A DNA stretch of 64,000 nucleotides from Acidimicrobiaceae bacterium (GTDB lineage: Bacteria > Actinomycetota > Acidimicrobiia > Acidimicrobiales > RAAP-2): assembly GCA_027306585.1 (NCBI GenBank), contig DAHUZJ010000104.1:57499-121498 (forward strand). Direction: 5' to 3'. This document shows positions 1 through 64,000 of this stretch, piece after piece. The translations under genes and the position numbers were made by a program. Position 1 is the first letter of the stretch. Every line of letters starts with the position of its first letter. Under the pieces are notes generated by a model. It saw only the letters and a list, made by a program, of their open reading frames with translations. It searched no databases and was not told the origin of the DNA.

Positions 1-415
1 CGTCGAGATGCTCCCACAGCGTCCGGGCACGGGCGACCGACGAGTGGTAGTCCCCCACACGGGCGCCGATCTCGGCCAGCCCGGGGATCTGGCCAGGGTC
101 GGTGCGGATGCCGGTCCCCACGACCAGGGCGTCGTAGCGCATGCGCTCGCCACCCGCCGTCTCGACCCACTGCTGCTCCAAGTCCACGACGGTCGCCGTG
201 TCCACCACGAAGTGGACGTGCCGGGCGAGGAGGCGGCGCTCGTCGCGCACGAGCCGAGCCCGCGACCCCTGGAACGCCGCGTACAGGAGCCCGGGCTGGA
301 AGAGGTGCTGATCGGACTCGCTGAGGACGGTCACGTCGAATCGTCGGGGGTCCAGGCTGTTGGCAAGGATGGTGCCACCGCTCCCGCCGCCCAAGATGAG
401 GACGCGTTGCCGCAT
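1..415 (-). CDS. NAD(P)/FAD-dependent oxidoreductase, sulfide:quinone oxidoreductase-like (N-terminal part; runs off the left edge)
   Basis: Minus-strand translation starts MRQRVLILGGGSGGTILANSLDPRRFDVTVLSESDQHLFQPGLLYAAF: GxGxxG dinucleotide-binding motif and SQR/NDH-2-like HLFQPxLLY. Adjacent to TusA and DsrE-like genes. Confidence 0.8.
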   Translation of the reverse strand, partial: MRQRVLILGGGSGGTILANSLDPRRFDVTVLSESDQHLFQPGLLYAAFQGSRARLVRDERRLLARHVHFVVDTATVVDLEQQWVETAGGERMRYDALVVGTGIRTDPGQIPGLAEIGARVGDYHSSVARARTLWEHLD

Positions 416-416
416 G

Positions 417-662
417 TCAGCGCCGCTGGATCTCGATGACGACGACGATCTTCCCGTCCGACTCCTCGAGCGAGAGAATCGGGTTGCCGGTGCGGTCCGA
501 CCAGGCGCGGGCGTCCGACGTCACGCCGGGATCGGTGGCCCACAGCTCGATGACGTCGCCCACCTTCGATCGCCGGTACGCCATCGACAGATCCGTGATC
601 GGGCCCGGACAGCTCGATCCCCGGGAGTCCACGAGGGTGTGCTGCACGGCTGGGGTGCTCAT
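417..662 (-). CDS. TusA-like sulfurtransferase (81 aa)
   Basis: MSTPAVQHTLVDSRGSSCPGPITDLSMAYRRSKVGDVIELWATDPG: CPxP motif and typical TusA length/fold pattern; SD upstream. Confidence 0.88.
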   Translation of the reverse strand: MSTPAVQHTLVDSRGSSCPGPITDLSMAYRRSKVGDVIELWATDPGVTSDARAWSDRTGNPILSLEESDGKIVVVIEIQRR

Positions 663-705
663 GGCTGCCTCCTTTGCTCGACGGCACCGCTCCTCGGCCC
701 GAGCG

Positions 706-750
706 CCGCCCGGCGGGCGGGCGCCCGGCGGGCGGGCGCCCGGGCGCCCG
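706..750. repeat. Short GC-rich tandem repeat (about 15 bp unit, GCGCCCGGCGGGCGG)
   Basis: Seen directly between the dsrE-like and tusA-like genes. Confidence 0.75.
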
Positions 751-772
751 TACGCGCCGTCGCCGGACCAGA

Positions 773-1225
773 TCAGATGAAGAACGTCTCGCCGCCGTCG
801 GCGACCTGGAGGAAGGTGGCCGCCCCCACTACGTCGTCGACCAGGTCGCTGAAGTCGCCGGGGGTCAGGCCCATGACCGCGCTCATCGTCGAGCAGGCAT
901 GGACCTTGGCCCCGAGCTCCTTCGCCTGGCGCAGCATGGTGTCCCACGACTCGACGTGGGCCGCGGCCATCCCCTGTGCGACCGCCGGCGCCAGGGCGGC
1001 GAACTCGGCCGGGAACGGTAGCTCGCCAGGCTCCTTGGTGAACGCCTGAAGGGCGAAGCCGGTCACGAACACGTGCACCTCCATCTCCATCGCCGCTCCG
1101 GCCTGGGCGAGAATCCCCAGGGGGATGAACTTGTCGGCCGTCCCGCTGAACATCACGATCGAGAGCTTGCCGGCCGCCTGGCGGATGGGGCCGCCCTCCA
1201 CCTCCGGCGCCGTTGTCACTGCCAT
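773..1225 (-). CDS. DsrE/DsrF/DrsH-like family protein
   Basis: LSIVMFSGTADKFIPLGILAQAGAAMEMEVHVFVTGFAL...HACSTMSAVMGLTPGDF: DsrE2-type pattern with a conserved Cys near the C-terminal half. Confidence 0.82.
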   Translation of the reverse strand: MAVTTAPEVEGGPIRQAAGKLSIVMFSGTADKFIPLGILAQAGAAMEMEVHVFVTGFALQAFTKEPGELPFPAEFAALAPAVAQGMAAAHVESWDTMLRQAKELGAKVHACSTMSAVMGLTPGDFSDLVDDVVGAATFLQVADGGETFFI

Positions 1226-1349
1226 GGCAACCTCCTTGCGCGTATGTCACGTCGGTGCAGTCCTAACGGACGCTGCCGTCAACCGCTCCTCTTCTCGTGC
1301 CAGCTTCACCGGCGCACGAAATGGCCGTCAGGGCCATCCGGCCCTTCTG

Positions 1350-1802
1350 TCACTCGTTCGAGCCAGGTACGAAGTCGGCCAGGGCGTTCGTCGTCTGGGT
1401 GGCATGGGGCCGCGGCACGAAGTTCCAGTGCGCGCCGTAGGCGAGCGAATGCCCGCCAAAGCGGTGGAGCAGGTCGCTCGCGGCGTCGACGGCCACCTCA
1501 TCGACCTTCAATGCCATCACGATGGCTCCCGCCCGCAATGCTCGAGCAAGCCCCTCGCAGTACTCGCAGTCACTCGTCATCAGACGTTGGGCGATACGCA
1601 CCATGCCGACGGCCACGCCATGCCGGCCCACACCGGGGTCGATCGCTGCGAGCCCCTCTTCCCCGGCGAAGATCCACGCGTCATCTGCATCGGTGTAACC
1701 AGCGGCGGCCGCTTCCTTCAACGCGGCCCGTCCCTCTGCGGCGTCGTCGAACACGACGAAGAGGCGGTGGCTCGGCGGGAGCACGAAATAGGTACCTGAC
1801 AT
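1350..1802 (-). CDS. Conserved hypothetical protein (150 aa), possibly stress-related
   Basis: Coherent ORF MSGTYFVLPPSHRLFVVFDDAAEGRAALKEAAAAGYTDADDAWIFAGEEG...YGAHWNFVP; low Arg/Pro noise compared with antisense frames. Confidence 0.7.
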   Translation of the reverse strand: MSGTYFVLPPSHRLFVVFDDAAEGRAALKEAAAAGYTDADDAWIFAGEEGLAAIDPGVGRHGVAVGMVRIAQRLMTSDCEYCEGLARALRAGAIVMALKVDEVAVDAASDLLHRFGGHSLAYGAHWNFVPRPHATQTTNALADFVPGSNE

Positions 1803-2180
1803 GAGGGACCTCCCCACACTGCATCGTCCGCGCCCATCTCGATGCTGCCACCGCACCGGGCGTGCTTGTAGGGACGAACGTCCACTGACTGATGGCGGGA
1901 CGGCCCGATGACGGAGCCCGGGGAGCTGAGGGCTTCTCGCTCGACGCCGAGCCGGATCGACACTTCGTGGTGCGCTCCCAGCGGCCCACGCCGGCCGAGG
2001 AAGCGTCGCTCTCCCCGGCCGAGGCTCGCCGATCCGGGCCCGCGCCGCGTCCGCCCGAGAGGGGCGGCCACGTCGAGTCCCTGCGCGGCGCCCGGTGACG
2101 CCATGATGGTGCCTGCCCGGCATGCCCGGACACCCGCCGGGGAGCCCGATCGGGAGCGAGCGAGGACGAGGAGCCGACCG

Positions 2181-3098
2181 ATGGTCCAAGACGGAGATGG
2201 CCTGCCGCGGTGGCGGCAGCTGCTGGGTCGCATAGGGGTTTGGGTGTCCGGCCCCGCCATCGACGAGGACCCGGGTGGGCTCGCCCAACTGGTCGAGCGC
2301 CTGGGCTACACCGGCCTGTGGATCGGCGGCGGCAACAGCAACGGGGCCGCCTTCCCCCGCCTGGAGGCGCTGCTCGCCGCCACCGACCGATTGGTCGTGG
2401 CGACGGGGATCGCCAACATCTGGGCATGGGAGCCCGCCGAGATGGCCCAACAGGCGGGGCGGCTGGCGGCGGCGTTCCCCGACCGCTTCCTGCTCGGCCT
2501 GGGCGTGAGCCACGCTCCACTCGTCCAGCAGTTGGGGCGCCGGTACGAGCAGCCCTACAACGCCATGGTCGGCTACCTCGACGCGCTGGACGCCGCCGGC
2601 GGGGTACGCCCGCCGCGGGTCCTCGCCGCCCTGGGTGCCCGCATGCTCCGACTGTCGGCCGACCGGGGCGCCGGGGCGCACCCCTACCTGACGACCCCCG
2701 AGCACACGGCGAGCGCCCGGTCCGTGCTCGGGCCAGGCCCGCTCCTCGCCCCCGAGCAAGCGGTCGTGCTCGACGACGACGCCGACGTCGCTCGGCAGCG
2801 GGCTCGGGACTACCTCGCGCGGTACCTGCACCTCCCGAACTACACCGCGAACCTCCGGCGGCTCGGGTGGGGCGCCAGCGATCTCGAGGGCGGTGGCAGC
2901 GACGCCTTCGTCGACGCCCTGGTCCCACACGGGGGGATCGACGACGTCACCCGCATCGTCCAGGCCCACCTCCAGGCCGGTGCCGACCACGTGTGCATCC
3001 AGCCCCTCGCCGACGACGGTGTCGACCGGCGCGCGCTCGAGCAGCTCGCACCGGCGCTGACCGCGGAAGCGGCCGGTGGTCCCGGCACCCACCGGTAG
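2181..3098 (+). CDS. LLM-class F420-dependent oxidoreductase
   Basis: LVERLGYTGLWIGGGNS...LVVATGIANIWAWEPAEMAQQAGRLAAAFPDRFLLGLGVSHAPLV: luciferase-like monooxygenase signature. Confidence 0.9.
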   Translation: MVQDGDGLPRWRQLLGRIGVWVSGPAIDEDPGGLAQLVERLGYTGLWIGGGNSNGAAFPRLEALLAATDRLVVATGIANIWAWEPAEMAQQAGRLAAAFPDRFLLGLGVSHAPLVQQLGRRYEQPYNAMVGYLDALDAAGGVRPPRVLAALGARMLRLSADRGAGAHPYLTTPEHTASARSVLGPGPLLAPEQAVVLDDDADVARQRARDYLARYLHLPNYTANLRRLGWGASDLEGGGSDAFVDALVPHGGIDDVTRIVQAHLQAGADHVCIQPLADDGVDRRALEQLAPALTAEAAGGPGTHR

Positions 3099-3110
3099 CC
3101 GGCCTGCACC

Positions 3111-3464
3111 GTGGACTCCGTGCGCGTCGACGTCTGGCTGTGGGCCGTCCGCCAGTTCCCGTCGCGCTCGGCCGCAACCGAAGCCTGCCGGGGCGGCCAC
3201 GTTCGCGTGAACGGTGCCCCGGCGAAGCCGGCGGCGCGCCTGCGGCCCGGCGACCGCGTGGAGGCCCGGGTCCACGGGAACGACCGGGTGCTCGAGGTGG
3301 TGAAGATCCTCGACAAGCGGGTGGGCGCCCCCGCTGCGGCCGAGTGCTTGGTCGACCGCAGCCCGCCGCCACGCGCCAGGGACGAGCGCGCCTTCGACCG
3401 GGACCGGGGCACCGGTCGGCCCACCAAGCGAGACCGACGCCAGCTCGACCGGCTTCGGCGGTAG
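3111..3464 (+). CDS. S4-domain RNA-binding protein (Hsp15-like)
   Basis: VRVDVWLWAVRQFPSRSAATEACRGGHVRVNGAPAKPAARLRPGDRVEAR: S4 domain; GTG start. Confidence 0.85.
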   Translation: MDSVRVDVWLWAVRQFPSRSAATEACRGGHVRVNGAPAKPAARLRPGDRVEARVHGNDRVLEVVKILDKRVGAPAAAECLVDRSPPPRARDERAFDRDRGTGRPTKRDRRQLDRLRR

Positions 3465-3465
3465 C

Positions 3466-3500
3466 GGTGCGGTGCGGTGCGGTGCGGTGCGGTGCGGTGG
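3466..3500. repeat. Pentanucleotide microsatellite (GGTGC)6 + GGTGG
   Basis: Begins 1 nt after the S4-gene stop codon (TAG 3462-3464), in the short convergent gap to the SIMPL gene. Confidence 0.95.
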
Positions 3501-3510
3501 CTCGCCGCCG

Positions 3511-4182
3511 CTAGGCCAAGGCGTAGGTCACGACGACGAACGACGTGATCGTGAGGGGCGCCGGCTCGATCGGGACCGGGGGAACCGGTCCACCACGGTG
3601 GGCAGGCAGCGCCATCCGGACCGGCCCCACCGGGCCGGCTGTGCCCTCCTCGATTGACCGCACGGCACCGAGCGCGACGCCAGCCGCCGCCGCCAGGTCG
3701 GTGGCACGCTGCAGCGCGTCGGCCACGGCAGCCCGCCGGGCCGACCGGCGCGCCATCTCGGGGTCGCTGGCCGTGAGGACGAGCCCGTCGATCTGCAGGG
3801 CGTCGCCCCCGATCCGGGCCAGCACGGCCAACAGTTCGCCGGCCCCTCCGAGCCCCTCGACCACCACGTGGAACTGGTACCTGGCCGCGTAACCGACGAG
3901 GCGCTGCTCGGGCGGCTGGACGCGCGGACGCAGCATCACGTCAGTGGTGCGCAGCCGCACCGCACTCGGACCCTCCCGAACCGCGTCCGCCACGCGCTCG
4001 GCGCGGCGGGCGACCTCGCCGAGTGCGTCGGCGGCCACCGCTGCGTCGACCACCAGGGCGCCGTGGACGACGCAGCGGTCTGGCGCCATCTCGGCCTCGC
4101 CGACCCCGCGCACCCGCAGTTCCCCGGGCGCCGGTCCGGCCGCTGCCCCGGGGTGGCCGGCCATCGCTCCGCTTCCGAGCAT
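3511..4182 (-). CDS. SIMPL-domain (DUF541) protein
   Basis: ELRVRGVGEAEMAPDRCVVHGALVV...VGYAARYQFHVVVEGL...GDALQIDGLVLTASDPEMARRSARRAAVADALQRATDLAAAAGVALG: SIMPL pattern. Confidence 0.85.
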   Translation of the reverse strand: MLGSGAMAGHPGAAAGPAPGELRVRGVGEAEMAPDRCVVHGALVVDAAVAADALGEVARRAERVADAVREGPSAVRLRTTDVMLRPRVQPPEQRLVGYAARYQFHVVVEGLGGAGELLAVLARIGGDALQIDGLVLTASDPEMARRSARRAAVADALQRATDLAAAAGVALGAVRSIEEGTAGPVGPVRMALPAHRGGPVPPVPIEPAPLTITSFVVVTYALA

Positions 4183-4218
4183 CGCCCGCGATCCTAGAGA
4201 GCACGGGCCGTGGCGTCC

Positions 4219-4281
4219 CGGCTGGGCCCACGACCGGACCGGCTGGGCCCACGACCGGACCGGCTCGGCCCGCGACCCGGC
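4219..4281. repeat. 21-bp tandem repeat, two exact copies plus one degenerate (CGGCTGGGCCCACGACCGGAC)
   Basis: Copies at 4219-4239, 4240-4260 and 4261-4281. Confidence 0.9.
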
Positions 4282-4394
4282 CGGTCGGCCGGTGAGCGGG
4301 CAGCCCCGACCACCCCTCCAGACCCATCCTTGTCACTCCCATTGCAGGGCGATAGGGTCAGCGCGTCCTTGCCGGCGGACGGGGCACCGCCACG

Positions 4395-4892
4395 GTGCCC
4401 GCGAGGGGGCGGTCGATGCAGTTGGCGGGACGGCACGGCGTCGCCGTGCCCGAGACCGAGCTGGGGGAGAGCGCGCCCCCGGAGGCGCCGGTCGACTGTC
4501 TCGCGCTCCCGGCCGGCTCGCTCGGCGTCGGAGGGCCGTCACCACGAGCCGCCGACCGGGCGAAGACGGGTGACGGCCCGGTGGCCGGCGTCTTCCCGGC
4601 CGACGCCCAGGCGACGGTCCGGGACCGCCTCGTGGAGGCCTGCGCCACCTGCCGCAGCTCGACGCTCCAGCACCTGTGCGACGTCGTGACGAGCACGTGG
4701 GCGCCGCCGGCGACCCGGTTCCCGTGGCGCCAGCGGTTCGAGAAGACGGCCCGACGAGGCCTGTGGCGGGTGTGCACGCAATGCGGCTGTGCCTTCCCGC
4801 TCGACGCCGCTGCTCGGGATCTGGCAGCTCGCCGGGGCGGCGAGCACCTCGACCCCACCCGCCCGGGTGGCCGGACGGGGGGCGGCCGGTAG
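4395..4892 (+). CDS. Hypothetical protein with two Cys clusters, zinc-ribbon-like
   Basis: VEACATCRSSTLQHLCDVV...RRGLWRVCTQCGCAFPLD: CxxC + C and CxxCxC. Start codon uncertain; an overlapping antisense ORF exists. Confidence 0.45.
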   Translation: MPARGRSMQLAGRHGVAVPETELGESAPPEAPVDCLALPAGSLGVGGPSPRAADRAKTGDGPVAGVFPADAQATVRDRLVEACATCRSSTLQHLCDVVTSTWAPPATRFPWRQRFEKTARRGLWRVCTQCGCAFPLDAAARDLAARRGGEHLDPTRPGGRTGGGR

Positions 4893-4949
4893 CGGCGTCG
4901 TGGTGGCGGCGACGAACGGCTCCTTCCCGCTGGCCCGGTCCCTCTCCGT

Positions 4950-5882
4950 TCAGTCGATCTGGGACCGCAGCCCTGCCAGCCACTCGTCGGCCCGGCGCCA
5001 GGCGTCGTCCGCCTCCTGGCGGAGCGTGGCGGCGTGCGCTCCGGCCGCCGGGTAGGACCCGAGGAACTTGACCCGGGTCAGCCGTGCATAGAGGTCGCGG
5101 AGGCAGGCCGCGACCACCTCGTCGGCCACGTGACCGCTCAAGTCGATGGCGAAGCAGTACTCGCCGAGGCCTTGCTTGGTGGGGCGGGACTCGAGGCGCG
5201 TGAGGTTGATGTTGCGAGCGGCGAACTCCCCCAGGATCCCGTGGAGGCTGCCGGGCCGGTCGGCATCCTGGAAGCAGACGATGCTCGTGCGATCGTGGCC
5301 GGTCGGCGCCGGCACCCCGTGCCGGGCAACGGCCAGGAACCGGGTCTGGTTGCCGGGGAAGTCCTCGATGTCCTCCGCGAGGATGTCGAGGCCGTAGAGG
5401 TCGGCGGCCAGGCGCGGGGCGATCGCGGCCGTGCCGGGCTCGGGCTGCTCGCCGAGGGTCCGGGCCGCGTCGGCGGTGGACGTGGCGGCGACGGCGTGGG
5501 CTCCGGGCAACCGTTCGGAGAGGAACCGCCGGCACTGACCGAGGGCCACCGGGTACGACACGACCCGGCGGACATCGTCGAGGTGCGTTCCCGGCGGTGC
5601 CATGAGGTGGAGACGCACGTCGAGGACGACCTCGCGCTGGACCAGCAGGTCCACGTCGAAGATCAGGGCGTCCAGCGTGTCGCGCACCACGCCGTCGATG
5701 GCGTTCTCGATCGGGACGAACCCGAGGCCGACGTCTCCCCGGCCGACGGCGTCCAGGACCTCGCCGATGGTCGCCCGAGGCTCCAGGACGGCGGCGGCAT
5801 AGTCCGGCTGGGTGAGCAGGGCCTCCTCGGTGAACGTGCCGAGTGGGCCGAGGAAGGCGACGGAGGTCGCAGCAGGAGTCAC
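4950..5882 (-). CDS. pheA: Prephenate dehydratase with C-terminal ACT domain
   Basis: VAFLGPLGTFTEEA...VPIENAIDGVV...DRTSIVCFQDADRPGSLHGILGEFAARNINLTRLESRPTKQGLGEYCFAID. Confidence 0.96.
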   Translation of the reverse strand: MTPAATSVAFLGPLGTFTEEALLTQPDYAAAVLEPRATIGEVLDAVGRGDVGLGFVPIENAIDGVVRDTLDALIFDVDLLVQREVVLDVRLHLMAPPGTHLDDVRRVVSYPVALGQCRRFLSERLPGAHAVAATSTADAARTLGEQPEPGTAAIAPRLAADLYGLDILAEDIEDFPGNQTRFLAVARHGVPAPTGHDRTSIVCFQDADRPGSLHGILGEFAARNINLTRLESRPTKQGLGEYCFAIDLSGHVADEVVAACLRDLYARLTRVKFLGSYPAAGAHAATLRQEADDAWRRADEWLAGLRSQID

Positions 5883-5905
5883 GCCCGGGCAGGATAGTGA
5901 CCCAC

Positions 5906-6663
5906 ATGGACGAGTCCACGCTGCGCCACCTCCTCGCCGACGTCGCCGATGGAACCTGCACGCCGGACGACGCGGTGCGCCGGCTCCGGCGGCTGCCCTT
6001 CGCCGACCTCGGGTTCGCCCGGGTCGACCATCACCGGGCCCTCCGCCAGGGCATGGGCGAGGCCGTCTACGGGCCGGGGAAGACGCCGGAGCACTGCGCC
6101 GCCATCGTCGTCGAGCTGCTGACAGAGGGGACGGGTCCGGTCCTGCTCACCCGAGCCACCACCGCCCAGGTGGCAGCGGCGTGCGACGCGGCGCGCACGA
6201 CCGGCCACGGGGAGGGCGCGGTCACCGCCATCGGTCCGCACGCCACCGTCGCGTGGCGCCCGGCCCCGGCCCGACCGGGGCACGTGCTGGTGCTGACCGC
6301 GGGGACCGCCGACCTCCCCGTCGCCGACGAGTGCCGGGCAACCTTGGAGGCGCTGGGCTTCCGCCCCGCCCTCTTGGCCGACTGCGGGGTCGCAGGCGTC
6401 CACCGCTTGCTCGCCTCAGCCGCCGACCTGGCCGACGCCGACGCCGTCGTGGTGGTGGCCGGGATGGAGGGGGCGCTGGCCAGCGTGGTGGGTGGCGTCA
6501 CGCCAGCCCCCGTGGTCGCCGTCCCCACCAGCGTCGGCTACGGCGCTGCGCTGGAGGGCGTGACGGCCTTGCTCGCCATGCTGTCGTCCTGCGCCTCGGG
6601 CGTGACCGTCGTGGGCATCGACAACGGGTTCGGCGCCGCGTGCGCCGTGGCCCGGCTGCTGCC

Positions 6664-6667
<4 letters not shown>
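5906..6667 (+). CDS. larB: Nickel pincer cofactor biosynthesis protein LarB
   Basis: FARVDHHRALRQGMGEAVYGPGKTPEHCAAIV...DCGVAGVHRLL...VVAGMEGALASVVGGVTPAPVVAVPTSVGYG: LarB/PurE-like. Confidence 0.94.
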
Positions 6668-8058
<1,391 letters not shown>

Positions 8059-8157
8059 GGGCCGAGGGCCTGCGGGTGGCCCGGACCGTCCGCCTCCCCA
8101 CCCCTCCTGGTCCTCTCCGGCCTCGCCCTGCTCGGCGACCCCGTCCTCGCCGCGGAC

Positions 8158-9513
8158 CTACTCGGCGGCCTCGGCCAGGGCCTCGGAGAGCGTGGGGTGG
8201 ACGAGCATGCTCTCCACGAGGTCCTGCACCCGCAGGCCGGCGGTGACCGCCACGGCGATGACCGAGATGAGCTCGCTGGCGTGCTGGCCGACGATCGACC
8301 CGCCCAGGACCACCCCGGTGGCCGGGTCGGAGACGAGCTTCACGAACCCCCGCGGGTCGTGGTTGATGAGGGCACGGGCGCTGGCGGCGAAGGGCACCTT
8401 GGTCACCCGGACCTTCCGACCCTCGGCGAACGCGTCGGCCTCGGCCATCCCCACGTCGGCGATCTCGGGCTCCGTGAAGATGGCCGACGCCGCCTTCTCG
8501 TAGTTGAGGTGGCGGTGGGCCACGGTGTGACCGACCACCACGTGCTCGGCGATCTTCTTGCCCTGCATCGACGCCACCGACGATAGGGGCAACTTCCCCG
8601 AGAGGTCGCCGGCGGCATAGATGTGCGGGATGTTCGTCTGGCAGTGGTGGTTCACGGGCACGTAGCCCCCGGCGTCGACCTCGACGCCCACCGTCTCGAG
8701 CCCGAGGCCCTCGGAGTTGGGCACCGCGCCGATGGCAAGCAGCAGGTGGGAGCCGGCGGCCACCCGCCCGTCGTCACACCGGACGGCGACGCCCCCGTCC
8801 CCACGGTCCGCGCCCACCGCCCTGGCGCCCTTGAGCAAGCGGACGCCGCGGCGCAAGAAGTCCTCCTCGAGGACGGCGGCGACCTCGGGGTCCTTGGTGG
8901 GCAGCACCTGCTGGCGGCTGACGATGAGGGTCACCTCGGACCCGAGCGACGTGAACATGTGGACGAACTCGACGCCGGTCACCCCCGAGCCCACCACCAC
9001 CAGGTGCTCGGGCAAGACCATGGGCGGGTAGGCATCACGGGTGGTGAGCACCCGATCGCCGTCCACCTCCGCCCAGTCGGGCAGCCGTGGACGGCTGCCC
9101 GTGGCGACGAGGACGGCGTCGGCGTGGAAGGTCTCGGTGCCCTCCGCCGTCTCCGCGACCACCTCGTGGGGAGCGACCAGCCGGCCGCGGCCGCGCACCA
9201 GGCGCACGTTCTGGCTGGTCAAGATGGACTCGGTCGAGTGCTCGAGCCGCTGGCTGATCTGCTCGATCCGCCGCCGCAGCCCCTCGAACTCGACTCGACC
9301 CTGCACGTCGACGAGCCCCATCCCCGGGGCGCGGCCCAGGTACGACATCGCCCCACCGGTGGCGATCATGGCCTTGGAGGGGATGCAGTCCCACAGGTTG
9401 GCGGCGCCGCCGATCACGTCCCGCTCGATCAGCGTGACGTCGACACCCATCCGAGCGGCGTCCGTTGCCGCCTGGGTGCCCGCCGGACCGCCTCCGAGGA
9501 TCACGAACTTCAC
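8158..9513 (-). CDS. Pyridine nucleotide-disulfide oxidoreductase family flavoprotein, LpdA (NAD(P)H:quinone reductase)-like
   Basis: VKFVILGGGPAGTQAATDAARMGVDVTLIERDVIGGAANLWDCIPSKAMIATGG...HPTLSEALAEA: only the second cysteine of the usual GGTCxxxGCIPSK motif is present. Confidence 0.88.
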   Translation of the reverse strand: MKFVILGGGPAGTQAATDAARMGVDVTLIERDVIGGAANLWDCIPSKAMIATGGAMSYLGRAPGMGLVDVQGRVEFEGLRRRIEQISQRLEHSTESILTSQNVRLVRGRGRLVAPHEVVAETAEGTETFHADAVLVATGSRPRLPDWAEVDGDRVLTTRDAYPPMVLPEHLVVVGSGVTGVEFVHMFTSLGSEVTLIVSRQQVLPTKDPEVAAVLEEDFLRRGVRLLKGARAVGADRGDGGVAVRCDDGRVAAGSHLLLAIGAVPNSEGLGLETVGVEVDAGGYVPVNHHCQTNIPHIYAAGDLSGKLPLSSVASMQGKKIAEHVVVGHTVAHRHLNYEKAASAIFTEPEIADVGMAEADAFAEGRKVRVTKVPFAASARALINHDPRGFVKLVSDPATGVVLGGSIVGQHASELISVIAVAVTAGLRVQDLVESMLVHPTLSEALAEAAE

Positions 9514-9527
9514 GGTGCCTCCCGGCG

Positions 9528-10004
9528 TCAGGCCTCGGCGGCGTAGCGGTAGACGTTCGTGGTGCGCTGCTCGAAGCCGAGCCGCTGGTAGAGACGGTTG
9601 GCTGCCTCCCGGTGGGGGCGGGACGTGAGGTCGACGGTGCGGGCACCCTCGGCCGTCGCGACCTCGACCGCTGCCCGCACCAGTGCCGTGCCGGCACCGG
9701 TGCTGCGGGCGGCCGTGTCGACGACCACGTCCTCGATCCACGCCCGGACGCCGGTCGGCACCCGGAAGACGGCCAAGGTGAGGCTCCCCACGATCGTCCC
9801 GGCCTCGTCGCTGGCGACGAAGAGGGTCGTCGCCGGGGACGCCACGATCGCCTCCAGCTCGTCGGCCGACGGTGCCGGGGCGCTCGACGACAGCTGGGGC
9901 ACGAGACGGGCCATGGCGTCGACCAGCTCCTGGTCGGCCACGACCGCCTGCGTCACGGTCACCCGCACCCGGGCGGGCGCGCCGGGCCGCTCCTCGGTGG
10001 TCAC
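9528..10004 (-). CDS. GNAT family N-acetyltransferase
   Basis: WIEDVVVDTAARSTGAGTALVRAAVEVATAEGARTVDLTSRPHREAANRLYQRLGFEQRTTNVYRY. Confidence 0.93.
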   Translation of the reverse strand: MTTEERPGAPARVRVTVTQAVVADQELVDAMARLVPQLSSSAPAPSADELEAIVASPATTLFVASDEAGTIVGSLTLAVFRVPTGVRAWIEDVVVDTAARSTGAGTALVRAAVEVATAEGARTVDLTSRPHREAANRLYQRLGFEQRTTNVYRYAAEA

Positions 10005-10011
10005 CGGCCCC

Positions 10012-10713
10012 TCAGCTCCTCGCCTCGTCCCCGCCGCGCCAGAGCGGAGCCCGGACGCGGTCGTACAGGACGTCGCGTCGCTCCCCGGCCAGCGCGGAGA
10101 ACACGTGGTCACCCCATCGCTCGAAACCGACCAGCGGCGAGGGGAGGTTGTCCCGCCCGAACCAGCCGACGTCGTCACACTCGAGCGGGTGCGGCTCCAG
10201 CTTGCCGCCCACCGCTCGCAGGTGGAACACGAGCGAGTAGAGCGGGGTGCGGGTGAACCCGAGGCGCAGGCCGTCGAGGACGGCGATGAGCCGCACCGGC
10301 TCGGCCTCGATGCCGGTCTCCTCCTCGACCTCCTTCACCGCCACCTCGGCCGCCGAGTAGCCGACGTCGCACCAGCCCGTCGGGTAGAGCCAGACGCCCG
10401 AGTCGGACCGCTTGATCAGGAGCAGCTCGCCTGTGTCGTTCCCGACCGCCGCGCCGACGGCCACCTTCGGCGTGACGTAGCCGGGCACTCCCTCCCCCAC
10501 CTGGCCCAGCCACTCCTCGACGAGGCCGGACGCGTCCTCGAGCTCGGGTATGGCCTCGTCGGCGGCGGCCCGGATGTCGGCGGCCACGTGCAGGATCTCC
10601 TCGAACCGCTCCCGCTCGTACAGGCTGTCGGTGAAGCCGAGGCCGGTGCGGGCGATGGCGGCGAGGCTCTCGCTCCACCGCAGGAGCGTCCGGGTGGGGA
10701 CGACGGGATCCAC
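10012..10713 (-). CDS. NUDIX hydrolase with N-terminal helical domain
   Basis: LYPTGWCDVGYSAAEVAVKEVEEETGIEAEPVRLIAVLDG: Nudix box GX5EX7REUXEEXGU-like. Confidence 0.9.
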   Translation of the reverse strand: MDPVVPTRTLLRWSESLAAIARTGLGFTDSLYERERFEEILHVAADIRAAADEAIPELEDASGLVEEWLGQVGEGVPGYVTPKVAVGAAVGNDTGELLLIKRSDSGVWLYPTGWCDVGYSAAEVAVKEVEEETGIEAEPVRLIAVLDGLRLGFTRTPLYSLVFHLRAVGGKLEPHPLECDDVGWFGRDNLPSPLVGFERWGDHVFSALAGERRDVLYDRVRAPLWRGGDEARS

Positions 10714-10807
10714 GAGACCCGACGCTACCGCGGCGCACCCACGACCCACGCGCCCGGTGCCGGCCGTCGTGACGCGAATTCCCACCACCGGTACGCCAAA
10801 CTGGGGT

Positions 10808-11011
10808 GTGCCCGTCAACGCCGACTGCCGCTACTACGTCATGCAGACCACCGCTCGAGGCGAGAAGGTCGAGCTCTGCAAGATGGACGCCAACGAACCG
10901 CTGCCGTTCGCGTGCCCGCCGGGCTGCCTGTTCTTCGAGCCCCGGAGCGTGTCCTCGGCCGGCTGGCAGGTCTCCCGCCGTGACGTGCCGCCCGGCACGT
11001 CACGCGCCTGA
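10808..11011 (+). CDS. Small conserved Cys-containing hypothetical protein (67 aa)
   Basis: VPVNADCRYYVMQTTARGEKVELCKMDANEPLPFACPPGCLFFEPR; GTG start; compact coherent ORF with four Cys. Confidence 0.6.
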   Translation: MPVNADCRYYVMQTTARGEKVELCKMDANEPLPFACPPGCLFFEPRSVSSAGWQVSRRDVPPGTSRA

Positions 11012-11021
11012 GCGCCGCCCG

Positions 11022-11267
11022 TCAGCCTTCGAGCACGTCGCCCAGGAGGTCGACCTCCACCCCCTCCCGGCGGAGCCAGTCGAGCCCCTGGTCGATGGCC
11101 GAGGCCTCTCCCTCCAGCTCGCACACGATCCAGCCGCGATCGTCCTCGACGTTGGCCCGACGGATGTTGGGCTCGACGTCGAAGCTGCGCACCAGCCGGG
11201 CGAGCACGGGCAGCCGCACCAGCTCTTCGGGGAAGCTCAGCTTGACCCGGACCCGGACCTCGCTCAT
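11022..11267 (-). CDS. Stand-alone NIL-domain protein (81 aa)
   Basis: VRVRVKLSFPEELVRLPVLARLVRSFDVEPNIRRANVEDDRGWIVCELEGEASAIDQGLDWLRREGVEVD. ATG start overlaps the larE stop (ATGA). Confidence 0.85.
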   Translation of the reverse strand: MSEVRVRVKLSFPEELVRLPVLARLVRSFDVEPNIRRANVEDDRGWIVCELEGEASAIDQGLDWLRREGVEVDLLGDVLEG

Positions 11268-12112
11268 CGGCCCGAGCCTCCGGCCGCAGCGGCAGGGGCC
11301 ACGAGGACCCGGTTGAGGCTGCCCGACCGGAACCCCTCGAGGTCCAGGGCCACGAAGACGTAGCCAGCGGACCGGACCGCCGCGACGACCTCCACCCGCC
11401 GCTCGAGCACCGACGCCAGCTCGGGCCCGGGGACCTCGAGGCGAGCCACTGCGCCGTGGTGTCGCACCCGCAGCTCGGCGAACCCGAGCCGGTGCAACGC
11501 CGCCTCGGCCTCCTCGACCGAGCGCAGGATCCCGAGGGCCACCGGCGTGCCGTACGGCACCCGGGACGCGAGGCAGGCGGCCGCCGGCTTGTCCCAGGTG
11601 CGCAGGCCGAGCCGCCGGGAGCACTCGCGCACCAGGGCCTTGGTGAACCCGGTCTCGACGAGCGGGAAGCGCGCGCCGCCGGCGGCGGCCGCGGCCTGGC
11701 CGGGCCGGTGGTCGCCCAGGTCGTCGACGTTGACCCCGAGGACCACGGTGGCGCCCTCGGCGGCGGCGAGTGGCCCGAGGGCCGACATCAGCGCCGTCTT
11801 GCAGTGGGCGCAGCGATCGGGACCGTTGGCCACGTAGGCCGGATCGTCCAGCTCCTCGGTGGGCACGCCCGTCCACCGCAGGCCCCACTCCTCGGCCAAG
11901 GCCGCACAGTCGGCCTGCTCTCCCGCAGCCAGCGACGGCGACACGGCCGTGGCGCACAGGACCCGCCCGGCACCGAGCCGGTCGTGGGCCACCTTGGCCA
12001 GAAAAGCGGAGTCGGCGCCGCCGCTGAAGGCGACCACGACGCGTCCGAGCTCGTCGAGGACGGCGGCCAGCTGGGCGAGGCGGTCGTCGACGTCGGTCCG
12101 GGCGGCCTGCAT
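11264..12112 (-). CDS. larE: ATP-dependent sacrificial sulfur transferase LarE
   Basis: VVVAFSGGADSAFLAKVAHDRLG (PP-loop), GPDRCAHCKTALMSAL, LVGVNVDDLGDHRPGQ, WDKPAAACLASRVPYGT. Confidence 0.92.
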   Translation of the reverse strand: MQAARTDVDDRLAQLAAVLDELGRVVVAFSGGADSAFLAKVAHDRLGAGRVLCATAVSPSLAAGEQADCAALAEEWGLRWTGVPTEELDDPAYVANGPDRCAHCKTALMSALGPLAAAEGATVVLGVNVDDLGDHRPGQAAAAAGGARFPLVETGFTKALVRECSRRLGLRTWDKPAAACLASRVPYGTPVALGILRSVEEAEAALHRLGFAELRVRHHGAVARLEVPGPELASVLERRVEVVAAVRSAGYVFVALDLEGFRSGSLNRVLVAPAAAAGGSGR

Positions 12113-12816
12113 CAGCCGCCGACCGTGCCGGCCAGGACGGCGGCCAGGTCCGCCACCATCCCGGCGTAGAAGGGCCCGAACTCTGCGAAGAGGGCGGACG
12201 CCTCGTCGAAGCGCATCTCGTAGACGCACTGCTTGAGGTCGTCGGGGTGGACGGCGAAGAGGGTGACCCCCCACTCGAAGTCGTCCAGGCCGGTGGAGCC
12301 GGTGACCACTTGGAGGACGCGGCCGTGGAACCGTCGCCCCACCCGCCCGTGGCCCATCATCAGCTCCTTTCGCCGCTCGAACTCCAGCTCGTACCAGTTG
12401 TGGGCGTCCCCCCGCCGCTTCGACATCGGATAGAAGCAGAACGCCCGCTTCCCCTCCGGCGGCAGCTTCGGGTACAGGCGGGCCTGCTGCATCTCCTCGG
12501 GCACACCGGCCGCGTACTCGGACACCTCGGTGAGCGAGACGTAGGACGCCGCCGGCTGGAGCCCGGCCGCCTGCACCGCGCTCTGGAAGGTCCGCAGCTG
12601 CCAGAGGTCGGCCGACAGCGCCATGAGGCCCACATCGGCCTTGTGGCCGAGCATGGCGGCGGCGACGATCTGGCCGCCCTCCTTGCGCAGGGCCTCCTCG
12701 GCGGCGAGCACCGCCGGGGCGTCGACCGTCCCCGCGGCCCGGCAGAAGAGGTGCAGGACGGCGAGCCCGGTCTGAGCCGCCAACGGCTGGGGGTCGGGGA
12801 TCGGGTCGGAGTGCAT
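12112..12816 (-). CDS. hemQ: Chlorite dismutase-like coproheme decarboxylase (HemQ/ChdC)
   Basis: YVSLTEVSEYAAGVPEEMQQARLYPKLPPEGKRAFCFYPMSKRRGDAHNWYELEFERRKELMMGHGRVGRRFHGRVLQVVTGSTGLDDFEWGVTLF. Confidence 0.94.
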   Translation of the reverse strand: MHSDPIPDPQPLAAQTGLAVLHLFCRAAGTVDAPAVLAAEEALRKEGGQIVAAAMLGHKADVGLMALSADLWQLRTFQSAVQAAGLQPAASYVSLTEVSEYAAGVPEEMQQARLYPKLPPEGKRAFCFYPMSKRRGDAHNWYELEFERRKELMMGHGRVGRRFHGRVLQVVTGSTGLDDFEWGVTLFAVHPDDLKQCVYEMRFDEASALFAEFGPFYAGMVADLAAVLAGTVGG

Positions 12817-12943
12817 CGCGCCAACAGCTTACGGACCGCCGGGACCCCCGGTTGGAGCGGGCCGGGGACCCTGGCCGAGGCGCAGGCCGGGCGAGGCCGG
12901 GCGAGGCCGGGCGCCGGAGCCTTCGGTCCGGCGGCCGGGCGCG

Positions 12944-12973
12944 GCAAAGGGCGCCCCGTGGGGCGCCCTTTGC
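12944..12973 (-). terminator. Perfect 14-bp inverted repeat downstream of groEL (GCAAAGGGCGCCCC / GGGGCGCCCTTTGC)
   Basis: Arms 12944-12957 and 12960-12973; no T-tract, as is common in high-GC actinobacterial terminators. Confidence 0.8.
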
Positions 12974-13043
12974 AACGGCTCGGTGGCCCGGTCGCTCTCC
13001 CGGCGGCGGGCGACCACCGGCGGACGGAGCGAGAAGGGAGGAC

Positions 13044-14735
<1,692 letters not shown>

Positions 14736-14762
14736 TTAGCACTCTCATTCGTCGAGTGCCAA
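14736..14762 (-). promoter_or_regulatory. CIRCE element (HrcA operator) upstream of groEL
   Basis: TTAGCACTC-TCATTCGTC-GAGTGCCAA, one mismatch from consensus TTAGCACTC-N9-GAGTGCTAA. Confidence 0.95.
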
Positions 14763-14834
14763 CAGCAAACCACGCTCGCCCGGCGCGTGCAACCGGGTCG
14801 GAGGGAGGACCCGTGGCCGTCGGCCCCCTCCGGC

Positions 14835-15110
14835 TCAGCCCCCGGCGACGGCCGGGACCACGGAGATCACCTGGCCCTCGGCGACGGGGGTGGCGAGCCC
14901 GTCGAGAAACCGCACGTCCTCGTCGGCGACGAACACGTTCACGAACCGGCGCAGCTCGCCCGCCGAGTCGAACAACCGCTCGGCGAAGCCCGGGTGGGCG
15001 ACGTCCAGGGCCTTGAGCGCCTCACCCACGGTGGTGGCCTCGACCTGCACCTCCCCCACGCCTCCGGTCAGGGTGCGCAACTGGGCGGGAACGCGGACGG
15101 ACACGCTCAT
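14835..15110 (-). CDS. MoaD/ThiS-family ubiquitin-like sulfur carrier (91 aa, C-terminal Gly-Gly)
   Basis: MSVSVRVPAQLRTLTGGVGEVQVEATTVGEALKALDVAHPGFAERLFDSAGELRRFVNVFVADEDVRFLDGLATPVAEGQVISVVPAVAGG; ATGA-coupled to the upstream thrC-like gene. Confidence 0.92.
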   Translation of the reverse strand: MSVSVRVPAQLRTLTGGVGEVQVEATTVGEALKALDVAHPGFAERLFDSAGELRRFVNVFVADEDVRFLDGLATPVAEGQVISVVPAVAGG

Positions 15111-16435
15111 CGGGTGGGCTCCTCCTGGGTCGTTGCAGCGGGGGTGACAGTGGACGGTACCGGATCGGCGGCCCCGGGGGCACCGGAGGCACCGTCGAGG
15201 CCGCTGAGGCTCCCCACGGCGGCGTCGAAGGCGTCGAGCGTGGGGGCGATCGTCACGGTCGGGCGGACGACGCCGGCCAGGGCCTCCACGGTCTTGAGCC
15301 CGTGGCCGGTGACGAGTGCCACGACCCGTTCGTCCCGGCGGACCACGCCCTGGGCCGCCAGCTTGGCCAGCGTGGCGATGGTCACGCCGCCGGCCGTCTC
15401 GGCGAAGATGCCCTCGGTCCGCGCGAGCAGCCGGATGCCCTCGACGATCTCGTCGTCGGTGACGGCAGCGCACGCGCCGCCGCTCTCGCGGATCGCCTGG
15501 AGCGCGTACCAGCCGTCGGCCGGGTTCCCGATCGACAGCGACTTGGCGATGGTCGAGGGCTTGACCGGCCGGATGGCGTCGGTGCCTTCGGCGAAGGCGG
15601 TGGCGACGGGCGAGCACCCGGCGGCCTGGGCACCCGAGATGCGGACCGACGGCACCTCGCCGAGGAGCCCCACCCGGCCCAGTTCGGCGAAACCCTTGGC
15701 GACCTTGGTGAGCTGGCTCCCCGAGGCGATCGGCACCACGACGTGGTCCGGCGCCTGCCAGCCGAGCTGCTCGGCCACTTCGAAGGCAAGGGTCTTGGAC
15801 CCTTCGGCGTAGAAGGTCCGCACGTTGACGTTGACGAAGGCCCAGGTCGGATGCTCGCTCGTCAGCTCGGCGCACAGCCGGTTGACGTCGTCGTAGGTGC
15901 CGTCGACCGCCACCACCGTGCCGCCGTAGACGGAGGTCATCGTGATCTTGGCCGCCTCCAGGTCGCTCGGGATGAGGACCACGGAGGCCATCCCGGCCCG
16001 AGCGGCGTGGGCGGCCACCGAGTTCGCCAGGTTGCCCGTCGAGGCGCACGCGGCGACCTTGAAGCCCAGCTCCCGGGCCTTCGTGAGGGCGACCGACACG
16101 ACCCGGTCCTTGAAGGACCCCGTGGGGTTGGCCGTGTCGTCCTTGATCCACAGCTCGCCCAGCCCCAGCTCGGCGGCCAGGCGGTCGGCGCGCACGAGGG
16201 GCGTGAAGCCGGCGCCGAGGTCGACGGGTGCGGCGTCGTCGACGGGCAGAAGGTCCCGGTACCGCCAGATGGAGCGGGGTCCGGCGGCGATCCGCTCCCG
16301 GGTCACGGTGGCGGCGATGGCCTCGTAGTCGTAGGCCACCTCGAGGGGGCCGAAGCAGAAGTCGCAGACGTGCAACGCCTCGACGGGGAACTCGCGGCCG
16401 CACTCCCGACAGCGCAGCCCGGTGACCTGGTCCAC
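15107..16435 (-). CDS. thrC: Threonine synthase-like PLP enzyme
   Basis: N-terminal Cys ribbon CRECGREFPVEALHVCDFCFGP; LWIKDDTANPTGSFKDRVVSVALTKA; VVVPIASGSQLTKVAKGFAELGRVG; SIGNPADGWYAL. I place the start at GTG 16435 because the ORF-track ATG at 16450 sits in ATGAGGAGG, which reads as a Shine-Dalgarno 6 nt before the GTG. Confidence 0.93.
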   Translation of the reverse strand: MDQVTGLRCRECGREFPVEALHVCDFCFGPLEVAYDYEAIAATVTRERIAAGPRSIWRYRDLLPVDDAAPVDLGAGFTPLVRADRLAAELGLGELWIKDDTANPTGSFKDRVVSVALTKARELGFKVAACASTGNLANSVAAHAARAGMASVVLIPSDLEAAKITMTSVYGGTVVAVDGTYDDVNRLCAELTSEHPTWAFVNVNVRTFYAEGSKTLAFEVAEQLGWQAPDHVVVPIASGSQLTKVAKGFAELGRVGLLGEVPSVRISGAQAAGCSPVATAFAEGTDAIRPVKPSTIAKSLSIGNPADGWYALQAIRESGGACAAVTDDEIVEGIRLLARTEGIFAETAGGVTIATLAKLAAQGVVRRDERVVALVTGHGLKTVEALAGVVRPTVTIAPTLDAFDAAVGSLSGLDGASGAPGAADPVPSTVTPAATTQEEPTR

Positions 16436-16446
16436 GATGGTCCTCC

Positions 16447-16562
16447 TCATCGGTCGGGCATTGGCACCTGGTGGGCCGCCGCCCGGCCACAGGCTGCGTG
16501 GCGTCCGGAGGTCACTGGTTGCCGCGGCGTCACTGGGCCCGTCCCTCAGCCGCTCTGGATGA
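16447..16562 (-). promoter_or_regulatory. SAM-I (S-box) riboswitch candidate in the thrC-moaD leader
   Basis: Minus strand: TCATCCAGAGCGGCTGAGGGACGGGCCCAGTGACGCCGCGGCAACC...CCACCAGGTGCCAATGCCCGACCGATGAGGAGG. Matches S-box core AGAGnGGnnGAGGGAnnGGCCCnnUGAnGCCnnGGCAACC...GGUGCnAAnnCC; closing P1 pairing UCAUC/GAUGA abuts the SD. Confidence 0.87.
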
Positions 16563-16672
16563 TCGCACCATGGTGGTCGAATTCCCACGTCGCCGTCAAT
16601 CCCTCCCGCTCCCGCCGACCGCCGCGAGCGCGCGGTGGCGGCCGGCCGCCGCCCGTGGGCCATGATCGGACG

Positions 16673-17455
16673 GTGGAGGACGCCATCCGCACCATCGACG
16701 CCGAGCGCTTCGCCGCCGACGCCCTGCACGACGCCAAGGCCGGCCGTGCCGTGACCGTGTGCGTCCCGGCCCGGGACGAGGCGGCCACTGTCGGTCCGGT
16801 CGTCGACGCCGTACGCCGGGCCCACCTGGTGGCGGCCCGGGGGTCGGGCCTCGTGGACGAGCTGCTGGTGGTGGACGACGCCTCGACCGACGGCACGGGC
16901 GCGGTGGCCGCCGAAGCCGGCGCCACGGTGCTGCGGCTCTCCCGCTCCGCCGGCAAGGGCGCGGCCATGCGGGCGGGCCTCGCGGCAGCGGCGGGCGATC
17001 TCGTGGTGTTCCTCGACGCCGACGTCGAGAACACGAGCGGCATCTTCGTCTCCGGCCTCCTCGGCCCCCTGCTCCTGGACGAGGACGTGGCGCTGGTCAA
17101 GGGGTGCTACGAGCGGCCCCTGGCGGGAGACCCCTCGGGGGGCGGGCGGGTCACCGAGCTCATGGCCCGCCCGCTCCTCGAGGTGCTCTTCCCGGAGCTG
17201 TCCGAGGTCCGCCAGCCGCTGGCCGGGGAGACGGCGGCGCCCCGGGAGGTGCTCGAGAAGGTGGAGTTCGAGCCCGGCTACGGCGTGGAGATGGGATTGC
17301 TGCTCGACGTGGCCCACCGCTTCGGGGTGGGGTCGATCGCCCAGGTCGACCTCGGGCGGCGGGTCCACCGGAACCGCCCCCTCGACGAGCTGCGCCCCCA
17401 GGCGGTCGAGGTCCTCCAGGCAGCGCTGGCCCGGGTCCGGCCGCAGCCGGGCTGA
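16673..17455 (+). CDS. gpgS: Glucosyl-3-phosphoglycerate synthase (GpgS-like, GT81)
   Basis: VCVPARDEAATVGPVVDAV...LLVVDDASTDGT...FLDADVENTSGIFVSGLLGPLL...RVTELMARPLLEVLFPELSEVRQPLAGE. Confidence 0.93.
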   Translation: MEDAIRTIDAERFAADALHDAKAGRAVTVCVPARDEAATVGPVVDAVRRAHLVAARGSGLVDELLVVDDASTDGTGAVAAEAGATVLRLSRSAGKGAAMRAGLAAAAGDLVVFLDADVENTSGIFVSGLLGPLLLDEDVALVKGCYERPLAGDPSGGGRVTELMARPLLEVLFPELSEVRQPLAGETAAPREVLEKVEFEPGYGVEMGLLLDVAHRFGVGSIAQVDLGRRVHRNRPLDELRPQAVEVLQAALARVRPQPG

Positions 17456-17532
17456 CCGGCCTCGCCGACGCCCGTCGGCTCGCCGCAGGTCAGGGGGACG
17501 CCCGTCGGCCCAGGCCAGGTAGGGTCGTTTCG

Positions 17533-18919
17533 ATGGCCGACGTCGTCGTGGTCTCGAACCGCGGGCCGCTGTCCTTCCGGATGGAAGGGGACGAGCCGGT
17601 GCCGGCGGGTACGGCGGGCGGGCTCGCCGGCACCCTCTACCGGCTGCTCGTCGGCACGGGTGCCACGTGGGTCGCCTCGGCGATGGGCGAAGCGGACCGG
17701 CGGGCGGCGGCCGCCGGGCTGATGGCGGTCGGAGGCCTGCGGGTCGTCACCCTCGAGCCGGAGCCCGACGTCTACCGCATGGCCTACGACGTGGTGTCGA
17801 ACGCCAGCCTGTGGTTCGCCCACCACCACCTCTTCGACCTGCCACGCCGGCCCCGGCCCGACCGGCGCTGGACCGAGGCCTGGGACGCCTACCGCACCTT
17901 CAACCGCCAGTTCGCCGACCAGGTGGCGGCCGAGGCACCCGAGGGAGCCGCCGTCCTCGTGCAGGACTACCACCTGTCCCTGCTCGGGTCGATGCTCGCC
18001 GGGTCGCGACCCGACCTGCGGACCGTGCACTTCAGCCACACGCCGTTCGCCGACCCGAACATGTTGCGGTGCCTGCCCGACCGGGCGGTCGGCGAGCTGC
18101 TCTCGGGGATGGCCGGGTTCGGCGCCTGCGGCTTCCACACGGCCCGCTGGGAAGCCGCCTTCCGGGCCGCGTTCGCCGACCCGACCCTGGCCGCCCTGGC
18201 CGGCACGGACACCCCGCCCCTCACCTTCGTCGTGCCGCTCGGCCCCAGTCCGGACGTCCTGGCGGACCAGGCCGCCTCGCCCGCGGTCGCCGCGGCGCGC
18301 CAGCGGCTCGACCGCGAGCTCGGGGACCGCAAGGTCGTGGTCCGCGTGGACCGCGTCGAGCTGTCGAAGAACCTGTTGCGAGGGTTGTGGGCCTTCGAAG
18401 AGCTCCTCGAGGTGCACCCGCGGTGGCGGGGCGAGGTGACGATGCTGGCGCTCGCCTACCCGTCTCGTCAGGGGCTGGCGGAGTACCTCGCCTACCGAGC
18501 CGAGGTCGAGCACACCGTCGACCGGATCAACGGGGCGTGGGGCGGCGGCGACTGGACGCCCGTGGTCCTCGACGTGGCCGACGACCTCGACCGGTCGATG
18601 GCCGCCCTCACCCGCTACGACGTCCTGCTCGTGAACCCGGTGCGGGACGGCCTCAACCTGGTCGCCAAGGAAGGGCCGCTCGTCAACACCACCGCCGGTG
18701 TCGTCGTGCTGTCGCGGGAGGCCGGGGCGTGGGAGGAGCTGTCGGGCGCCGCCGTCGGGGTCAACCCCTTCGACGTCGGGGGGACCGCCGAGGCCCTCGT
18801 ACAGGCCCTGGAGATGGACGCCGACGAACGAGCCCGGCGGGCCGGCTCGCTGCGGTCCACCGTCCGGGCGCAGACCGCCGCCGACTGGCTGCACCGGCAG
18901 CTGGAGGTGGCCGAGAGCC

Positions 18920-18939
<20 letters not shown>
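17533..18939 (+). CDS. otsA: Trehalose-6-phosphate synthase (GT20)
   Basis: VVVVSNRGPLSFR...VLVQDYHLSLLGSMLA...HFSHTPFADPNMLRCLP...VDRVELSKNLLRGL...YDVLLVNPVRDGLNLVAKEGPLVN. Confidence 0.92.
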
Positions 18940-19708
<769 letters not shown>

Positions 19709-19719
19709 GCGCCCGCCCG

Positions 19720-20283
19720 TCAGGATGTGCCCGCCGTCACCTGGGGCGCGAGGTCCGGACCGACCACGAGGACCACGGACGCCGCTGTCGCCGCGGGTAC
19801 CGGCACGGTCGACGAGAGCGGCTGGACCACAGAAGGCTTCAGCCCGAGCGAGCTGGCGATGGCCGTCGCCGCCCCCTGCTGGCCGGAGGCGTAGTAGACG
19901 GCAGACGCCGCGGCGGCGGTCGTGGTTGTCGTCGGTGTCAGGGTCCCCCAGCCCGCCTTGGCCAGCTTGTTGGTGAAGAAGGTGGCGGCGCCGTTGACCG
20001 TGCCGCCGTTGGCGACCAGCACCTTGACGGCCGTCGACGGCGCCACCGGGGGCGCGGTGGTCGTCGTCGAGGACGTGGTGGTGGTCTGCGTGGTGGCCGC
20101 GCTCGCCTGGTTCGACTTGCCCGGGCCGTGGTCGACCCGCAGCAGCGCCACCCCGAGCAGGACGGCGACGGCGAGGAGGACGACCGCCTTCACCTTGGCG
20201 ACACCCCCACCACGGTTGGACGGCCCGCCCTCGTGGACGTGGCCAGGACGGCGCCCGTGCTCACGGGTGGGGGGGGTGGTCAC
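19720..20283 (-). CDS. Membrane-anchored LytR C-terminal (LytR_C) domain protein
   Basis: One TM segment (AVVLLAVAVLLGVALLRV), Thr/Ser-rich linker, then VKVLVANGGTVNGAATFFTNKLAKAGWGTL...LVVGPDLAP. Confidence 0.8.
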   Translation of the reverse strand: MTTPPTREHGRRPGHVHEGGPSNRGGGVAKVKAVVLLAVAVLLGVALLRVDHGPGKSNQASAATTQTTTTSSTTTTAPPVAPSTAVKVLVANGGTVNGAATFFTNKLAKAGWGTLTPTTTTTAAAASAVYYASGQQGAATAIASSLGLKPSVVQPLSSTVPVPAATAASVVLVVGPDLAPQVTAGTS

Positions 20284-20378
20284 CGGCTCAGCCTGCCAAC
20301 GCCCGTACCGGGGCGCAAGCATCGTCGCGTGACCTGGGCCGCGGCGGGGCCGCGGCGGCGCCACGGCGGCCGGGCGCC

Positions 20379-21461
20379 CTATCGCGAGGGCGCGGACGCC
20401 GCCCGCTGGCGCGCCACCTCGAAACAGGCGACGGCGCCCGCCACGCCCACGTTGAGCGACGGCAAGGTCCCGTGCTGGGGGATGGCCACCACGTCGTCGC
20501 ACCGGCGGCGGACCAGCGGTGGCAGGCCCCGCTCCTCGGCGCCGACGACGAGCGCCACGCCTCGGTCACCGAGCGATAGGTCGTAGAGGGACCGCTCGGC
20601 CTCCCCCGCGAGCCCGATCGTCCACACGTCGAGCTCACGCAGCTGCGCCAGGGCAGCGGGGACACCCCCGACCTGGGCGAAGGCAAGGTGCTCGACGGCG
20701 CCGGCCGCCACCTTCGTCACCGTGGGCGAGAGGTGCGCCGTCCGGTGCCGGGGCAGGACCACCCCGGTCACGCCGGCGCACTCGGCGCTGCGCAGCAGCG
20801 CACCCAGGTTGCGCGGGTCGGTCACGCCGGCTACCACCAGCAGGAACGCCGGACGCCCGCCTGTCCCCGACGCCAGGTCCTCGAGGGGCACCGATGTGAC
20901 CGGCCGGGCCCGCGCCACCACGCCCTGGGGTGCTTCGGTGTGCGCCGTGGCGTCGAGGCGAGCCCGGGGCACCACCTCCAGCCGCACCCGGCGCCGGGCG
21001 GCCAGCGCCTCGATCTCGTCGAGCTGGGGCGAGGGGTCGAGCCCGTCCGCCATCCACACCGACACGACGGGCCGCCGTCCGGCCGCGAGCAGTTCCCGGA
21101 CGGCGCGGCGTCCCTCCACCTGGTCACCGCCGAGATCCTCCCGACCGGCCCGCCCCGCCGGCCCGGCCCCGCGTCCTCGGCCGGTCCGGCCGGCCGCTCC
21201 GCCTTGGCCGGTCCGGCCGGCCGCTCCGCCTTGCCGGCTCCGCCCCGCCGATCCGGTCCGGCCGGCTGACGGCACGCGCCGATCGGGCCGATCGGTCGGA
21301 CTGTCGCGTCGGCTCCCCGTCCGCCCTGTGCCAGCCCGGCCACCGCCACCCTGTCGGTCGTGACCCCCGGGTCGCCCCTGGCCAGCGCCGCGCGCCTGGC
21401 CGCCAGTACCACGCCGCCCGCCGCCGCCCGAGCCCCCGTGCCGTCCCGCGCCTGGCGTCAC
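20379..21461 (-). CDS. rlmB: SPOUT rRNA 2'-O-methyltransferase (TrmH/RlmB) with long basic low-complexity N-terminus
   Basis: [17 protein letters not shown]...[28 protein letters not shown]...[49 protein letters not shown]. GTG start overlaps the ispF stop. Confidence 0.92.
   Translation of the reverse strand: [360 protein letters not shown]
21179..21232. repeat. 27-bp tandem duplication (GGCCGGTCCGGCCGGCCGCTCCGCCTT x2) in the rlmB N-terminal coding region
   Basis: Exact copies at 21179-21205 and 21206-21232. Confidence 0.92.
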
Positions 21462-21964
21462 GGGACCGGGTCTCCGGTGCCCGCGTCGGCGGTGCCGGCC
21501 ATGAGCACCACCGCCAGGCAGGCGATGCCCTCGACGCGGCCGAGTGCGCCCATCCCTTCGGCGCGCGTCGCCTTCACCGACACGGGCGCGCCCACGACGT
21601 CGCCCAGGCGTGCGGCCATGCGGTCCACGTGCGGCGCCAGCTTCGGTGCCTCGGCGACCACCGTGCAGTCGGCATTGAGGGGACGGAAGCCGACGGCGGC
21701 GGCCTTGGCGACGACCTGGGCGAGGAGCTGCAGGCTGTCGGCGCCCGCCCAGGCCGGATCGGTGTCGGGGAAGTGCCGGCCGAGGTCGCCCAAGCCGGCC
21801 GCCCCGAGCAGGGCGTCGGCCAGGGCGTGGGCCAGGGCGTCGGCGTCGCTGTGCCCGGCGAGGCCGGTGGCACCCTCGATGACCACACCGCCCAGGACGA
21901 GGTGGCGCGCCGGATCGTCGGCGAAGCGGTGGACGTCGAACCCCTGACCGATCCGGAGGTTCAC
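21458..21964 (-). CDS. ispF: 2-C-methyl-D-erythritol 2,4-cyclodiphosphate synthase
   Basis: RIGQGFDVHRFADDP...GLAGHSDADALAHALADALLGAAGLGDLGRHFPDTDP...KATRAEGMGALGR. Confidence 0.97.
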   Translation of the reverse strand: MNLRIGQGFDVHRFADDPARHLVLGGVVIEGATGLAGHSDADALAHALADALLGAAGLGDLGRHFPDTDPAWAGADSLQLLAQVVAKAAAVGFRPLNADCTVVAEAPKLAPHVDRMAARLGDVVGAPVSVKATRAEGMGALGRVEGIACLAVVLMAGTADAGTGDPVP

Positions 21965-22674
21965 CGCACCTCCGCCAGCAGGTGCTCGGCGTAGACGAGG
22001 TCCGAGGGCGTGGTCAGCTTCAGGTTGCCCGGATCCCCGGCCACGACCCGCACGACCCCGCCCATGGCCTCGACCAGGCCGGCGTCGTCGGTGGCGTCAC
22101 CGCCGCCAGCGTGGGCGCGGCGCAGGGCGTCGGCCCGGAAGGCCTGAGGGGTCTGGACGGCGACCACTCCGTCGCGATCGACGGTTCCCACGACCGTCAC
22201 GCCGTCATCGGCCACGCGCTTGAGGGTGTCGGCGACCGGCACGGCGCAGATCGCCCCGGCCACCTCCACCGCCCGATCGCCGGGACGGCGGGGACCCTCG
22301 CCGGGCGAGCCGGCCGGCTCGTCCAGGGCCGCCACCACCGCCCGGAAGAGGTCGGGCCCGGCGAGCGGCCGGGCGGCGTCGTGGACCACGACGATCGCCG
22401 CCGCCCGTGGGACGGCGGCCAGCCCGTGCCGCACCGAGGCGGAGCGGGTGGCGCCGCCGGGCACCGCCACGTCGGCACCGAACGGCGCCTCGTCCCCGGG
22501 CGCGATGCGGTCGGGCGGGAGCACCAGGACGACACCCTCGGCCACCGCCCGCGCCGCCGCCACGGCCCACGTCGCGACCGGCCGCCCGCCGAGCTCCTCG
22601 AACTGCTTGGGGCGCCCGAAACGGCTCCCGGAGCCGCCGGCCACCACCACGGCCCACACCGTACCGGCCGCCAT
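21961..22674 (-). CDS. ispD: 2-C-methyl-D-erythritol 4-phosphate cytidylyltransferase
   Basis: AVVVAGGSGSRFGRPKQFEELGGRPV...VVVHDAARPL...TVDRDGVVAVQTPQAFRADAL...TDDAGLVEAMGG; ATGA overlap with ispF. Confidence 0.97.
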   Translation of the reverse strand: MAAGTVWAVVVAGGSGSRFGRPKQFEELGGRPVATWAVAAARAVAEGVVLVLPPDRIAPGDEAPFGADVAVPGGATRSASVRHGLAAVPRAAAIVVVHDAARPLAGPDLFRAVVAALDEPAGSPGEGPRRPGDRAVEVAGAICAVPVADTLKRVADDGVTVVGTVDRDGVVAVQTPQAFRADALRRAHAGGGDATDDAGLVEAMGGVVRVVAGDPGNLKLTTPSDLVYAEHLLAEVR

Positions 22675-22706
22675 GCCACCCCCCGCCCGTCGTCCGTTGC
22701 CGCGGG

Positions 22707-23201
22707 TTACGGCAGTGCCTCGTTGAGCCGCTGCTCGGCCGCCTCCTCGTCCACGCCGAGGGCGAAGGTCAGCTCCGACACGAGGATCTGGCGGGCCCGG
22801 CTGAGCATCCGCTTCTCCCCGGCCGAGAGGCCCTTGTCCTTGTCGCGGATCGAGAGGTTCCGCACCACCTCGGCCACCTGGTAGATGTCCCCCGAGCGGA
22901 GCTTCTCGGAGTGGTTCTTGTAGCGCCGCGACCAGTTGGTCGGCATCCGCGCCTCCTTCTTGCGGAGGACGGCGAACACCTCCTCGACCTCTTCGTCGTT
23001 GATGACCTCGCGCAACCCGACGCCCTCGGTGTTGTCGGCCGGGACCATGAGGGTCAGGTCCCCGTACGCCAAGCGGAGCACGAGGTACTCGCGCTTCTGC
23101 CCGAACGCCACCTTGGTCTCGCGCTTCTCGACCACGGCAGCGCCGTGGTGCGGGTAGACGACCTTGTCACCAACCTCGAACACCGGACTCCCTTGCGACA
23201 T
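22707..23201 (-). CDS. carD: CarD family transcriptional regulator
   Basis: FEVGDKVVYPHHGAAVVEKRETKVAFGQKREYLVLRLAYGDLTLMVPADNTEGVGLREVI...SRRYKNHSEKLRSGDIYQVAEVVRNLSIRDKDKGLSAGEKRML. Confidence 0.97.
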   Translation of the reverse strand: MSQGSPVFEVGDKVVYPHHGAAVVEKRETKVAFGQKREYLVLRLAYGDLTLMVPADNTEGVGLREVINDEEVEEVFAVLRKKEARMPTNWSRRYKNHSEKLRSGDIYQVAEVVRNLSIRDKDKGLSAGEKRMLSRARQILVSELTFALGVDEEAAEQRLNEALP

Positions 23202-23294
23202 GGTGGGCGGATGGCCGCAGCGGCGCGGGTGCGGCGGCGGCGAGCAGCCGGCAGACGGTCGGCCGGCACGCCGCCGGCGCCTCAGCGGCGCGCC

Positions 23295-23300
23295 ATTTTA
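23295..23300 (-). promoter_or_regulatory. Possible carD -10 element (TAAAAT)
   Basis: Isolated AT-rich hexamer (plus ATTTTA) in the GC-rich disA-carD gap; no convincing -35. Confidence 0.3.
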
Positions 23301-23333
23301 CCAGGCCGGGCGCTCCTCCCCATCGGAGCTCGC

Positions 23334-24560
23334 TCATTCGTAGCGCTCGAGGATGCTGGCTTCGACCATCCGGGCGAGGCCGTCCTTGACCGCCCGGGCC
23401 TTCGCCTCCCCGACCCCGCCCACCTGCTCGAGGTCGGCGAGCGACGCCTGCATGAGCTGCGGCAGGGTCATGAACCGCTCGACGATGCGGTGGATGATGG
23501 CGTCCGAGACCCGGGGCAGCCGATGGAGGAGCCGGTACCCGCGGGCCTCGACCGCCCGGTCGAGCACCCCCGGAACGGGCAGGAGGCCCAGCACCGCCGC
23601 CACCGCCGATCGGCCCAGCAGCTCGTCGTAGGAGAGCTGGTGCAGGACGGCGAGGGCTCGGTCGGCCAGCTCCTCCCGGGTGAGGCGGGCGGCACCGACT
23701 CGGATACCGGCCACGAAGCGCCCGTCGCCCCGGCGCTCGTCGGGACGGGCGGCACCGTTGGACCTCTCGTCGGCGTGGCCAACGCCGATGCCGTCGCCGG
23801 CGACGGCCGCGGCGCCGTCGACATGGGCCACGCCGTCGACCACGTAGTCGAGCGCCACCAATCGGAGCGTGTCCTCCACGCCGGCACCGAGCTCCTCGAT
23901 CTGGAGGCGAATGAGCCGCCCGTCCTCGCCCAGCTCGACCAGGTAGTCCTCGATCTCGGACATGAAGCGGACGACCATCTCGCCGGGCTGCAGGACGGCG
24001 ACGACGTCGCTGACCGACACGGTGTCCTCGACCTCGAGGGTGGAGAGCAGGGCGAGCGCCAGGTCGTAGCGGGTCTTGAACCGCTGCACGGCGGCGATGG
24101 CCTGCGTCGCCTGGTCGACGAGCCGTCCGGTGGGATGCAGGGTGTGACGTTGCGTGCCCCGGTAGATCGACACGGTCGCCATCGCCTCGGACACGGTGAT
24201 GACCGGGACGTCGATGGAGCGGGCCACCCGCTCCGCCGTGCGGTGACGCGTACCGGTCTCGGTCGTCGGGATCGACGCCCGGGGCATGAGGTGCACGTTG
24301 GCGCGGGCGATGCGGGAGGCGTCAGCCGTGAGGATGACGGCACCGTCCATCTTGCACAGCTCGGACAGCCGCTGAGGGCTGAACTCGGCGTCCAGGAGGA
24401 ACCCTCCCGTGCAGATGGAGAGGACGGCGGGATCGTCCCCGACCACCACCAGGGCGCCGCGTTTCGCCTGAAGGACGCGGTCGAGCCCTTCACGTAGCGG
24501 CGTTCCCGGGGCGACGAGGGCCAGCGCCTCCCGCAGCGCTTCGCTGCCGTGGTCGGCCAC
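23334..24560 (-). CDS. disA: DNA integrity scanning diadenylate cyclase DisA
   Basis: GALVVVGDD...CTGGFLLDAEFSPQRLSELCKMDGAVILTADASRIARANVHLMPRASIPTTETGTRHRTAERVARSIDVPVITVSE (DGA and GTRHR motifs); C-terminal HhH VGGVGEAKARAVKDGL. Confidence 0.96.
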   Translation of the reverse strand: MADHGSEALREALALVAPGTPLREGLDRVLQAKRGALVVVGDDPAVLSICTGGFLLDAEFSPQRLSELCKMDGAVILTADASRIARANVHLMPRASIPTTETGTRHRTAERVARSIDVPVITVSEAMATVSIYRGTQRHTLHPTGRLVDQATQAIAAVQRFKTRYDLALALLSTLEVEDTVSVSDVVAVLQPGEMVVRFMSEIEDYLVELGEDGRLIRLQIEELGAGVEDTLRLVALDYVVDGVAHVDGAAAVAGDGIGVGHADERSNGAARPDERRGDGRFVAGIRVGAARLTREELADRALAVLHQLSYDELLGRSAVAAVLGLLPVPGVLDRAVEARGYRLLHRLPRVSDAIIHRIVERFMTLPQLMQASLADLEQVGGVGEAKARAVKDGLARMVEASILERYE

Positions 24561-24619
24561 GATGGCATCGTACCCGGCCGCAACCTTGTCCCGGGACGAC
24601 AGCCGCCAATCTTGGCCGG

Positions 24620-26092
24620 TTACCGCAACCGGCCTTGGTGTGCCATGCCTCGGCCGGCCATGGCGGTGACCTCGGCGATGGCCCCGGCGGTGACCTCGGT
24701 GGTGACCTCGGCGGTGGCCCCGGTGGCGCGCCCGGCGCGTCCCCTGGCCGACGGCCCGAGAGCGACGGAGATGGCCTCGGCCACCGACGAGACCCGGATG
24801 GCGGTGACATCCGACGGCCCGGCGGGGGTGGCTCGGGGGACCAGGACGCGCGTGAACCCGAGCCGGGCCGCCTCGGCGAGCCGCCGATCGGCACCGATCA
24901 CCTGGCGCACCTCGCCGGCCAGGCCGACCTCACCGGAGGAGAGCAGGTCGGCGGGGAGCGGCACCCCCGTCGCCGCCGACGCGACGGCCAGGGCCAGCGG
25001 CAGGTCGGCCGAGGGCTCGGTGGCCCGGAGCCCTCCGGCCACTGAGGCGAAGACGTCCAGCTCGGCGAGCAGGATGCCGGCGCGAGCCTCCAGCACCGCG
25101 ACGACCGTCGTGAGGCGGCGCGCGTCCACCCCGAGGGCGGTGCGCCGAGGGGTGCCGGCCACCGTGCCCGTGGTCAGCGCCTGAACCTCGACGACCAGGG
25201 AGCGGCGGCCCTCGACGAGCGCCGTCACCGCGCTGCCGGCGACGTCGCTCCGCCGGTCGCCCAGCAGCAGCGGAGCCGGATCGGGGACGTCGGCCAGCCC
25301 CCGGTCGCCCATCTCGAACAGACCCACCTCGCCGGCTGGGCCGAACCGGTGCTTGACCGCACGCAGCAGCCGCAAGGCGTGGTGGCGGTCGCCCTCGAAG
25401 GCCACCACGGTGTCGACCAGGTGCTCGAGGGCCCGGGGCCCGGCGAGGTCGCCGTCCTTGGTGACATGGCCGACGAGCACCACGGCGGCGCCGGTCGATC
25501 GGGCGAGCCCAGCGAACGCCTCGACCGCCGCACGGACCTGGGAGAGGGCGCCGGCCGACGCACCCATCGCCGGGTCGGCCACGGTCTGGACCGAGTCGAC
25601 CACCACCAGTGCCGGGCGGAGCTGGCGCGCCGCGGCCTCCGCTTCGGTGAGGTCCGTCGTGGCGAGGACGTAGAGCGACTCGGGCAGGGGGCCGAGGCGC
25701 TCGGCACGGGCGCGCACCTGGGGCGCCGACTCCTCGGCCGACACGAGGAGCACCGGTCGTCCCCGACCGGCCGTGGATGCCATCACCTGGAGCAACAGGG
25801 TCGACTTGCCCACGCCCGGCTCCCCGAAGACGAGCGTCACCGATCCCGGGACGAGGCCGCCGGCCAGCACGCGGTCGACCTCCCCGATGCCGGTGGGGAC
25901 GGGACGTGCCAGGTGGCGGTCGACGGCAACCAGGGGGACGGGCGCCGCCGGATCCGCCGCCGTCGCCCCGGAAGGCGACGGGGCTTCGGGGGCGAGCGTC
26001 CCCCAGGCGCCGCAGTCGGCGCACCGCCCGAGCCAGCGCGGCGACCCGGCACCGCAGTCACTGCAGCGGTGGGCAGTGGAGGACCGAGGCAC
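24620..26092 (-). CDS. radA: DNA repair protein RadA
   Basis: Zn finger CSDCGAGSPRWLGRCADCGAW; Walker A FGEPGVGKSTLLLQ; VKHRFGPAGEVGLFEM; LonC-like domain. Confidence 0.96.
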   Translation of the reverse strand: MPRSSTAHRCSDCGAGSPRWLGRCADCGAWGTLAPEAPSPSGATAADPAAPVPLVAVDRHLARPVPTGIGEVDRVLAGGLVPGSVTLVFGEPGVGKSTLLLQVMASTAGRGRPVLLVSAEESAPQVRARAERLGPLPESLYVLATTDLTEAEAAARQLRPALVVVDSVQTVADPAMGASAGALSQVRAAVEAFAGLARSTGAAVVLVGHVTKDGDLAGPRALEHLVDTVVAFEGDRHHALRLLRAVKHRFGPAGEVGLFEMGDRGLADVPDPAPLLLGDRRSDVAGSAVTALVEGRRSLVVEVQALTTGTVAGTPRRTALGVDARRLTTVVAVLEARAGILLAELDVFASVAGGLRATEPSADLPLALAVASAATGVPLPADLLSSGEVGLAGEVRQVIGADRRLAEAARLGFTRVLVPRATPAGPSDVTAIRVSSVAEAISVALGPSARGRAGRATGATAEVTTEVTAGAIAEVTAMAGRGMAHQGRLR

Positions 26093-26181
26093 GGCGGCAC
26101 CCTAGGGCGAGGATGTGACGGCCACCGGTGGCGGCCGGGCGGCCGGCGGGTGGCGCCCGGCAGCCGAGCTCCCGCCGAGCG

Positions 26182-26217
26182 CGCCAGAGCGCCGGCCTCG
26201 AGGCCGACGCTCTGGCG
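26182..26217 (-). terminator. Long hairpin downstream of clpC (CGCCAGAGCG-c-CGGCCTCGAGGCCG-a-CGCTCTGGCG)
   Basis: Arms 26182-26191 / 26208-26217 around an inner perfect palindrome CGGCCTCGAGGCCG. Confidence 0.75.
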
Positions 26218-26236
26218 ATCGTCCCTGGACGGGAGC

Positions 26237-28747
<2,511 letters not shown>

Positions 28748-28949
28748 GTGACCGCCTCCGTATGGCTCGGTTCCTTGATCAACTCTACCCGGAGGCCCCC
28801 CGAACACCGCCGCGGCGCTGATCGCTCCCCCGTATCGCGACGATACCGGGTGGGGCCCCAAAAGGCACGGGTCCCGGCCCAATCGGCGACCGGGTCCCCG
28901 GCGGGTCCGGCGCCCCCGCACAACCGTGGGGGGCCGCGGAGGCCCGCTG

Positions 28950-28977
28950 TTGTCGTGCCTCCGCGGACGTCTAATAA
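28950..28977 (+). promoter_or_regulatory. Possible promoter for the polyprenyl synthetase (TTGTCG-N16-TAATAA)
   Basis: Sequence match by eye; only 11 nt from the -10-like element to the GTG start, so the transcript may be near-leaderless. Confidence 0.35.
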
Positions 28978-28988
28978 CCTGCACTCCA

Positions 28989-29963
28989 GTGAACGCTCTG
29001 GACGCCCTCGGCCTTCCCGGCGTCGAGGAGGACCTCAAGCGGCTGGAGCCGCTCCTCTTCTCCTCGGTGACCACGGGGGACGCATTTCTCGACGACGTCA
29101 CCACCCATCTCATCTCGGCCGGCGGGAAACGCCTGCGGCCGGTGCTCGCCCTCTCCGCCGCCACCGCCGGGGAACGGCCGGCCAGCCGAGAGGACCTGCT
29201 GGGTGCCATCGCCGTGGAGCTCGTCCACCTGGCCTCCCTTTACCACGACGACGTCATCGACGAGGCGACCGTGCGGCGCAACGTGAAGAGCGTCAACGCA
29301 CGTTTCGGCAACCTGGTGGCCATCGTGGCCGGTGACTACCTGCTGGCGCGCTCGGCCGCCATCGCCGCCAGCCTGGGCACGGAGATCGCCGGGCTCCTGG
29401 CCGACACGCTCGGTCGCCTGTGCCAAGGACAGGTCAACGAGGTCCGGTCGGCCTTCCAGGTGACCCGGACCGAGGCGGACTACTTCGACGCCATCGCCGG
29501 CAAGACGGCGGCGCTCATGTCGGCCTCGTGCCGCATCGGGGCCATCACCGGCGGAGCCCCCCGCGACGAGGTGGACGCCCTCACCGCCTTCGGCCAGTCG
29601 CTCGGCATGGTGTTCCAGCTGCGCGACGACGTCCTCGACCTCGTGGCGACCGACGGCGAGCTGGGCAAGCCGCCCGGCCAGGACCTGGCCGAGGGCATCT
29701 ACACGCTGCCCGTGCTCCTCGCCCTCGCCGACCCCGAGATCGGCCCGGAGCTGCGCAGCCTGCTCGGCCGGCGCCTCGACCTCCCGGAGCGGGAGAAGGC
29801 GCGGGCGATCGTGAGCGAGTCCCCTGCCGTGGCCGCCACCGTCGCCGTCGCCGGCCGGTACGCCCGCGAGGCGGTCTCGGCCGCCGCCGGGGTCCGTTCC
29901 CCAGCGGTCGCCGCCGGCCTGCGCCGGCTGACCGAGTCGCTTCTCGACGGCCTCCCGGCCTAG
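28989..29963 (+). CDS. Polyprenyl synthetase family protein (trans-prenyl diphosphate synthase)
   Basis: GGKRLRPVLAL...LASLYHDDVIDEATVRR (first DDxxD)...FQLRDDVLDLV (second). Confidence 0.95.
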   Translation: MNALDALGLPGVEEDLKRLEPLLFSSVTTGDAFLDDVTTHLISAGGKRLRPVLALSAATAGERPASREDLLGAIAVELVHLASLYHDDVIDEATVRRNVKSVNARFGNLVAIVAGDYLLARSAAIAASLGTEIAGLLADTLGRLCQGQVNEVRSAFQVTRTEADYFDAIAGKTAALMSASCRIGAITGGAPRDEVDALTAFGQSLGMVFQLRDDVLDLVATDGELGKPPGQDLAEGIYTLPVLLALADPEIGPELRSLLGRRLDLPEREKARAIVSESPAVAATVAVAGRYAREAVSAAAGVRSPAVAAGLRRLTESLLDGLPA

Positions 29964-31495
29964 CCCTCGGCGCCCTCGACATCTTCGTCGGCGGGGTCTT
30001 CGGCGGCCTCGTCCCCGTCGACGCCCCCGGCCGCACCGCCCGCTCCGGCCGCCCCGCCCGCTCCGCCCGCCCCGGCCACTGCCGACGGCAGCGGTCGCAG
30101 CGTCGGGAAGGCGATGACCTCGCGGATGTTGGCCGCGTCCGCCAGCAGCATGGCCAGGCGGTCGACGCCGATCCCGAGCCCGGCGGTGGGCGGCAGGCCG
30201 TGCTCGAGGGCGCGGAGGAACTCCGTGTCGACGGCCATCGCCTCCTCGTCGCCCGCCGCCCGCTCCCGGGCCTGCTCCTCGAAGCGGGCCCGCTGGTCGT
30301 CGGGATCGGTCAGCTCGCTGAAGGCATTGGCCAGCTCCCGTCCGGCCACGATCGCCTCGAAACGCTCGACCAGCGCCGGGTCCTCACGATGCCGTCGGGC
30401 GAGCGGCGAGACTTCGGCCGGGTAGTCGAGCACGAAGACGGGGCCCCAGAGGGTCGCCTCGGTCGTCTTCTCGTAGAGCTCGAGCAGCACCTTGCCGGGG
30501 CCCCAGGTGGCGTCCACCTCGATGCCGGCGTCGGCGGCGTGGCGGCGCAGCTCGTCGAGGGGCGTGTGGACGTCGACCCGCAGCCCGGTCGCCTCCTCGA
30601 CGAGGTCCGTCATGGTGGCCCGCCGCCACGGCGGGGCGAGGTCGAGGTCCCGTCCCTGGTAGCTGAGCGAGGTGGTGCCGAGCAGATCGACGGCGAGCCC
30701 CGAGACGAGCTCTTCCACGAGCACCATGAGGTCCCGGTAGTCGGCGTACGCCTCGTACAGCTCGAGCAGGGTGAACTCCGGGTTGTGGCGGGTCGACAGA
30801 CCCTCGTTGCGGAAGACCCTCCCGATCTCGAAGACCTTGTCGAAGCCGCCGATCACGAGGCGCTTCAGGTGCAGCTCGAGGGCGATCCGGAGGTTGAAGT
30901 CGGCATCCAGCGCGTGGTGGCGGGTGACGAACGGGCGGGCATGGGCACCGCTCGCCACCCCGTGGAGCACCGGCGTCTCGACCTCGACGAAGCCGAGCGC
31001 CCACAGCCGCTCGCGCAGGCGCTGGACCATCCGGCTCCGGAGCTGCAGCACCCGGCGGCTCTCGGGGTTGGCCCACAGGTCGACCTCTCGCTGGCGGTAG
31101 CGGGTGTCGACGTCGCTCACGCCGCGCCACTTGTCCCCGAACGACCGCCGCGCCTCGGCCAGGAGGACCCACTCGGCGACCCGCACCGAGAGCTCGCCGC
31201 GCCGGGTCCGCACCACCTCGCCCCGGGCTCCCACCCAGTCGCCCAAGTTCAGCCTGGTGAAGGCGGCGAAGTCCTTCGTGGTCTTGTCGAGGGCGAACAG
31301 CTGCACGGCGCCCGACCAGTCCCGCAGCTCGGCGAATGCCAGCTTCCCCTGGGGGCGGGACAACATCACCCGGCCGGCGACCGCCACCTCCTCCCCGGAC
31401 TCCTCGCCGGCGGCGAGCTCGCCCCAGCGCTCGTGGACCTCGGCTGCGGTGGCCGTACGCCCGAAGCGGTACGGCGGCGACCAGGTCTCGCTCAT
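29960..31495 (-). CDS. lysS: Lysyl-tRNA synthetase, class II, with acidic/Ala-Gly C-terminal extension
   Basis: VAGRVMLSRPQGKLAFAELRDWSGAVQLF...FVEVETPVLHGVASGAHARPFVTRHHALDADFNLRIALELHLKRLVIGGFDKVFEIGRVFRNEGLSTRHNPEFTLLELYEAYADY...GLPPTAGLGIGVDRLAMLL. Confidence 0.97.
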   Translation of the reverse strand: MSETWSPPYRFGRTATAAEVHERWGELAAGEESGEEVAVAGRVMLSRPQGKLAFAELRDWSGAVQLFALDKTTKDFAAFTRLNLGDWVGARGEVVRTRRGELSVRVAEWVLLAEARRSFGDKWRGVSDVDTRYRQREVDLWANPESRRVLQLRSRMVQRLRERLWALGFVEVETPVLHGVASGAHARPFVTRHHALDADFNLRIALELHLKRLVIGGFDKVFEIGRVFRNEGLSTRHNPEFTLLELYEAYADYRDLMVLVEELVSGLAVDLLGTTSLSYQGRDLDLAPPWRRATMTDLVEEATGLRVDVHTPLDELRRHAADAGIEVDATWGPGKVLLELYEKTTEATLWGPVFVLDYPAEVSPLARRHREDPALVERFEAIVAGRELANAFSELTDPDDQRARFEEQARERAAGDEEAMAVDTEFLRALEHGLPPTAGLGIGVDRLAMLLADAANIREVIAFPTLRPLPSAVAGAGGAGGAAGAGGAAGGVDGDEAAEDPADEDVEGAEG

Positions 31496-32427
31496 CGGCT
31501 CCCCCTCCCGGCGCGAGCACCTCGTGACGGCGCGTCGGCGCCGGCGGGCTCGCCGTGCCCACCGGCCGCCGAGCCGCCGGCGGCCCGAGGCACGTTGCGC
31601 TCGTAGACGACGCGCAGTCCGTGGAGGGTGAGCCACGGCTCTATGTGGTCGACAGCCTCGCAATAGGGCGCCACCAGCTCGCTGAGACCGCCGGTGGCGA
31701 TCACCGTGGCCGGCCCCAGCTCGGCCACGAAGCGCCGGCACAGCCCGTCCACCTGGGCGGCGAAGCCGTACAGGACACCCGACTGGATGGACTCCGCGGT
31801 GGAGCGACCGATCACGTCGCGCGGCGGCACCAACTCCACCCGGCGCAGCGCGGCCGCGTGCTGGAACAGCGCTTCCAGGCTGATGGCGACACCGGGGGTG
31901 ATGGCCCCACCCAGGTACTCGCCTGCCGCCGAGATGGCGTCGAACGTGGTGGCCGTCCCCAGGTCGACCACGACGCACGGCCCGCCGAAGAGCTCGTAGG
32001 CCCCGACGGCGTTGGCCACCCGGTCGGCGCCGACGTCCTTCGGGCTGTCGTAGAGGACGGGCATGCCGCTCTTCACCCCGGGGCCGAGGACGACACAGGG
32101 CACGTCCCGGAGCCAGCGCGAGGCCATCTGGCGCAGCTCGGCCGTCACCGAGGGGACCGACGAGCTCACGGCGATCCCGTCCACGGCGGCGGCGATGTCG
32201 ATGCCCTCGAGATCGAGGATCTGGGTGAGGAGCACGGCGTACTCGTCGGGGGTCCGGGTCGGGACGGTCGACAGCCGCCAGTGATGGGTCAGGCCGTCAC
32301 TCGGCTCGTTCTCGGTCCCGATCCCGAAGGCGACCTCGTCGGACGGCAGGTTGGCGCGCTCGTCGGGTGTGAGGGCGTACAGGCCGACGACCGTCTCCGT
32401 GTTCCCAACGTCGATGGCGAGCAGCAC
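31492..32427 (-). CDS. coaX: Type III pantothenate kinase
   Basis: MLLAIDVGNTETVVGLY...VGADRVANAVGAYELFGGPCVVVDLGTATTFD...YLGGAITPGVAISLEALFQHAAALRRVEL; ATGA overlap with lysS. Confidence 0.96.
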   Translation of the reverse strand: MLLAIDVGNTETVVGLYALTPDERANLPSDEVAFGIGTENEPSDGLTHHWRLSTVPTRTPDEYAVLLTQILDLEGIDIAAAVDGIAVSSSVPSVTAELRQMASRWLRDVPCVVLGPGVKSGMPVLYDSPKDVGADRVANAVGAYELFGGPCVVVDLGTATTFDAISAAGEYLGGAITPGVAISLEALFQHAAALRRVELVPPRDVIGRSTAESIQSGVLYGFAAQVDGLCRRFVAELGPATVIATGGLSELVAPYCEAVDHIEPWLTLHGLRVVYERNVPRAAGGSAAGGHGEPAGADAPSRGARAGRGSR

Positions 32428-32430
32428 GAC

Positions 32431-34101
32431 TCAGCGCACCGGCCCGTGGACCAGCCGGCACCGCCACGATGCCACCGGCTCGGGGAACTCGGCCCGGGCA
32501 TGGGCCCCCCGGCTCTCCTCCCGTTCACCGGCCGACACCAGGAGCGCCGACGCCACGGTGGCCAGGTTGGCCAGTTCGCCGAGCGCCGGGGTCACGGGCT
32601 GGGCCCCTTGGCGGACGGCCGACTCGATCAGGTCGGCCGTCTCGGCCACGACGGCCCCGGCGGCGGCGAGCGACCCCACGCTCCGGACGACGCCGGCCCC
32701 CGACGTCATCCCCCGCTGGAGCACGTCGAGCGCCTTGGCCAGGTCTCGCCCGTTCTCGCCCGCCTCGGCCGGTGGCTCCCCCCCCGCCGTCGGCTGACCG
32801 GTCGGCGCCACCGTGCGGGCCGCCGCGCCGACGGGACGGACACCGATCTCGGTCATCCTCTCGTCGCCGGCCGCCAGCAGGGCCCCGAGGACCCCGGTGG
32901 GCGTCGCCGCGTCGCGGCTGTCGGCCATCGCCTCGGCCAGGCGGGCGCCGAAGACCATCCCCTCGAGGAGCGAGTTCGAGGCCAGGCGGTTGGCCCCGTG
33001 GACGCCCGTGCACGCCACCTCGCCGGCCGCCCACAGGCCGGGGAGCGCCGTGGCTCCCCACAGGTCGGTGATCACGCCACCCGACAGGTGGTGGGCGGCA
33101 GGGGCGATCGGGAGCCAGTCGGTCGCCGGATCGAGCCCGGCGGAGGTCACGGACTCGGCGATCGTCGGGAACCGCTCGGCGAAGCGCTCGAGCGCCGTGG
33201 CGTCCAGCCACAGGTGGTCGACGCCCTGGGCCGCCATCCGGGCCGCCATGGCCCGGCTCACGACGTCGCGCGGCGCCAGCTCGTCGACGAAGCGCTCCCC
33301 CTCGGCGTCGCGCAGCAAGGCCCCGTGGCCGCGCAACGCCTCGGAGAGGAGCGGCCGGGGCATCGCTGGGTGGTGGAGCGCCGTGGGATGGAACTGGAAG
33401 AACTCCACGTCGGCCACCGGGACCCCAGCCCGCAGGGCCATGGCGAGCCCGTCGCCGGTGGCCTCCGGCGGGTTGGTCGTGACGGCGAACAGCTGGCCCG
33501 CCCCGCCGGTGGCCAGCACCACGTGCTCGGCCCGTACGGCCACCGGCCGCGCCACCGGCCCGGGCGGGAGCGCCAGCACCCCGCGGCAGCGACCCGCCTC
33601 CACCAGCAGGTCCAGCGCGAACCACCGCTCGAGGACGGCGTCGGCCGCCGCCCGCGTGGCCGCCACCAGCGCCCGCTCGACCTCGGCGCCGGTCGCCAGG
33701 CCGCCGGCGTGGACGATGCGGGCGCGGGAGTGGCCCCCTTCGCGGGCGAGGGCGAGCGAGCCCGACACCTCCCTGTCGAACACCGCACCCAGGGCGATCA
33801 GCTCCTGGACCCGGGCGGGCCCCTCATCCACGAGGATCCGGACGGCCCCGGCGTCGCACAGCCCGGCCCCGGCCGCCAGCGTGTCGGCCAGGTGCAGGTC
33901 GGTCGAGTCCTCGTCCCCGCCGACGACGGCTGCCACGCCGCCCTGGGCCCACCGCGTCGCCGACTGGGTCAGCTCTCCTTTGGTGAGGATGCCGACCCGA
34001 CAGCCCGTGCCGGCCAATCGCACCGCCGTGGACAGCCCTGCCACCCCGCTGCCGAGCACGAGCACGTCGAAGGGGCCCGTGCCGGTCCGCGAGCTCGTCA
34101 T
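32431..34101 (-). CDS. nadB: L-aspartate oxidase
   Basis: [20 protein letters not shown]...[37 protein letters not shown]...[12 protein letters not shown]...[27 protein letters not shown]. Confidence 0.96.
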
Positions 34102-34535
34102 GCCGACCAGCGGGCGCCGAGCGGCGCGTCGGCGGCGGGCCCACCCACCACCGGTGGCTCCGACCACGAGGCGTCGAGGCGCGCCGTCTCCTCGTCGGTC
34201 ACCCGGTTGGAGCGGTCGACGTGGACCACCCGCGGCACATAGGCGCGCAGCTCGTCCTCCGCGTAGTCGGCGTAGGTGATGAGGATCACCCGATCGCCCG
34301 GCGCCACCAGGCGGGCCGCCGCCCCGTTGAGGCAGATCTCTCCCGGTCCGCCCTCGATGGCGTACGTCTCGAACCGGGCGCCGTTGTCGATGTCGAGGAC
34401 CGCCACCTGCTCCCACGGCAGGATGTCGGAGAGCGCCATGAGCTCGGGGTCGATGCTGACCGACCCCACGTAGTGGAGGTTGGCCGACGTGACCGTCGCG
34501 CGGTGGATCTTCGACTTCATCATCCGGCGTCGCAT
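34098..34535 (-). CDS. panD: Aspartate 1-decarboxylase proenzyme
   Basis: [85 protein letters not shown]. Start could be 34535 or 34523. Confidence 0.97.
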
Positions 34536-34576
34536 TGCGGGACCTGTGGAGACCTTTCGCGTTGAGGACCCGACGC

Positions 34577-35572
34577 TCAGTCGTCGGGTGTGCGGGCGGG
34601 GCAGTTGTCGATGAGGCGGACGGGACCGACCTCGGCGGCGATGAGCAGCCGCACCTCGTCGGGGTGCTGCACGGAGCGGGGGACGGACAGGTCGGCGGCA
34701 TCGACGGCGGCGGCGTAGTCCAGCCAGGCGAGCGGCTCGGCCGCCACCACGTCGGCCATCACGGCGACGACCGCTGCCGGCCGCCGCTCGCCGGCCGCGA
34801 TGGCCCGGCGCGCAGCAGCGAGCGCCCGCGAGAGGACGGTGGCCGCCGCCCGCTCCGGTGGGGAGAGACGGACGTTGCGGCTGGAGAGCGCCAGGCCGTC
34901 GGGCTCGCGGACCGTCGGGCAGGCGACCACGTCGACGGGGAGGTGCAGGTCGGCCGCCATCCGGCGGATGACCGCCAGCTGCTGGAAGTCCTTCTGACCA
35001 AAGTAGGCTCGGCACGTCCCGACGAGGGCGAACAGCGCGGCCACCACCGTGCAGACCCCGTCGAAGTGCCCCGGACGCGATGCCCCCTCCCACAGCTCGG
35101 TGAGCCCGGCCACCGTGACACGCGTCGCCGGTGGGTCGGGCCAGTCCGGGTACAGCTCGGCGACGCGTGGGGCGAAGATCGTCGACGCACCCGCCGCCTC
35201 GCAGACCTCGAGGTCGGCCTCGAACGTACGAGGGTAGCGGTCGAGGTCGTCGGGGTCGGAGAACTGCAGCGGGTTGACGAAGATCGTCACCGCCACGTGC
35301 TCGCACTCGGCCGCCGCCCGCTCGATCAACGAGCGGTGCCCGGCGTGCATGGCGCCCATCGTTGGCACGAGCCCGACCGTGGCGCCACCGGCCCGAGCCG
35401 CCTCCAGCGCTTGCCGGAAAGCCTCCGCCGTGCGCACGACCGCCGGGACGCCGGTGGACGGTCCGGCCGCCGGCACGGTCGACAGCGTCGGCACGGTCGA
35501 CAGCGTCGGCACGGTGGGCACGTCAGGCCGCCACCACGGCGCCGGCGCCGGCGACAGCGCCGGCATCGGCAC
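34577..35572 (-). CDS. panC: Pantothenate synthetase
   Basis: [63 protein letters not shown]...[21 protein letters not shown]. Start uncertain; the repeat-coded N-terminus overlaps the upstream gene. Confidence 0.95.
35471..35520. repeat. 18-bp tandem repeat (CGGCACGGTCGACAGCGT x2 plus partial) at the 5' end of panC
   Basis: Copies at 35471-35488 and 35489-35506, partial to 35520; encodes [13 protein letters not shown]. Confidence 0.92.
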
Positions 35573-36320
35573 CGTGGTCGGCCTCGGCCTCGGCCTCGGC
35601 GCCGGCCTGCACCTGCGCCTGCACCTGTAGCGCCAGGGCGACTCCTGCTCGGTAGCCGGCTCGCTCCTCGGGCGGCATGGCCGCCAGGTGGCGCTCGAGC
35701 GTGGCCCGGTCGCCCCGGGCGGCCGGCCCGGTTAGCGCCCGACGGGGGCCGGATTCGGCCACGTCCTCGAGGGCGGCGTGGGCGAGCGGCAGGAAGGCGC
35801 CGAGGGGCAACCCCGCCGCCGCCGCCAGCCGCTCGACCTGGCCGAGGAGGCCGACGAGGTGGTTGGCGGCCACGCAGGCGGCGGCGTGGTAAAGGGCGCG
35901 GTCGCCGTCGGGCACGGCGAGCGCGATGCCCCCGAGCGCCGCCACCAGGTCGGAGGCGGCCGGGTCGCCGGCGACGGCGAAGGTCGCGCCACTCCGTAGG
36001 CGGACGGCTCCCCGCTCCGGATCGGGCAGCGGGACGAGCGGGTGGACCGACGCCCGCCGGGGATGAGGCGTCAGGACGTCGAGCCCGAGCGACCCCGAGA
36101 GGTGGACCACGGCACAGGCCTCCCTCGGCTCGACGGCAGCGGCCACAGCGGCGACGGCGTCGTCGGGAACCGAGAGCACCAGCACGTCCACGCCGTCGGC
36201 AGCGTCGTCGACCGGCTGGTGGCGGCTGCGGAACCCGACGACCTCCCAGCCCGCCGTCGCGAGCGCGAGGGCAAGGGCGCGGCCAGCACGGCCGGGACCG
36301 ATGAAGCGAACGGTGCGCAC
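35523..36320 (-). CDS. Rossmann-like/DUF2520 domain protein (PanE/ProC-like reductase fold)
   Basis: VRFIGPGRAGRALALALATAGWEVVGFRSRHQ...VLSVPDDAVAAVAAAV...VHLSGSLGLDVL...FAVAGDPAASDLVAALGG...AACVAANHLVGLLGQVERLAAAAGLP; low-complexity C-tail. Confidence 0.85.
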   Translation of the reverse strand: MRTVRFIGPGRAGRALALALATAGWEVVGFRSRHQPVDDAADGVDVLVLSVPDDAVAAVAAAVEPREACAVVHLSGSLGLDVLTPHPRRASVHPLVPLPDPERGAVRLRSGATFAVAGDPAASDLVAALGGIALAVPDGDRALYHAAACVAANHLVGLLGQVERLAAAAGLPLGAFLPLAHAALEDVAESGPRRALTGPAARGDRATLERHLAAMPPEERAGYRAGVALALQVQAQVQAGAEAEAEADHGADAGAVAGAGAVVAA

Positions 36321-36390
36321 CGACTCCTCCCCTGGCGATCCAGCCCGCTACGGGTGCCGGTCGCGGTTCTCGTCCGGATGTGGAGCTCGC

Positions 36391-36852
36391 TCACAGTGTA
36401 CCGAGGCGCCGCACCTCCCCACCAGCTGCGCCGACGGCCGCCTCGGTGACGAGGTCCGGCGCCAGGTCCCGCAACGGGGCGAGCACGAAGCGGCGGTCCC
36501 ACATGCGGGGGTGGGGCACCTCGAGGTCGGCCTCGACGACCACGGTCTCGCCGACGAGCAGGACGTCGGCGTCCAGCGTCCGGGGTCCGAACCGGACCGT
36601 CCGCACCCGGTGGGCCTCCCGCTCCAGGGCGGCGCACCGTTCGAGGAGGCGACGCGCGGTGTCGTGGGTGTCGAGCTCCACAACCAGGTTGAGGTAGGAC
36701 GGCTGGTCCTCGGGACCACCCACCGGCGCCGTCTCGTAGAGGGGCGAGACGGCGACGACGTCCCCGCCCGCTCGCAGCGTCGCGACGGCCCGGCGGAGCT
36801 GCTGGCGCCGGTCGCCCAGGTTGGCGCCGAGCCCGAGGAAGGCCCGGGTCAC
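36391..36852 (-). CDS. folK: 2-amino-4-hydroxy-6-hydroxymethyldihydropteridine pyrophosphokinase
   Basis: VTRAFLGLGANLGDRRQQLRRAVATL...VSPLYETAPVGGPEDQPSYLNLVVEL...RTVRFGPRTLDADVLLVGE...VPHPRMWDRRFVLAPLRDLAPD. Confidence 0.96.
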   Translation of the reverse strand: MTRAFLGLGANLGDRRQQLRRAVATLRAGGDVVAVSPLYETAPVGGPEDQPSYLNLVVELDTHDTARRLLERCAALEREAHRVRTVRFGPRTLDADVLLVGETVVVEADLEVPHPRMWDRRFVLAPLRDLAPDLVTEAAVGAAGGEVRRLGTL

Positions 36853-37253
36853 CCCGCGCCCGGCGGCGCGTGGCGCGTCCCGGCCGCCGCGCGGTCCCGC
36901 ACGACCCGCACACCGACCGACCCGAGCTGGGCGGCGATCGGCGGCCGCAGCTTGCGCACCGTGACCTGCACCGTCGCCACGCGGTCGTCCTCGTCCAGCA
37001 GTGCGCGGGCGACGGCGTCGGCCAGCGCCTCGAGGAGCAGGAACGAGCGGCCCGCCACCACGTCGACCGCCCGGGTGCACAGCGCCCCGTAGTCGGCGGT
37101 GTCCTCGAGGGCGTCCGTCACCCCGGCCCGCCGCAGGTCGAGGCCCACGTCCAGGTCGAGGGCGAAGGGCTGGGCGCGCTCGCGCTCTTCGGGGAGCACC
37201 CCGTGGACGCCCATCACCCGCAGGTCGCGAACCTCGATGCGGTCCCCGTCCAC
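36849..37253 (-). CDS. folB: Dihydroneopterin aldolase
   Basis: DRIEVRDLRVMGVHGVLPEERERAQPFALDLDVGLDLRRAGVTDALEDTADYGALCTRAVDVVAGRSFLLLEALADAVARALL; GTGA overlap with folK. Start inferred. Confidence 0.92.
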   Translation of the reverse strand: MDGDRIEVRDLRVMGVHGVLPEERERAQPFALDLDVGLDLRRAGVTDALEDTADYGALCTRAVDVVAGRSFLLLEALADAVARALLDEDDRVATVQVTVRKLRPPIAAQLGSVGVRVVRDRAAAGTRHAPPGAG

Positions 37254-37261
37254 CGGCAGGG

Positions 37262-37774
37262 TCAGACTGGCTGGCGGGGCGGGAGCCTGGCCGACGTCAC
37301 CACCAGCTCCCGGCCGGCCGACCCCATCGGATGGCCAACCAGGCGCTCGACCAGGTTGATCGCCTGGGCGCTCGAGGCGAGCCGGCCCGACCACACGAGG
37401 AAGCCGGCGGCCACGCCCATCACCCGGTCGCCGAGCCCCTCCTGGTGCACGAGGATGCGCAGGCCGTCGCGCAGGGAACGGTCGAGGTCCCGGTAGCAGT
37501 CGGCAAGTGCCGGGCGGGCGTCGATGTTGGGCGCCAGCGGGAAATGGGCGTAATCGAGGTCTTCCTCGTCGTAGGCGTAGAGGTTGTGATGCGAGGTCAG
37601 CAGCGACACGACCCGGTTGAAGCCCTGGCCCCGCAGCCAGATGATCTCCTCCTGGCGGCGGACGCGCCGGTGGTTGGGCGCGAAGCCTCCCGGCCGTTCG
37701 CTGATGGCCAGGCGGTCCCGGATGATCCAGGTGAAGTTCCGCGGAGGGATCCCCGCCGCCCACTTGCCCTTCAT
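37262..37774 (-). CDS. Protein-tyrosine/dual-specificity phosphatase-like protein with Cys-less signature (HQEGLGDR); candidate pseudophosphatase
   Basis: NFTWIIRDRLAISERPGGFAPNHRRVRRQEEIIWLRGQGFNRVVSLLTSHHNLYAYDEEDLDYAHFPLAPNIDARPALADCYRDLDRSLRDGLRILVHQEGLGDRVMGVAAGFLVWSGRLASSAQAINLVERLVGHPMG follows a DSP/PTP layout; P-loop Cys is Gln. Confidence 0.75.
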   Translation of the reverse strand: MKGKWAAGIPPRNFTWIIRDRLAISERPGGFAPNHRRVRRQEEIIWLRGQGFNRVVSLLTSHHNLYAYDEEDLDYAHFPLAPNIDARPALADCYRDLDRSLRDGLRILVHQEGLGDRVMGVAAGFLVWSGRLASSAQAINLVERLVGHPMGSAGRELVVTSARLPPRQPV

Positions 37775-37875
37775 GGTGCCGTGCTCATCGTTGGCTCATC
37801 GTTGCGCTCACCGTGCCGTGGAAGGCGCCGGGCGCCGGGCGCCGGCGGCGGTTGCCGGCGTGCGCTCACGTGGGC

Positions 37876-38697
37876 TCACGCCACGGCCGCCACTCGCGCG
37901 GTGCCCACCAGGGACGCCGCATCAACCGTGGGGGCCACGTCGTGGACGCGGACCATGTCGGCCCCGGCGGACATCGCCCAGGCAGCCGTCGCCAGCGATG
38001 CCTCGAACCGCTCGGTCACCGGGAGCCCCGCCCCGCCACGAGCGCCGAAACGCGCCAGGAACCGCTTCCGGCTGGTTCCCACCAGCACCCGGGCCCCGGC
38101 CCGGTGGGCGGCGACGGCCAGGCCCGGCAGGCCGGCGAGCAGCTGCAGGTTGTGGTCGCCGGTCTTTGCGAACCCGATCCCGGGATCGACCCAGACCTCG
38201 TCGATGCCGGCGTCCCTCGCCTGGGCCGCGAGGTGCAGCACGTGGCCGTGGACCTCGGCCACCACGTCGTCGTAGTGGGCCAGGCTGTCCATCGTCGCCG
38301 CGGTCCCACGCCGGTGCATCGCCACCCAGCCGACGCCGCACTCGGCGGCGACCGACCACAGCTCGCCCGACACGTCATTGAGCAGGGTGGCGCCGGCGGC
38401 GGCGGCGGCCCGGGCGACCCCCGGCTTCACGGTGTCGATCGAGACGCGCACCTCCGGCGCGAGCGCCTCCACCACCGGCAGGACGCGGCGCAGCTCTTCG
38501 GCCTCGTCGACCGGTCGGGCCCCCGGGCGGCTCGACTCGCCGCCCACGTCGACGACATCGGCGCCCTCGGCGACCATCTCGCGGCCCCGGGCGACGGCGT
38601 TGCCCGGGTGCAGGAACCGTCCGCCGTCGGAGAAGGAGTCGGGCGTCACGTTGAGGACGCCCATGACAAGGGGCCGGTCCTCGGCGTGGGTGGGCAC
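37876..38697 (-). CDS. folP: Dihydropteroate synthase
   Basis: LVMGVLNVTPDSFSDGGRFLHPGNAVARGREMVAEGADVVDVGGESSRPGA...LLNDVSG...VDPGIGFAKTGDHNLQLL...VGTSRKRFL. Confidence 0.97.
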   Translation of the reverse strand: MPTHAEDRPLVMGVLNVTPDSFSDGGRFLHPGNAVARGREMVAEGADVVDVGGESSRPGARPVDEAEELRRVLPVVEALAPEVRVSIDTVKPGVARAAAAAGATLLNDVSGELWSVAAECGVGWVAMHRRGTAATMDSLAHYDDVVAEVHGHVLHLAAQARDAGIDEVWVDPGIGFAKTGDHNLQLLAGLPGLAVAAHRAGARVLVGTSRKRFLARFGARGGAGLPVTERFEASLATAAWAMSAGADMVRVHDVAPTVDAASLVGTARVAAVA

Positions 38698-38823
38698 CGG
38701 GCCAGCGTAGGCGAACCCGGGTGCCCACGCGGGCGGCCGTCGGCGCCCACGGGGGCCCAGCTCGGGCCGCGAGCGGCCCTTACGAGCGGCCGATGGCCGG
38801 CGTACGAGCGGCCGATGGGCGCC

Positions 38824-39432
38824 CTATCGACCGTGGACGAACTGCATCGCCTCCGCACGGGTGGAGGGGTCGGAGCGGAACAGCCCCCGGACCGCCGACG
38901 TCACCGTGAGCGTGCCCGGCTTCTTGACGCCCCGCATGGACATGCACAGATGCTCGGCCTCCACCACCACGAGCACGCCGCGGGGGGCCAGCGTCCGCTC
39001 GACGGCGTCGGCGATCTGGGTCGTCATGCGCTCTTGGACCTGGAGGCGCCGGGCGAACCCGTCCACCAGCCGGGCCAGCTTGGAAAGGCCGGTGATGCGG
39101 CCGTCGCTGGCCGGGATGTACGCCACGTGCGCCCGGCCGATGAAGGGGACGAGGTGGTGCTCGCACAGCGAGGCGAACGGGATGTCCCGAACCATGACCA
39201 TCTCGTCGTGCTCGGCCGCGAACGTGACGGTGAGGTGCCGGGACGGGTCGTCGACGAGGCCCGAGAACAGCTCTTCGTACATGGCGGCCACCCGTCGGGG
39301 CGTGTCGCGCAACCCCTCACGCTGGGGATCCTCGCCGATGGCGGCGAGCAACTCGGCCACGGCCTGTTCGGCGCGGGGGATGTCGACCGGCACCGGCGCT
39401 CCTCTCTCGGGTCCTCTCAGCATCGCACCCAC
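38824..39432 (-). CDS. folE: GTP cyclohydrolase I
   Basis: [27 protein letters not shown]...[64 protein letters not shown]...[13 protein letters not shown]. Confidence 0.97.
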
Positions 39433-39484
39433 GGCCGCTGGCCATCCCGCCCGGGCACCGAGGCCGGCTGCGAGCAGCGCCCGC

Positions 39485-40060
39485 TCAGCCGGGCGACGAC
39501 CCCAGGTAGGCGTGCACCCCGCGCAGGTTGCGGTAGCGCTCGGCGACGTCGAGCCCGTACCCGACGACGAACTCCGAGGCGATGGTGAAGCCTACGTACC
39601 GCAGGTCCAGGTCGACGCGCTGCTCCCCCTCTTTCACCAGGAGGGCACAGACGTCGACGCTCGCCGGGCGGCGGGCGTGGAGGTACTTGCGGAGGTAGTT
39701 GAGCGTCAGGCCGCTGTCGATGATGTCCTCCACCACGAGGACCCGCCGCCCCGTCAGCTCGGCGTCGAGGTCCTTCACGATGCGGACGACGCCCGACGTC
39801 CGGGTGGCGCTGCCGTAGGAGGAGACGGCCATGAAATCGACGTCGACCGGCAGCTCGATGGCCCGGCACAGGTCGCTCATGAACAGCATGGCGCCCTTGA
39901 GCACGCCCAAGAGGAGCGGCGGGTCGTCGGCATAGTCGGCGGTGATGCGGGCCCCGAGCTCGGCGACCTTGGCGGCGATCTCCTCGGCGCCGACCCGCAC
40001 CGGGCCGATCTCGTGCGCTGCCCATCCCGGGGCCACTTCGGTGGCCTCCCCCGTCGTCAC
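39485..40060 (-). CDS. hpt: Hypoxanthine phosphoribosyltransferase
   Basis: [75 protein letters not shown]. Confidence 0.97.
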
Positions 40061-41181
40061 CTGCGGAACCCTACCGGAACGGTGCCACCTGTCCCCTTCC
40101 CGCTCCCGCGGTCGCTCTCAGCTCGGTCGCCCCGCGGCGTGCTCCCGGGTCCGGCGTCCTGGGCGGGACCGGGCGGTGACAGCCGGAGGCGGCCGGCCGA
40201 GCGGCGGACCCGCCATCCGCCCGCCACCTCGGTGGCGCGGGCCAGCCCCCGGGCCACGGCGAGGACACGGGCGACGTCCCCCGACGACGGCGGCTGCCGA
40301 TCGAGACCGGCGCCGGGCGCGTCGGTGCCGCCGGTGCCCACCGGGCGCCCGCCGGTCGGCGGGGTGGCGCCCGAGGCCCGCAGCCAGCGGCGAACGGCGC
40401 GGCGTCCGAGCGGGGCGGGCGCAGCCCCGAGGGCCCGGGCGTCCTCGGGGTCGGGCAGCGACGCGGCCGCCAACCCTTCGAGGAAGGCGGCATCGTCCCG
40501 GCACAGGTCGGCGGTCCGTGCCAGGAGGGGGACCGGTTCGCGGCCGGCGATCGACCGGCACAGCGGCAGCAGCTCGTGGCGGACCCGGTTGCGCAGGTGG
40601 GCCGGGTCCTCGTTGGTCGGGTCGGTCAGCCAGTGGAGGCCGGCGGCGGTGCACACCGCTTGCGCCTCGGCCCGTCGCACGCCCAGGAGCGGGTGCTCCG
40701 GTCCTGGTCGCATCGCCGCCAGCCCGTCCAGTCCCGAGCCGCGCAGCAGGTGGGCGAGGACCGTCTCGGCCTGGTCGTCCATCGTGTGGCCGGTGGCGAC
40801 CTCCGGGGGGAGGACGCCATAGCGGGCAGCGCGAGCCCGCGCCTCGAGGTCGGGCCCCGGCGGTACGCCGACCCGGAGGGCACGAAACTCGGCGCCGACT
40901 CGCCGGGCCGCGTCGGCCACCACGCCGGCCTCGTCGGCCGACCCCGGCCGCAGCCCGTGGTCGACGTGAACTGCCGTCACCCGGCACCCGGCGGCAACGG
41001 CCAGGACGAGGAGCGCCGTCGAGTCCGGGCCGCCCGACACGGCGCAGGTGAGCGGCGTGCCCGCCGCGGGGAACGTGCAGCGGGGGAGGATGCCGGCGAC
41101 GGCCGGCAGCGCGGCCAGCGCGGCCCGCTCCGGCTGCCCGGGCAGCGCCCCGGCCGGACCCGTGCCCGCACCGGGGGTCAC
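40057..41181 (-). CDS. tilS: tRNA(Ile)-lysidine synthase
   Basis: LTCAVSGGPDSTALLVLAVAAGCRVTAVHVDHGLRPGSADEA...ATGHTMDDQAETVLAHLLRGSGLDGLAAM; start placed at GTG 41181. Confidence 0.93.
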   Translation of the reverse strand: MTPGAGTGPAGALPGQPERAALAALPAVAGILPRCTFPAAGTPLTCAVSGGPDSTALLVLAVAAGCRVTAVHVDHGLRPGSADEAGVVADAARRVGAEFRALRVGVPPGPDLEARARAARYGVLPPEVATGHTMDDQAETVLAHLLRGSGLDGLAAMRPGPEHPLLGVRRAEAQAVCTAAGLHWLTDPTNEDPAHLRNRVRHELLPLCRSIAGREPVPLLARTADLCRDDAAFLEGLAAASLPDPEDARALGAAPAPLGRRAVRRWLRASGATPPTGGRPVGTGGTDAPGAGLDRQPPSSGDVARVLAVARGLARATEVAGGWRVRRSAGRLRLSPPGPAQDAGPGSTPRGDRAESDRGSGKGTGGTVPVGFRR

Positions 41182-41186
41182 GGCCG

Positions 41187-42365
41187 TCAGCTGGCGGCCG
41201 GCATGGCCTGCACCCGGGCGACCCATCGGTCCGGCTCCCGGATCTCGGACAGGGCCGGCAGCCATTCGGGCCCCTGCCACACCTTGTCCAACAGCGCCGT
41301 CCCGCCGGCCTGCTCGACGGCGTACACGAAGGCCTCGCCTTCGGCGTACTGGCGAAACTTCGCCTCGAGCCCCAGCAGGCGAAGCAGCACCTTGGCCGGC
41401 CCGCGTGCCTGCTCGCGGCGCTCCCGGAGCACGGCGCCGAACCGCTCCGCGCCCGGCACCGCCGCCGCGCCAGCCCGGTCCATGACCACGTCGCCGTGGC
41501 CCTCGAGCAGGCTCATGAGCGCCTGCAGCCGGCGGATGGCCTCCATCTGCTCCTCGCCGGCCACCAGGCCGATCATGCCGGCGTCCTCGAGCGGGCTCTC
41601 ACCCGACCGCAGCTGCTCCGCAACCCGGCGCACCATCTCGGCCAACCGGTGTGGGTCGGCGCGGAAGGGCTCCAGGCCCTGGTCGACCAGCGAGAGGAAG
41701 TGGTCCCGCAGCCACGGCACGGCCGTGAACTGGCACCGGTGCGTGACCTCGTGGAGGGCCAGCCACAGCCGGAACTCGCGGGAGGGGAAGCCGTAGCGCG
41801 ACTCGAGCGACACCACATTGGGCCCCACGTAGTAGAGGACGTCCTGGTCCTCCGACATCTCCTCGGTGATGAGGAGGTCGTACTGGCCGAGCACCCGGGT
41901 CGACATCCACGACAGCACGGCGCCGAGCTGGGCCCCGCTCATCGCCCGGCCGGCACCCGACATCGTGCCGGCGAGCGACTCGGGCAGCAGCTGGGTGAGG
42001 CCGGCCAACGGGCTCGAGCGCCGCGCCTCGGCGCGGCGCTCCTCGTACTTTCGGAGGGTGGGCCCGAGGAGCCGCTGCATCGACGCCACGTTGGCCCGCA
42101 CCCAGCCGGGACGATCGGTGACCATCGCCCGACCCGGCGACGGGGCACGCCAACCGGTGGACGCCGCCACCAGCTCCTCGGCTTGGGCGGTCAGCTCGAC
42201 GAATTCGTCCTGGACGGCGGCAGCCCGATAGCCGAGCGGCAGCGGTCGGCGAGCGAGCAGCCGCTCGGCGACCCGCTCGGCGACGGTCCAGTCGATCAGC
42301 CCGGGTCCATCGGCCGGGCGCTCCCCGCCGGCCTCGCCGTCGGCGCGGTCGAACGGCGCCGTCAC
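41187..42365 (-). CDS. Zinc-dependent metalloprotease (actinobacterial DUF2342-type)
   Basis: LWLALHEVTHRCQFTAVPWLRDHFLSLVDQGL (HEXXH), FPSREFRLWLALHE; GTG start overlaps the upstream stop. Confidence 0.88.
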   Translation of the reverse strand: MTAPFDRADGEAGGERPADGPGLIDWTVAERVAERLLARRPLPLGYRAAAVQDEFVELTAQAEELVAASTGWRAPSPGRAMVTDRPGWVRANVASMQRLLGPTLRKYEERRAEARRSSPLAGLTQLLPESLAGTMSGAGRAMSGAQLGAVLSWMSTRVLGQYDLLITEEMSEDQDVLYYVGPNVVSLESRYGFPSREFRLWLALHEVTHRCQFTAVPWLRDHFLSLVDQGLEPFRADPHRLAEMVRRVAEQLRSGESPLEDAGMIGLVAGEEQMEAIRRLQALMSLLEGHGDVVMDRAGAAAVPGAERFGAVLRERREQARGPAKVLLRLLGLEAKFRQYAEGEAFVYAVEQAGGTALLDKVWQGPEWLPALSEIREPDRWVARVQAMPAAS

Positions 42366-42703
42366 CCGAGGGCGTCCGATCCGCCGGTGCTCGAGCCCCC
42401 GGGAGCCGATCCGTCGAGGGCGGCATCCTGGCGGGTGGCCTCCGCGCGCAGGGCTGCCGCCACCCGGTCCTTGAGCGCCTCGGGCACCCGGTCCTTGCAC
42501 CGGTTGGCGACCACCATGCGCAGCTCAGCTTCGAACTCCGCCGCCTCCCCGCACCAGCCGCACTCGTCGAGGTGCACCGAGATCTGGACCCGGCGGACGT
42601 CGTTGAGCTCACCGTCGAGATAGCGGTACAGCTGGCGGACCGCCTCGTTGCAGTCCACCTCGTTGGAGCCGTCCCCGCATGGCCCTCCGTGCTCGTCGCT
42701 CAC
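42362..42703 (-). CDS. rsrA: RsrA-like zinc-binding anti-sigma factor
   Basis: VDCNEAVRQLYRYLDGELNDVRRVQISVHLDECGWCGEAAEFEAELRMVVANRC: HxxxCxxC ZAS motif; next to sigR. Start uncertain (42703 or 42763). Confidence 0.85.
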   Translation of the reverse strand: MSDEHGGPCGDGSNEVDCNEAVRQLYRYLDGELNDVRRVQISVHLDECGWCGEAAEFEAELRMVVANRCKDRVPEALKDRVAAALRAEATRQDAALDGSAPGGSSTGGSDALG

Positions 42704-42784
42704 GCCAGTCGCCACGACGCGCCTCCCGTCACCACTGCCGGCCGCCACGTCGGGCTGCCCCACCTGCGTGCCGGCGCCGGGCGC

Positions 42785-43363
42785 TCACGATGCACCCGGC
42801 CCCGCTCCGACCAGCCCTCGAGCCTCTGCGAAGTGGTGCAACGCCTTCTGCAGCGCCCTTCTTCCCCGGTGGATCCGGCTCATGACCGTGCCGATGGGGA
42901 CGTCGGTGATCTCGGCGATCTCCTTGTACGAGAACCCCTCGACGTCGGCAAGGAGCACCGCGATGCGGAAGGCGTCGGGCAGCGACTCGATCGCCGCCTT
43001 CACCTCGTCGTCGGTGAAGCTGTCGAGGGCCTCGTCCTCGGCGCTCCGGCCGCTCACGACGCCGTCGCCGGTGGCGAGGCGCCGGTACAGGTAGAGGTCC
43101 TCGACGTCCTCCACGTCGGACACGTCCGGGCGTCGCTTGGCCGCCCGGTAGGCGTTGATGTAGGTGTTCGTCAGGATGCGGTAGAGCCAGGCCTTGAGGT
43201 TGGTGCCCTCGGTGAACCCGTCGAACGCCCGGTAGGCCTTCAGGTACGTCTCCTGGACCAGGTCCTCGGCGTCCGAGGGGTTGCGCGTCATGCGCAGCGC
43301 GGCGGTGTACAGCGCCGGCATGTACTCCATCGTCAGCTCGGTGAACCGGGCCCGGTCGGCCAT
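42785..43363 (-). CDS. sigR: ECF RNA polymerase sigma factor, SigR/SigH type
   Basis: [60 protein letters not shown]...[33 protein letters not shown]. Confidence 0.93.
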
Positions 43364-43459
43364 GTCGAGACCCTACCCGTGCGCCAGCCGCGACCGCCCG
43401 CAGGGCCCCCGTGGCACTACGGTTCGGGTCGCCCCGCCCCGTTCACCCATGGACCGCCT

Positions 43460-45193
43460 GTGATCCGACACCCCGCCACCCGAGGTGCCTGCAGCCGCCG
43501 GGCGTCGCACGTGGTGGCCGCCCTCGCCCTCGTGGCGGTGGCCGCCGTCCTCGCCGCCTGTGGCGGACCGCCAGCCTCGGTCGTCACACGCCAGCACTCG
43601 TCGCGCGCCAACGTGGCCGCCGCGGCCGGGGACCCCGCGCCCGGGGACCCCGCGGCCGCGGTGCAGGTCAACGGCCGTCTCTCGGCGCCCGGAGGGCCGT
43701 ACCTCGTCGACCGCTTCGGCCGGGTCGTCATCCTCCACGGCGTGAACGCCGTGGAGAAGAACCCTCCCTACGAGCTCACGGTCACCCCGAACCGTCCCTG
43801 GACCTTCGACGCCGCCGATGCTCGGCGGATCGCCGCCCTCGGCTTCGACGTCGTCCGCCTCGGGGTCCTGTGGCAGGGCCTGGAGCCCGGCCCTGCCGGT
43901 GTGGGAGCCAACGACCCGGCGGTGTGCGCGCCCGGGGCCCCAGCGGGCGGCCTCGGCTTCTTCGACGCCCGGACCGCCGCCGCCTACCTGGCGAAGGTGG
44001 CGAAGGTCGTCGACCTCCTCGGGCGGGCGCACGTCTACACCCTCCTCGACATGCACCAGGACGTCTACAGCCAAGCGTTCGCCGGCGAGGGCGCCCCGGC
44101 CTGGGCGGTGTGCACGGACGGCCAGCCGGTGGTGCTGGCGGCCGGACGCTGGTCGAAGAATTACGCCGATACCACCCTGCACACCGCCATGACGCACTTC
44201 TGGACCAACGACGTGGTGGGCAATCTCCAGGGGCAGTTCGACCGTGCGTGGGGGTTCGTCGCCCACCGGTTCGCGCACAACCCGTGGGTGGTCGGCTACG
44301 ACCCGTTCAACGAGCCCTTCGAGCCGAACCTGTCGCCGGCGCAGTCGGTGCAGTTCGCCACCCAGCTGGAGTGCTTCTACACCGGCCGTCGCCACCCGGG
44401 CGCCCTCAAGCAGGGCGGGGCGCCCGTGACGTGCCCGGCCGGCGACCCCGCCGAGGGCGTCGTGCCCACGATCGAGGCCGCCGACCACCAGCACCTCGTG
44501 TTCATCGAGCCCGACATCTACGGCATCCCCCACGGCGCGCCCGCCATGCTGGGCCCGATGCCGTTTCCCCGGCTCGTGTTCAACTTCCACGTCTACTGCG
44601 GAGCCCGCAGCCCGGTGACGGGCGACCCCACCACACTGGTCGCCTGCGTCAACCAGGAGCTGCAGAGCATGTCGCGCCTCGAGCAAGAGCGCGCCCTGCT
44701 GTCGTCGCCCGAGCAGCCGGGCGGCCCGCCGGCCTTCATGAGCGAGTTCGGTGCCAGTCAGGACCCCGCGCTGATCCAACAGCTGACGTCGGCTGCCGAC
44801 CAGTACGCGCTGGGCTGGGCGTACTGGGCATGGAAGTACTACGACGACCCGACGGGGAGCTCGAACGAAGGCCTGGTCGAGCCGTCGGGGCACCTGGCCC
44901 CGACGGCCCCGGTCCTGTCGGCCACCTATGCCCAGGCGGTCGCCGGCACCCCGGTCAGCGTGTCGTGGACACCACTCTCGGGCGCCTACACGCTGGTGTA
45001 CGCCCCCAACCCTGCCGTGGCGGCGCCAACCGTGCTCTTCGTCGGCCAGGCGTCCATCGGCCGGGCCGGCTACTGCACGACGGTGCGCGGCGGCACGGTG
45101 ACGTCGAAGCCCGGCGCCCGCCACCTGCTGGTGCAGAACGCCGCCGGCGCGAGCCAGGTGGTCGTGACGCTGGCCCCCGGCTGGTGCCGGTGA
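43460..45193 (+). CDS. Secreted lipoprotein glycoside hydrolase family 5, endoglycosylceramidase-like
   Basis: Lipobox AAVLAACGG; LHGVNAVEKNPPYELT...FDVVRLGVLWQGLEPGP...YTLLDMHQDVYSQAFAGEGAPAWAV...VVGYDPFNEPFEP...PAFMSEFGAS. Confidence 0.87.
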   Translation: MIRHPATRGACSRRASHVVAALALVAVAAVLAACGGPPASVVTRQHSSRANVAAAAGDPAPGDPAAAVQVNGRLSAPGGPYLVDRFGRVVILHGVNAVEKNPPYELTVTPNRPWTFDAADARRIAALGFDVVRLGVLWQGLEPGPAGVGANDPAVCAPGAPAGGLGFFDARTAAAYLAKVAKVVDLLGRAHVYTLLDMHQDVYSQAFAGEGAPAWAVCTDGQPVVLAAGRWSKNYADTTLHTAMTHFWTNDVVGNLQGQFDRAWGFVAHRFAHNPWVVGYDPFNEPFEPNLSPAQSVQFATQLECFYTGRRHPGALKQGGAPVTCPAGDPAEGVVPTIEAADHQHLVFIEPDIYGIPHGAPAMLGPMPFPRLVFNFHVYCGARSPVTGDPTTLVACVNQELQSMSRLEQERALLSSPEQPGGPPAFMSEFGASQDPALIQQLTSAADQYALGWAYWAWKYYDDPTGSSNEGLVEPSGHLAPTAPVLSATYAQAVAGTPVSVSWTPLSGAYTLVYAPNPAVAAPTVLFVGQASIGRAGYCTTVRGGTVTSKPGARHLLVQNAAGASQVVVTLAPGWCR

Positions 45194-46020
45194 CCGACGT
45201 CGCCGGGAGCGCCGGCTGGGAGCTCCGCTCGGTCGGCGGCCTGGACCTCCTCGTGTGCACCCCGCTCGAGGCGGCGGGCATCGACGCCGCAGTGACGGGG
45301 CGGCGCGGGGGGGTCTCGACCGGGCCGTACCGGTCCCTGAACCTGGCCCTCCACGTGGGCGACGATCCGGCAGCCGTGCGAGAGAACCGGCGCCGGGCGG
45401 CGGCGGCGCTCGGCGTCCAACCGGCCGACCTCGTGCTGGGCCAACAGGTCCACGGGGCCGTCGTCGCGGCCGTGACCGAGGCGGACCGGGGCCGCAGCCT
45501 GGCCGACGCCGAGGACGCCCTCGCCGGGGTGGACGCCCTCGTGACGGACCGTCCGGGCCCGGTCCTCGTCACGCTGGTGGCCGACTGCGTGCCCCTCGTG
45601 CTGGCGGACCCGGCGGCTGGCGTCCTCGCCACGGCCCACGCCGGGTGGCGCGGGGCGACCTCGGGCGTGGTCGAACAGACGGTGGCGGCCATGGCCGCGT
45701 TCGGGGCCCGGCCCGCACGCCTGGTGGCCGGGGTCGGTCCAGCGGTCGCCGGCGCCGGGTACCAGGTCGGCGAGGACGTCGCCGCCGCCGTCCGGCACCA
45801 CCTGGGGGACCTCTCCGGCGACGTGCTCGCGCCGGACGGGCCGGGCCACTGGCGCTGCGACCTGCCGGCGGCGGTGGCCCTCCTCCTCCGGCGAGCCGGC
45901 GTCCGGAGGGAGGCCATCCACGTCGCCGCCGTCACCACCGGGCGCGGCGGCCCCTTCTTCAGCGACCGGGCGGTCCGGCCGTGCGGGCGGTTCGCCCTCC
46001 TCGCCCGGCTCCGCCGGTGA
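45190..46020 (+). CDS. Multicopper polyphenol oxidase/laccase-domain (PgeF/YfiH-like) protein
   Basis: GVSTGPYRSLNLALHVGDDPAAVRENRRRAAAALG...LVADCVPLVLADPAAGVLATAHAGWRGATSGVVEQTVAAM; GTGA overlap with the upstream gene. Confidence 0.93.
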   Translation: MTDVAGSAGWELRSVGGLDLLVCTPLEAAGIDAAVTGRRGGVSTGPYRSLNLALHVGDDPAAVRENRRRAAAALGVQPADLVLGQQVHGAVVAAVTEADRGRSLADAEDALAGVDALVTDRPGPVLVTLVADCVPLVLADPAAGVLATAHAGWRGATSGVVEQTVAAMAAFGARPARLVAGVGPAVAGAGYQVGEDVAAAVRHHLGDLSGDVLAPDGPGHWRCDLPAAVALLLRRAGVRREAIHVAAVTTGRGGPFFSDRAVRPCGRFALLARLRR

Positions 46021-46052
46021 CGGCCGGCCGGAGGCACCGCCCGTAGCATGGC

Positions 46053-46110
46053 TACGCGGCGGCGGCACGCGGCGGCGGTGGCACACGGCGGCGGCACACG
46101 GCGGCGGGAC
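46053..46110. repeat. Imperfect GGCGGCGGCACACGG-type tandem repeats upstream of the murL-like gene
   Basis: Direct reading: CGCGGCGGCGGCACGCGGCGGCGGTGGCACACGGCGGCGGCACACGGCGGCGGGACAC. Confidence 0.8.
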
Positions 46111-46159
46111 ACGACAGCAGCAAGAACGGCAGCACCAGGGCACACGGGGAGACAGGACC

Positions 46160-47509
46160 ATCACGACCAGGCGCGACCGGTTCCGCTACGACGGCTACGA
46201 GCTCGACCTGGCGCGCCACCGCCTCACCTGCCGGTACCGGCTCGGTGACCGCCGGTTCACCGAGGAGATCGCCATCGAGGTGCCGGCGGGTGCACCGCCG
46301 GCTCCGCCCGAGGCAGCCGATGCCGCCGCCCGCCTGGTGCACCTCCTCGGCGGGGTCTCGTACTACAAGACGGCGGCACCCCCCGTCATCGACCTGGGCG
46401 ACCTCGCCACCACGGGCGCCGAACGGTCGTTCCTCCGCACCTACTACGTCGACGGCCTCGGCGAGATGGCGCACCGCAATGGACTGGACCTCTCCGGCCT
46501 CGAGGTCGTGGGCCCGGATCTCGGGCAGCGGGTGCCGGCCGCCTGCACCCCGGCGGCAGGGCGTCCGCTCGTGCCCTTCGGCGGGGGCATCGACTCGGTC
46601 GTCACGGCCGAGGAGGTCCGCGCCGTCCACCCCGACACCACCCTCTTCGTGGTGAGCCGGCCGGGCGACCGGTTCGCCGCCCTGGAGGCGGCGCTCGACG
46701 CCACCGGGCTGCCCGTGGTGCGGGCCGAACGGCGCATCGACGACGCCGTGCTCCGCTCGACCGAGCAGGGCTTCCTCAACGGTCATGTGCCGGTGACCGG
46801 CATCCTTTCGGCGGTCGCCATCCTGGCGGCGGTCCTCGGCGGCCACGACGCGGTCGTCATGGCCAACGAGTGGTCGGCCTCCTCGGCCACCCTCCACGTC
46901 GGCGGCCGTGCCGTGAACCACCAGTGGTCCAAGGGCCTGGCGTTCGAGCGGGGCTTCCGGGAGCTGGTGACGGCCGCGCTCGGCACCGGCGTCGACTACT
47001 TCTCCCTGTTGCGGCCGCGCTCGGAGCTGTGGGTGGCCGAGCGGTTCGCCCGGCTCCCCCGGTACCACCGGGCGTTCTGCAGCTGCAACCGGGCGTTCAT
47101 CATCGACCCGGCGCGGCGGCTCGACCGGTGGTGCGGCACGTGCGACAAGTGCTGCTTCATCGACCTGGTGCTGGCGCCGTTCCTCGACCCGGCAACGCTG
47201 TCGGGCGTGTTCGAAGGTGACGAGCCGCTGGCACGAGGGGAGCTCGACGGACGTTTCCGGGGGCTCGTCGGGTTGGGGGAGGCGAAGCCGTTCGAGTGCG
47301 TCGGCGACGTCGAGGAGTCCCGGGCCGCCCTGACCCTCGCTGCCGCCCGGCCCGACCGTGCCGGCACGCCGCTCCTCCAGGCGCTGGCGCGCGAGGTGGG
47401 GCCGGCGGCGGCGACCCGGGGCTGGGCCGGCCTGTTGGGCGAGCACTTCGTGCCGGCCGAGTACCTGGCCGGTGCCGCCGGGGCGGGTGGCAGCGGGGTG
47501 GGCGGGTGA
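46160..47509 (+). CDS. murL: UDP-N-acetylmuramoyl-L-alanyl-L-glutamate epimerase-like protein (MurL-like)
   Basis: SYYKTAAPPVIDLGDLATTGAERSFLRTYYVDGLGEMAHRNGLDL...PLVPFGGGIDSVVTAEEV...MANEWSASSATLHVGGRAVNHQWSKGLAFERGFRELV...AFCSCNRAF...RWCGTCDKCCFIDLVLAPFL; next to a MurD homolog. First canonical start is GTG 46280, but convincing coding extends about 40 codons upstream, possibly to ATC 46160. Confidence 0.78.
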   Translation: MTTRRDRFRYDGYELDLARHRLTCRYRLGDRRFTEEIAIEVPAGAPPAPPEAADAAARLVHLLGGVSYYKTAAPPVIDLGDLATTGAERSFLRTYYVDGLGEMAHRNGLDLSGLEVVGPDLGQRVPAACTPAAGRPLVPFGGGIDSVVTAEEVRAVHPDTTLFVVSRPGDRFAALEAALDATGLPVVRAERRIDDAVLRSTEQGFLNGHVPVTGILSAVAILAAVLGGHDAVVMANEWSASSATLHVGGRAVNHQWSKGLAFERGFRELVTAALGTGVDYFSLLRPRSELWVAERFARLPRYHRAFCSCNRAFIIDPARRLDRWCGTCDKCCFIDLVLAPFLDPATLSGVFEGDEPLARGELDGRFRGLVGLGEAKPFECVGDVEESRAALTLAAARPDRAGTPLLQALAREVGPAAATRGWAGLLGEHFVPAEYLAGAAGAGGSGVGG

Positions 47510-49002
47510 CGCCCGCCGGCCGCCCCACACCGTCGGTGCTCGCACCGGCGCCGGCGATCGGCTGGTCCGACCTGGCCGGTGCTGCCGTGGGCATCTGGGG
47601 GGTCGGGGTCGAGGGCGGCGCCAGCCTGCGGCGGCTGCGGGCGCTCGGGGCCACCCCCGTCCTGGTCGACGACCGCCCGCCCTCCTCGACGGTCGGCGGG
47701 CTCCCGGTCCTCCCGACCACCGAGGGCGGCCTGGAGGCGCTCGCCCGCTGCGACGTCGTGGTGAAGTCCCCCGGGATCAGCCGTCACCGCCCGGACGTCG
47801 TCGAGCTGGCCGCTCGAGGCGTGGCCGTGGCGGGCGGGCTCGGGCTCTGGCTGCAGGAGACCGACCGGGACCGGGTGCTGTGCGTGACGGGCACCAAGGG
47901 CAAGAGCACCACGACGGCCGTCGCCGCCCATCTCCTCACCGCCCTCGGGGTGCGGGCTCGGACGGCCGGCAACTTCGGCCTGCCGCCGTGGGACCCCCAA
48001 GGTGGCGACGACCCGGTCGACTACTGGGTGGTCGAGGTCTCGAGCTTCCAGGCGACCGACCTCGCCGCCGCGCCGCCGGTGGTGGCCGTCACCTCGCTCG
48101 GCGCGGACCACCTCGACTGGCACGGGGACCTCGACGCGTACTACCGGGACAAGCTGTCGCTCTGCACCCGCCCGGGCGCCCGGCTGACCGTGGCCGACGG
48201 CTCGAGCGACGCGCTGCGGACCCATCGGGCCCTGCTCGGGCAGGAGGTCCGCTGGGTGGCGGTGGGCGACCCCGACCTCGACGGACCCTGGGCCGACGGC
48301 CTCGGACTGCTCGGGGCCCACAACCGCCGCAATGCCCTGGTGGCGCGAGCCTGCCTCGAGGCCCTCGGCGTGCCGCGTGCCGGCGACGACCCTGCGCTCG
48401 CCCGGGCGGCCGCCGGGTTCACCGGGCTCGACAGCCGACTGCGGCGCCTCGGCACGGTGGCCGGTGTCGAGTTCGTCGACGACAGCCTCTCGACCAACGT
48501 GCTGCCCACCCTCGCCGCCCTGGACGCCTTCGCCGGCCGGCGCCTCGCACTGCTGGCCGGCGGCTACGACCGGGGGATCGACTACGCGCCCCTCGCCGCC
48601 CGGCTGCTGGCACGCGCCGAGCCGACCTTCCTGGCCACCCTGCCGGCGAGTGGCGCCCGCATCCGGACGGCGCTCGCCGGGACGGCGGGTGGCGCCGGGG
48701 GCTCGGTGCCCGCCTCCGACCCCGCCGGCGGCTCGGCGCTGACCGTGGTGGACGCCCCCGACGTGGCGGCGGCCACCGAGTCGGCGTTCGCCTGGGCCCG
48801 CCCGGACGGCGTCGTGCTCCTGTCCCCCGCCGCCCCCAGCTTCGGGCAGTTCCGCGACTACCGGGAGCGGGCGGCCGCCTTCGCCGAGGCGATGGCCGCG
48901 TGCGCCGCCCTGCCGGGCGTCGCCGGCGAGGGCCACCGCGTCACGGCTGGGGGAGCAGGACGTGGGGGTTCAGGATCCCGTCGGGGTCCAGCGCCCGCTT
49001 GA
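47506..49002 (+). CDS. UDP-N-acetylmuramoyl-L-alanine--(L-)glutamate ligase, MurD2-like Mur ligase
   Basis: VLCVTGTKGKSTTTAVAAHLL; VEVSSFQATDL; SLGADHLDWHGDLDAYYRDK; GLDSRLRRLGTVAGVEFVDDSLSTNVLPTLAALDAFAGRRLALLAGGYDRGIDY; GTGA overlap with the murL-like gene. Confidence 0.85.
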   Translation: MTPAGRPTPSVLAPAPAIGWSDLAGAAVGIWGVGVEGGASLRRLRALGATPVLVDDRPPSSTVGGLPVLPTTEGGLEALARCDVVVKSPGISRHRPDVVELAARGVAVAGGLGLWLQETDRDRVLCVTGTKGKSTTTAVAAHLLTALGVRARTAGNFGLPPWDPQGGDDPVDYWVVEVSSFQATDLAAAPPVVAVTSLGADHLDWHGDLDAYYRDKLSLCTRPGARLTVADGSSDALRTHRALLGQEVRWVAVGDPDLDGPWADGLGLLGAHNRRNALVARACLEALGVPRAGDDPALARAAAGFTGLDSRLRRLGTVAGVEFVDDSLSTNVLPTLAALDAFAGRRLALLAGGYDRGIDYAPLAARLLARAEPTFLATLPASGARIRTALAGTAGGAGGSVPASDPAGGSALTVVDAPDVAAATESAFAWARPDGVVLLSPAAPSFGQFRDYRERAAAFAEAMAACAALPGVAGEGHRVTAGGAGRGGSGSRRGPAPA

Positions 49003-50353
49003 CGGCGGCGAAGGCCGCGAGCTCGGCGGGGCTGCGGTTGAGGTGCAACCAATGGGCCTTGGCGGTCCCGATCCCGTGCTCGGCGCTGATGGACCCGCCT
49101 CGCTCGACGACCGCCCGGAGGACGGCGTCGTCGACGGTCTCGTCGTCGGGGTCGGGCCCGGTCACGTTGACGTGCACGTTGCCGTCGGCCACGTGCCCGT
49201 ACAGCCAGGTGCGGGCGCCCGGTGCCACCGCCGCCACGACGGCGGGCACCTCCGCCACGAACGCCGCCAGCTCGCCGAAGGGAAGGGTCACGTCCAGCTT
49301 GTGGGGCGGCACGCCGACCGCGTTGACCGCCTCGGGCTGCGCCTCCCGGTAGCGCCACAGAGCACGGGCGCGCGGGGCCTCGGTCCCGACGGCCGCGTCC
49401 GCCAGGCCCTCGACGGAGCCCACCGCCTCGACGAGGGCGGCCGTCGGATCGGTCGGTCCCGACACCTCCAGGAGCAGGTAGGCGTCGTGGGGCTCGGGGA
49501 AGGGTGCCGGGAGGCCGGACGTGGCGCACACCAGCTCCATGCCGGGCCCGAGGAGGAACTCGGCCGCCGAGAGGTCGGGGAGCTCCCGGCGGACGCCGAG
49601 CGCCGTCGCCACCATCCGCCCCACCGCGTCGTCACCGTCGAAGGCGAGGAGCGCCACCACCGAGGCCGGTGACGGGGGCACCAACCGCAACCGTACGGCG
49701 GTCACCACCCCGAGCGTCCCCTCGCTCCCGCACAGCAACGGCGCCAGTGCGTAGCCGGTGTTGTCCTTGAGCAGCCCGCCCAGGTGGGACACGACGGCGC
49801 CCGTCCCCAGGACGGCCTCGACCCCGAGCACCTGCGCCCGGGTGTCGCCGTAGCGCAGGAGGCGCAGGCCGCCGGCGTTGGTCCCGACGTTGCCGCCGAT
49901 CGTGGCGCTGTCCCGGGCGCCCAGGTCGACCCCGTAGGTCCACCCGGCGGCCTCGGCGCCCGCCCGCAGGTCGCCGAGCGTCACCCCCGCCCCGGCGGTC
50001 ACCTGTCCGGCCTGCCGGTCCACCTCCCCGAGCCCGGACAGGCGCCGGAGGCTGAGCACCACCTCACCGTGGAGCGGGACGCCGCCGCCGACCAAGCCGG
50101 TGTTGCCACCCTGGGGGACCAGGGGGGCACCGTGGCGGCGGCACGCCGCCACCACCCCGGCGACCTCGTCGGTCGTGCCGGGCCGGACCACGACCCCCGT
50201 TGCGCCCTTGAACCGTCCCGTCCAGTCCACGGCGTAGCTCGCCACCACCTCGGGGTCGGTGAGCACGTGCGGGTGACCGACCACCTCGGCCAGGTCGGCC
50301 AGGAGGGCCGGGGCGGCGGCGTCGACGACGTCGGTGGTGTCGGCGGGTTCCAC
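48941..50353 (-). CDS. FAD-binding oxidoreductase/transferase type 4 (GlcD/D-2-hydroxyglutarate dehydrogenase-like)
   Basis: GVVVRPGTTDEVAGVVAACRRHGAPLVPQGGNTGLVGGGVPLHGEVVLSLRRL...GARDSATIGGNVGTNAGGLRLLRYG...HVADGNVHVNV...GSISAEHGIG...KRALDPDGILNPHVLL. Converges with murD2 over 62 nt. Confidence 0.93.
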   Translation of the reverse strand: MEPADTTDVVDAAAPALLADLAEVVGHPHVLTDPEVVASYAVDWTGRFKGATGVVVRPGTTDEVAGVVAACRRHGAPLVPQGGNTGLVGGGVPLHGEVVLSLRRLSGLGEVDRQAGQVTAGAGVTLGDLRAGAEAAGWTYGVDLGARDSATIGGNVGTNAGGLRLLRYGDTRAQVLGVEAVLGTGAVVSHLGGLLKDNTGYALAPLLCGSEGTLGVVTAVRLRLVPPSPASVVALLAFDGDDAVGRMVATALGVRRELPDLSAAEFLLGPGMELVCATSGLPAPFPEPHDAYLLLEVSGPTDPTAALVEAVGSVEGLADAAVGTEAPRARALWRYREAQPEAVNAVGVPPHKLDVTLPFGELAAFVAEVPAVVAAVAPGARTWLYGHVADGNVHVNVTGPDPDDETVDDAVLRAVVERGGSISAEHGIGTAKAHWLHLNRSPAELAAFAAVKRALDPDGILNPHVLLPQP

Positions 50354-50490
50354 GACGGCGCAGCGTACCTCTGTGCCGGGGATCGGCCGTCCCGTGCCGG
50401 ACGGCGACCGGCGGGGGCGGGACCGGACGGGGTCGGACGGATCGGGGGGGCGCCCCACGAGGCTCGGTGGGCGCTCGGGGCCTGACGCGC

Positions 50491-50519
50491 TTGACAGGCG
50501 TCCGAACTGCAACCAGAGT
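50491..50519 (+). promoter_or_regulatory. Possible promoter for the Fic-like gene (TTGACA-N17-CAGAGT)
   Basis: Perfect -35 hexamer, weak -10. Confidence 0.35.
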
Positions 50520-50578
50520 GCAACCGTCATTTTCACGACGGGCAGCCGACCGGTGCCCGACGAACTCGATCTTCGACC

Positions 50579-50626
50579 GTGCCGAACATGCCGAACATGC
50601 CGAACATGCCGAACATGCCGAACATG
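50579..50626. repeat. 9-bp tandem repeat (ATGCCGAAC; about 5 copies, first copy GTGCCGAAC)
   Basis: GTGCCGAACATGCCGAACATGCCGAACATGCCGAACATGCCGAACATGCC; every unit carries an in-frame start codon. Confidence 0.97.
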
Positions 50627-51673
50627 CCCCCACCCCACCCCACCCCGCCCCGGATCGCCTACACCGAGCGCCTGGTCACCTTGCTCACCGACGCCACCGG
50701 AGCCCTGCACGACCTCGGCGGCCACGCCCGCCTGGTCCCCGACGCCCGGCTCGCCGGCGCCGCCGCGATCGTCGACACGGCGACCCGGTGCGCTGCTCTG
50801 GACGGCGACCGCGTGGGCGCCGTCGACCTCCTCCGGTTCGAGGCCGGCGACACGCTGGGCCCTGCGGGTGCGGATCGTGACGGCCCCTTGGCGGCCACGG
50901 CCCGCGGGGCCGCCGACCGGGCCGCCGCCCTGCGGCTCGGTCTCGACCGCCTTGCAGAGGGCGCCCCGCTCGACGGCGCCCTCCTGTGGGCGGTCCGGTG
51001 TCGCCTGGACGGCGGCGCCACTGCTGGGCCAGCGGCGTCGGCGGTGACGGCGGGAACGGCGGCCACTGCGGCTTGGCGGAAGCTGGCGCGGCTCCTCGGC
51101 GACGGCTCGCTGCCCCTGCTGGTCCGCCTGGCGCTGGCGCAGCGCCGCCTCGGCCCCGGGTCGGGCGATGACCAGCGGATGGGCCCGCTGCTGCCGACGC
51201 TCGCGCTACGGGCGGGCGGCGTGCTGGCCGAGCCGGTCCTCCGGCTGCCGGTGCACCATACCGACCGGCGCCGGGAGTACCGGGCGTGCCTCGCCGCCGG
51301 CGACCCCGAGCGCTGGGTGCGGTACTTCCTCGACGCCGTCCGCACCCAGGCGGAGGCCGACGGACGGTGGGTCCTCGGCCTGCGACGACGGCGGGAGGAG
51401 ACGGCCGAGGAGCTGCGGAAGGGCCGTGCCTCCCGGGCGGCCATCGCCGCGGCAGCCCAGCTGCTGGCCCGGCCGTACCTGTCGGCGACGACGCTCGCGG
51501 CCGACCTGGGCGTCAGCCTGCCGACGGCCCGGGCGGCCATCGAGCAACTGGTCGCGGCGGGGGAGCTGGTCGAGCAGACGAACCGGCGCCGTGACCGCTT
51601 CTACGTGGCGCCCTGCCTCGTCGCCGAGCTCTTCGGCACGAGCGAGAGCCTGGGAGGGGACTCGAACCCCTGA
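50579..51673 (+). CDS. Fic-family-like protein with degenerate catalytic core and C-terminal winged-helix domain
   Basis: LARLLGDGSLPLLVRLALAQRRLGPGSGDDQRMGPLLPTLALRAGGVLAEPVLRLPVHHTDRRREYRACLAAGDPERWVRYFLDAVRTQA...LLARPYLSATTLAADLGVSLPTARAAIEQLVAAGELVEQTNRRRDRFYVAP follows the Fic C-terminal layout, but HPFxxGNGR is absent. True start among repeated ATGs unknown. Confidence 0.68.
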   Translation: MPNMPNMPNMPNMPNMPPPHPTPPRIAYTERLVTLLTDATGALHDLGGHARLVPDARLAGAAAIVDTATRCAALDGDRVGAVDLLRFEAGDTLGPAGADRDGPLAATARGAADRAAALRLGLDRLAEGAPLDGALLWAVRCRLDGGATAGPAASAVTAGTAATAAWRKLARLLGDGSLPLLVRLALAQRRLGPGSGDDQRMGPLLPTLALRAGGVLAEPVLRLPVHHTDRRREYRACLAAGDPERWVRYFLDAVRTQAEADGRWVLGLRRRREETAEELRKGRASRAAIAAAAQLLARPYLSATTLAADLGVSLPTARAAIEQLVAAGELVEQTNRRRDRFYVAPCLVAELFGTSESLGGDSNP

Positions 51674-51719
51674 CCTGCGCATTACGAATGCGCTGCTCTA
51701 CCGGCTGAGCTACCCAGGC
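51647..51719 (-). tRNA. tRNA-Thr (anticodon CGT)
   Basis: Minus strand GCCTGGGTAGCTCAGCCGGTAGAGCAGCGCATTCGTAATGCGCAGGTCAGGGGTTCGAGTCCCCTCCCAGGC: full cloverleaf, loop TTCGTAA, 7-bp acceptor, no encoded CCA. Confidence 0.96.
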
Positions 51720-51790
51720 ACCGACCCGACCTGCAGCGGCAGGCGCCACCGGTCTGGACGCACCATCGTAGGCGCGCCGGGAGGACCCGA

Positions 51791-52930
51791 TCAGCCGCCG
51801 AGACGGCCGAGCCGCACCAGGAGGGCCTCGAGCAGCAGCGCCTCGTTCGGGTTGCGACGGAGGGCGGCGGTTGCCTCCGTGACCAGCGCAACCGCCTCAC
51901 CGTGCCCGCGCACCTCGTCGGGGACGCCGGACGCCGCCAGGGCGCCGAAGCGGCCCCCGTAGGCGCGGGCCAACATCCCGAGCCCTGAGCGGAGCTCCTC
52001 GGTGCGCCACCGGCGCTCCTCGCGGTGTTGGCGGTCCGTGATCTCCTTGCGGCCCGGCAGACCACGCTCGCCCAGCGACGAAGCCTCGTCGGTCAGCGCC
52101 GCCAGCTCTTCGGCGTGGCGGGCCCGCAGCGGCCCGAGGGCGTCGTCGACGCCGGCCAGCAGCTCACGTGCCAGGGCGCGGGCCGTGGCCCCGTGGCCGT
52201 CGAGGCGACCGGGCACCGACCGCCAGCGTGCCGCCCGCTCGTCGAACCCGGGGTCCTCGGCCAGCAGCCGGGCCCGGTCCAGGTCGCCGCCCGCTCCCTC
52301 GGCCACCAGGGACGCCTGGTCGGGCGACGTACCTCGAGCGACCAGCCACTCCGCCACGGCCGCCGCAGGGACCGGCGGGAACGGCACCTCGACGCAGCGG
52401 CTGGCCACCGTCACGAGCTCCGGGGGGAGGTCGTCGGCCAGCAGCACGAAGACAGTGGCCGGCGGCGGCTCCTCGACGGTCTTGAGCAGCGCCGGCGCCG
52501 AGCGAACAGCGAGGTGGACATCGGTCACCACGAGCACCTGGCGCTCCGCCTCGAACGGGCGCCGTTGGGCCAGGCCCACCAGGCGCCGGGCGTCGTCGAT
52601 GCCGAGCGCGGCGCCGGTGCGCTCCACCAGCACGACGTCGGGGTGGGTGCCCGCGAGTGCCCGGCGGCACGTGTCGCACGTCCCGCACCCGCCGTCCGGA
52701 CAGAGGAGCGCGGCTGCGAACGCCAGGGACGCCGGACGGCTGCCGCTGCCCGTCGGCCCTCGGAAGAGGTAGGCGTGCACCGGGTGGCGGGCCGCAGCAC
52801 GCAGCGACGCCACCGCCGCCGGTTGGCCGACGACCTCGGCGAAGAGGGCGGCCACCGGGTGGCGACGCGGCTCGTCGTCGTCGGCGAGGTCCGGGGCGGC
52901 GGCGGGGTCCGGAGCCCCGGCGGCGGTCAC
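51791..52930 (-). CDS. holB: DNA polymerase III subunit delta'
   Basis: VVGQPAAVASLRAAARHPVHAYLFRGPTGSGSRPASLAFAAALLCPDGGCGTCDTCRRALAGTHPDV...LLKTVEEPPPATVFVLLADDLPPELVTVASRC. Confidence 0.95.
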   Translation of the reverse strand: MTAAGAPDPAAAPDLADDDEPRRHPVAALFAEVVGQPAAVASLRAAARHPVHAYLFRGPTGSGSRPASLAFAAALLCPDGGCGTCDTCRRALAGTHPDVVLVERTGAALGIDDARRLVGLAQRRPFEAERQVLVVTDVHLAVRSAPALLKTVEEPPPATVFVLLADDLPPELVTVASRCVEVPFPPVPAAAVAEWLVARGTSPDQASLVAEGAGGDLDRARLLAEDPGFDERAARWRSVPGRLDGHGATARALARELLAGVDDALGPLRARHAEELAALTDEASSLGERGLPGRKEITDRQHREERRWRTEELRSGLGMLARAYGGRFGALAASGVPDEVRGHGEAVALVTEATAALRRNPNEALLLEALLVRLGRLGG

Positions 52931-53550
52931 GTGGCGCCGAGCCGTTCACGCACCGCCGACTCGACGGCCGTGGCGACGTCGTCGACGGAGCCGGCGCCGT
53001 CGACGACCACCCAGCGATGCGGCTCGCCTCTGGCGAGCTCGAGGTACCCGTCCCGGACACGCCGGTGGAACCCGGGGTCGAGCGACTCCAGGCGATCGGG
53101 ACGGGCGCCGGCGAGCCGCCGGCGAGCCACCTCTGGCGGCACGTCGACGAGGACCGAGAGGTCGGCCTCCACACCGCCCGAGGCGAAGCCGACCACCTCG
53201 CGCAGCGCCGCCACCGGGAGCCTCCGCCCCCACCCCTGGTAGGCGAGGGTCGAGCCCGAGTAGCGGTCGGTCACCACCCAGCGTCCGGCGTCGAGGGCCG
53301 GCCGGACGACCTCGTCGACGTGTTGGGCTCGATCGGCGGCCATGAGCAGCGCCTCGGTGCGAGGGCCGGGAGCCGATGTCGCCGACGGGTCGAGGAGCAA
53401 CGCCCGGAGGGCACGGCCGAGGCCGGTGGCACCCGGCTCGTGGGTCAGCACGGCGCCGAGCACCTGAGCGAGGCGGGCCGCCTGGGTGCTCTTGCCGCAG
53501 CCGTCGACACCTTCGAGCGCCACCAGCCGACCGGCAGCCGGGGTCGTCAC
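52927..53550 (-). CDS. tmk: Thymidylate kinase
   Basis: [21 protein letters not shown]...[19 protein letters not shown]...[22 protein letters not shown] overlap with topA and with holB. Confidence 0.96.
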
Positions 53551-56462
53551 CCGCCGTCGTCGGCGACGGACCCGTTCGAGCTGGCGGGTGGCGGCGCCGC
53601 CTTCTTGGCCGCCGCCTTCTTGGCCGTGGCCTTCTTGGCCGCCGCCTTCTTGGCGGTCGCCTTCTTGGCCGTGGCCTTCTTGGCGGTGGCCTTCTTGGCG
53701 GTGGCCTTCTTGGCGCCCCGCCGGGTCGCGGGTCCAGCCGCCCGCCGGTCCGCCAGCAGCTCGCCTGCGCGCTCGATGGTGATGGTCTGGGGATCGTCCC
53801 CCTTGCGCAACGAGGCGTTGGTCGTGCCGTCCGTCACGTACGGCCCGAAACGCCCCTCCCGCACGACAACAGGCAGGCCGGTGCCCGGGTCCGCGCCGAG
53901 CTCCCGCAGCGGCCCCGCGGCGGCACCGCGGCCACGACGGGTCTTGGGCTGCTGGAAGACGGCGCATGCCTCGTCGAGAGTGACGGTGAGGAGCTGCTCC
54001 TCGCTGGCGAGACTGCGGGTGTCGTTGCCGCGCTTCAGGTACGGACCGAAGCGCCCGTTGTGGGCGACGATCTCCTCGCCGGTGACCGGGTCCGTGCCCA
54101 CCACACGGGGGATCCGCAACAGGTCCAGCGCCTGCTCGAGGGTGACGGTGGTCGGCGTCATGGATGCGAAGAGCGACGCCGTCCGTGGCTTCGGCCCGCC
54201 CTCCACCACGTCGCCCAGCTGGACGTAGGGCCCGTACCGCCCGGCGCGCACGCGCACGGCCTCCCCCGTCTCCGGGTCGGTCCCGAGCTCGCGATCGTTC
54301 GACGGCGCCGCCAGCAGCTCCTCGGCCCGTGTGACGCTGAGCTCGTCGGGGGCGAGGTCGTCGGGGATCGACGCCCGCTCCTCGCCGCGCTGGAGGTACG
54401 GGCCGTAGCGGCCGACGCGCACGACGATCGGGTTGCCGTCGGCGTCGGTGCCGATGGGGATGGAGTTGATCTCCCGGGCGTCGATGTCCGCGAGATGGGT
54501 GGCGACCGCCCCCTTGAGCCCGAGGCGACTGGTCGGTCCACCACCGGGCCCGATCCCCACGCCGGGCTCGCTCGAGCCGCCCGCGGTGCCGGCCGGGGCA
54601 GGGGGGCCGCCCGAGCCGTTGCCCCGCGGCCCCCCGAAGTAGAAGCGGGTGAGCCACGGGAGGACCTCTTCGCGGCCACTGGCGATCTCGTCGAGGTCGT
54701 CCTCCATGGCAGCGGTGAAGTTGTAGTCGACGAGGTCGGGGAAGTACCGCTCGAGGAGGCCGACCACGGCGAATGCGGTGAAGCTCGGCACGAGCGCCGA
54801 CCCCTTCTTCCACACGTAGCCGCGGTCGAGAATGGTGGCGATGACGCTGGCATAGGTGGATGGCCGGCCCACACCCAGCTCCTCCATGGCCTTCACCAGC
54901 GATGCCTCCGTGTAGCGGGCCGGCGGCTGGGTGGCGTGCGAGCCGGGCTCGAGCTCGAGTGCCTCCACCTCGTCGCCCTCGGCGAGCGGCGGCAACACCA
55001 CCTCCCGGTCGGCCAGCTCGGCCTCGGGGTCGTCCTCGCCCTCGACGTAGGCACGCAAGAACCCGGGGAAGGCGATCACCCGCCCGCTCGCCGACAGCTC
55101 GGCCTCGGCGCCGGGCAGCACGGGGGCATCGGCCGGCATGCGTCCGGCCAGGCGCACCTGGGCGCTCGTCCCGGTGGCGTCCGCCATCTGCGACGCGATC
55201 GTGCGCTTCCAGATCAGCTCGTACAGGCGCAGCTCGTCCCCCGACAGCGAGCGCGCCGCCTGCTCGGGGGTCCGGAACGAGTCGCCGGCGGGGCGGATGG
55301 CCTCGTGGGCCTCCTGGGCGTTCTTCACCTTGCGCTCGTAACGCCGCGGGGCGTCGGGCACGTAGCGGGCCCCGTACAGGGAGGTGGCCTGCGAGCGCGC
55401 CGCCCGCAGCGCCTCGTCCGACAGCGTGGTCGAGTCGGTCCGCATGTAGGTGATCCAGCCCTGCTCGTACAAGCGCTGGGCCACCTGCATGGCGCGCTGG
55501 GAGCTGAAGCGCAGCTTGCGACCGGCCTCCTGCTGGAGGGTGGAGGTCATGAACGGGGGCGCCGGGGAGCGGCGGAACGGCCGCTCCGTGACCGACCGCA
55601 CGGTGAAGTCGCGGTGGGCCAGGCCGGCGGCGAGGGCACGGGCCTCCTCCTCGACGAGAACCCGCACCGCCTCGGTGCCGCCCACGCGGCCCTCGGCGTC
55701 GAAGTTGCGCCCGGTGGCCACGGACGTCCGGTCCAGGGTCACCAGCGTGGCGGTGAAGGTGGCGGGGGCCGCCGCGTCCACCCCGGTGTCCGCCGGCGCG
55801 GCGGACCCGACCCTGCGGGCAGCCGGGGCGGCCAGCGTGGCCTCCACCCCCCACCACGTGGCCGACCGGAACCGCATGCGGGCCCGCTCCCGCTCCACCA
55901 CCATGCGCGTCGCCACGCTCTGCACCCGGCCGGCCGAGAGCCGCGGCATGACCTTCTTCCACAGCACCGGCGAGACCTCGTAGCCGTAGAGGCGGTCGAG
56001 GATGCGACGGGCCTCCTGGGCGTCGACCAGGCGGCGGTCGAGGTCGCGCCACTCCTCCACCGCCCGCCGGATGGCACCCGGGGTGATCTCGTGGAACACC
56101 ATCCGCTTCACGGGGACCCGGGGCGACAGGACCTCGGTCAGGTGCCACGCGATGGACTCGCCCTCGCGGTCCTCGTCGGTGGCGAGGTAGACCTCGTCGG
56201 CGTCCTTGAGGAGCCGCTTGAGGTTGGCCACCACCGACCTCTTCGCCGCCGACACGACGTAGAGGGGCTTGAAGCCGTTGTCCACGTCGACCCCGAGCCG
56301 CGCCCAGTCCTCACCCTTGAACGCGGCCGGGACCTCGTCGGCACCGCGGGGCAGGTCCCGGACGTGGCCGATGGACGACTCGACGACGAAGTCGGGCCCC
56401 AGCATCCCCGCGATGGTCCGGGCCTTGGCCGGGGACTCCACGATGACCAGCGCCTTACCCAT
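53547..56462 (-). CDS. topA: DNA topoisomerase I with Lys/Ala-rich C-terminal tail
   Basis: [38 protein letters not shown]...[15 protein letters not shown]...[17 protein letters not shown]...; C-terminal [39 protein letters not shown]. Confidence 0.98.
53597..53722. repeat. 15-bp tandem repeats coding the Top[11 protein letters not shown] tail
   Basis: Repeated CTTCTTGGCCGTGGC / CTTCTTGGCGGTGGC / CTTCTTGGCCGCCGC units on the plus strand. Confidence 0.95.
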
Positions 56463-56613
56463 GGCGGGCTCCCGGACGCGCCGAGGGCGCAGCCGTTGTG
56501 GTGGCGTGAGAGGGGTCGGGTCGGGACATGTCGACGAAAGGCTCCCGGCCCGGGGGGGTCCGTGTCAAGGCGCCCCCAAGGCCGTCCGCAGCGGCGCTGG
56601 CGCCGGTGCTCCG

Positions 56614-58956
56614 TCAGTCGGCGGCCGCCGCCGGAGCGGGCGCCGTGTGCCCGGTCGGGGGGGTCGCCGTCGGAAGCTCCGAGTCCATGCTGGCCGACTT
56701 GCGCTTGGAGAACGCGATGGCGGCGAGCAGGACGACGAGGGCGGCGATGGCGATCCCGTAGCGGGCACCGGTGTTGTGGCGCAGGGTGATGACCGCCGGC
56801 AGGACCAGCAACGACACCAGGTTCATCACCTTGATCATCGGGTTGAGGGCGGGACCCGCCGTGTCCTTGAAGGGGTCGCCGACGGTGTCGCCGATGACCG
56901 CCGCCTTGTGGGCCTCCGAGCCCTTGCCGCCCTCGTTGCCGTCCTCGATGAACTTCTTGGCGTTGTCCCACGCCCCACCCGAGTTGGACAGGGTGTTGGC
57001 CATCAGCTGGCCGGTGAGGATGGCACCGGCCAGGAACGCGCCGAGCGCCAGGTAGTTGATGCCGAAGCCGACGATGACCGGCGCCAGGATGGCCAGCAGG
57101 GCGGGCGTGGCGAGCTCCCGCTGGGCGGCGGCGGTGCAGATCGAGATGACCCGGCCGTACTCCGGCGTCTCCGAGTAGTCCATGATCCCCGGGTGCTCGC
57201 GGAACTGGCGGCGCACCTCCTGGACCACGGTGCCGGCGGACCGCCCGACCGCCCGGATGGCGAGCGAGGAGAAGAGGAAGGCGATCGAACCACCGATCAA
57301 CAGGCCGACGAAGGTGGTCGGGTTCGCCACGTTGATCTGGGTCGCGACGGCGTGGAAGAGGTTGACCGTCGGGAGCTTCAGCTGCGCGCCCACCGTCTCG
57401 ATGAAGGAGGCGAACAGGGCGACGGCGGCGATCACGGCCGAGCCGATGGCGACACCCTTGGTGATGGCCTTGGTGGTGTTGCCCACGGCGTCGAGGCTCA
57501 CCATGATGCGCTCGGCCTCGCCCGAGAACTCGCCCGACATCTCGGCCACACCGGCGGCGTTGTCGGAGACGGGGCCGAAGCTGTCCTCGGACACCACCAT
57601 GCCGGTGGTGGCGAGCAGGCCGATGCCGATCAGGGCGACGAGGTAGAACGACAGCTCGATGTTGCCCCCACCGAGCCCGATGGCCACCCCGATGGCGATG
57701 GCGATGGCGATGATCGCCCAGACCGAGGACTCGAGGCCGTAGGCGATCCCCGACAGGACGGTGGTGGCCGGGCCCGTCCGGGCCGACTCGGCGATCTCCT
57801 TCACGGGGCTGCGCTCGGTCGAGGTGAACTGCTCGGTGATCTGGCTGGCCGCCAGGGCGAGCACGACCCCGGTCAGCACGGCCCAGAAGACCTTGAGGTC
57901 GTGCACGTAGAAGTCGGCGACGAAGAAGGCGCCGATGACGGTCAGGACGGCCGCCAGCCAGAAGCCGCGGTTGATCGGGGCCATGGCGTTGCGGTCCCGG
58001 TCGGTGGCCCGCACGGCGAACACGCCGATGACCGAGGCGATGATCCCCATGGCCGGCACGATGAGCGGGTACAGGACAGCGGCGGTGGTGTTGGCGACGT
58101 GCCCCTGAAGGGTGTGGAACGCCGAGTAACCGAGGATGAGCGACGAGATGATGGTGATCTCGTAGGACTCGAACAGGTCGGCCGCCATGCCGGCGCAGTC
58201 GCCGACGTTGTCACCCACGTTGTCGGCGATGGTGGCGGCGTTGCGGGGGTCGTCCTCGGGGATGCCGGCCTCGACCTTGCCGACGAGGTCGGCACCGACG
58301 TCGGCAGCCTTCGTGAAGATGCCGCCGCCCACCCGCATGAACAGGGCGAGGAGCGAGGCGCCGAAGGCGAAGCCGATGAGGACGGCCGTCGCCGTGTTCT
58401 GGAAGATGAAGACGATGGCGGTGGCGCCGACCAGGCCGAGGCCCACGCAGAGCATGCCGGTGACGGCGCCGGTGCGGAAGGCCACCTGGAGGGCCCCGGC
58501 CATCTTGCCGCCCCGGGCGGCGGCGGCGGCGGTCCGGACGTTGCCCCGCACGGCGATGCTCATGCCGATGAAGCCGGTGAGGCCGGAAAAGGCGGCGCCG
58601 AAGAGGAAGCAGATGACCCGATAGATGCCGGCCTGGGCGAACGACAGCGCCACGGTGCCGTTGGGCCGGGTCACCTGGGTGGCCGTGAAGAAGATGAGGA
58701 CGGCCAGCGGGACCACGATGATGAGGATCGTCCGGAACTGGCGCTTGAGGAACGCCTCGGCGCCCTCCTGGATGGCCCGGGCGATCTGGCGCATCTTGTC
58801 CGTGCCGGTGTCGGCGGCCAGGACCCCCCGCATGAGGTAGAGGCCGGCGCCGATGCCGACCAAGCCGGCGATCAGCACGAGGATGAGCCATACCTTGTCG
58901 CCCTGGTGGAGCGGGAACGCCTGGTACCCGCCTTCGGCGAGAAGGGCGTGGGTCAT
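56614..58956 (-). CDS. hppA: Membrane-bound proton-translocating pyrophosphatase
   Basis: Multi-TM; KAADVGADLVGKVEAGIPEDDPRNAATIADNVGDNVGDCAGMAADLFESYE; DAVGNTTKAITKGVAIGSA; GDTVGDPFKDTAGPALNPMIKVMNLV. Confidence 0.98.
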   Translation of the reverse strand: MTHALLAEGGYQAFPLHQGDKVWLILVLIAGLVGIGAGLYLMRGVLAADTGTDKMRQIARAIQEGAEAFLKRQFRTILIIVVPLAVLIFFTATQVTRPNGTVALSFAQAGIYRVICFLFGAAFSGLTGFIGMSIAVRGNVRTAAAAARGGKMAGALQVAFRTGAVTGMLCVGLGLVGATAIVFIFQNTATAVLIGFAFGASLLALFMRVGGGIFTKAADVGADLVGKVEAGIPEDDPRNAATIADNVGDNVGDCAGMAADLFESYEITIISSLILGYSAFHTLQGHVANTTAAVLYPLIVPAMGIIASVIGVFAVRATDRDRNAMAPINRGFWLAAVLTVIGAFFVADFYVHDLKVFWAVLTGVVLALAASQITEQFTSTERSPVKEIAESARTGPATTVLSGIAYGLESSVWAIIAIAIAIGVAIGLGGGNIELSFYLVALIGIGLLATTGMVVSEDSFGPVSDNAAGVAEMSGEFSGEAERIMVSLDAVGNTTKAITKGVAIGSAVIAAVALFASFIETVGAQLKLPTVNLFHAVATQINVANPTTFVGLLIGGSIAFLFSSLAIRAVGRSAGTVVQEVRRQFREHPGIMDYSETPEYGRVISICTAAAQRELATPALLAILAPVIVGFGINYLALGAFLAGAILTGQLMANTLSNSGGAWDNAKKFIEDGNEGGKGSEAHKAAVIGDTVGDPFKDTAGPALNPMIKVMNLVSLLVLPAVITLRHNTGARYGIAIAALVVLLAAIAFSKRKSASMDSELPTATPPTGHTAPAPAAAAD

Positions 58957-59193
58957 GACTGCGGTTCCTTTCGATCGCTTGCACGTTCCACCCACCGATG
59001 GCGGCGGAACGCCGGCGCATACCCCTGGCCGTCGACGGCCTGCACCGTTTCGGGCGCGCATCGCCCGAGGCGCAGGGGACGATAGCGAGTAGGTGGGCCT
59101 CCGGGCAAGGATCGTCGGCGCAACGGCCCCGCGTGGACGCCCTCCGGCTCCGGCACCGCCTCCCGACGGGCGTCGTCCCGACCCGCGCGCCGG

Positions 59194-61641
59194 TCAGTGG
59201 GGCGAGCCGGCGTCCTCGTCCCGGTCGCGCTCGGCGACCAGCTCGTAGTCGGGGTTGAGGATGGCCAGGCGGTGCCCCCAGGCTCCGACCATGCCCTCGG
59301 CCACCAGGCGGGCACCGGGCGTGATACCCGGGATCTTGGGCCGGCCCTGGAACACGAGCAGGATGGCGCCGGACCGGTCGGCCAGGACGCACTCGAGGTT
59401 GGAGGTGCCGGCCCGCGGCTGCACGCGAACCGACTTCACCCGGCCGGCGACCTTCACCCGCCGGCGCCACTCCGCCCCACCGATGGGGATGGTGCCCGCC
59501 GACCGGCGGGCCAGGGCCTCGTCCGCCTCGGTCACCGGCTCGCGGGTGCGCTCGTCGGCCGGCGCCGGCGCCCCGGTGGCCGGCGGCCACGGGCCGGGGG
59601 CTCCGGCATGGGCGCCCTCGCGGGCCTGGCGGGCCGGGCGGGGCGGGCGGGCCTCGCCTCCGGACCGACGGCGCGCCACGTCGTCCATCACCCGTCTCGA
59701 CAGGCGCGCCACGGTGTCGCCGCGTGCGCCGCGGTCGACGTTGTAGGGGACGATCGTGGCGCTCACGTGGGGCACCTGGCTCACGACGCCGGCGATCTTG
59801 TCCGCCGTCCGGTCGTGGAGGAGCCGCTGCCAGCCCCAGGCGAAGGCCCGCCGGGGCAGCAGCACCGTGCACTCGGTGTCGCTGTCGGCGACGGCGTCCG
59901 CCACCAGCTCGAGCGCTGCCCGGCCAAGCCGCCGGTCCGGGCACTCCACGACGTCGAGGGGCAGGCGGGACAGCCCGAGGCGTCCCCACTCCTCCACCAC
60001 CTGCGCGGTCTCGCGGCTGTCGATGTCGAAGTGCACCGCCCGCAGGTCGTCGGGCGACAGGGTCCGGGCGTACTGGATGGCGCGGGCGGTCGCCATGTCG
60101 AGCCCGTCCACGAGCACCACGACGACGTGGCGGCGGAGCACCGGCGACTCTGCGGCCTGGGCGGCGCCGACCTCCAGCTGGACCTCCTCCGCCTGGTACT
60201 CGTGGTGCATGCGGATCAGGCCCCAGTAGAGGAGCGGGCCCACGACCACCACCACCCAGGCACCCTCGGTGAACTTGGCCACGGCGAAGATCAGGACGAC
60301 GGCCGCCGTGAGCACGGCGGCGAAGGCGTTGATCGCCACGCTCCGGCGCCAGTGGCGTCCCTTGGCCGTGAGGTGGTGCTTGGCCATCCCCGAGCCGGCC
60401 ATGCAGAACCCGGTGAATACCCCGATGGCGTACAGGGCGACGAGCGAGTCGACGTTCGCCCGGAAGGCCAGGACGAGGGCCAGGGCGACGACGGTGAGGA
60501 CGATGATCCCGTTCGAGAAGGCGAGGCGATGTCCCCGGCGGGTGAGCTGGCGCGGGAGGAAGGAGTCCCCGGCGACGAAGCTGGCCAGGAACGGGAAGCC
60601 GTTGAAGCTCGTGTTGCCGCCGGTGTAGAGGATGAGGAGGGTGGCGATCTGGACGACGTAGAAGACCACGCCGTGCCCGGCGACCGCCTGGACCTCCTGG
60701 GAGAGCACGGTGGGGGACCCGGCGGCGAAGGGGACGGCGTGGGTCCAGCGGGCGAGCATGGTGACGCCGAACACGAGGAAGGCGAGCACCGAGCTCATGG
60801 CCACGAGGGTGACCCGGGCGTTGCGCGACTCCGGGCGGCGGAAGGCGCCGACACCGTTCGAGATCGCCTCGAGCCCGGTCAGCGACGAACCCCCGTTGGC
60901 GAACGAGCGCAGCAGGACGATGAAGGCGAGGCCCATGAGCAGTCCCTGGCCGGGCTGGCCGAACGCGTGCCCGTAGAGGACCTCGTGGTTGCTCGGGATC
61001 TTCAGCGCCGGCAGGTCGCCCAGCGCCTTCTCGACGTAGCCGGCGATGATGACACCGACCAGGGCGAACACGAAGAAGTAGGTGGGGAAGGCGAAGTACT
61101 TGCCGGCCTCCCGGATGCCTCGGAGGTTGCCGTAGAGCAGCAGCACGACGACGGCCACCGTGATCGGCACGGTGTAGGGGACCAGCTTCGGCACGGCGCT
61201 GGTGAGGGCGGCGGTCCCGGCCGAGGTCTGCACGGCGACGGTCACCGTGTAGTCGATGAGCAAGGCCACGGCGGCGACCTGGGCCACCTTCGGGCCGAAG
61301 TTGTCGCGGGCGACCACGTAGGAGCCGCCGGCCTTGGTGTAGACCATCACGACCTCCCGGTAGGAGAGCGTGACCAGGAACAACACGATGAGGATGGCCA
61401 CCGTCACCGGGATCAAGAGAGAGAAGGCGGCCAGGCCGATGATGGGGACCATCTCGCGCAGCATCAGCTCGCTGCCGTAGGCCGAGGAGGAGATGCAGTC
61501 CGGGCTGAGCACCCCGAGGGCGACGGTGTTGGCCAGTCGCTCGTGGCGGAGGTTCTCGGTCACCAGCGGCGGACCGAGGAGGAGACGTTTTAGGCGGTAC
61601 CCGAGGGATTCGGGGATCTCCTGGGCCGGATCGATCATCAT
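59194..61641 (-). CDS. APC-superfamily permease fused to a C-terminal OB-fold domain
   Basis: About 12 TM APC body (VALGVLSPDCISSSAYGSELMLREMVPIIG...VVMVYTKAGGSYVVARDNFGP...ILYTGGNTSFNGFPFLASFVAGDSFLPRQL), cytosolic domain, then EWRRRVKVAGRVKSVRVQPRAGTSNLECVLADRSGAILLVFQGRPKIPGITPGARLVAEGMVGAWGHRLAILNPDYELV in the same ORF. Confidence 0.88.
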   Translation of the reverse strand: MMIDPAQEIPESLGYRLKRLLLGPPLVTENLRHERLANTVALGVLSPDCISSSAYGSELMLREMVPIIGLAAFSLLIPVTVAILIVLFLVTLSYREVVMVYTKAGGSYVVARDNFGPKVAQVAAVALLIDYTVTVAVQTSAGTAALTSAVPKLVPYTVPITVAVVVLLLYGNLRGIREAGKYFAFPTYFFVFALVGVIIAGYVEKALGDLPALKIPSNHEVLYGHAFGQPGQGLLMGLAFIVLLRSFANGGSSLTGLEAISNGVGAFRRPESRNARVTLVAMSSVLAFLVFGVTMLARWTHAVPFAAGSPTVLSQEVQAVAGHGVVFYVVQIATLLILYTGGNTSFNGFPFLASFVAGDSFLPRQLTRRGHRLAFSNGIIVLTVVALALVLAFRANVDSLVALYAIGVFTGFCMAGSGMAKHHLTAKGRHWRRSVAINAFAAVLTAAVVLIFAVAKFTEGAWVVVVVGPLLYWGLIRMHHEYQAEEVQLEVGAAQAAESPVLRRHVVVVLVDGLDMATARAIQYARTLSPDDLRAVHFDIDSRETAQVVEEWGRLGLSRLPLDVVECPDRRLGRAALELVADAVADSDTECTVLLPRRAFAWGWQRLLHDRTADKIAGVVSQVPHVSATIVPYNVDRGARGDTVARLSRRVMDDVARRRSGGEARPPRPARQAREGAHAGAPGPWPPATGAPAPADERTREPVTEADEALARRSAGTIPIGGAEWRRRVKVAGRVKSVRVQPRAGTSNLECVLADRSGAILLVFQGRPKIPGITPGARLVAEGMVGAWGHRLAILNPDYELVAERDRDEDAGSPH

Positions 61642-61690
61642 TTGCCTGGGAGCGTAGGGCCCAGGGACCCCCCCACCGCACCCGGAGCTT

Positions 61691-62902
61691 TCAGGCCGAC
61701 CCCGTAGCCCGACGAAGCCTGACCTTCTCCAGGAACCCCCCGTACCTCTCGATGATCCGGTTCCAGGCGAAGTTGTCATCCACATAGCGCCGGCCCCGGG
61801 CCACCAGCTCGTCCCGGAGCCCGGGCTCGTGCAGCAGGCGGTCCACGGCCGCCTCGAAGCTCGGGTAGTCCTCGTACCAAAGGCCCCCGCCCGAGCGCTG
61901 GGCGTGTTCCAGAGTGGCCTCGCAGCGCCCATTCACGATCACGGCGCTGCCGGCCGCCCATCCCTCCACCACGGCCAGGGAGAAGGCCTCGAAGGCCGAG
62001 GCCGACACCAGGGCGGCCGACTCCCGGAGGAGGGCCCACTTCGTCGCATCATCGGCCATCCCGGCGCTGACCACGTCCGGATCCGGGTCCGGTTCCCTCA
62101 CCACCTGGCCGACCAGTACCAGGGCCAGCGGGCCGGGCCGGCGGGCCTTGTACTCCCGGAAGTAGCTCCACAGCAGGTCGGTGCCCTTGTGGTCGTCCAG
62201 GTAGCGGGCCACCGACACCAGATAGGGCCGGTCGGCCAGGCCGAACCGGTCCCGGACCGAGGCGTCCGGCGCCGGCGGCGGGCCGATCTCCTCGTCCACC
62301 CCCAGACCCAGGACGATCTGGGGGGTGGCGGCCAGCGGGAAGAGGCGATGGGCCAGCCGGCGCTCCCCGTAGGTCTGGAAGACCAGGGCCGATGCGGCTT
62401 GGAAAACAGGGCCGAAGACGGGCAGGCGCAGCGGGGGCTCGTCATGGGTGGCCGGGTGGAAGACCGAGCGGTCGGCCACCAGGGGAAGGCCCCGGACCGT
62501 CGGGTGGTAGAGGTACGGGTAGAAGGCGATCAGGTCGGCCGGGCTGTCCCGGATGGCGCCGATCAGCTCGGAGCACACCGGGCCCTGCAGGTCTATCCAG
62601 CGGTCGGCTTCGGCCATAGTGGCCTTGGCCGGGCCGGCGCTCAGGAGAGCCCCGGAGTAGGGGTGGAAGCCCGGGTCACGCCCGGCTTCGGAGAGGAAGC
62701 GGTGGACCCGCACCCCGTTGATCTCCACCTCCCCCGGCTCGTACTGGTTTTCCCAGGTCATGGCGTCGGCCGCGCAGGTGGTCAGGACCTCGACCTCCCA
62801 ACCCCGGGCGGCCACCAACCGCTCGGCCAGGTTCCGGGCCGCCGACTCGGCCCCGCCCACCACTTCCAGTCCGTAGCGGGGGACGACGTAGGCGAGCCTC
62901 AC
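61691..62902 (-). CDS. Glycosyltransferase, GT-B (GT4-like)
   Basis: VRLAYVVPRYGLEVVGGAESAARNLAERLVAARGWEVEVLTTCA...PYLVSVARYLDDHKGTDLLWSYFREYKARRPGPLALVLVG...SASAFEAFSLAVVEGWAAGSAVIVNGRCEATLEH. Confidence 0.9.
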   Translation of the reverse strand: MRLAYVVPRYGLEVVGGAESAARNLAERLVAARGWEVEVLTTCAADAMTWENQYEPGEVEINGVRVHRFLSEAGRDPGFHPYSGALLSAGPAKATMAEADRWIDLQGPVCSELIGAIRDSPADLIAFYPYLYHPTVRGLPLVADRSVFHPATHDEPPLRLPVFGPVFQAASALVFQTYGERRLAHRLFPLAATPQIVLGLGVDEEIGPPPAPDASVRDRFGLADRPYLVSVARYLDDHKGTDLLWSYFREYKARRPGPLALVLVGQVVREPDPDPDVVSAGMADDATKWALLRESAALVSASAFEAFSLAVVEGWAAGSAVIVNGRCEATLEHAQRSGGGLWYEDYPSFEAAVDRLLHEPGLRDELVARGRRYVDDNFAWNRIIERYGGFLEKVRLRRATGSA

Positions 62903-63252
62903 CCCGGCATTGTGGCCCGTTGGAGGGCACCGCCTGCTCAGCCCGGAGAGCCCACCGGCGCTCGGCGAAAAACGCCGGCGGGCCACTCAACGGGTTTCAG
63001 AGCCGGGCGGTGCGGAGTTCCGCCTGGCTCAAGCCGCCGACGGGGCTGGGGCCCCCGTCGGGCGGAGGAGGCGGGGCGCAGGGGACCCGCCGGGAATGAA
63101 CATGGTCTCGTCCCCGGGAGGGGCGGCAGGCGGGGCAGACACCGGCCGGCCTCCCGGGGACGGGGATACCGCCCCCCTTCTCGCCCCGGCGGTGCTGGGA
63201 AACCAGCCGGGCGAGCGCAATGCCAGGGGGCGGGTAGACCACGCCCGTATCT

Positions 63253-64000
63253 TCAACCGCTGGGCTGGGGTATCCCTGGGCGCATGCTGGGATGTTCCTG
63301 GGAGTTTTCCGCTTCGGCAGGGCGGAGGAGGGACTGGTCGATCGCGGCCTCCACTTCACCGGCTCCGGCGGGGGTCGGGGCCAGCGGGATCACCACCCGG
63401 AAGACGGCGCCTCCCTGGGCGTGGTTGGAGGCGGATACCGAGCCCCCGTGGGCGGTCACGATGGCGTGCACGATGGACAGGCCCAGCCCGGCCCCGCCGT
63501 TCTCGTGGGTGCGGGCGGCGTCGGCCCGGTAGAAGCGCTCGAAGACCTTTCCGGCTGCGTCCGGATCGAGGCCGGGACCGCTGTCCTCCACCTCCAGGAC
63601 GGCCGACCCGGCCTCCCGGAAGAGGCGGATCCGGGCCGGGGCGCCGGCGGGTGTGTGCATGCGCACGTTGCCCAGGAGGTTGTCGATCACCTGGCGCAGT
63701 CGGTTCCGGTCCCCCCGGATCAGGAGCGGTCCGGCCAACTCGGTGTCGATGGCCCGATCCGGCTCCACCACCCGGGCGGCATCGACGGCGTCGTCCACCA
63801 GGGTGGAGAGGTCGATTTGGTCGTCCTCCAGGGGCCGGCCCTGATCGAGGCGGGCCAGGAGGAGGAGGTCGTCGACCAGGAGGCCCATCCGGGTGGCCTC
63901 CTCCTCGATCCGGTGCATGACCTTGGCCAGGTCCTCCGGGCGGCGGTCGGCTCCACGCCGGAACAGCTCGGCGTAGCCCCGGATGGAGGTCAGAGGGGTG
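63253..64000 (-). CDS. Sensor histidine kinase, C-terminal portion (runs off the right edge)
   Basis: TPLTSIRGYAELFRRGADRRPEDLAKVMHRIEEEATRMGLLVDDLLLLARLDQG...NRLRQVIDNLLGNVRMHTPAG...VLEVEDSGPGLDPDAAGKVFERFYRAD...GGAGLGLSIVHAIVTAHGGSV. Confidence 0.93.
   Translation of the reverse strand, partial: TPLTSIRGYAELFRRGADRRPEDLAKVMHRIEEEATRMGLLVDDLLLLARLDQGRPLEDDQIDLSTLVDDAVDAARVVEPDRAIDTELAGPLLIRGDRNRLRQVIDNLLGNVRMHTPAGAPARIRLFREAGSAVLEVEDSGPGLDPDAAGKVFERFYRADAARTHENGGAGLGLSIVHAIVTAHGGSVSASNHAQGGAVFRVVIPLAPTPAGAGEVEAAIDQSLLRPAEAENSQEHPSMRPGIPQPSG

Follow-up and report, generated by a model that had tools for sequence, protein, structure and literature searches.

Setting of the gene in the operon

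In the window, the 64,000-nucleotide stretch of DNA that was analysed, the genes DUF2342, tilS, hpt, folE, folP, X, folB, folK, DUF2520 and panC follow one another on the same strand (Table 1). The names DUF2520 and panC, downstream of folK, are ones that we presume from inspection of the sequence. X is an intact frame of 170 codons, and its placement between folP and folB on one strand, as the sequence-only reading had it, was confirmed by the coordinates and strand of all three genes; the inferred start of folB falls about 8 bp past the X stop codon. A second, full-strength folP paralogue was detected on another contig of the same genome (G000:C105:6756-7517), and several relatives likewise carry one.

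Table 1. Positions of X, of its segments and of neighbouring genes in the window
Feature	Position	Strand	Evidence
X, 170 aa, PTP/dual-specificity-phosphatase fold without catalytic Cys (predicted)	37262..37774	(-)	ORF, homologs, AF2, Foldseek
P-loop equivalent of X, residues 109-117, VHQEGLGDR; family consensus Hx[DE]xxx[DE]	37424..37450	(-)	
Most conserved X segment, residues 26-46, ERPGGFAPNHRRVRRQEEIIW	37637..37699	(-)	
folP, dihydropteroate synthase, upstream neighbour of X	37876..38697	(-)	TIGR01496, 266 bits
folB, dihydroneopterin aldolase, downstream neighbour of X	36849..~37253, start inferred	(-)	TIGR00525, 99 bits
folK	36391..36855, start approximate	(-)	TIGR01498, 125 bits
folE, GTP cyclohydrolase I	38824..39432	(-)	TIGR00063
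hpt, hypoxanthine phosphoribosyltransferase	39485..40060	(-)	TIGR01203
tilS, tRNA(Ile) lysidine synthetase	40057..41280, N-terminus approximate	(-)	TIGR02432

Predicted fold and P-loop

The AlphaFold2 model of X (pLDDT 93, pTM 0.89) has a dual-specificity/PTP fold according to Foldseek, which returned 258 matches below 0.001, the best being DUSP23 (2img; E 2e-8, TM 0.74/0.83). When PDB chains were searched with the single sequence, a weak match to a dual-specificity phosphatase (DSP) was obtained (25xa, E 0.004), and a profile of 57 X sequences recovered the same chain at E 2.9e-10, together with human DUSP3. The phosphatase layout first proposed from the letters alone is thus borne out by structure prediction as well as by profile search. 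A Pfam search up to E 10 gave nothing for X itself, nor did NCBIfam or PHROGs, and only 4 of 57 family members touched DSPc (Pfam PF00782; best E 0.004), so that X does not fall within that family. The fold and the order of its elements are nevertheless those of DUSP23/VHZ, of the small archaeal and bacterial DSPs (Tk-PTP, PDB 25xa) and of DSPc, with which X aligns over an N-terminal 'W.i...LA.s..PGG' segment and the strand-P-loop-helix core. In contrast to these proteins, X lacks the HCX5R signature, and its Arg-rich invariant segment and acidic P-loop are absent from the DSP alignments compared.

Since an H-x6-R string also occurs in 54% of shuffles of the X protein, and is uninformative by itself, the identification of the P-loop rests on the fold. 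In the model, the loop L-V-H110-Q111-E-G-L-G-D-R117 is flanked by a strand (107-111) and a helix (116-128) in a PTP-like setting, in agreement with the earlier assignment of VHQEGLGDR. That reading had further described a Cys replaced by Gln, with His, Gly and Arg kept. The copy in the window does carry these three residues, and the Cys-based site is gone throughout the family, HCX5R being present in none of 174 distinct homologs; however, Gln is not fixed. At position 111, the site of the nucleophile, we found Q in 74 homologs, R in 28, G in 18, H in 16, C in 8, E and A in 7 each, D in 5, and others, and two species of one genus differ there (G in G203, A in G180). Arg117 is kept in 118 of the 174, about two thirds. 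Because no homolog has HCX5R, loss of the Cys-based site is not a strain-specific mutation or a sequencing error, and a one-off Cys-to-Gln change was rejected given the variability of position 111 across the family. We also considered whether the eight homologs with Cys111 might be surviving phosphatases, and rejected this because none has Arg at +6; six of the eight (VHCDRxSEWL or similar, no Arg) belong to f67, a family of another actinobacterial class.

What is conserved lies elsewhere. H110 is kept in 166 of the 174 homologs, and positions 112 and 116 are acidic in 164 and 165, respectively, D and E interchanging freely at both. Twelve residues are identical in all 96 aligned orthologs (P11, W16, G29, G30, R36, R39, R40, E43, W46, Y68, H110 and G120), and the family as a whole has a fixed N-terminal pattern, ERxGG....HR..RR.EE..W, in addition to the P-loop Hx[DE]xxx[DE]. 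The invariant constellation thus comprises W16, E26-R27, G29, R36, R39-R40, E43, W46, Y68, H110 and the acids at 112 and 116. G29, R36, R40 and W46 are invariant in the distant f67 family too, with R39, E43 and G30 nearly so, and the ten alignment columns identical across both families cluster in the N-terminal segment and the P-loop. Residue 85 is acidic in 82 of the 96 orthologs, at a site that may correspond to the general-acid Asp loop after the fourth strand; the loop varies there and the register is uncertain.

Since position 111 drifts and Arg117 is unconserved, while 110, 112, 116 and the N-terminal residues are fixed, these alignments indicate that the whole P-loop has been rebuilt rather than one residue swapped, with conservation shifted to Hx[DE]xxx[DE] and to the Arg-rich opening of helix 1. 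The fixed acids at 112 and 116 should disfavour binding of phosphate in the loop. The same features speak against a single Cys-to-Gln swap that left a phosphate-binding loop in place. The pseudophosphatases of STYX type resemble X in having a DUSP fold from which the catalytic Cys of HCX5R is gone (PMC10211241). They differ in that X, a bacterial protein fixed across a whole class, retains neither a conserved P-loop Arg nor, judging by its acidic residues, a phosphate-binding loop. In STYX, restoration of the motif is reported to bring activity back (PMC10211241 and its reference 81), whereas one restored Cys should not suffice in X, because the Arg is unconserved and the loop acidic.

Such strict conservation might instead mean that X is catalytically active, with H110, E43, R36/R39/R40 and the acidic residues 112 and 116 making up a new centre for catalysis or metal binding, and perhaps with a nucleotide or RNA phosphate as substrate. 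Indeed, twelve residues identical in every ortholog and ten columns common to both families would be unusual for a pure scaffold. However, the D/E swapping at 112 and 116 is more like a role in charge than in catalysis, and H110 corresponds to the structural His of PTPs. We know of no PTP-fold enzyme with such a rebuilt centre, and we regard this explanation as unlikely.

Distribution and linkage to the folate genes

That X is a real gene is borne out by its distribution. It was detected in 163 of the 173 genomes of its own family and in 233 of the 247 genomes of its class (apparently Acidimicrobiia), down to about 34% identity; it is present in 171 of 175 good genomes and in 120 of 125 genera of the class, genomes of about 1 Mb included. 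Named matches were to Acidimicrobiales/Acidimicrobiia. In some own-family genomes that lack X, the sole folP match had low similarity to the folP of the operon, and no other panel genes lay beside it; absence there is uninformative because the operon contig is probably missing. On this distribution, X is a core protein of the class, probably ancient and vertically kept.

Among 398 genomes drawn from across the phylum, relatives outside the class were found only in f67, where 30 of 42 genomes have one. They are about 23-30% identical to X members, with W16, L22, A23, E26, G29, R36, R40, W46, S57 and H110 in common, and they likewise have a predicted PTP fold (pLDDT 89; DUSP14, E 2.5e-5). One weak PHROG match was obtained for a distant f67 relative. 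The f67 genes (L206-L211, L230-L241), whose loop reads HCD...EW with a Cys and no Arg, lie away from fol and tilS, and the gene upstream in L206, L207 and L209 looks like a YbgC-type thioesterase.

Among about 210 loci, many of them near-duplicates, the order folP-X-folB was found in 156 and folP-X-folK in 16; in families f24 and f29, folB is found at another place in the genome. Adjacency of folP and X is strong across most of the class. The expectation that X and the folate genes should occur together did not hold. Three genomes, G186 (one contig, 2,158,157 bp), G296 and G373, from three genera of family f3 (same order), have folate genes but no X. We take G186 to be A. ferrooxidans, and f3 is presumably Acidimicrobiaceae. 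In these genomes (L212-L214) tilS-hpt-folE-folP-folB-folK is intact, the folP and folB matches lie 33-108 bp apart, and X was not found anywhere in any of the three. Conversely, folE, folP, folB and folK gave no match above threshold in five X-bearing genomes of another family, G180, G203, G211, G318 (one contig of 4.97 Mb, 99% complete) and G362, the only trace of folP in G180 being a 22-bit stray match, and G376, which has X, kept only folE of the four. In all six an intact X directly follows tilS, and the comparison of G203 with G180 (dN 0.10, dS 1.0) indicates that X is under purifying selection in genomes without fol genes. In several genomes of family f2 (L225-L229, L047), one of them the single 4.97-Mb contig, the de novo route to folate thus seems to be gone altogether.

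These results bear on the suggestion that the ligand of X is a dihydroneopterin phosphate or some other intermediate of folate synthesis, which X would chaperone or sense within the pathway. The guess of the sequence-only reading, a dead phosphatase that binds such ligands, was a sensible one, because in most bacteria the steps that strip dihydroneopterin triphosphate of its phosphates are unassigned (PMC1971073), and the frequent folP-X-folB order is in its favour. So is the pattern in genus g69 (about 1 Mb), in which all 7 tested genomes lacking X also lack folP and 12 of 13 tested genomes with X have it (Fisher p 1e-4). This co-loss could reflect a functional tie, or deletion or non-assembly of one block, and is ambiguous because the g69 genomes are incomplete. 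However, the dissociation of X from folE, folP, folB and folK in both directions contradicts a role with a pteridine-phosphate ligand, and the acidic P-loop and unconserved Arg117 also speak against it, so that we consider it very improbable. The job of X is probably not making folate, and we lean towards the view that X is neither an enzyme nor a dedicated sensor of that pathway.

If not folate, the partner might be TilS or tRNA, with X a PTP-fold derivative that binds RNA or TilS, an idea that overlaps with other readings of X. Consistent with this, X lies directly downstream of tilS where the fol genes were lost or moved (15 loci), overlaps it by 4 bp in L051, has an invariant Arg-rich segment, and bears Lys-rich tails of 277-300 aa in three species of one genus and of 80 aa in another. 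The adjacency, however, is inherited from a single ancestral operon and may reflect inertia, the f67 genes are not near tilS, other tails are Pro/Ala-rich rather than basic, and the mean charge of the core is near zero. Overall, we think such a partnership improbable. The Lys-rich tails are C-terminal and resemble nucleic-acid-binding tails (L048, L054 and L056, 277-300 aa, about 30% Lys; L033, 80 aa, with AKKVAATKAPAKK-type repeats). As a general proof of RNA binding they were rejected, since most tails are short or Pro/Ala-rich.

Putative role of X

Taken on its predicted fold and its alignments, X would be a pseudophosphatase in the broad sense: the fold kept, the essential catalytic residue gone. 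The reading that we favour, with some reservation, is that X is an ancient pseudophosphatase of PTP/dual-specificity fold with a rebuilt pocket, and that it is a module for binding or regulation within the tilS-hpt-fol housekeeping operon. Acidic residues of the loop, kept in place by the cluster of Arg residues that opens the first helix, would fill the former phosphate pocket; from the anatomy of the PTP fold, the Arg-rich segment and Hx[DE]xxx[DE] would be expected to meet in space. With its pocket filled by acids, X would not hydrolyse phosphate in the manner of a PTP. Instead of catalysing a reaction, it may bind, scaffold or regulate a partner, either a protein or RNA, and would be needed by the housekeeping functions of the operon, in which tilS is its most persistent neighbour. 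Against this reading stand the joint loss of X and folP in g69, which could mean a functional tie, and the strong folP-X adjacency.

A bolder idea is that X founds a new PTP-fold family, in which the phosphatase site became an invariant Arg/His/acid centre with an activity or ligand of its own (possibly tRNA- or TilS-related), occurring in two actinobacterial classes, in one of which it would be near-essential. We hold this only tentatively and think it rather doubtful.

In the literature searched we found no bacterial family of DSP-fold pseudophosphatases, and the known pseudophosphatases that have been reviewed are human proteins of the DUSP, myotubularin or PTP-receptor type (PMC10211241). 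The published list of class-specific signature proteins of Acidimicrobiia, which like X are class-restricted and have no assigned function, was built from Acidimicrobium ferrooxidans proteins (PMC5962788). X could not be on that list because G186, apparently a genome of that species, lacks it.

These findings carry a caution about inferring function from operon position, since the folate neighbours are separable from X. Few bacterial pseudophosphatases have been described, and X would for that reason be valuable as a natural example of a pseudoenzyme that an entire class has retained. A core protein of a whole, ecologically abundant bacterial class, for which no family model was found, looks like a phosphatase that gave up its chemistry.

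Follow-up and report, generated by a model that had tools for sequence, protein, structure and literature searches.

A Fic-like protein with a retained winged helix and lost catalytic motif: a candidate DNA-binding regulator in an Acidimicrobiaceae bacterium

Fic enzymes attach AMP to proteins, and class II members carrying a winged helix are common. To our knowledge, the purpose of the winged helix in class II Fic has been tested in a few proteins only.

CccR of Yersinia pseudotuberculosis, a class II Fic with a C-terminal HTH, represses its own promoter via palindromes and needs dimerisation (PMC9755527). The class II Fic CbFic2 of Coxiella burnetii (PDB 8cil) has a winged helix-turn-helix (wHTH) that binds DNA at nanomolar affinity, and its (de)AMPylation is stimulated by DNA binding (PMC10628234). 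Dimerisation through N-terminal elements has been described for CccR and for CbFic2/SoFic (PMC9755527, PMC10628234), SoFic (SO_4266; PDB 3eqx, 3zcn; NF046030) being a catalytic adenylyltransferase with an inhibitory helix. A degenerate core motif occurs in the class I protein Fic2 of Campylobacter fetus, which is toxic, keeps its histidine and pairs with Fic1 (PMC5651007), while AvrB, a plant-targeted effector of the Fido superfamily that contains an inserted domain and has no wHTH, lacks HPFx(D/E)GN(G/K)R, keeps the fold and binds ADP (PMC2686095).

The locus described here lies in a stretch of 64,000 nucleotides (contig DAHUZJ010000104.1) from the genome of a soil-type actinobacterium of the Acidimicrobiaceae, the whole stretch being referred to as the window. 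It encodes a Fic-like protein, here called pseudo-Fic. CccR, as an autorepressor, has been taken as its working model, although CccR is still catalytic and retains both the inhibitory helix and the N-terminal dimer contacts (PMC9755527), and both CbFic2 and SoFic are catalytic. Pseudo-Fic shares with C. fetus Fic2 a degenerate core motif and an intact Fic in the same genome, and with AvrB a Fic-like fold without the canonical motif; however, the histidine that Fic2 keeps is gone, and the wHTH that AvrB lacks is present. In our judgement pseudo-Fic is probably, though by no means surely, a catalytically dead class II Fic-wHTH protein exapted as a DNA-binding transcriptional regulator, its DNA binding, repression, target and oligomeric state all being presumed. 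CccR and CbFic2 have already shown that catalytic Fic-wHTH proteins can bind DNA, and what is new here is a natural variant without catalysis. If the proposal is true, the regulatory function can stand alone, which would make this a clean case of a former enzyme now serving as a gene switch.

Homology, predicted fold and lost motifs

A search of 1,463 genomes, in samples of the family, order, class and phylum, gathered about 90 homologues. By both BLASTP and HMM comparison, pseudo-Fic is homologous over its full length to class II Fic proteins that carry a winged helix at the C-terminus, and it shares their domain order. The closest homologues found, three proteins from the same order (L133, L135 and L136), share this domain order and the wHTH and align over the full length at 35-38% identity, the best BLASTP match having E = 8e-49 over residues 1-335 or beyond at 35% identity. 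An HMM built from 56 homologues, with the query left out, matched the pseudo-Fic frame at E = 4.7e-46 and no other frame of the locus. Full-length homology in a single frame rules out a chance ORF in a GC-rich genome, and the lack of homology in the other frames rules out hidden frameshift pairs as the cause of the lost motif. The NCBIfam SoFic model (NF046030) matched the C-terminal half at E = 5.7e-8 (32 bits, where the cutoff is 550), and the Fic protein of PDB 9vjc matched at E = 1.6e-8. These matches bear out the sequence-only reading of the frame as Fic-like, while the Pfam comparison it had proposed gave a divided answer: Fic (PF02661) and Fic_N (PF13784) found no match in pseudo-Fic, although its residues 1-118 still align, and both matched strongly in the two sister proteins scanned (L133 and L136), which are class II Fic proteins of the ordinary kind. 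The Pfam matches of pseudo-Fic itself are weak and confined to HTH families, among them HTH_11 at 3e-4, below Pfam's cutoff.

Structural prediction, which had also been proposed, came out in favour of a Fic fold. With the homologue alignment, AlphaFold gave a model of pLDDT 88.3, which drops below 50 only in residues near the deleted flap and in the C-terminal tail. The best PDB match of the model was SoFic (3eqx), with a TM of 0.77 along the entire chain, wHTH included. Prediction from the single sequence, without homologues, was poor (pLDDT 41.8), and the fold assignment therefore rests on homology and core retention, not on independent prediction. On this footing the Fic fold with its C-terminal winged helix is predicted to be kept, the AlphaFold fold being driven by homologues.

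The sister proteins keep SSRIEG, the target flap PGEFRRSQNWIG, FVPPP, the catalytic motif HPFLDGNGRLGR and about 30 N-terminal residues, all of which pseudo-Fic has lost (Table 1). Absent are both HPFx(D/E)GN(G/K)R with its catalytic His and the inhibitory motif with its Glu, a hallmark of class II Fic. Around the catalytic motif pseudo-Fic reads QRR---LGPGSGDDQRMGP, against HYQFEVVHPFLDGNGRLGR in the relatives, whose target flap follows the pattern PGEFRxSxxWIG. A 4-residue loop loss and a 6-residue insertion were also found in the alignment; the query-specific indels number at least four, all of them multiples of three. Pseudo-Fic keeps 26 of the 56 columns that are at least 90% conserved in homologues, mostly structural ones, the catalytic ones being replaced or deleted; three residues of the motif region, Pro173, Arg180 and Gly182, survive.

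Table 1. Position of pseudo-Fic, its altered and retained segments, and adjacent genes within the window
Feature	Coordinates	Strand	Remarks
FAD-linked oxidase, GlcD-like	48941..50398 (putative start)	-	divergent; intergenic region of ~180 bp common with pseudo-Fic
pseudo-Fic ORF	50579..51673	+	364 aa from putative GTG start; homologue-alignable residues begin near 50636-50639
9-bp repeat TGCCGAACA, 5.4 perfect copies	50580..50628	+	encodes MPN units
CAALDG, replacing inhibitory helix motif (S/T)xxxE(G/N)	50789..50806	+	SSRIEG in sisters; alignment
In-frame deletions of target flap PGEFRRSQNWIG and FVPPP loop	51023..51058	+	~20 residues net; alignment
GPGSGDDQRMGP, replacing catalytic motif HPFLDGNGRLGR	51152..51187	+	preceding FEV also deleted; alignment
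Retained post-catalytic helices REYRACL...WVRYFLDAV	51272..51340	+	alignment, AlphaFold model
Winged helix-turn-helix, query residues 263-335	51425..51643	+	slowest-evolving part on query branch
tRNA-Thr(CGT)	51646..51719	-	overlaps last 28 bases of ORF in antisense
holB, DNA polymerase III delta'	51791..52930	-	conserved neighbour of the tRNA

Most of this had been anticipated from the letters. The by-eye alignment that placed CAALDG at the SSRIEG position and GPGSGDDQRMGP at the HPFLDGNGRLGR position was right, the proposed losses of target flap, catalytic motif and inhibitory motif are all present, with the FVPPP loop deleted in addition to the flap, and the C-terminal helical region and the wHTH that had been called intact are retained in the alignment and in the AlphaFold model, the wHTH also through its sub-threshold HTH_11 match. 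Missed at that stage was the N-terminus, where the family's first ~30 residues are gone and an (MPN)5 repeat stands in their place. This repeat carries one in-frame ATG per unit, five in total, and as an exact array it is unique in the genome, so that it is probably recent. Since it replaced the N-terminal residues of the family, the start codon is uncertain; a sequence search upstream found no clear ribosome-binding site and no consensus promoter.

The catalytic motif is kept in every other well-covered homologue fetched, the few exceptions being split frames (L166, L169, L200), fragments or non-Fic chance matches. No orthologue sharing the losses was found in the family, order, class and phylum samples, and scanning genome contigs with the pseudo-Fic protein gave no relative. 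On the genomes sampled pseudo-Fic is a solitary derivative, and as it is a singleton, any claim that the pseudo-state is conserved would have no second sequence to rest on. The three split-frame sequences are actinobacterial Fic-wHTH homologues and are possibly real pseudogenes or sequencing errors.

Genomic setting

The gene had been described as lying next to tRNA-Thr and DNA polymerase III delta'. Both are indeed near, but "next to" is inexact for the tRNA, as the last codons and stop of pseudo-Fic (51646-51673) lie within the antisense of the tRNA-Thr gene. Past tRNA-Thr follow holB, tmk and topA, while past the GlcD-like oxidase gene lie murD and a MurL-like epimerase gene. The nearest named relative by TopA is the Acidimicrobiaceae bin palsa_740 (77%), in which tmk, holB and tRNA-Thr are collinear with the window and murD is found further along. 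An assembly mix-up is ruled out, the contig's holB/tmk/topA being collinear with an Acidimicrobiaceae genome. From tRNA-Thr to murD, the genes of palsa_740 (L032:12830-18253) are unrelated ones, TetR and MFS types among them, and no Fic homologue was found at this locus in this one close relative whose contig covers the site; the conserved tRNA is therefore flanked by a variable stretch, in which pseudo-Fic lies. A phage or ICE inserted at the tRNA is ruled out, as the tRNA end occurs only once in the window.

Two further observations concern the neighbours. At 46280-49002 the MurL-like epimerase gene, whose family match is below the NCBIfam cutoff, stands directly before murD, which suggests the MurL route to D-Glu for cell-wall synthesis. 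A 15-bp tandem repeat at 53595-53714 encodes a lysine/alanine-rich KKATA tail located C-terminally in TopA.

Decay or selection

Pseudo-Fic could be a decaying pseudogene, the remnant of a Fic gene that arrived by horizontal transfer at a variable site flanking the tRNA, lost its function and is now drifting, with 74% GC keeping its frame open. In line with this, it is a singleton on a long accelerated branch (2.6 substitutions/site), erosion has left a perfect and young tandem repeat at its start, its end lies within a tRNA gene, clear expression signals were not found upstream, and stops are rare at high GC. The sequence-only reading had itself held that orthologues with an intact motif would imply such a decaying pseudogene. 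Intact homologues do exist, though none at this locus in the covering relative, and the evidence from frame, indels, core retention and region-specific rates opposes neutral decay.

GC content by codon position in the ORF is 0.83/0.60/0.92 (GC3 0.92), near the holB and glcD values, and the coding GC3 pattern is intact; the indels are all in-frame, and the homology is confined to a single frame that contains no stops. Neutral decay was simulated with the L133 gene as start, substitutions being added until similarity to reference homologues reached the query's level; since L133 takes the place of the true starting sequence, the figures are approximate. Reaching the query's divergence took ~380 changes, which introduced ~3-4 stops on average and left a probability of no stop of 0.03-0.075. 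Hydrophobic-core retention is 0.75 in pseudo-Fic versus 0.56-0.59 in the simulated sequences, whose maximum across three sets of 200 was 0.73, so that pseudo-Fic exceeds 200/200.

Regional rates were assessed by direct comparisons and by branch lengths estimated per region on a fixed tree. On the query branch the wHTH accumulated 0.77 substitutions/site (10-90% bootstrap range 0.62-0.97), a range apart from those of the N-terminal region (2.23; 1.5-3.3), the post-catalytic region (3.93; 2.5-5.1) and the flap plus catalytic region, which evolves fastest (5.37; 2.1-10). In most canonical pairs compared the trend is the opposite, the wHTH being the least conserved region. Identity to a sister is 44-45% in the wHTH versus 36-37% in the rest, a modest contrast from one sequence (Fisher p = 0.17-0.28). 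Because the simulation, in-frame indels, codon GC, branch lengths and identity point the same way when taken together, long neutral drift is unlikely, and the wHTH appears singled out as the best-kept part. Simple neutral decay is unlikely given the frame, indels, GC3, core retention and regional rates, and we regard the pseudogene explanation as a whole as improbable.

A probable regulatory role and possible other uses of the retained fold

The regulator that we favour over decay would have arisen in a lineage that lost AMP transfer, as the catalytic His, the phosphate-binding GNGR, the target flap and the inhibitory glutamate are all gone, while the helical body would have been retained as scaffold, with the winged helix under near-normal purifying selection. 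Put most simply, pseudo-Fic would have retained the DNA-binding half of a dual-function protein. It would act first on its own promoter, within the ~180-bp region common to the divergent GlcD-like oxidase gene, a candidate neighbour that is perhaps co-regulated. A search of this intergenic region found no operator above chance, the one inverted repeat upstream being at chance level. The Fic-derived DNA-binding or scaffold protein that had been suggested from the sequence is supported by homology, predicted fold and catalytic loss, its DNA binding being suggested by analogy with CccR and CbFic2. As CccR and CbFic2/SoFic dimerise N-terminally and pseudo-Fic is without its N-terminal ~30 residues, dimeric DNA binding may be impaired; the missing segment may have carried dimer contacts, whose possible loss weakens the case for a regulator.

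More tentatively, and at slightly less than even odds, a complete conversion of a protein-modifying Fic enzyme into a dedicated transcription factor can be envisaged, in which the machinery was dismantled piecewise, the fold served as scaffold, the winged helix stayed selected and the ATG-bearing tandem repeat supplied the new start.

Pseudo-Fic might instead be a non-catalytic partner or antitoxin-like protein restraining another Fic. The genome has one other Fic, an intact class II protein on contig C40 (G000:C40:655-954; L001:184-1323) with SSYIEG and HPFADGNGRVGR, and Fic1-Fic2 of C. fetus offers a precedent for an interacting pair in which one core motif is degenerate (PMC5651007). We consider this quite unlikely, since the C40 Fic and pseudo-Fic belong to different subfamilies with no BLAST match between them, their genes are on different contigs, the inhibitory motif is absent from pseudo-Fic and its wHTH is the best-preserved part. 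A Fic fold with changed activity, such as ligand or nucleotide sensing or a different chemistry, has AvrB as a precedent (PMC2686095) and is in keeping with the retained fold and the kept motif-region residues, but it is very unlikely, as the deletion of the flap, the FVPPP loop and the end of the pre-motif helix would have dismantled the target and nucleotide sites, and it is the catalytic region that evolves fastest.
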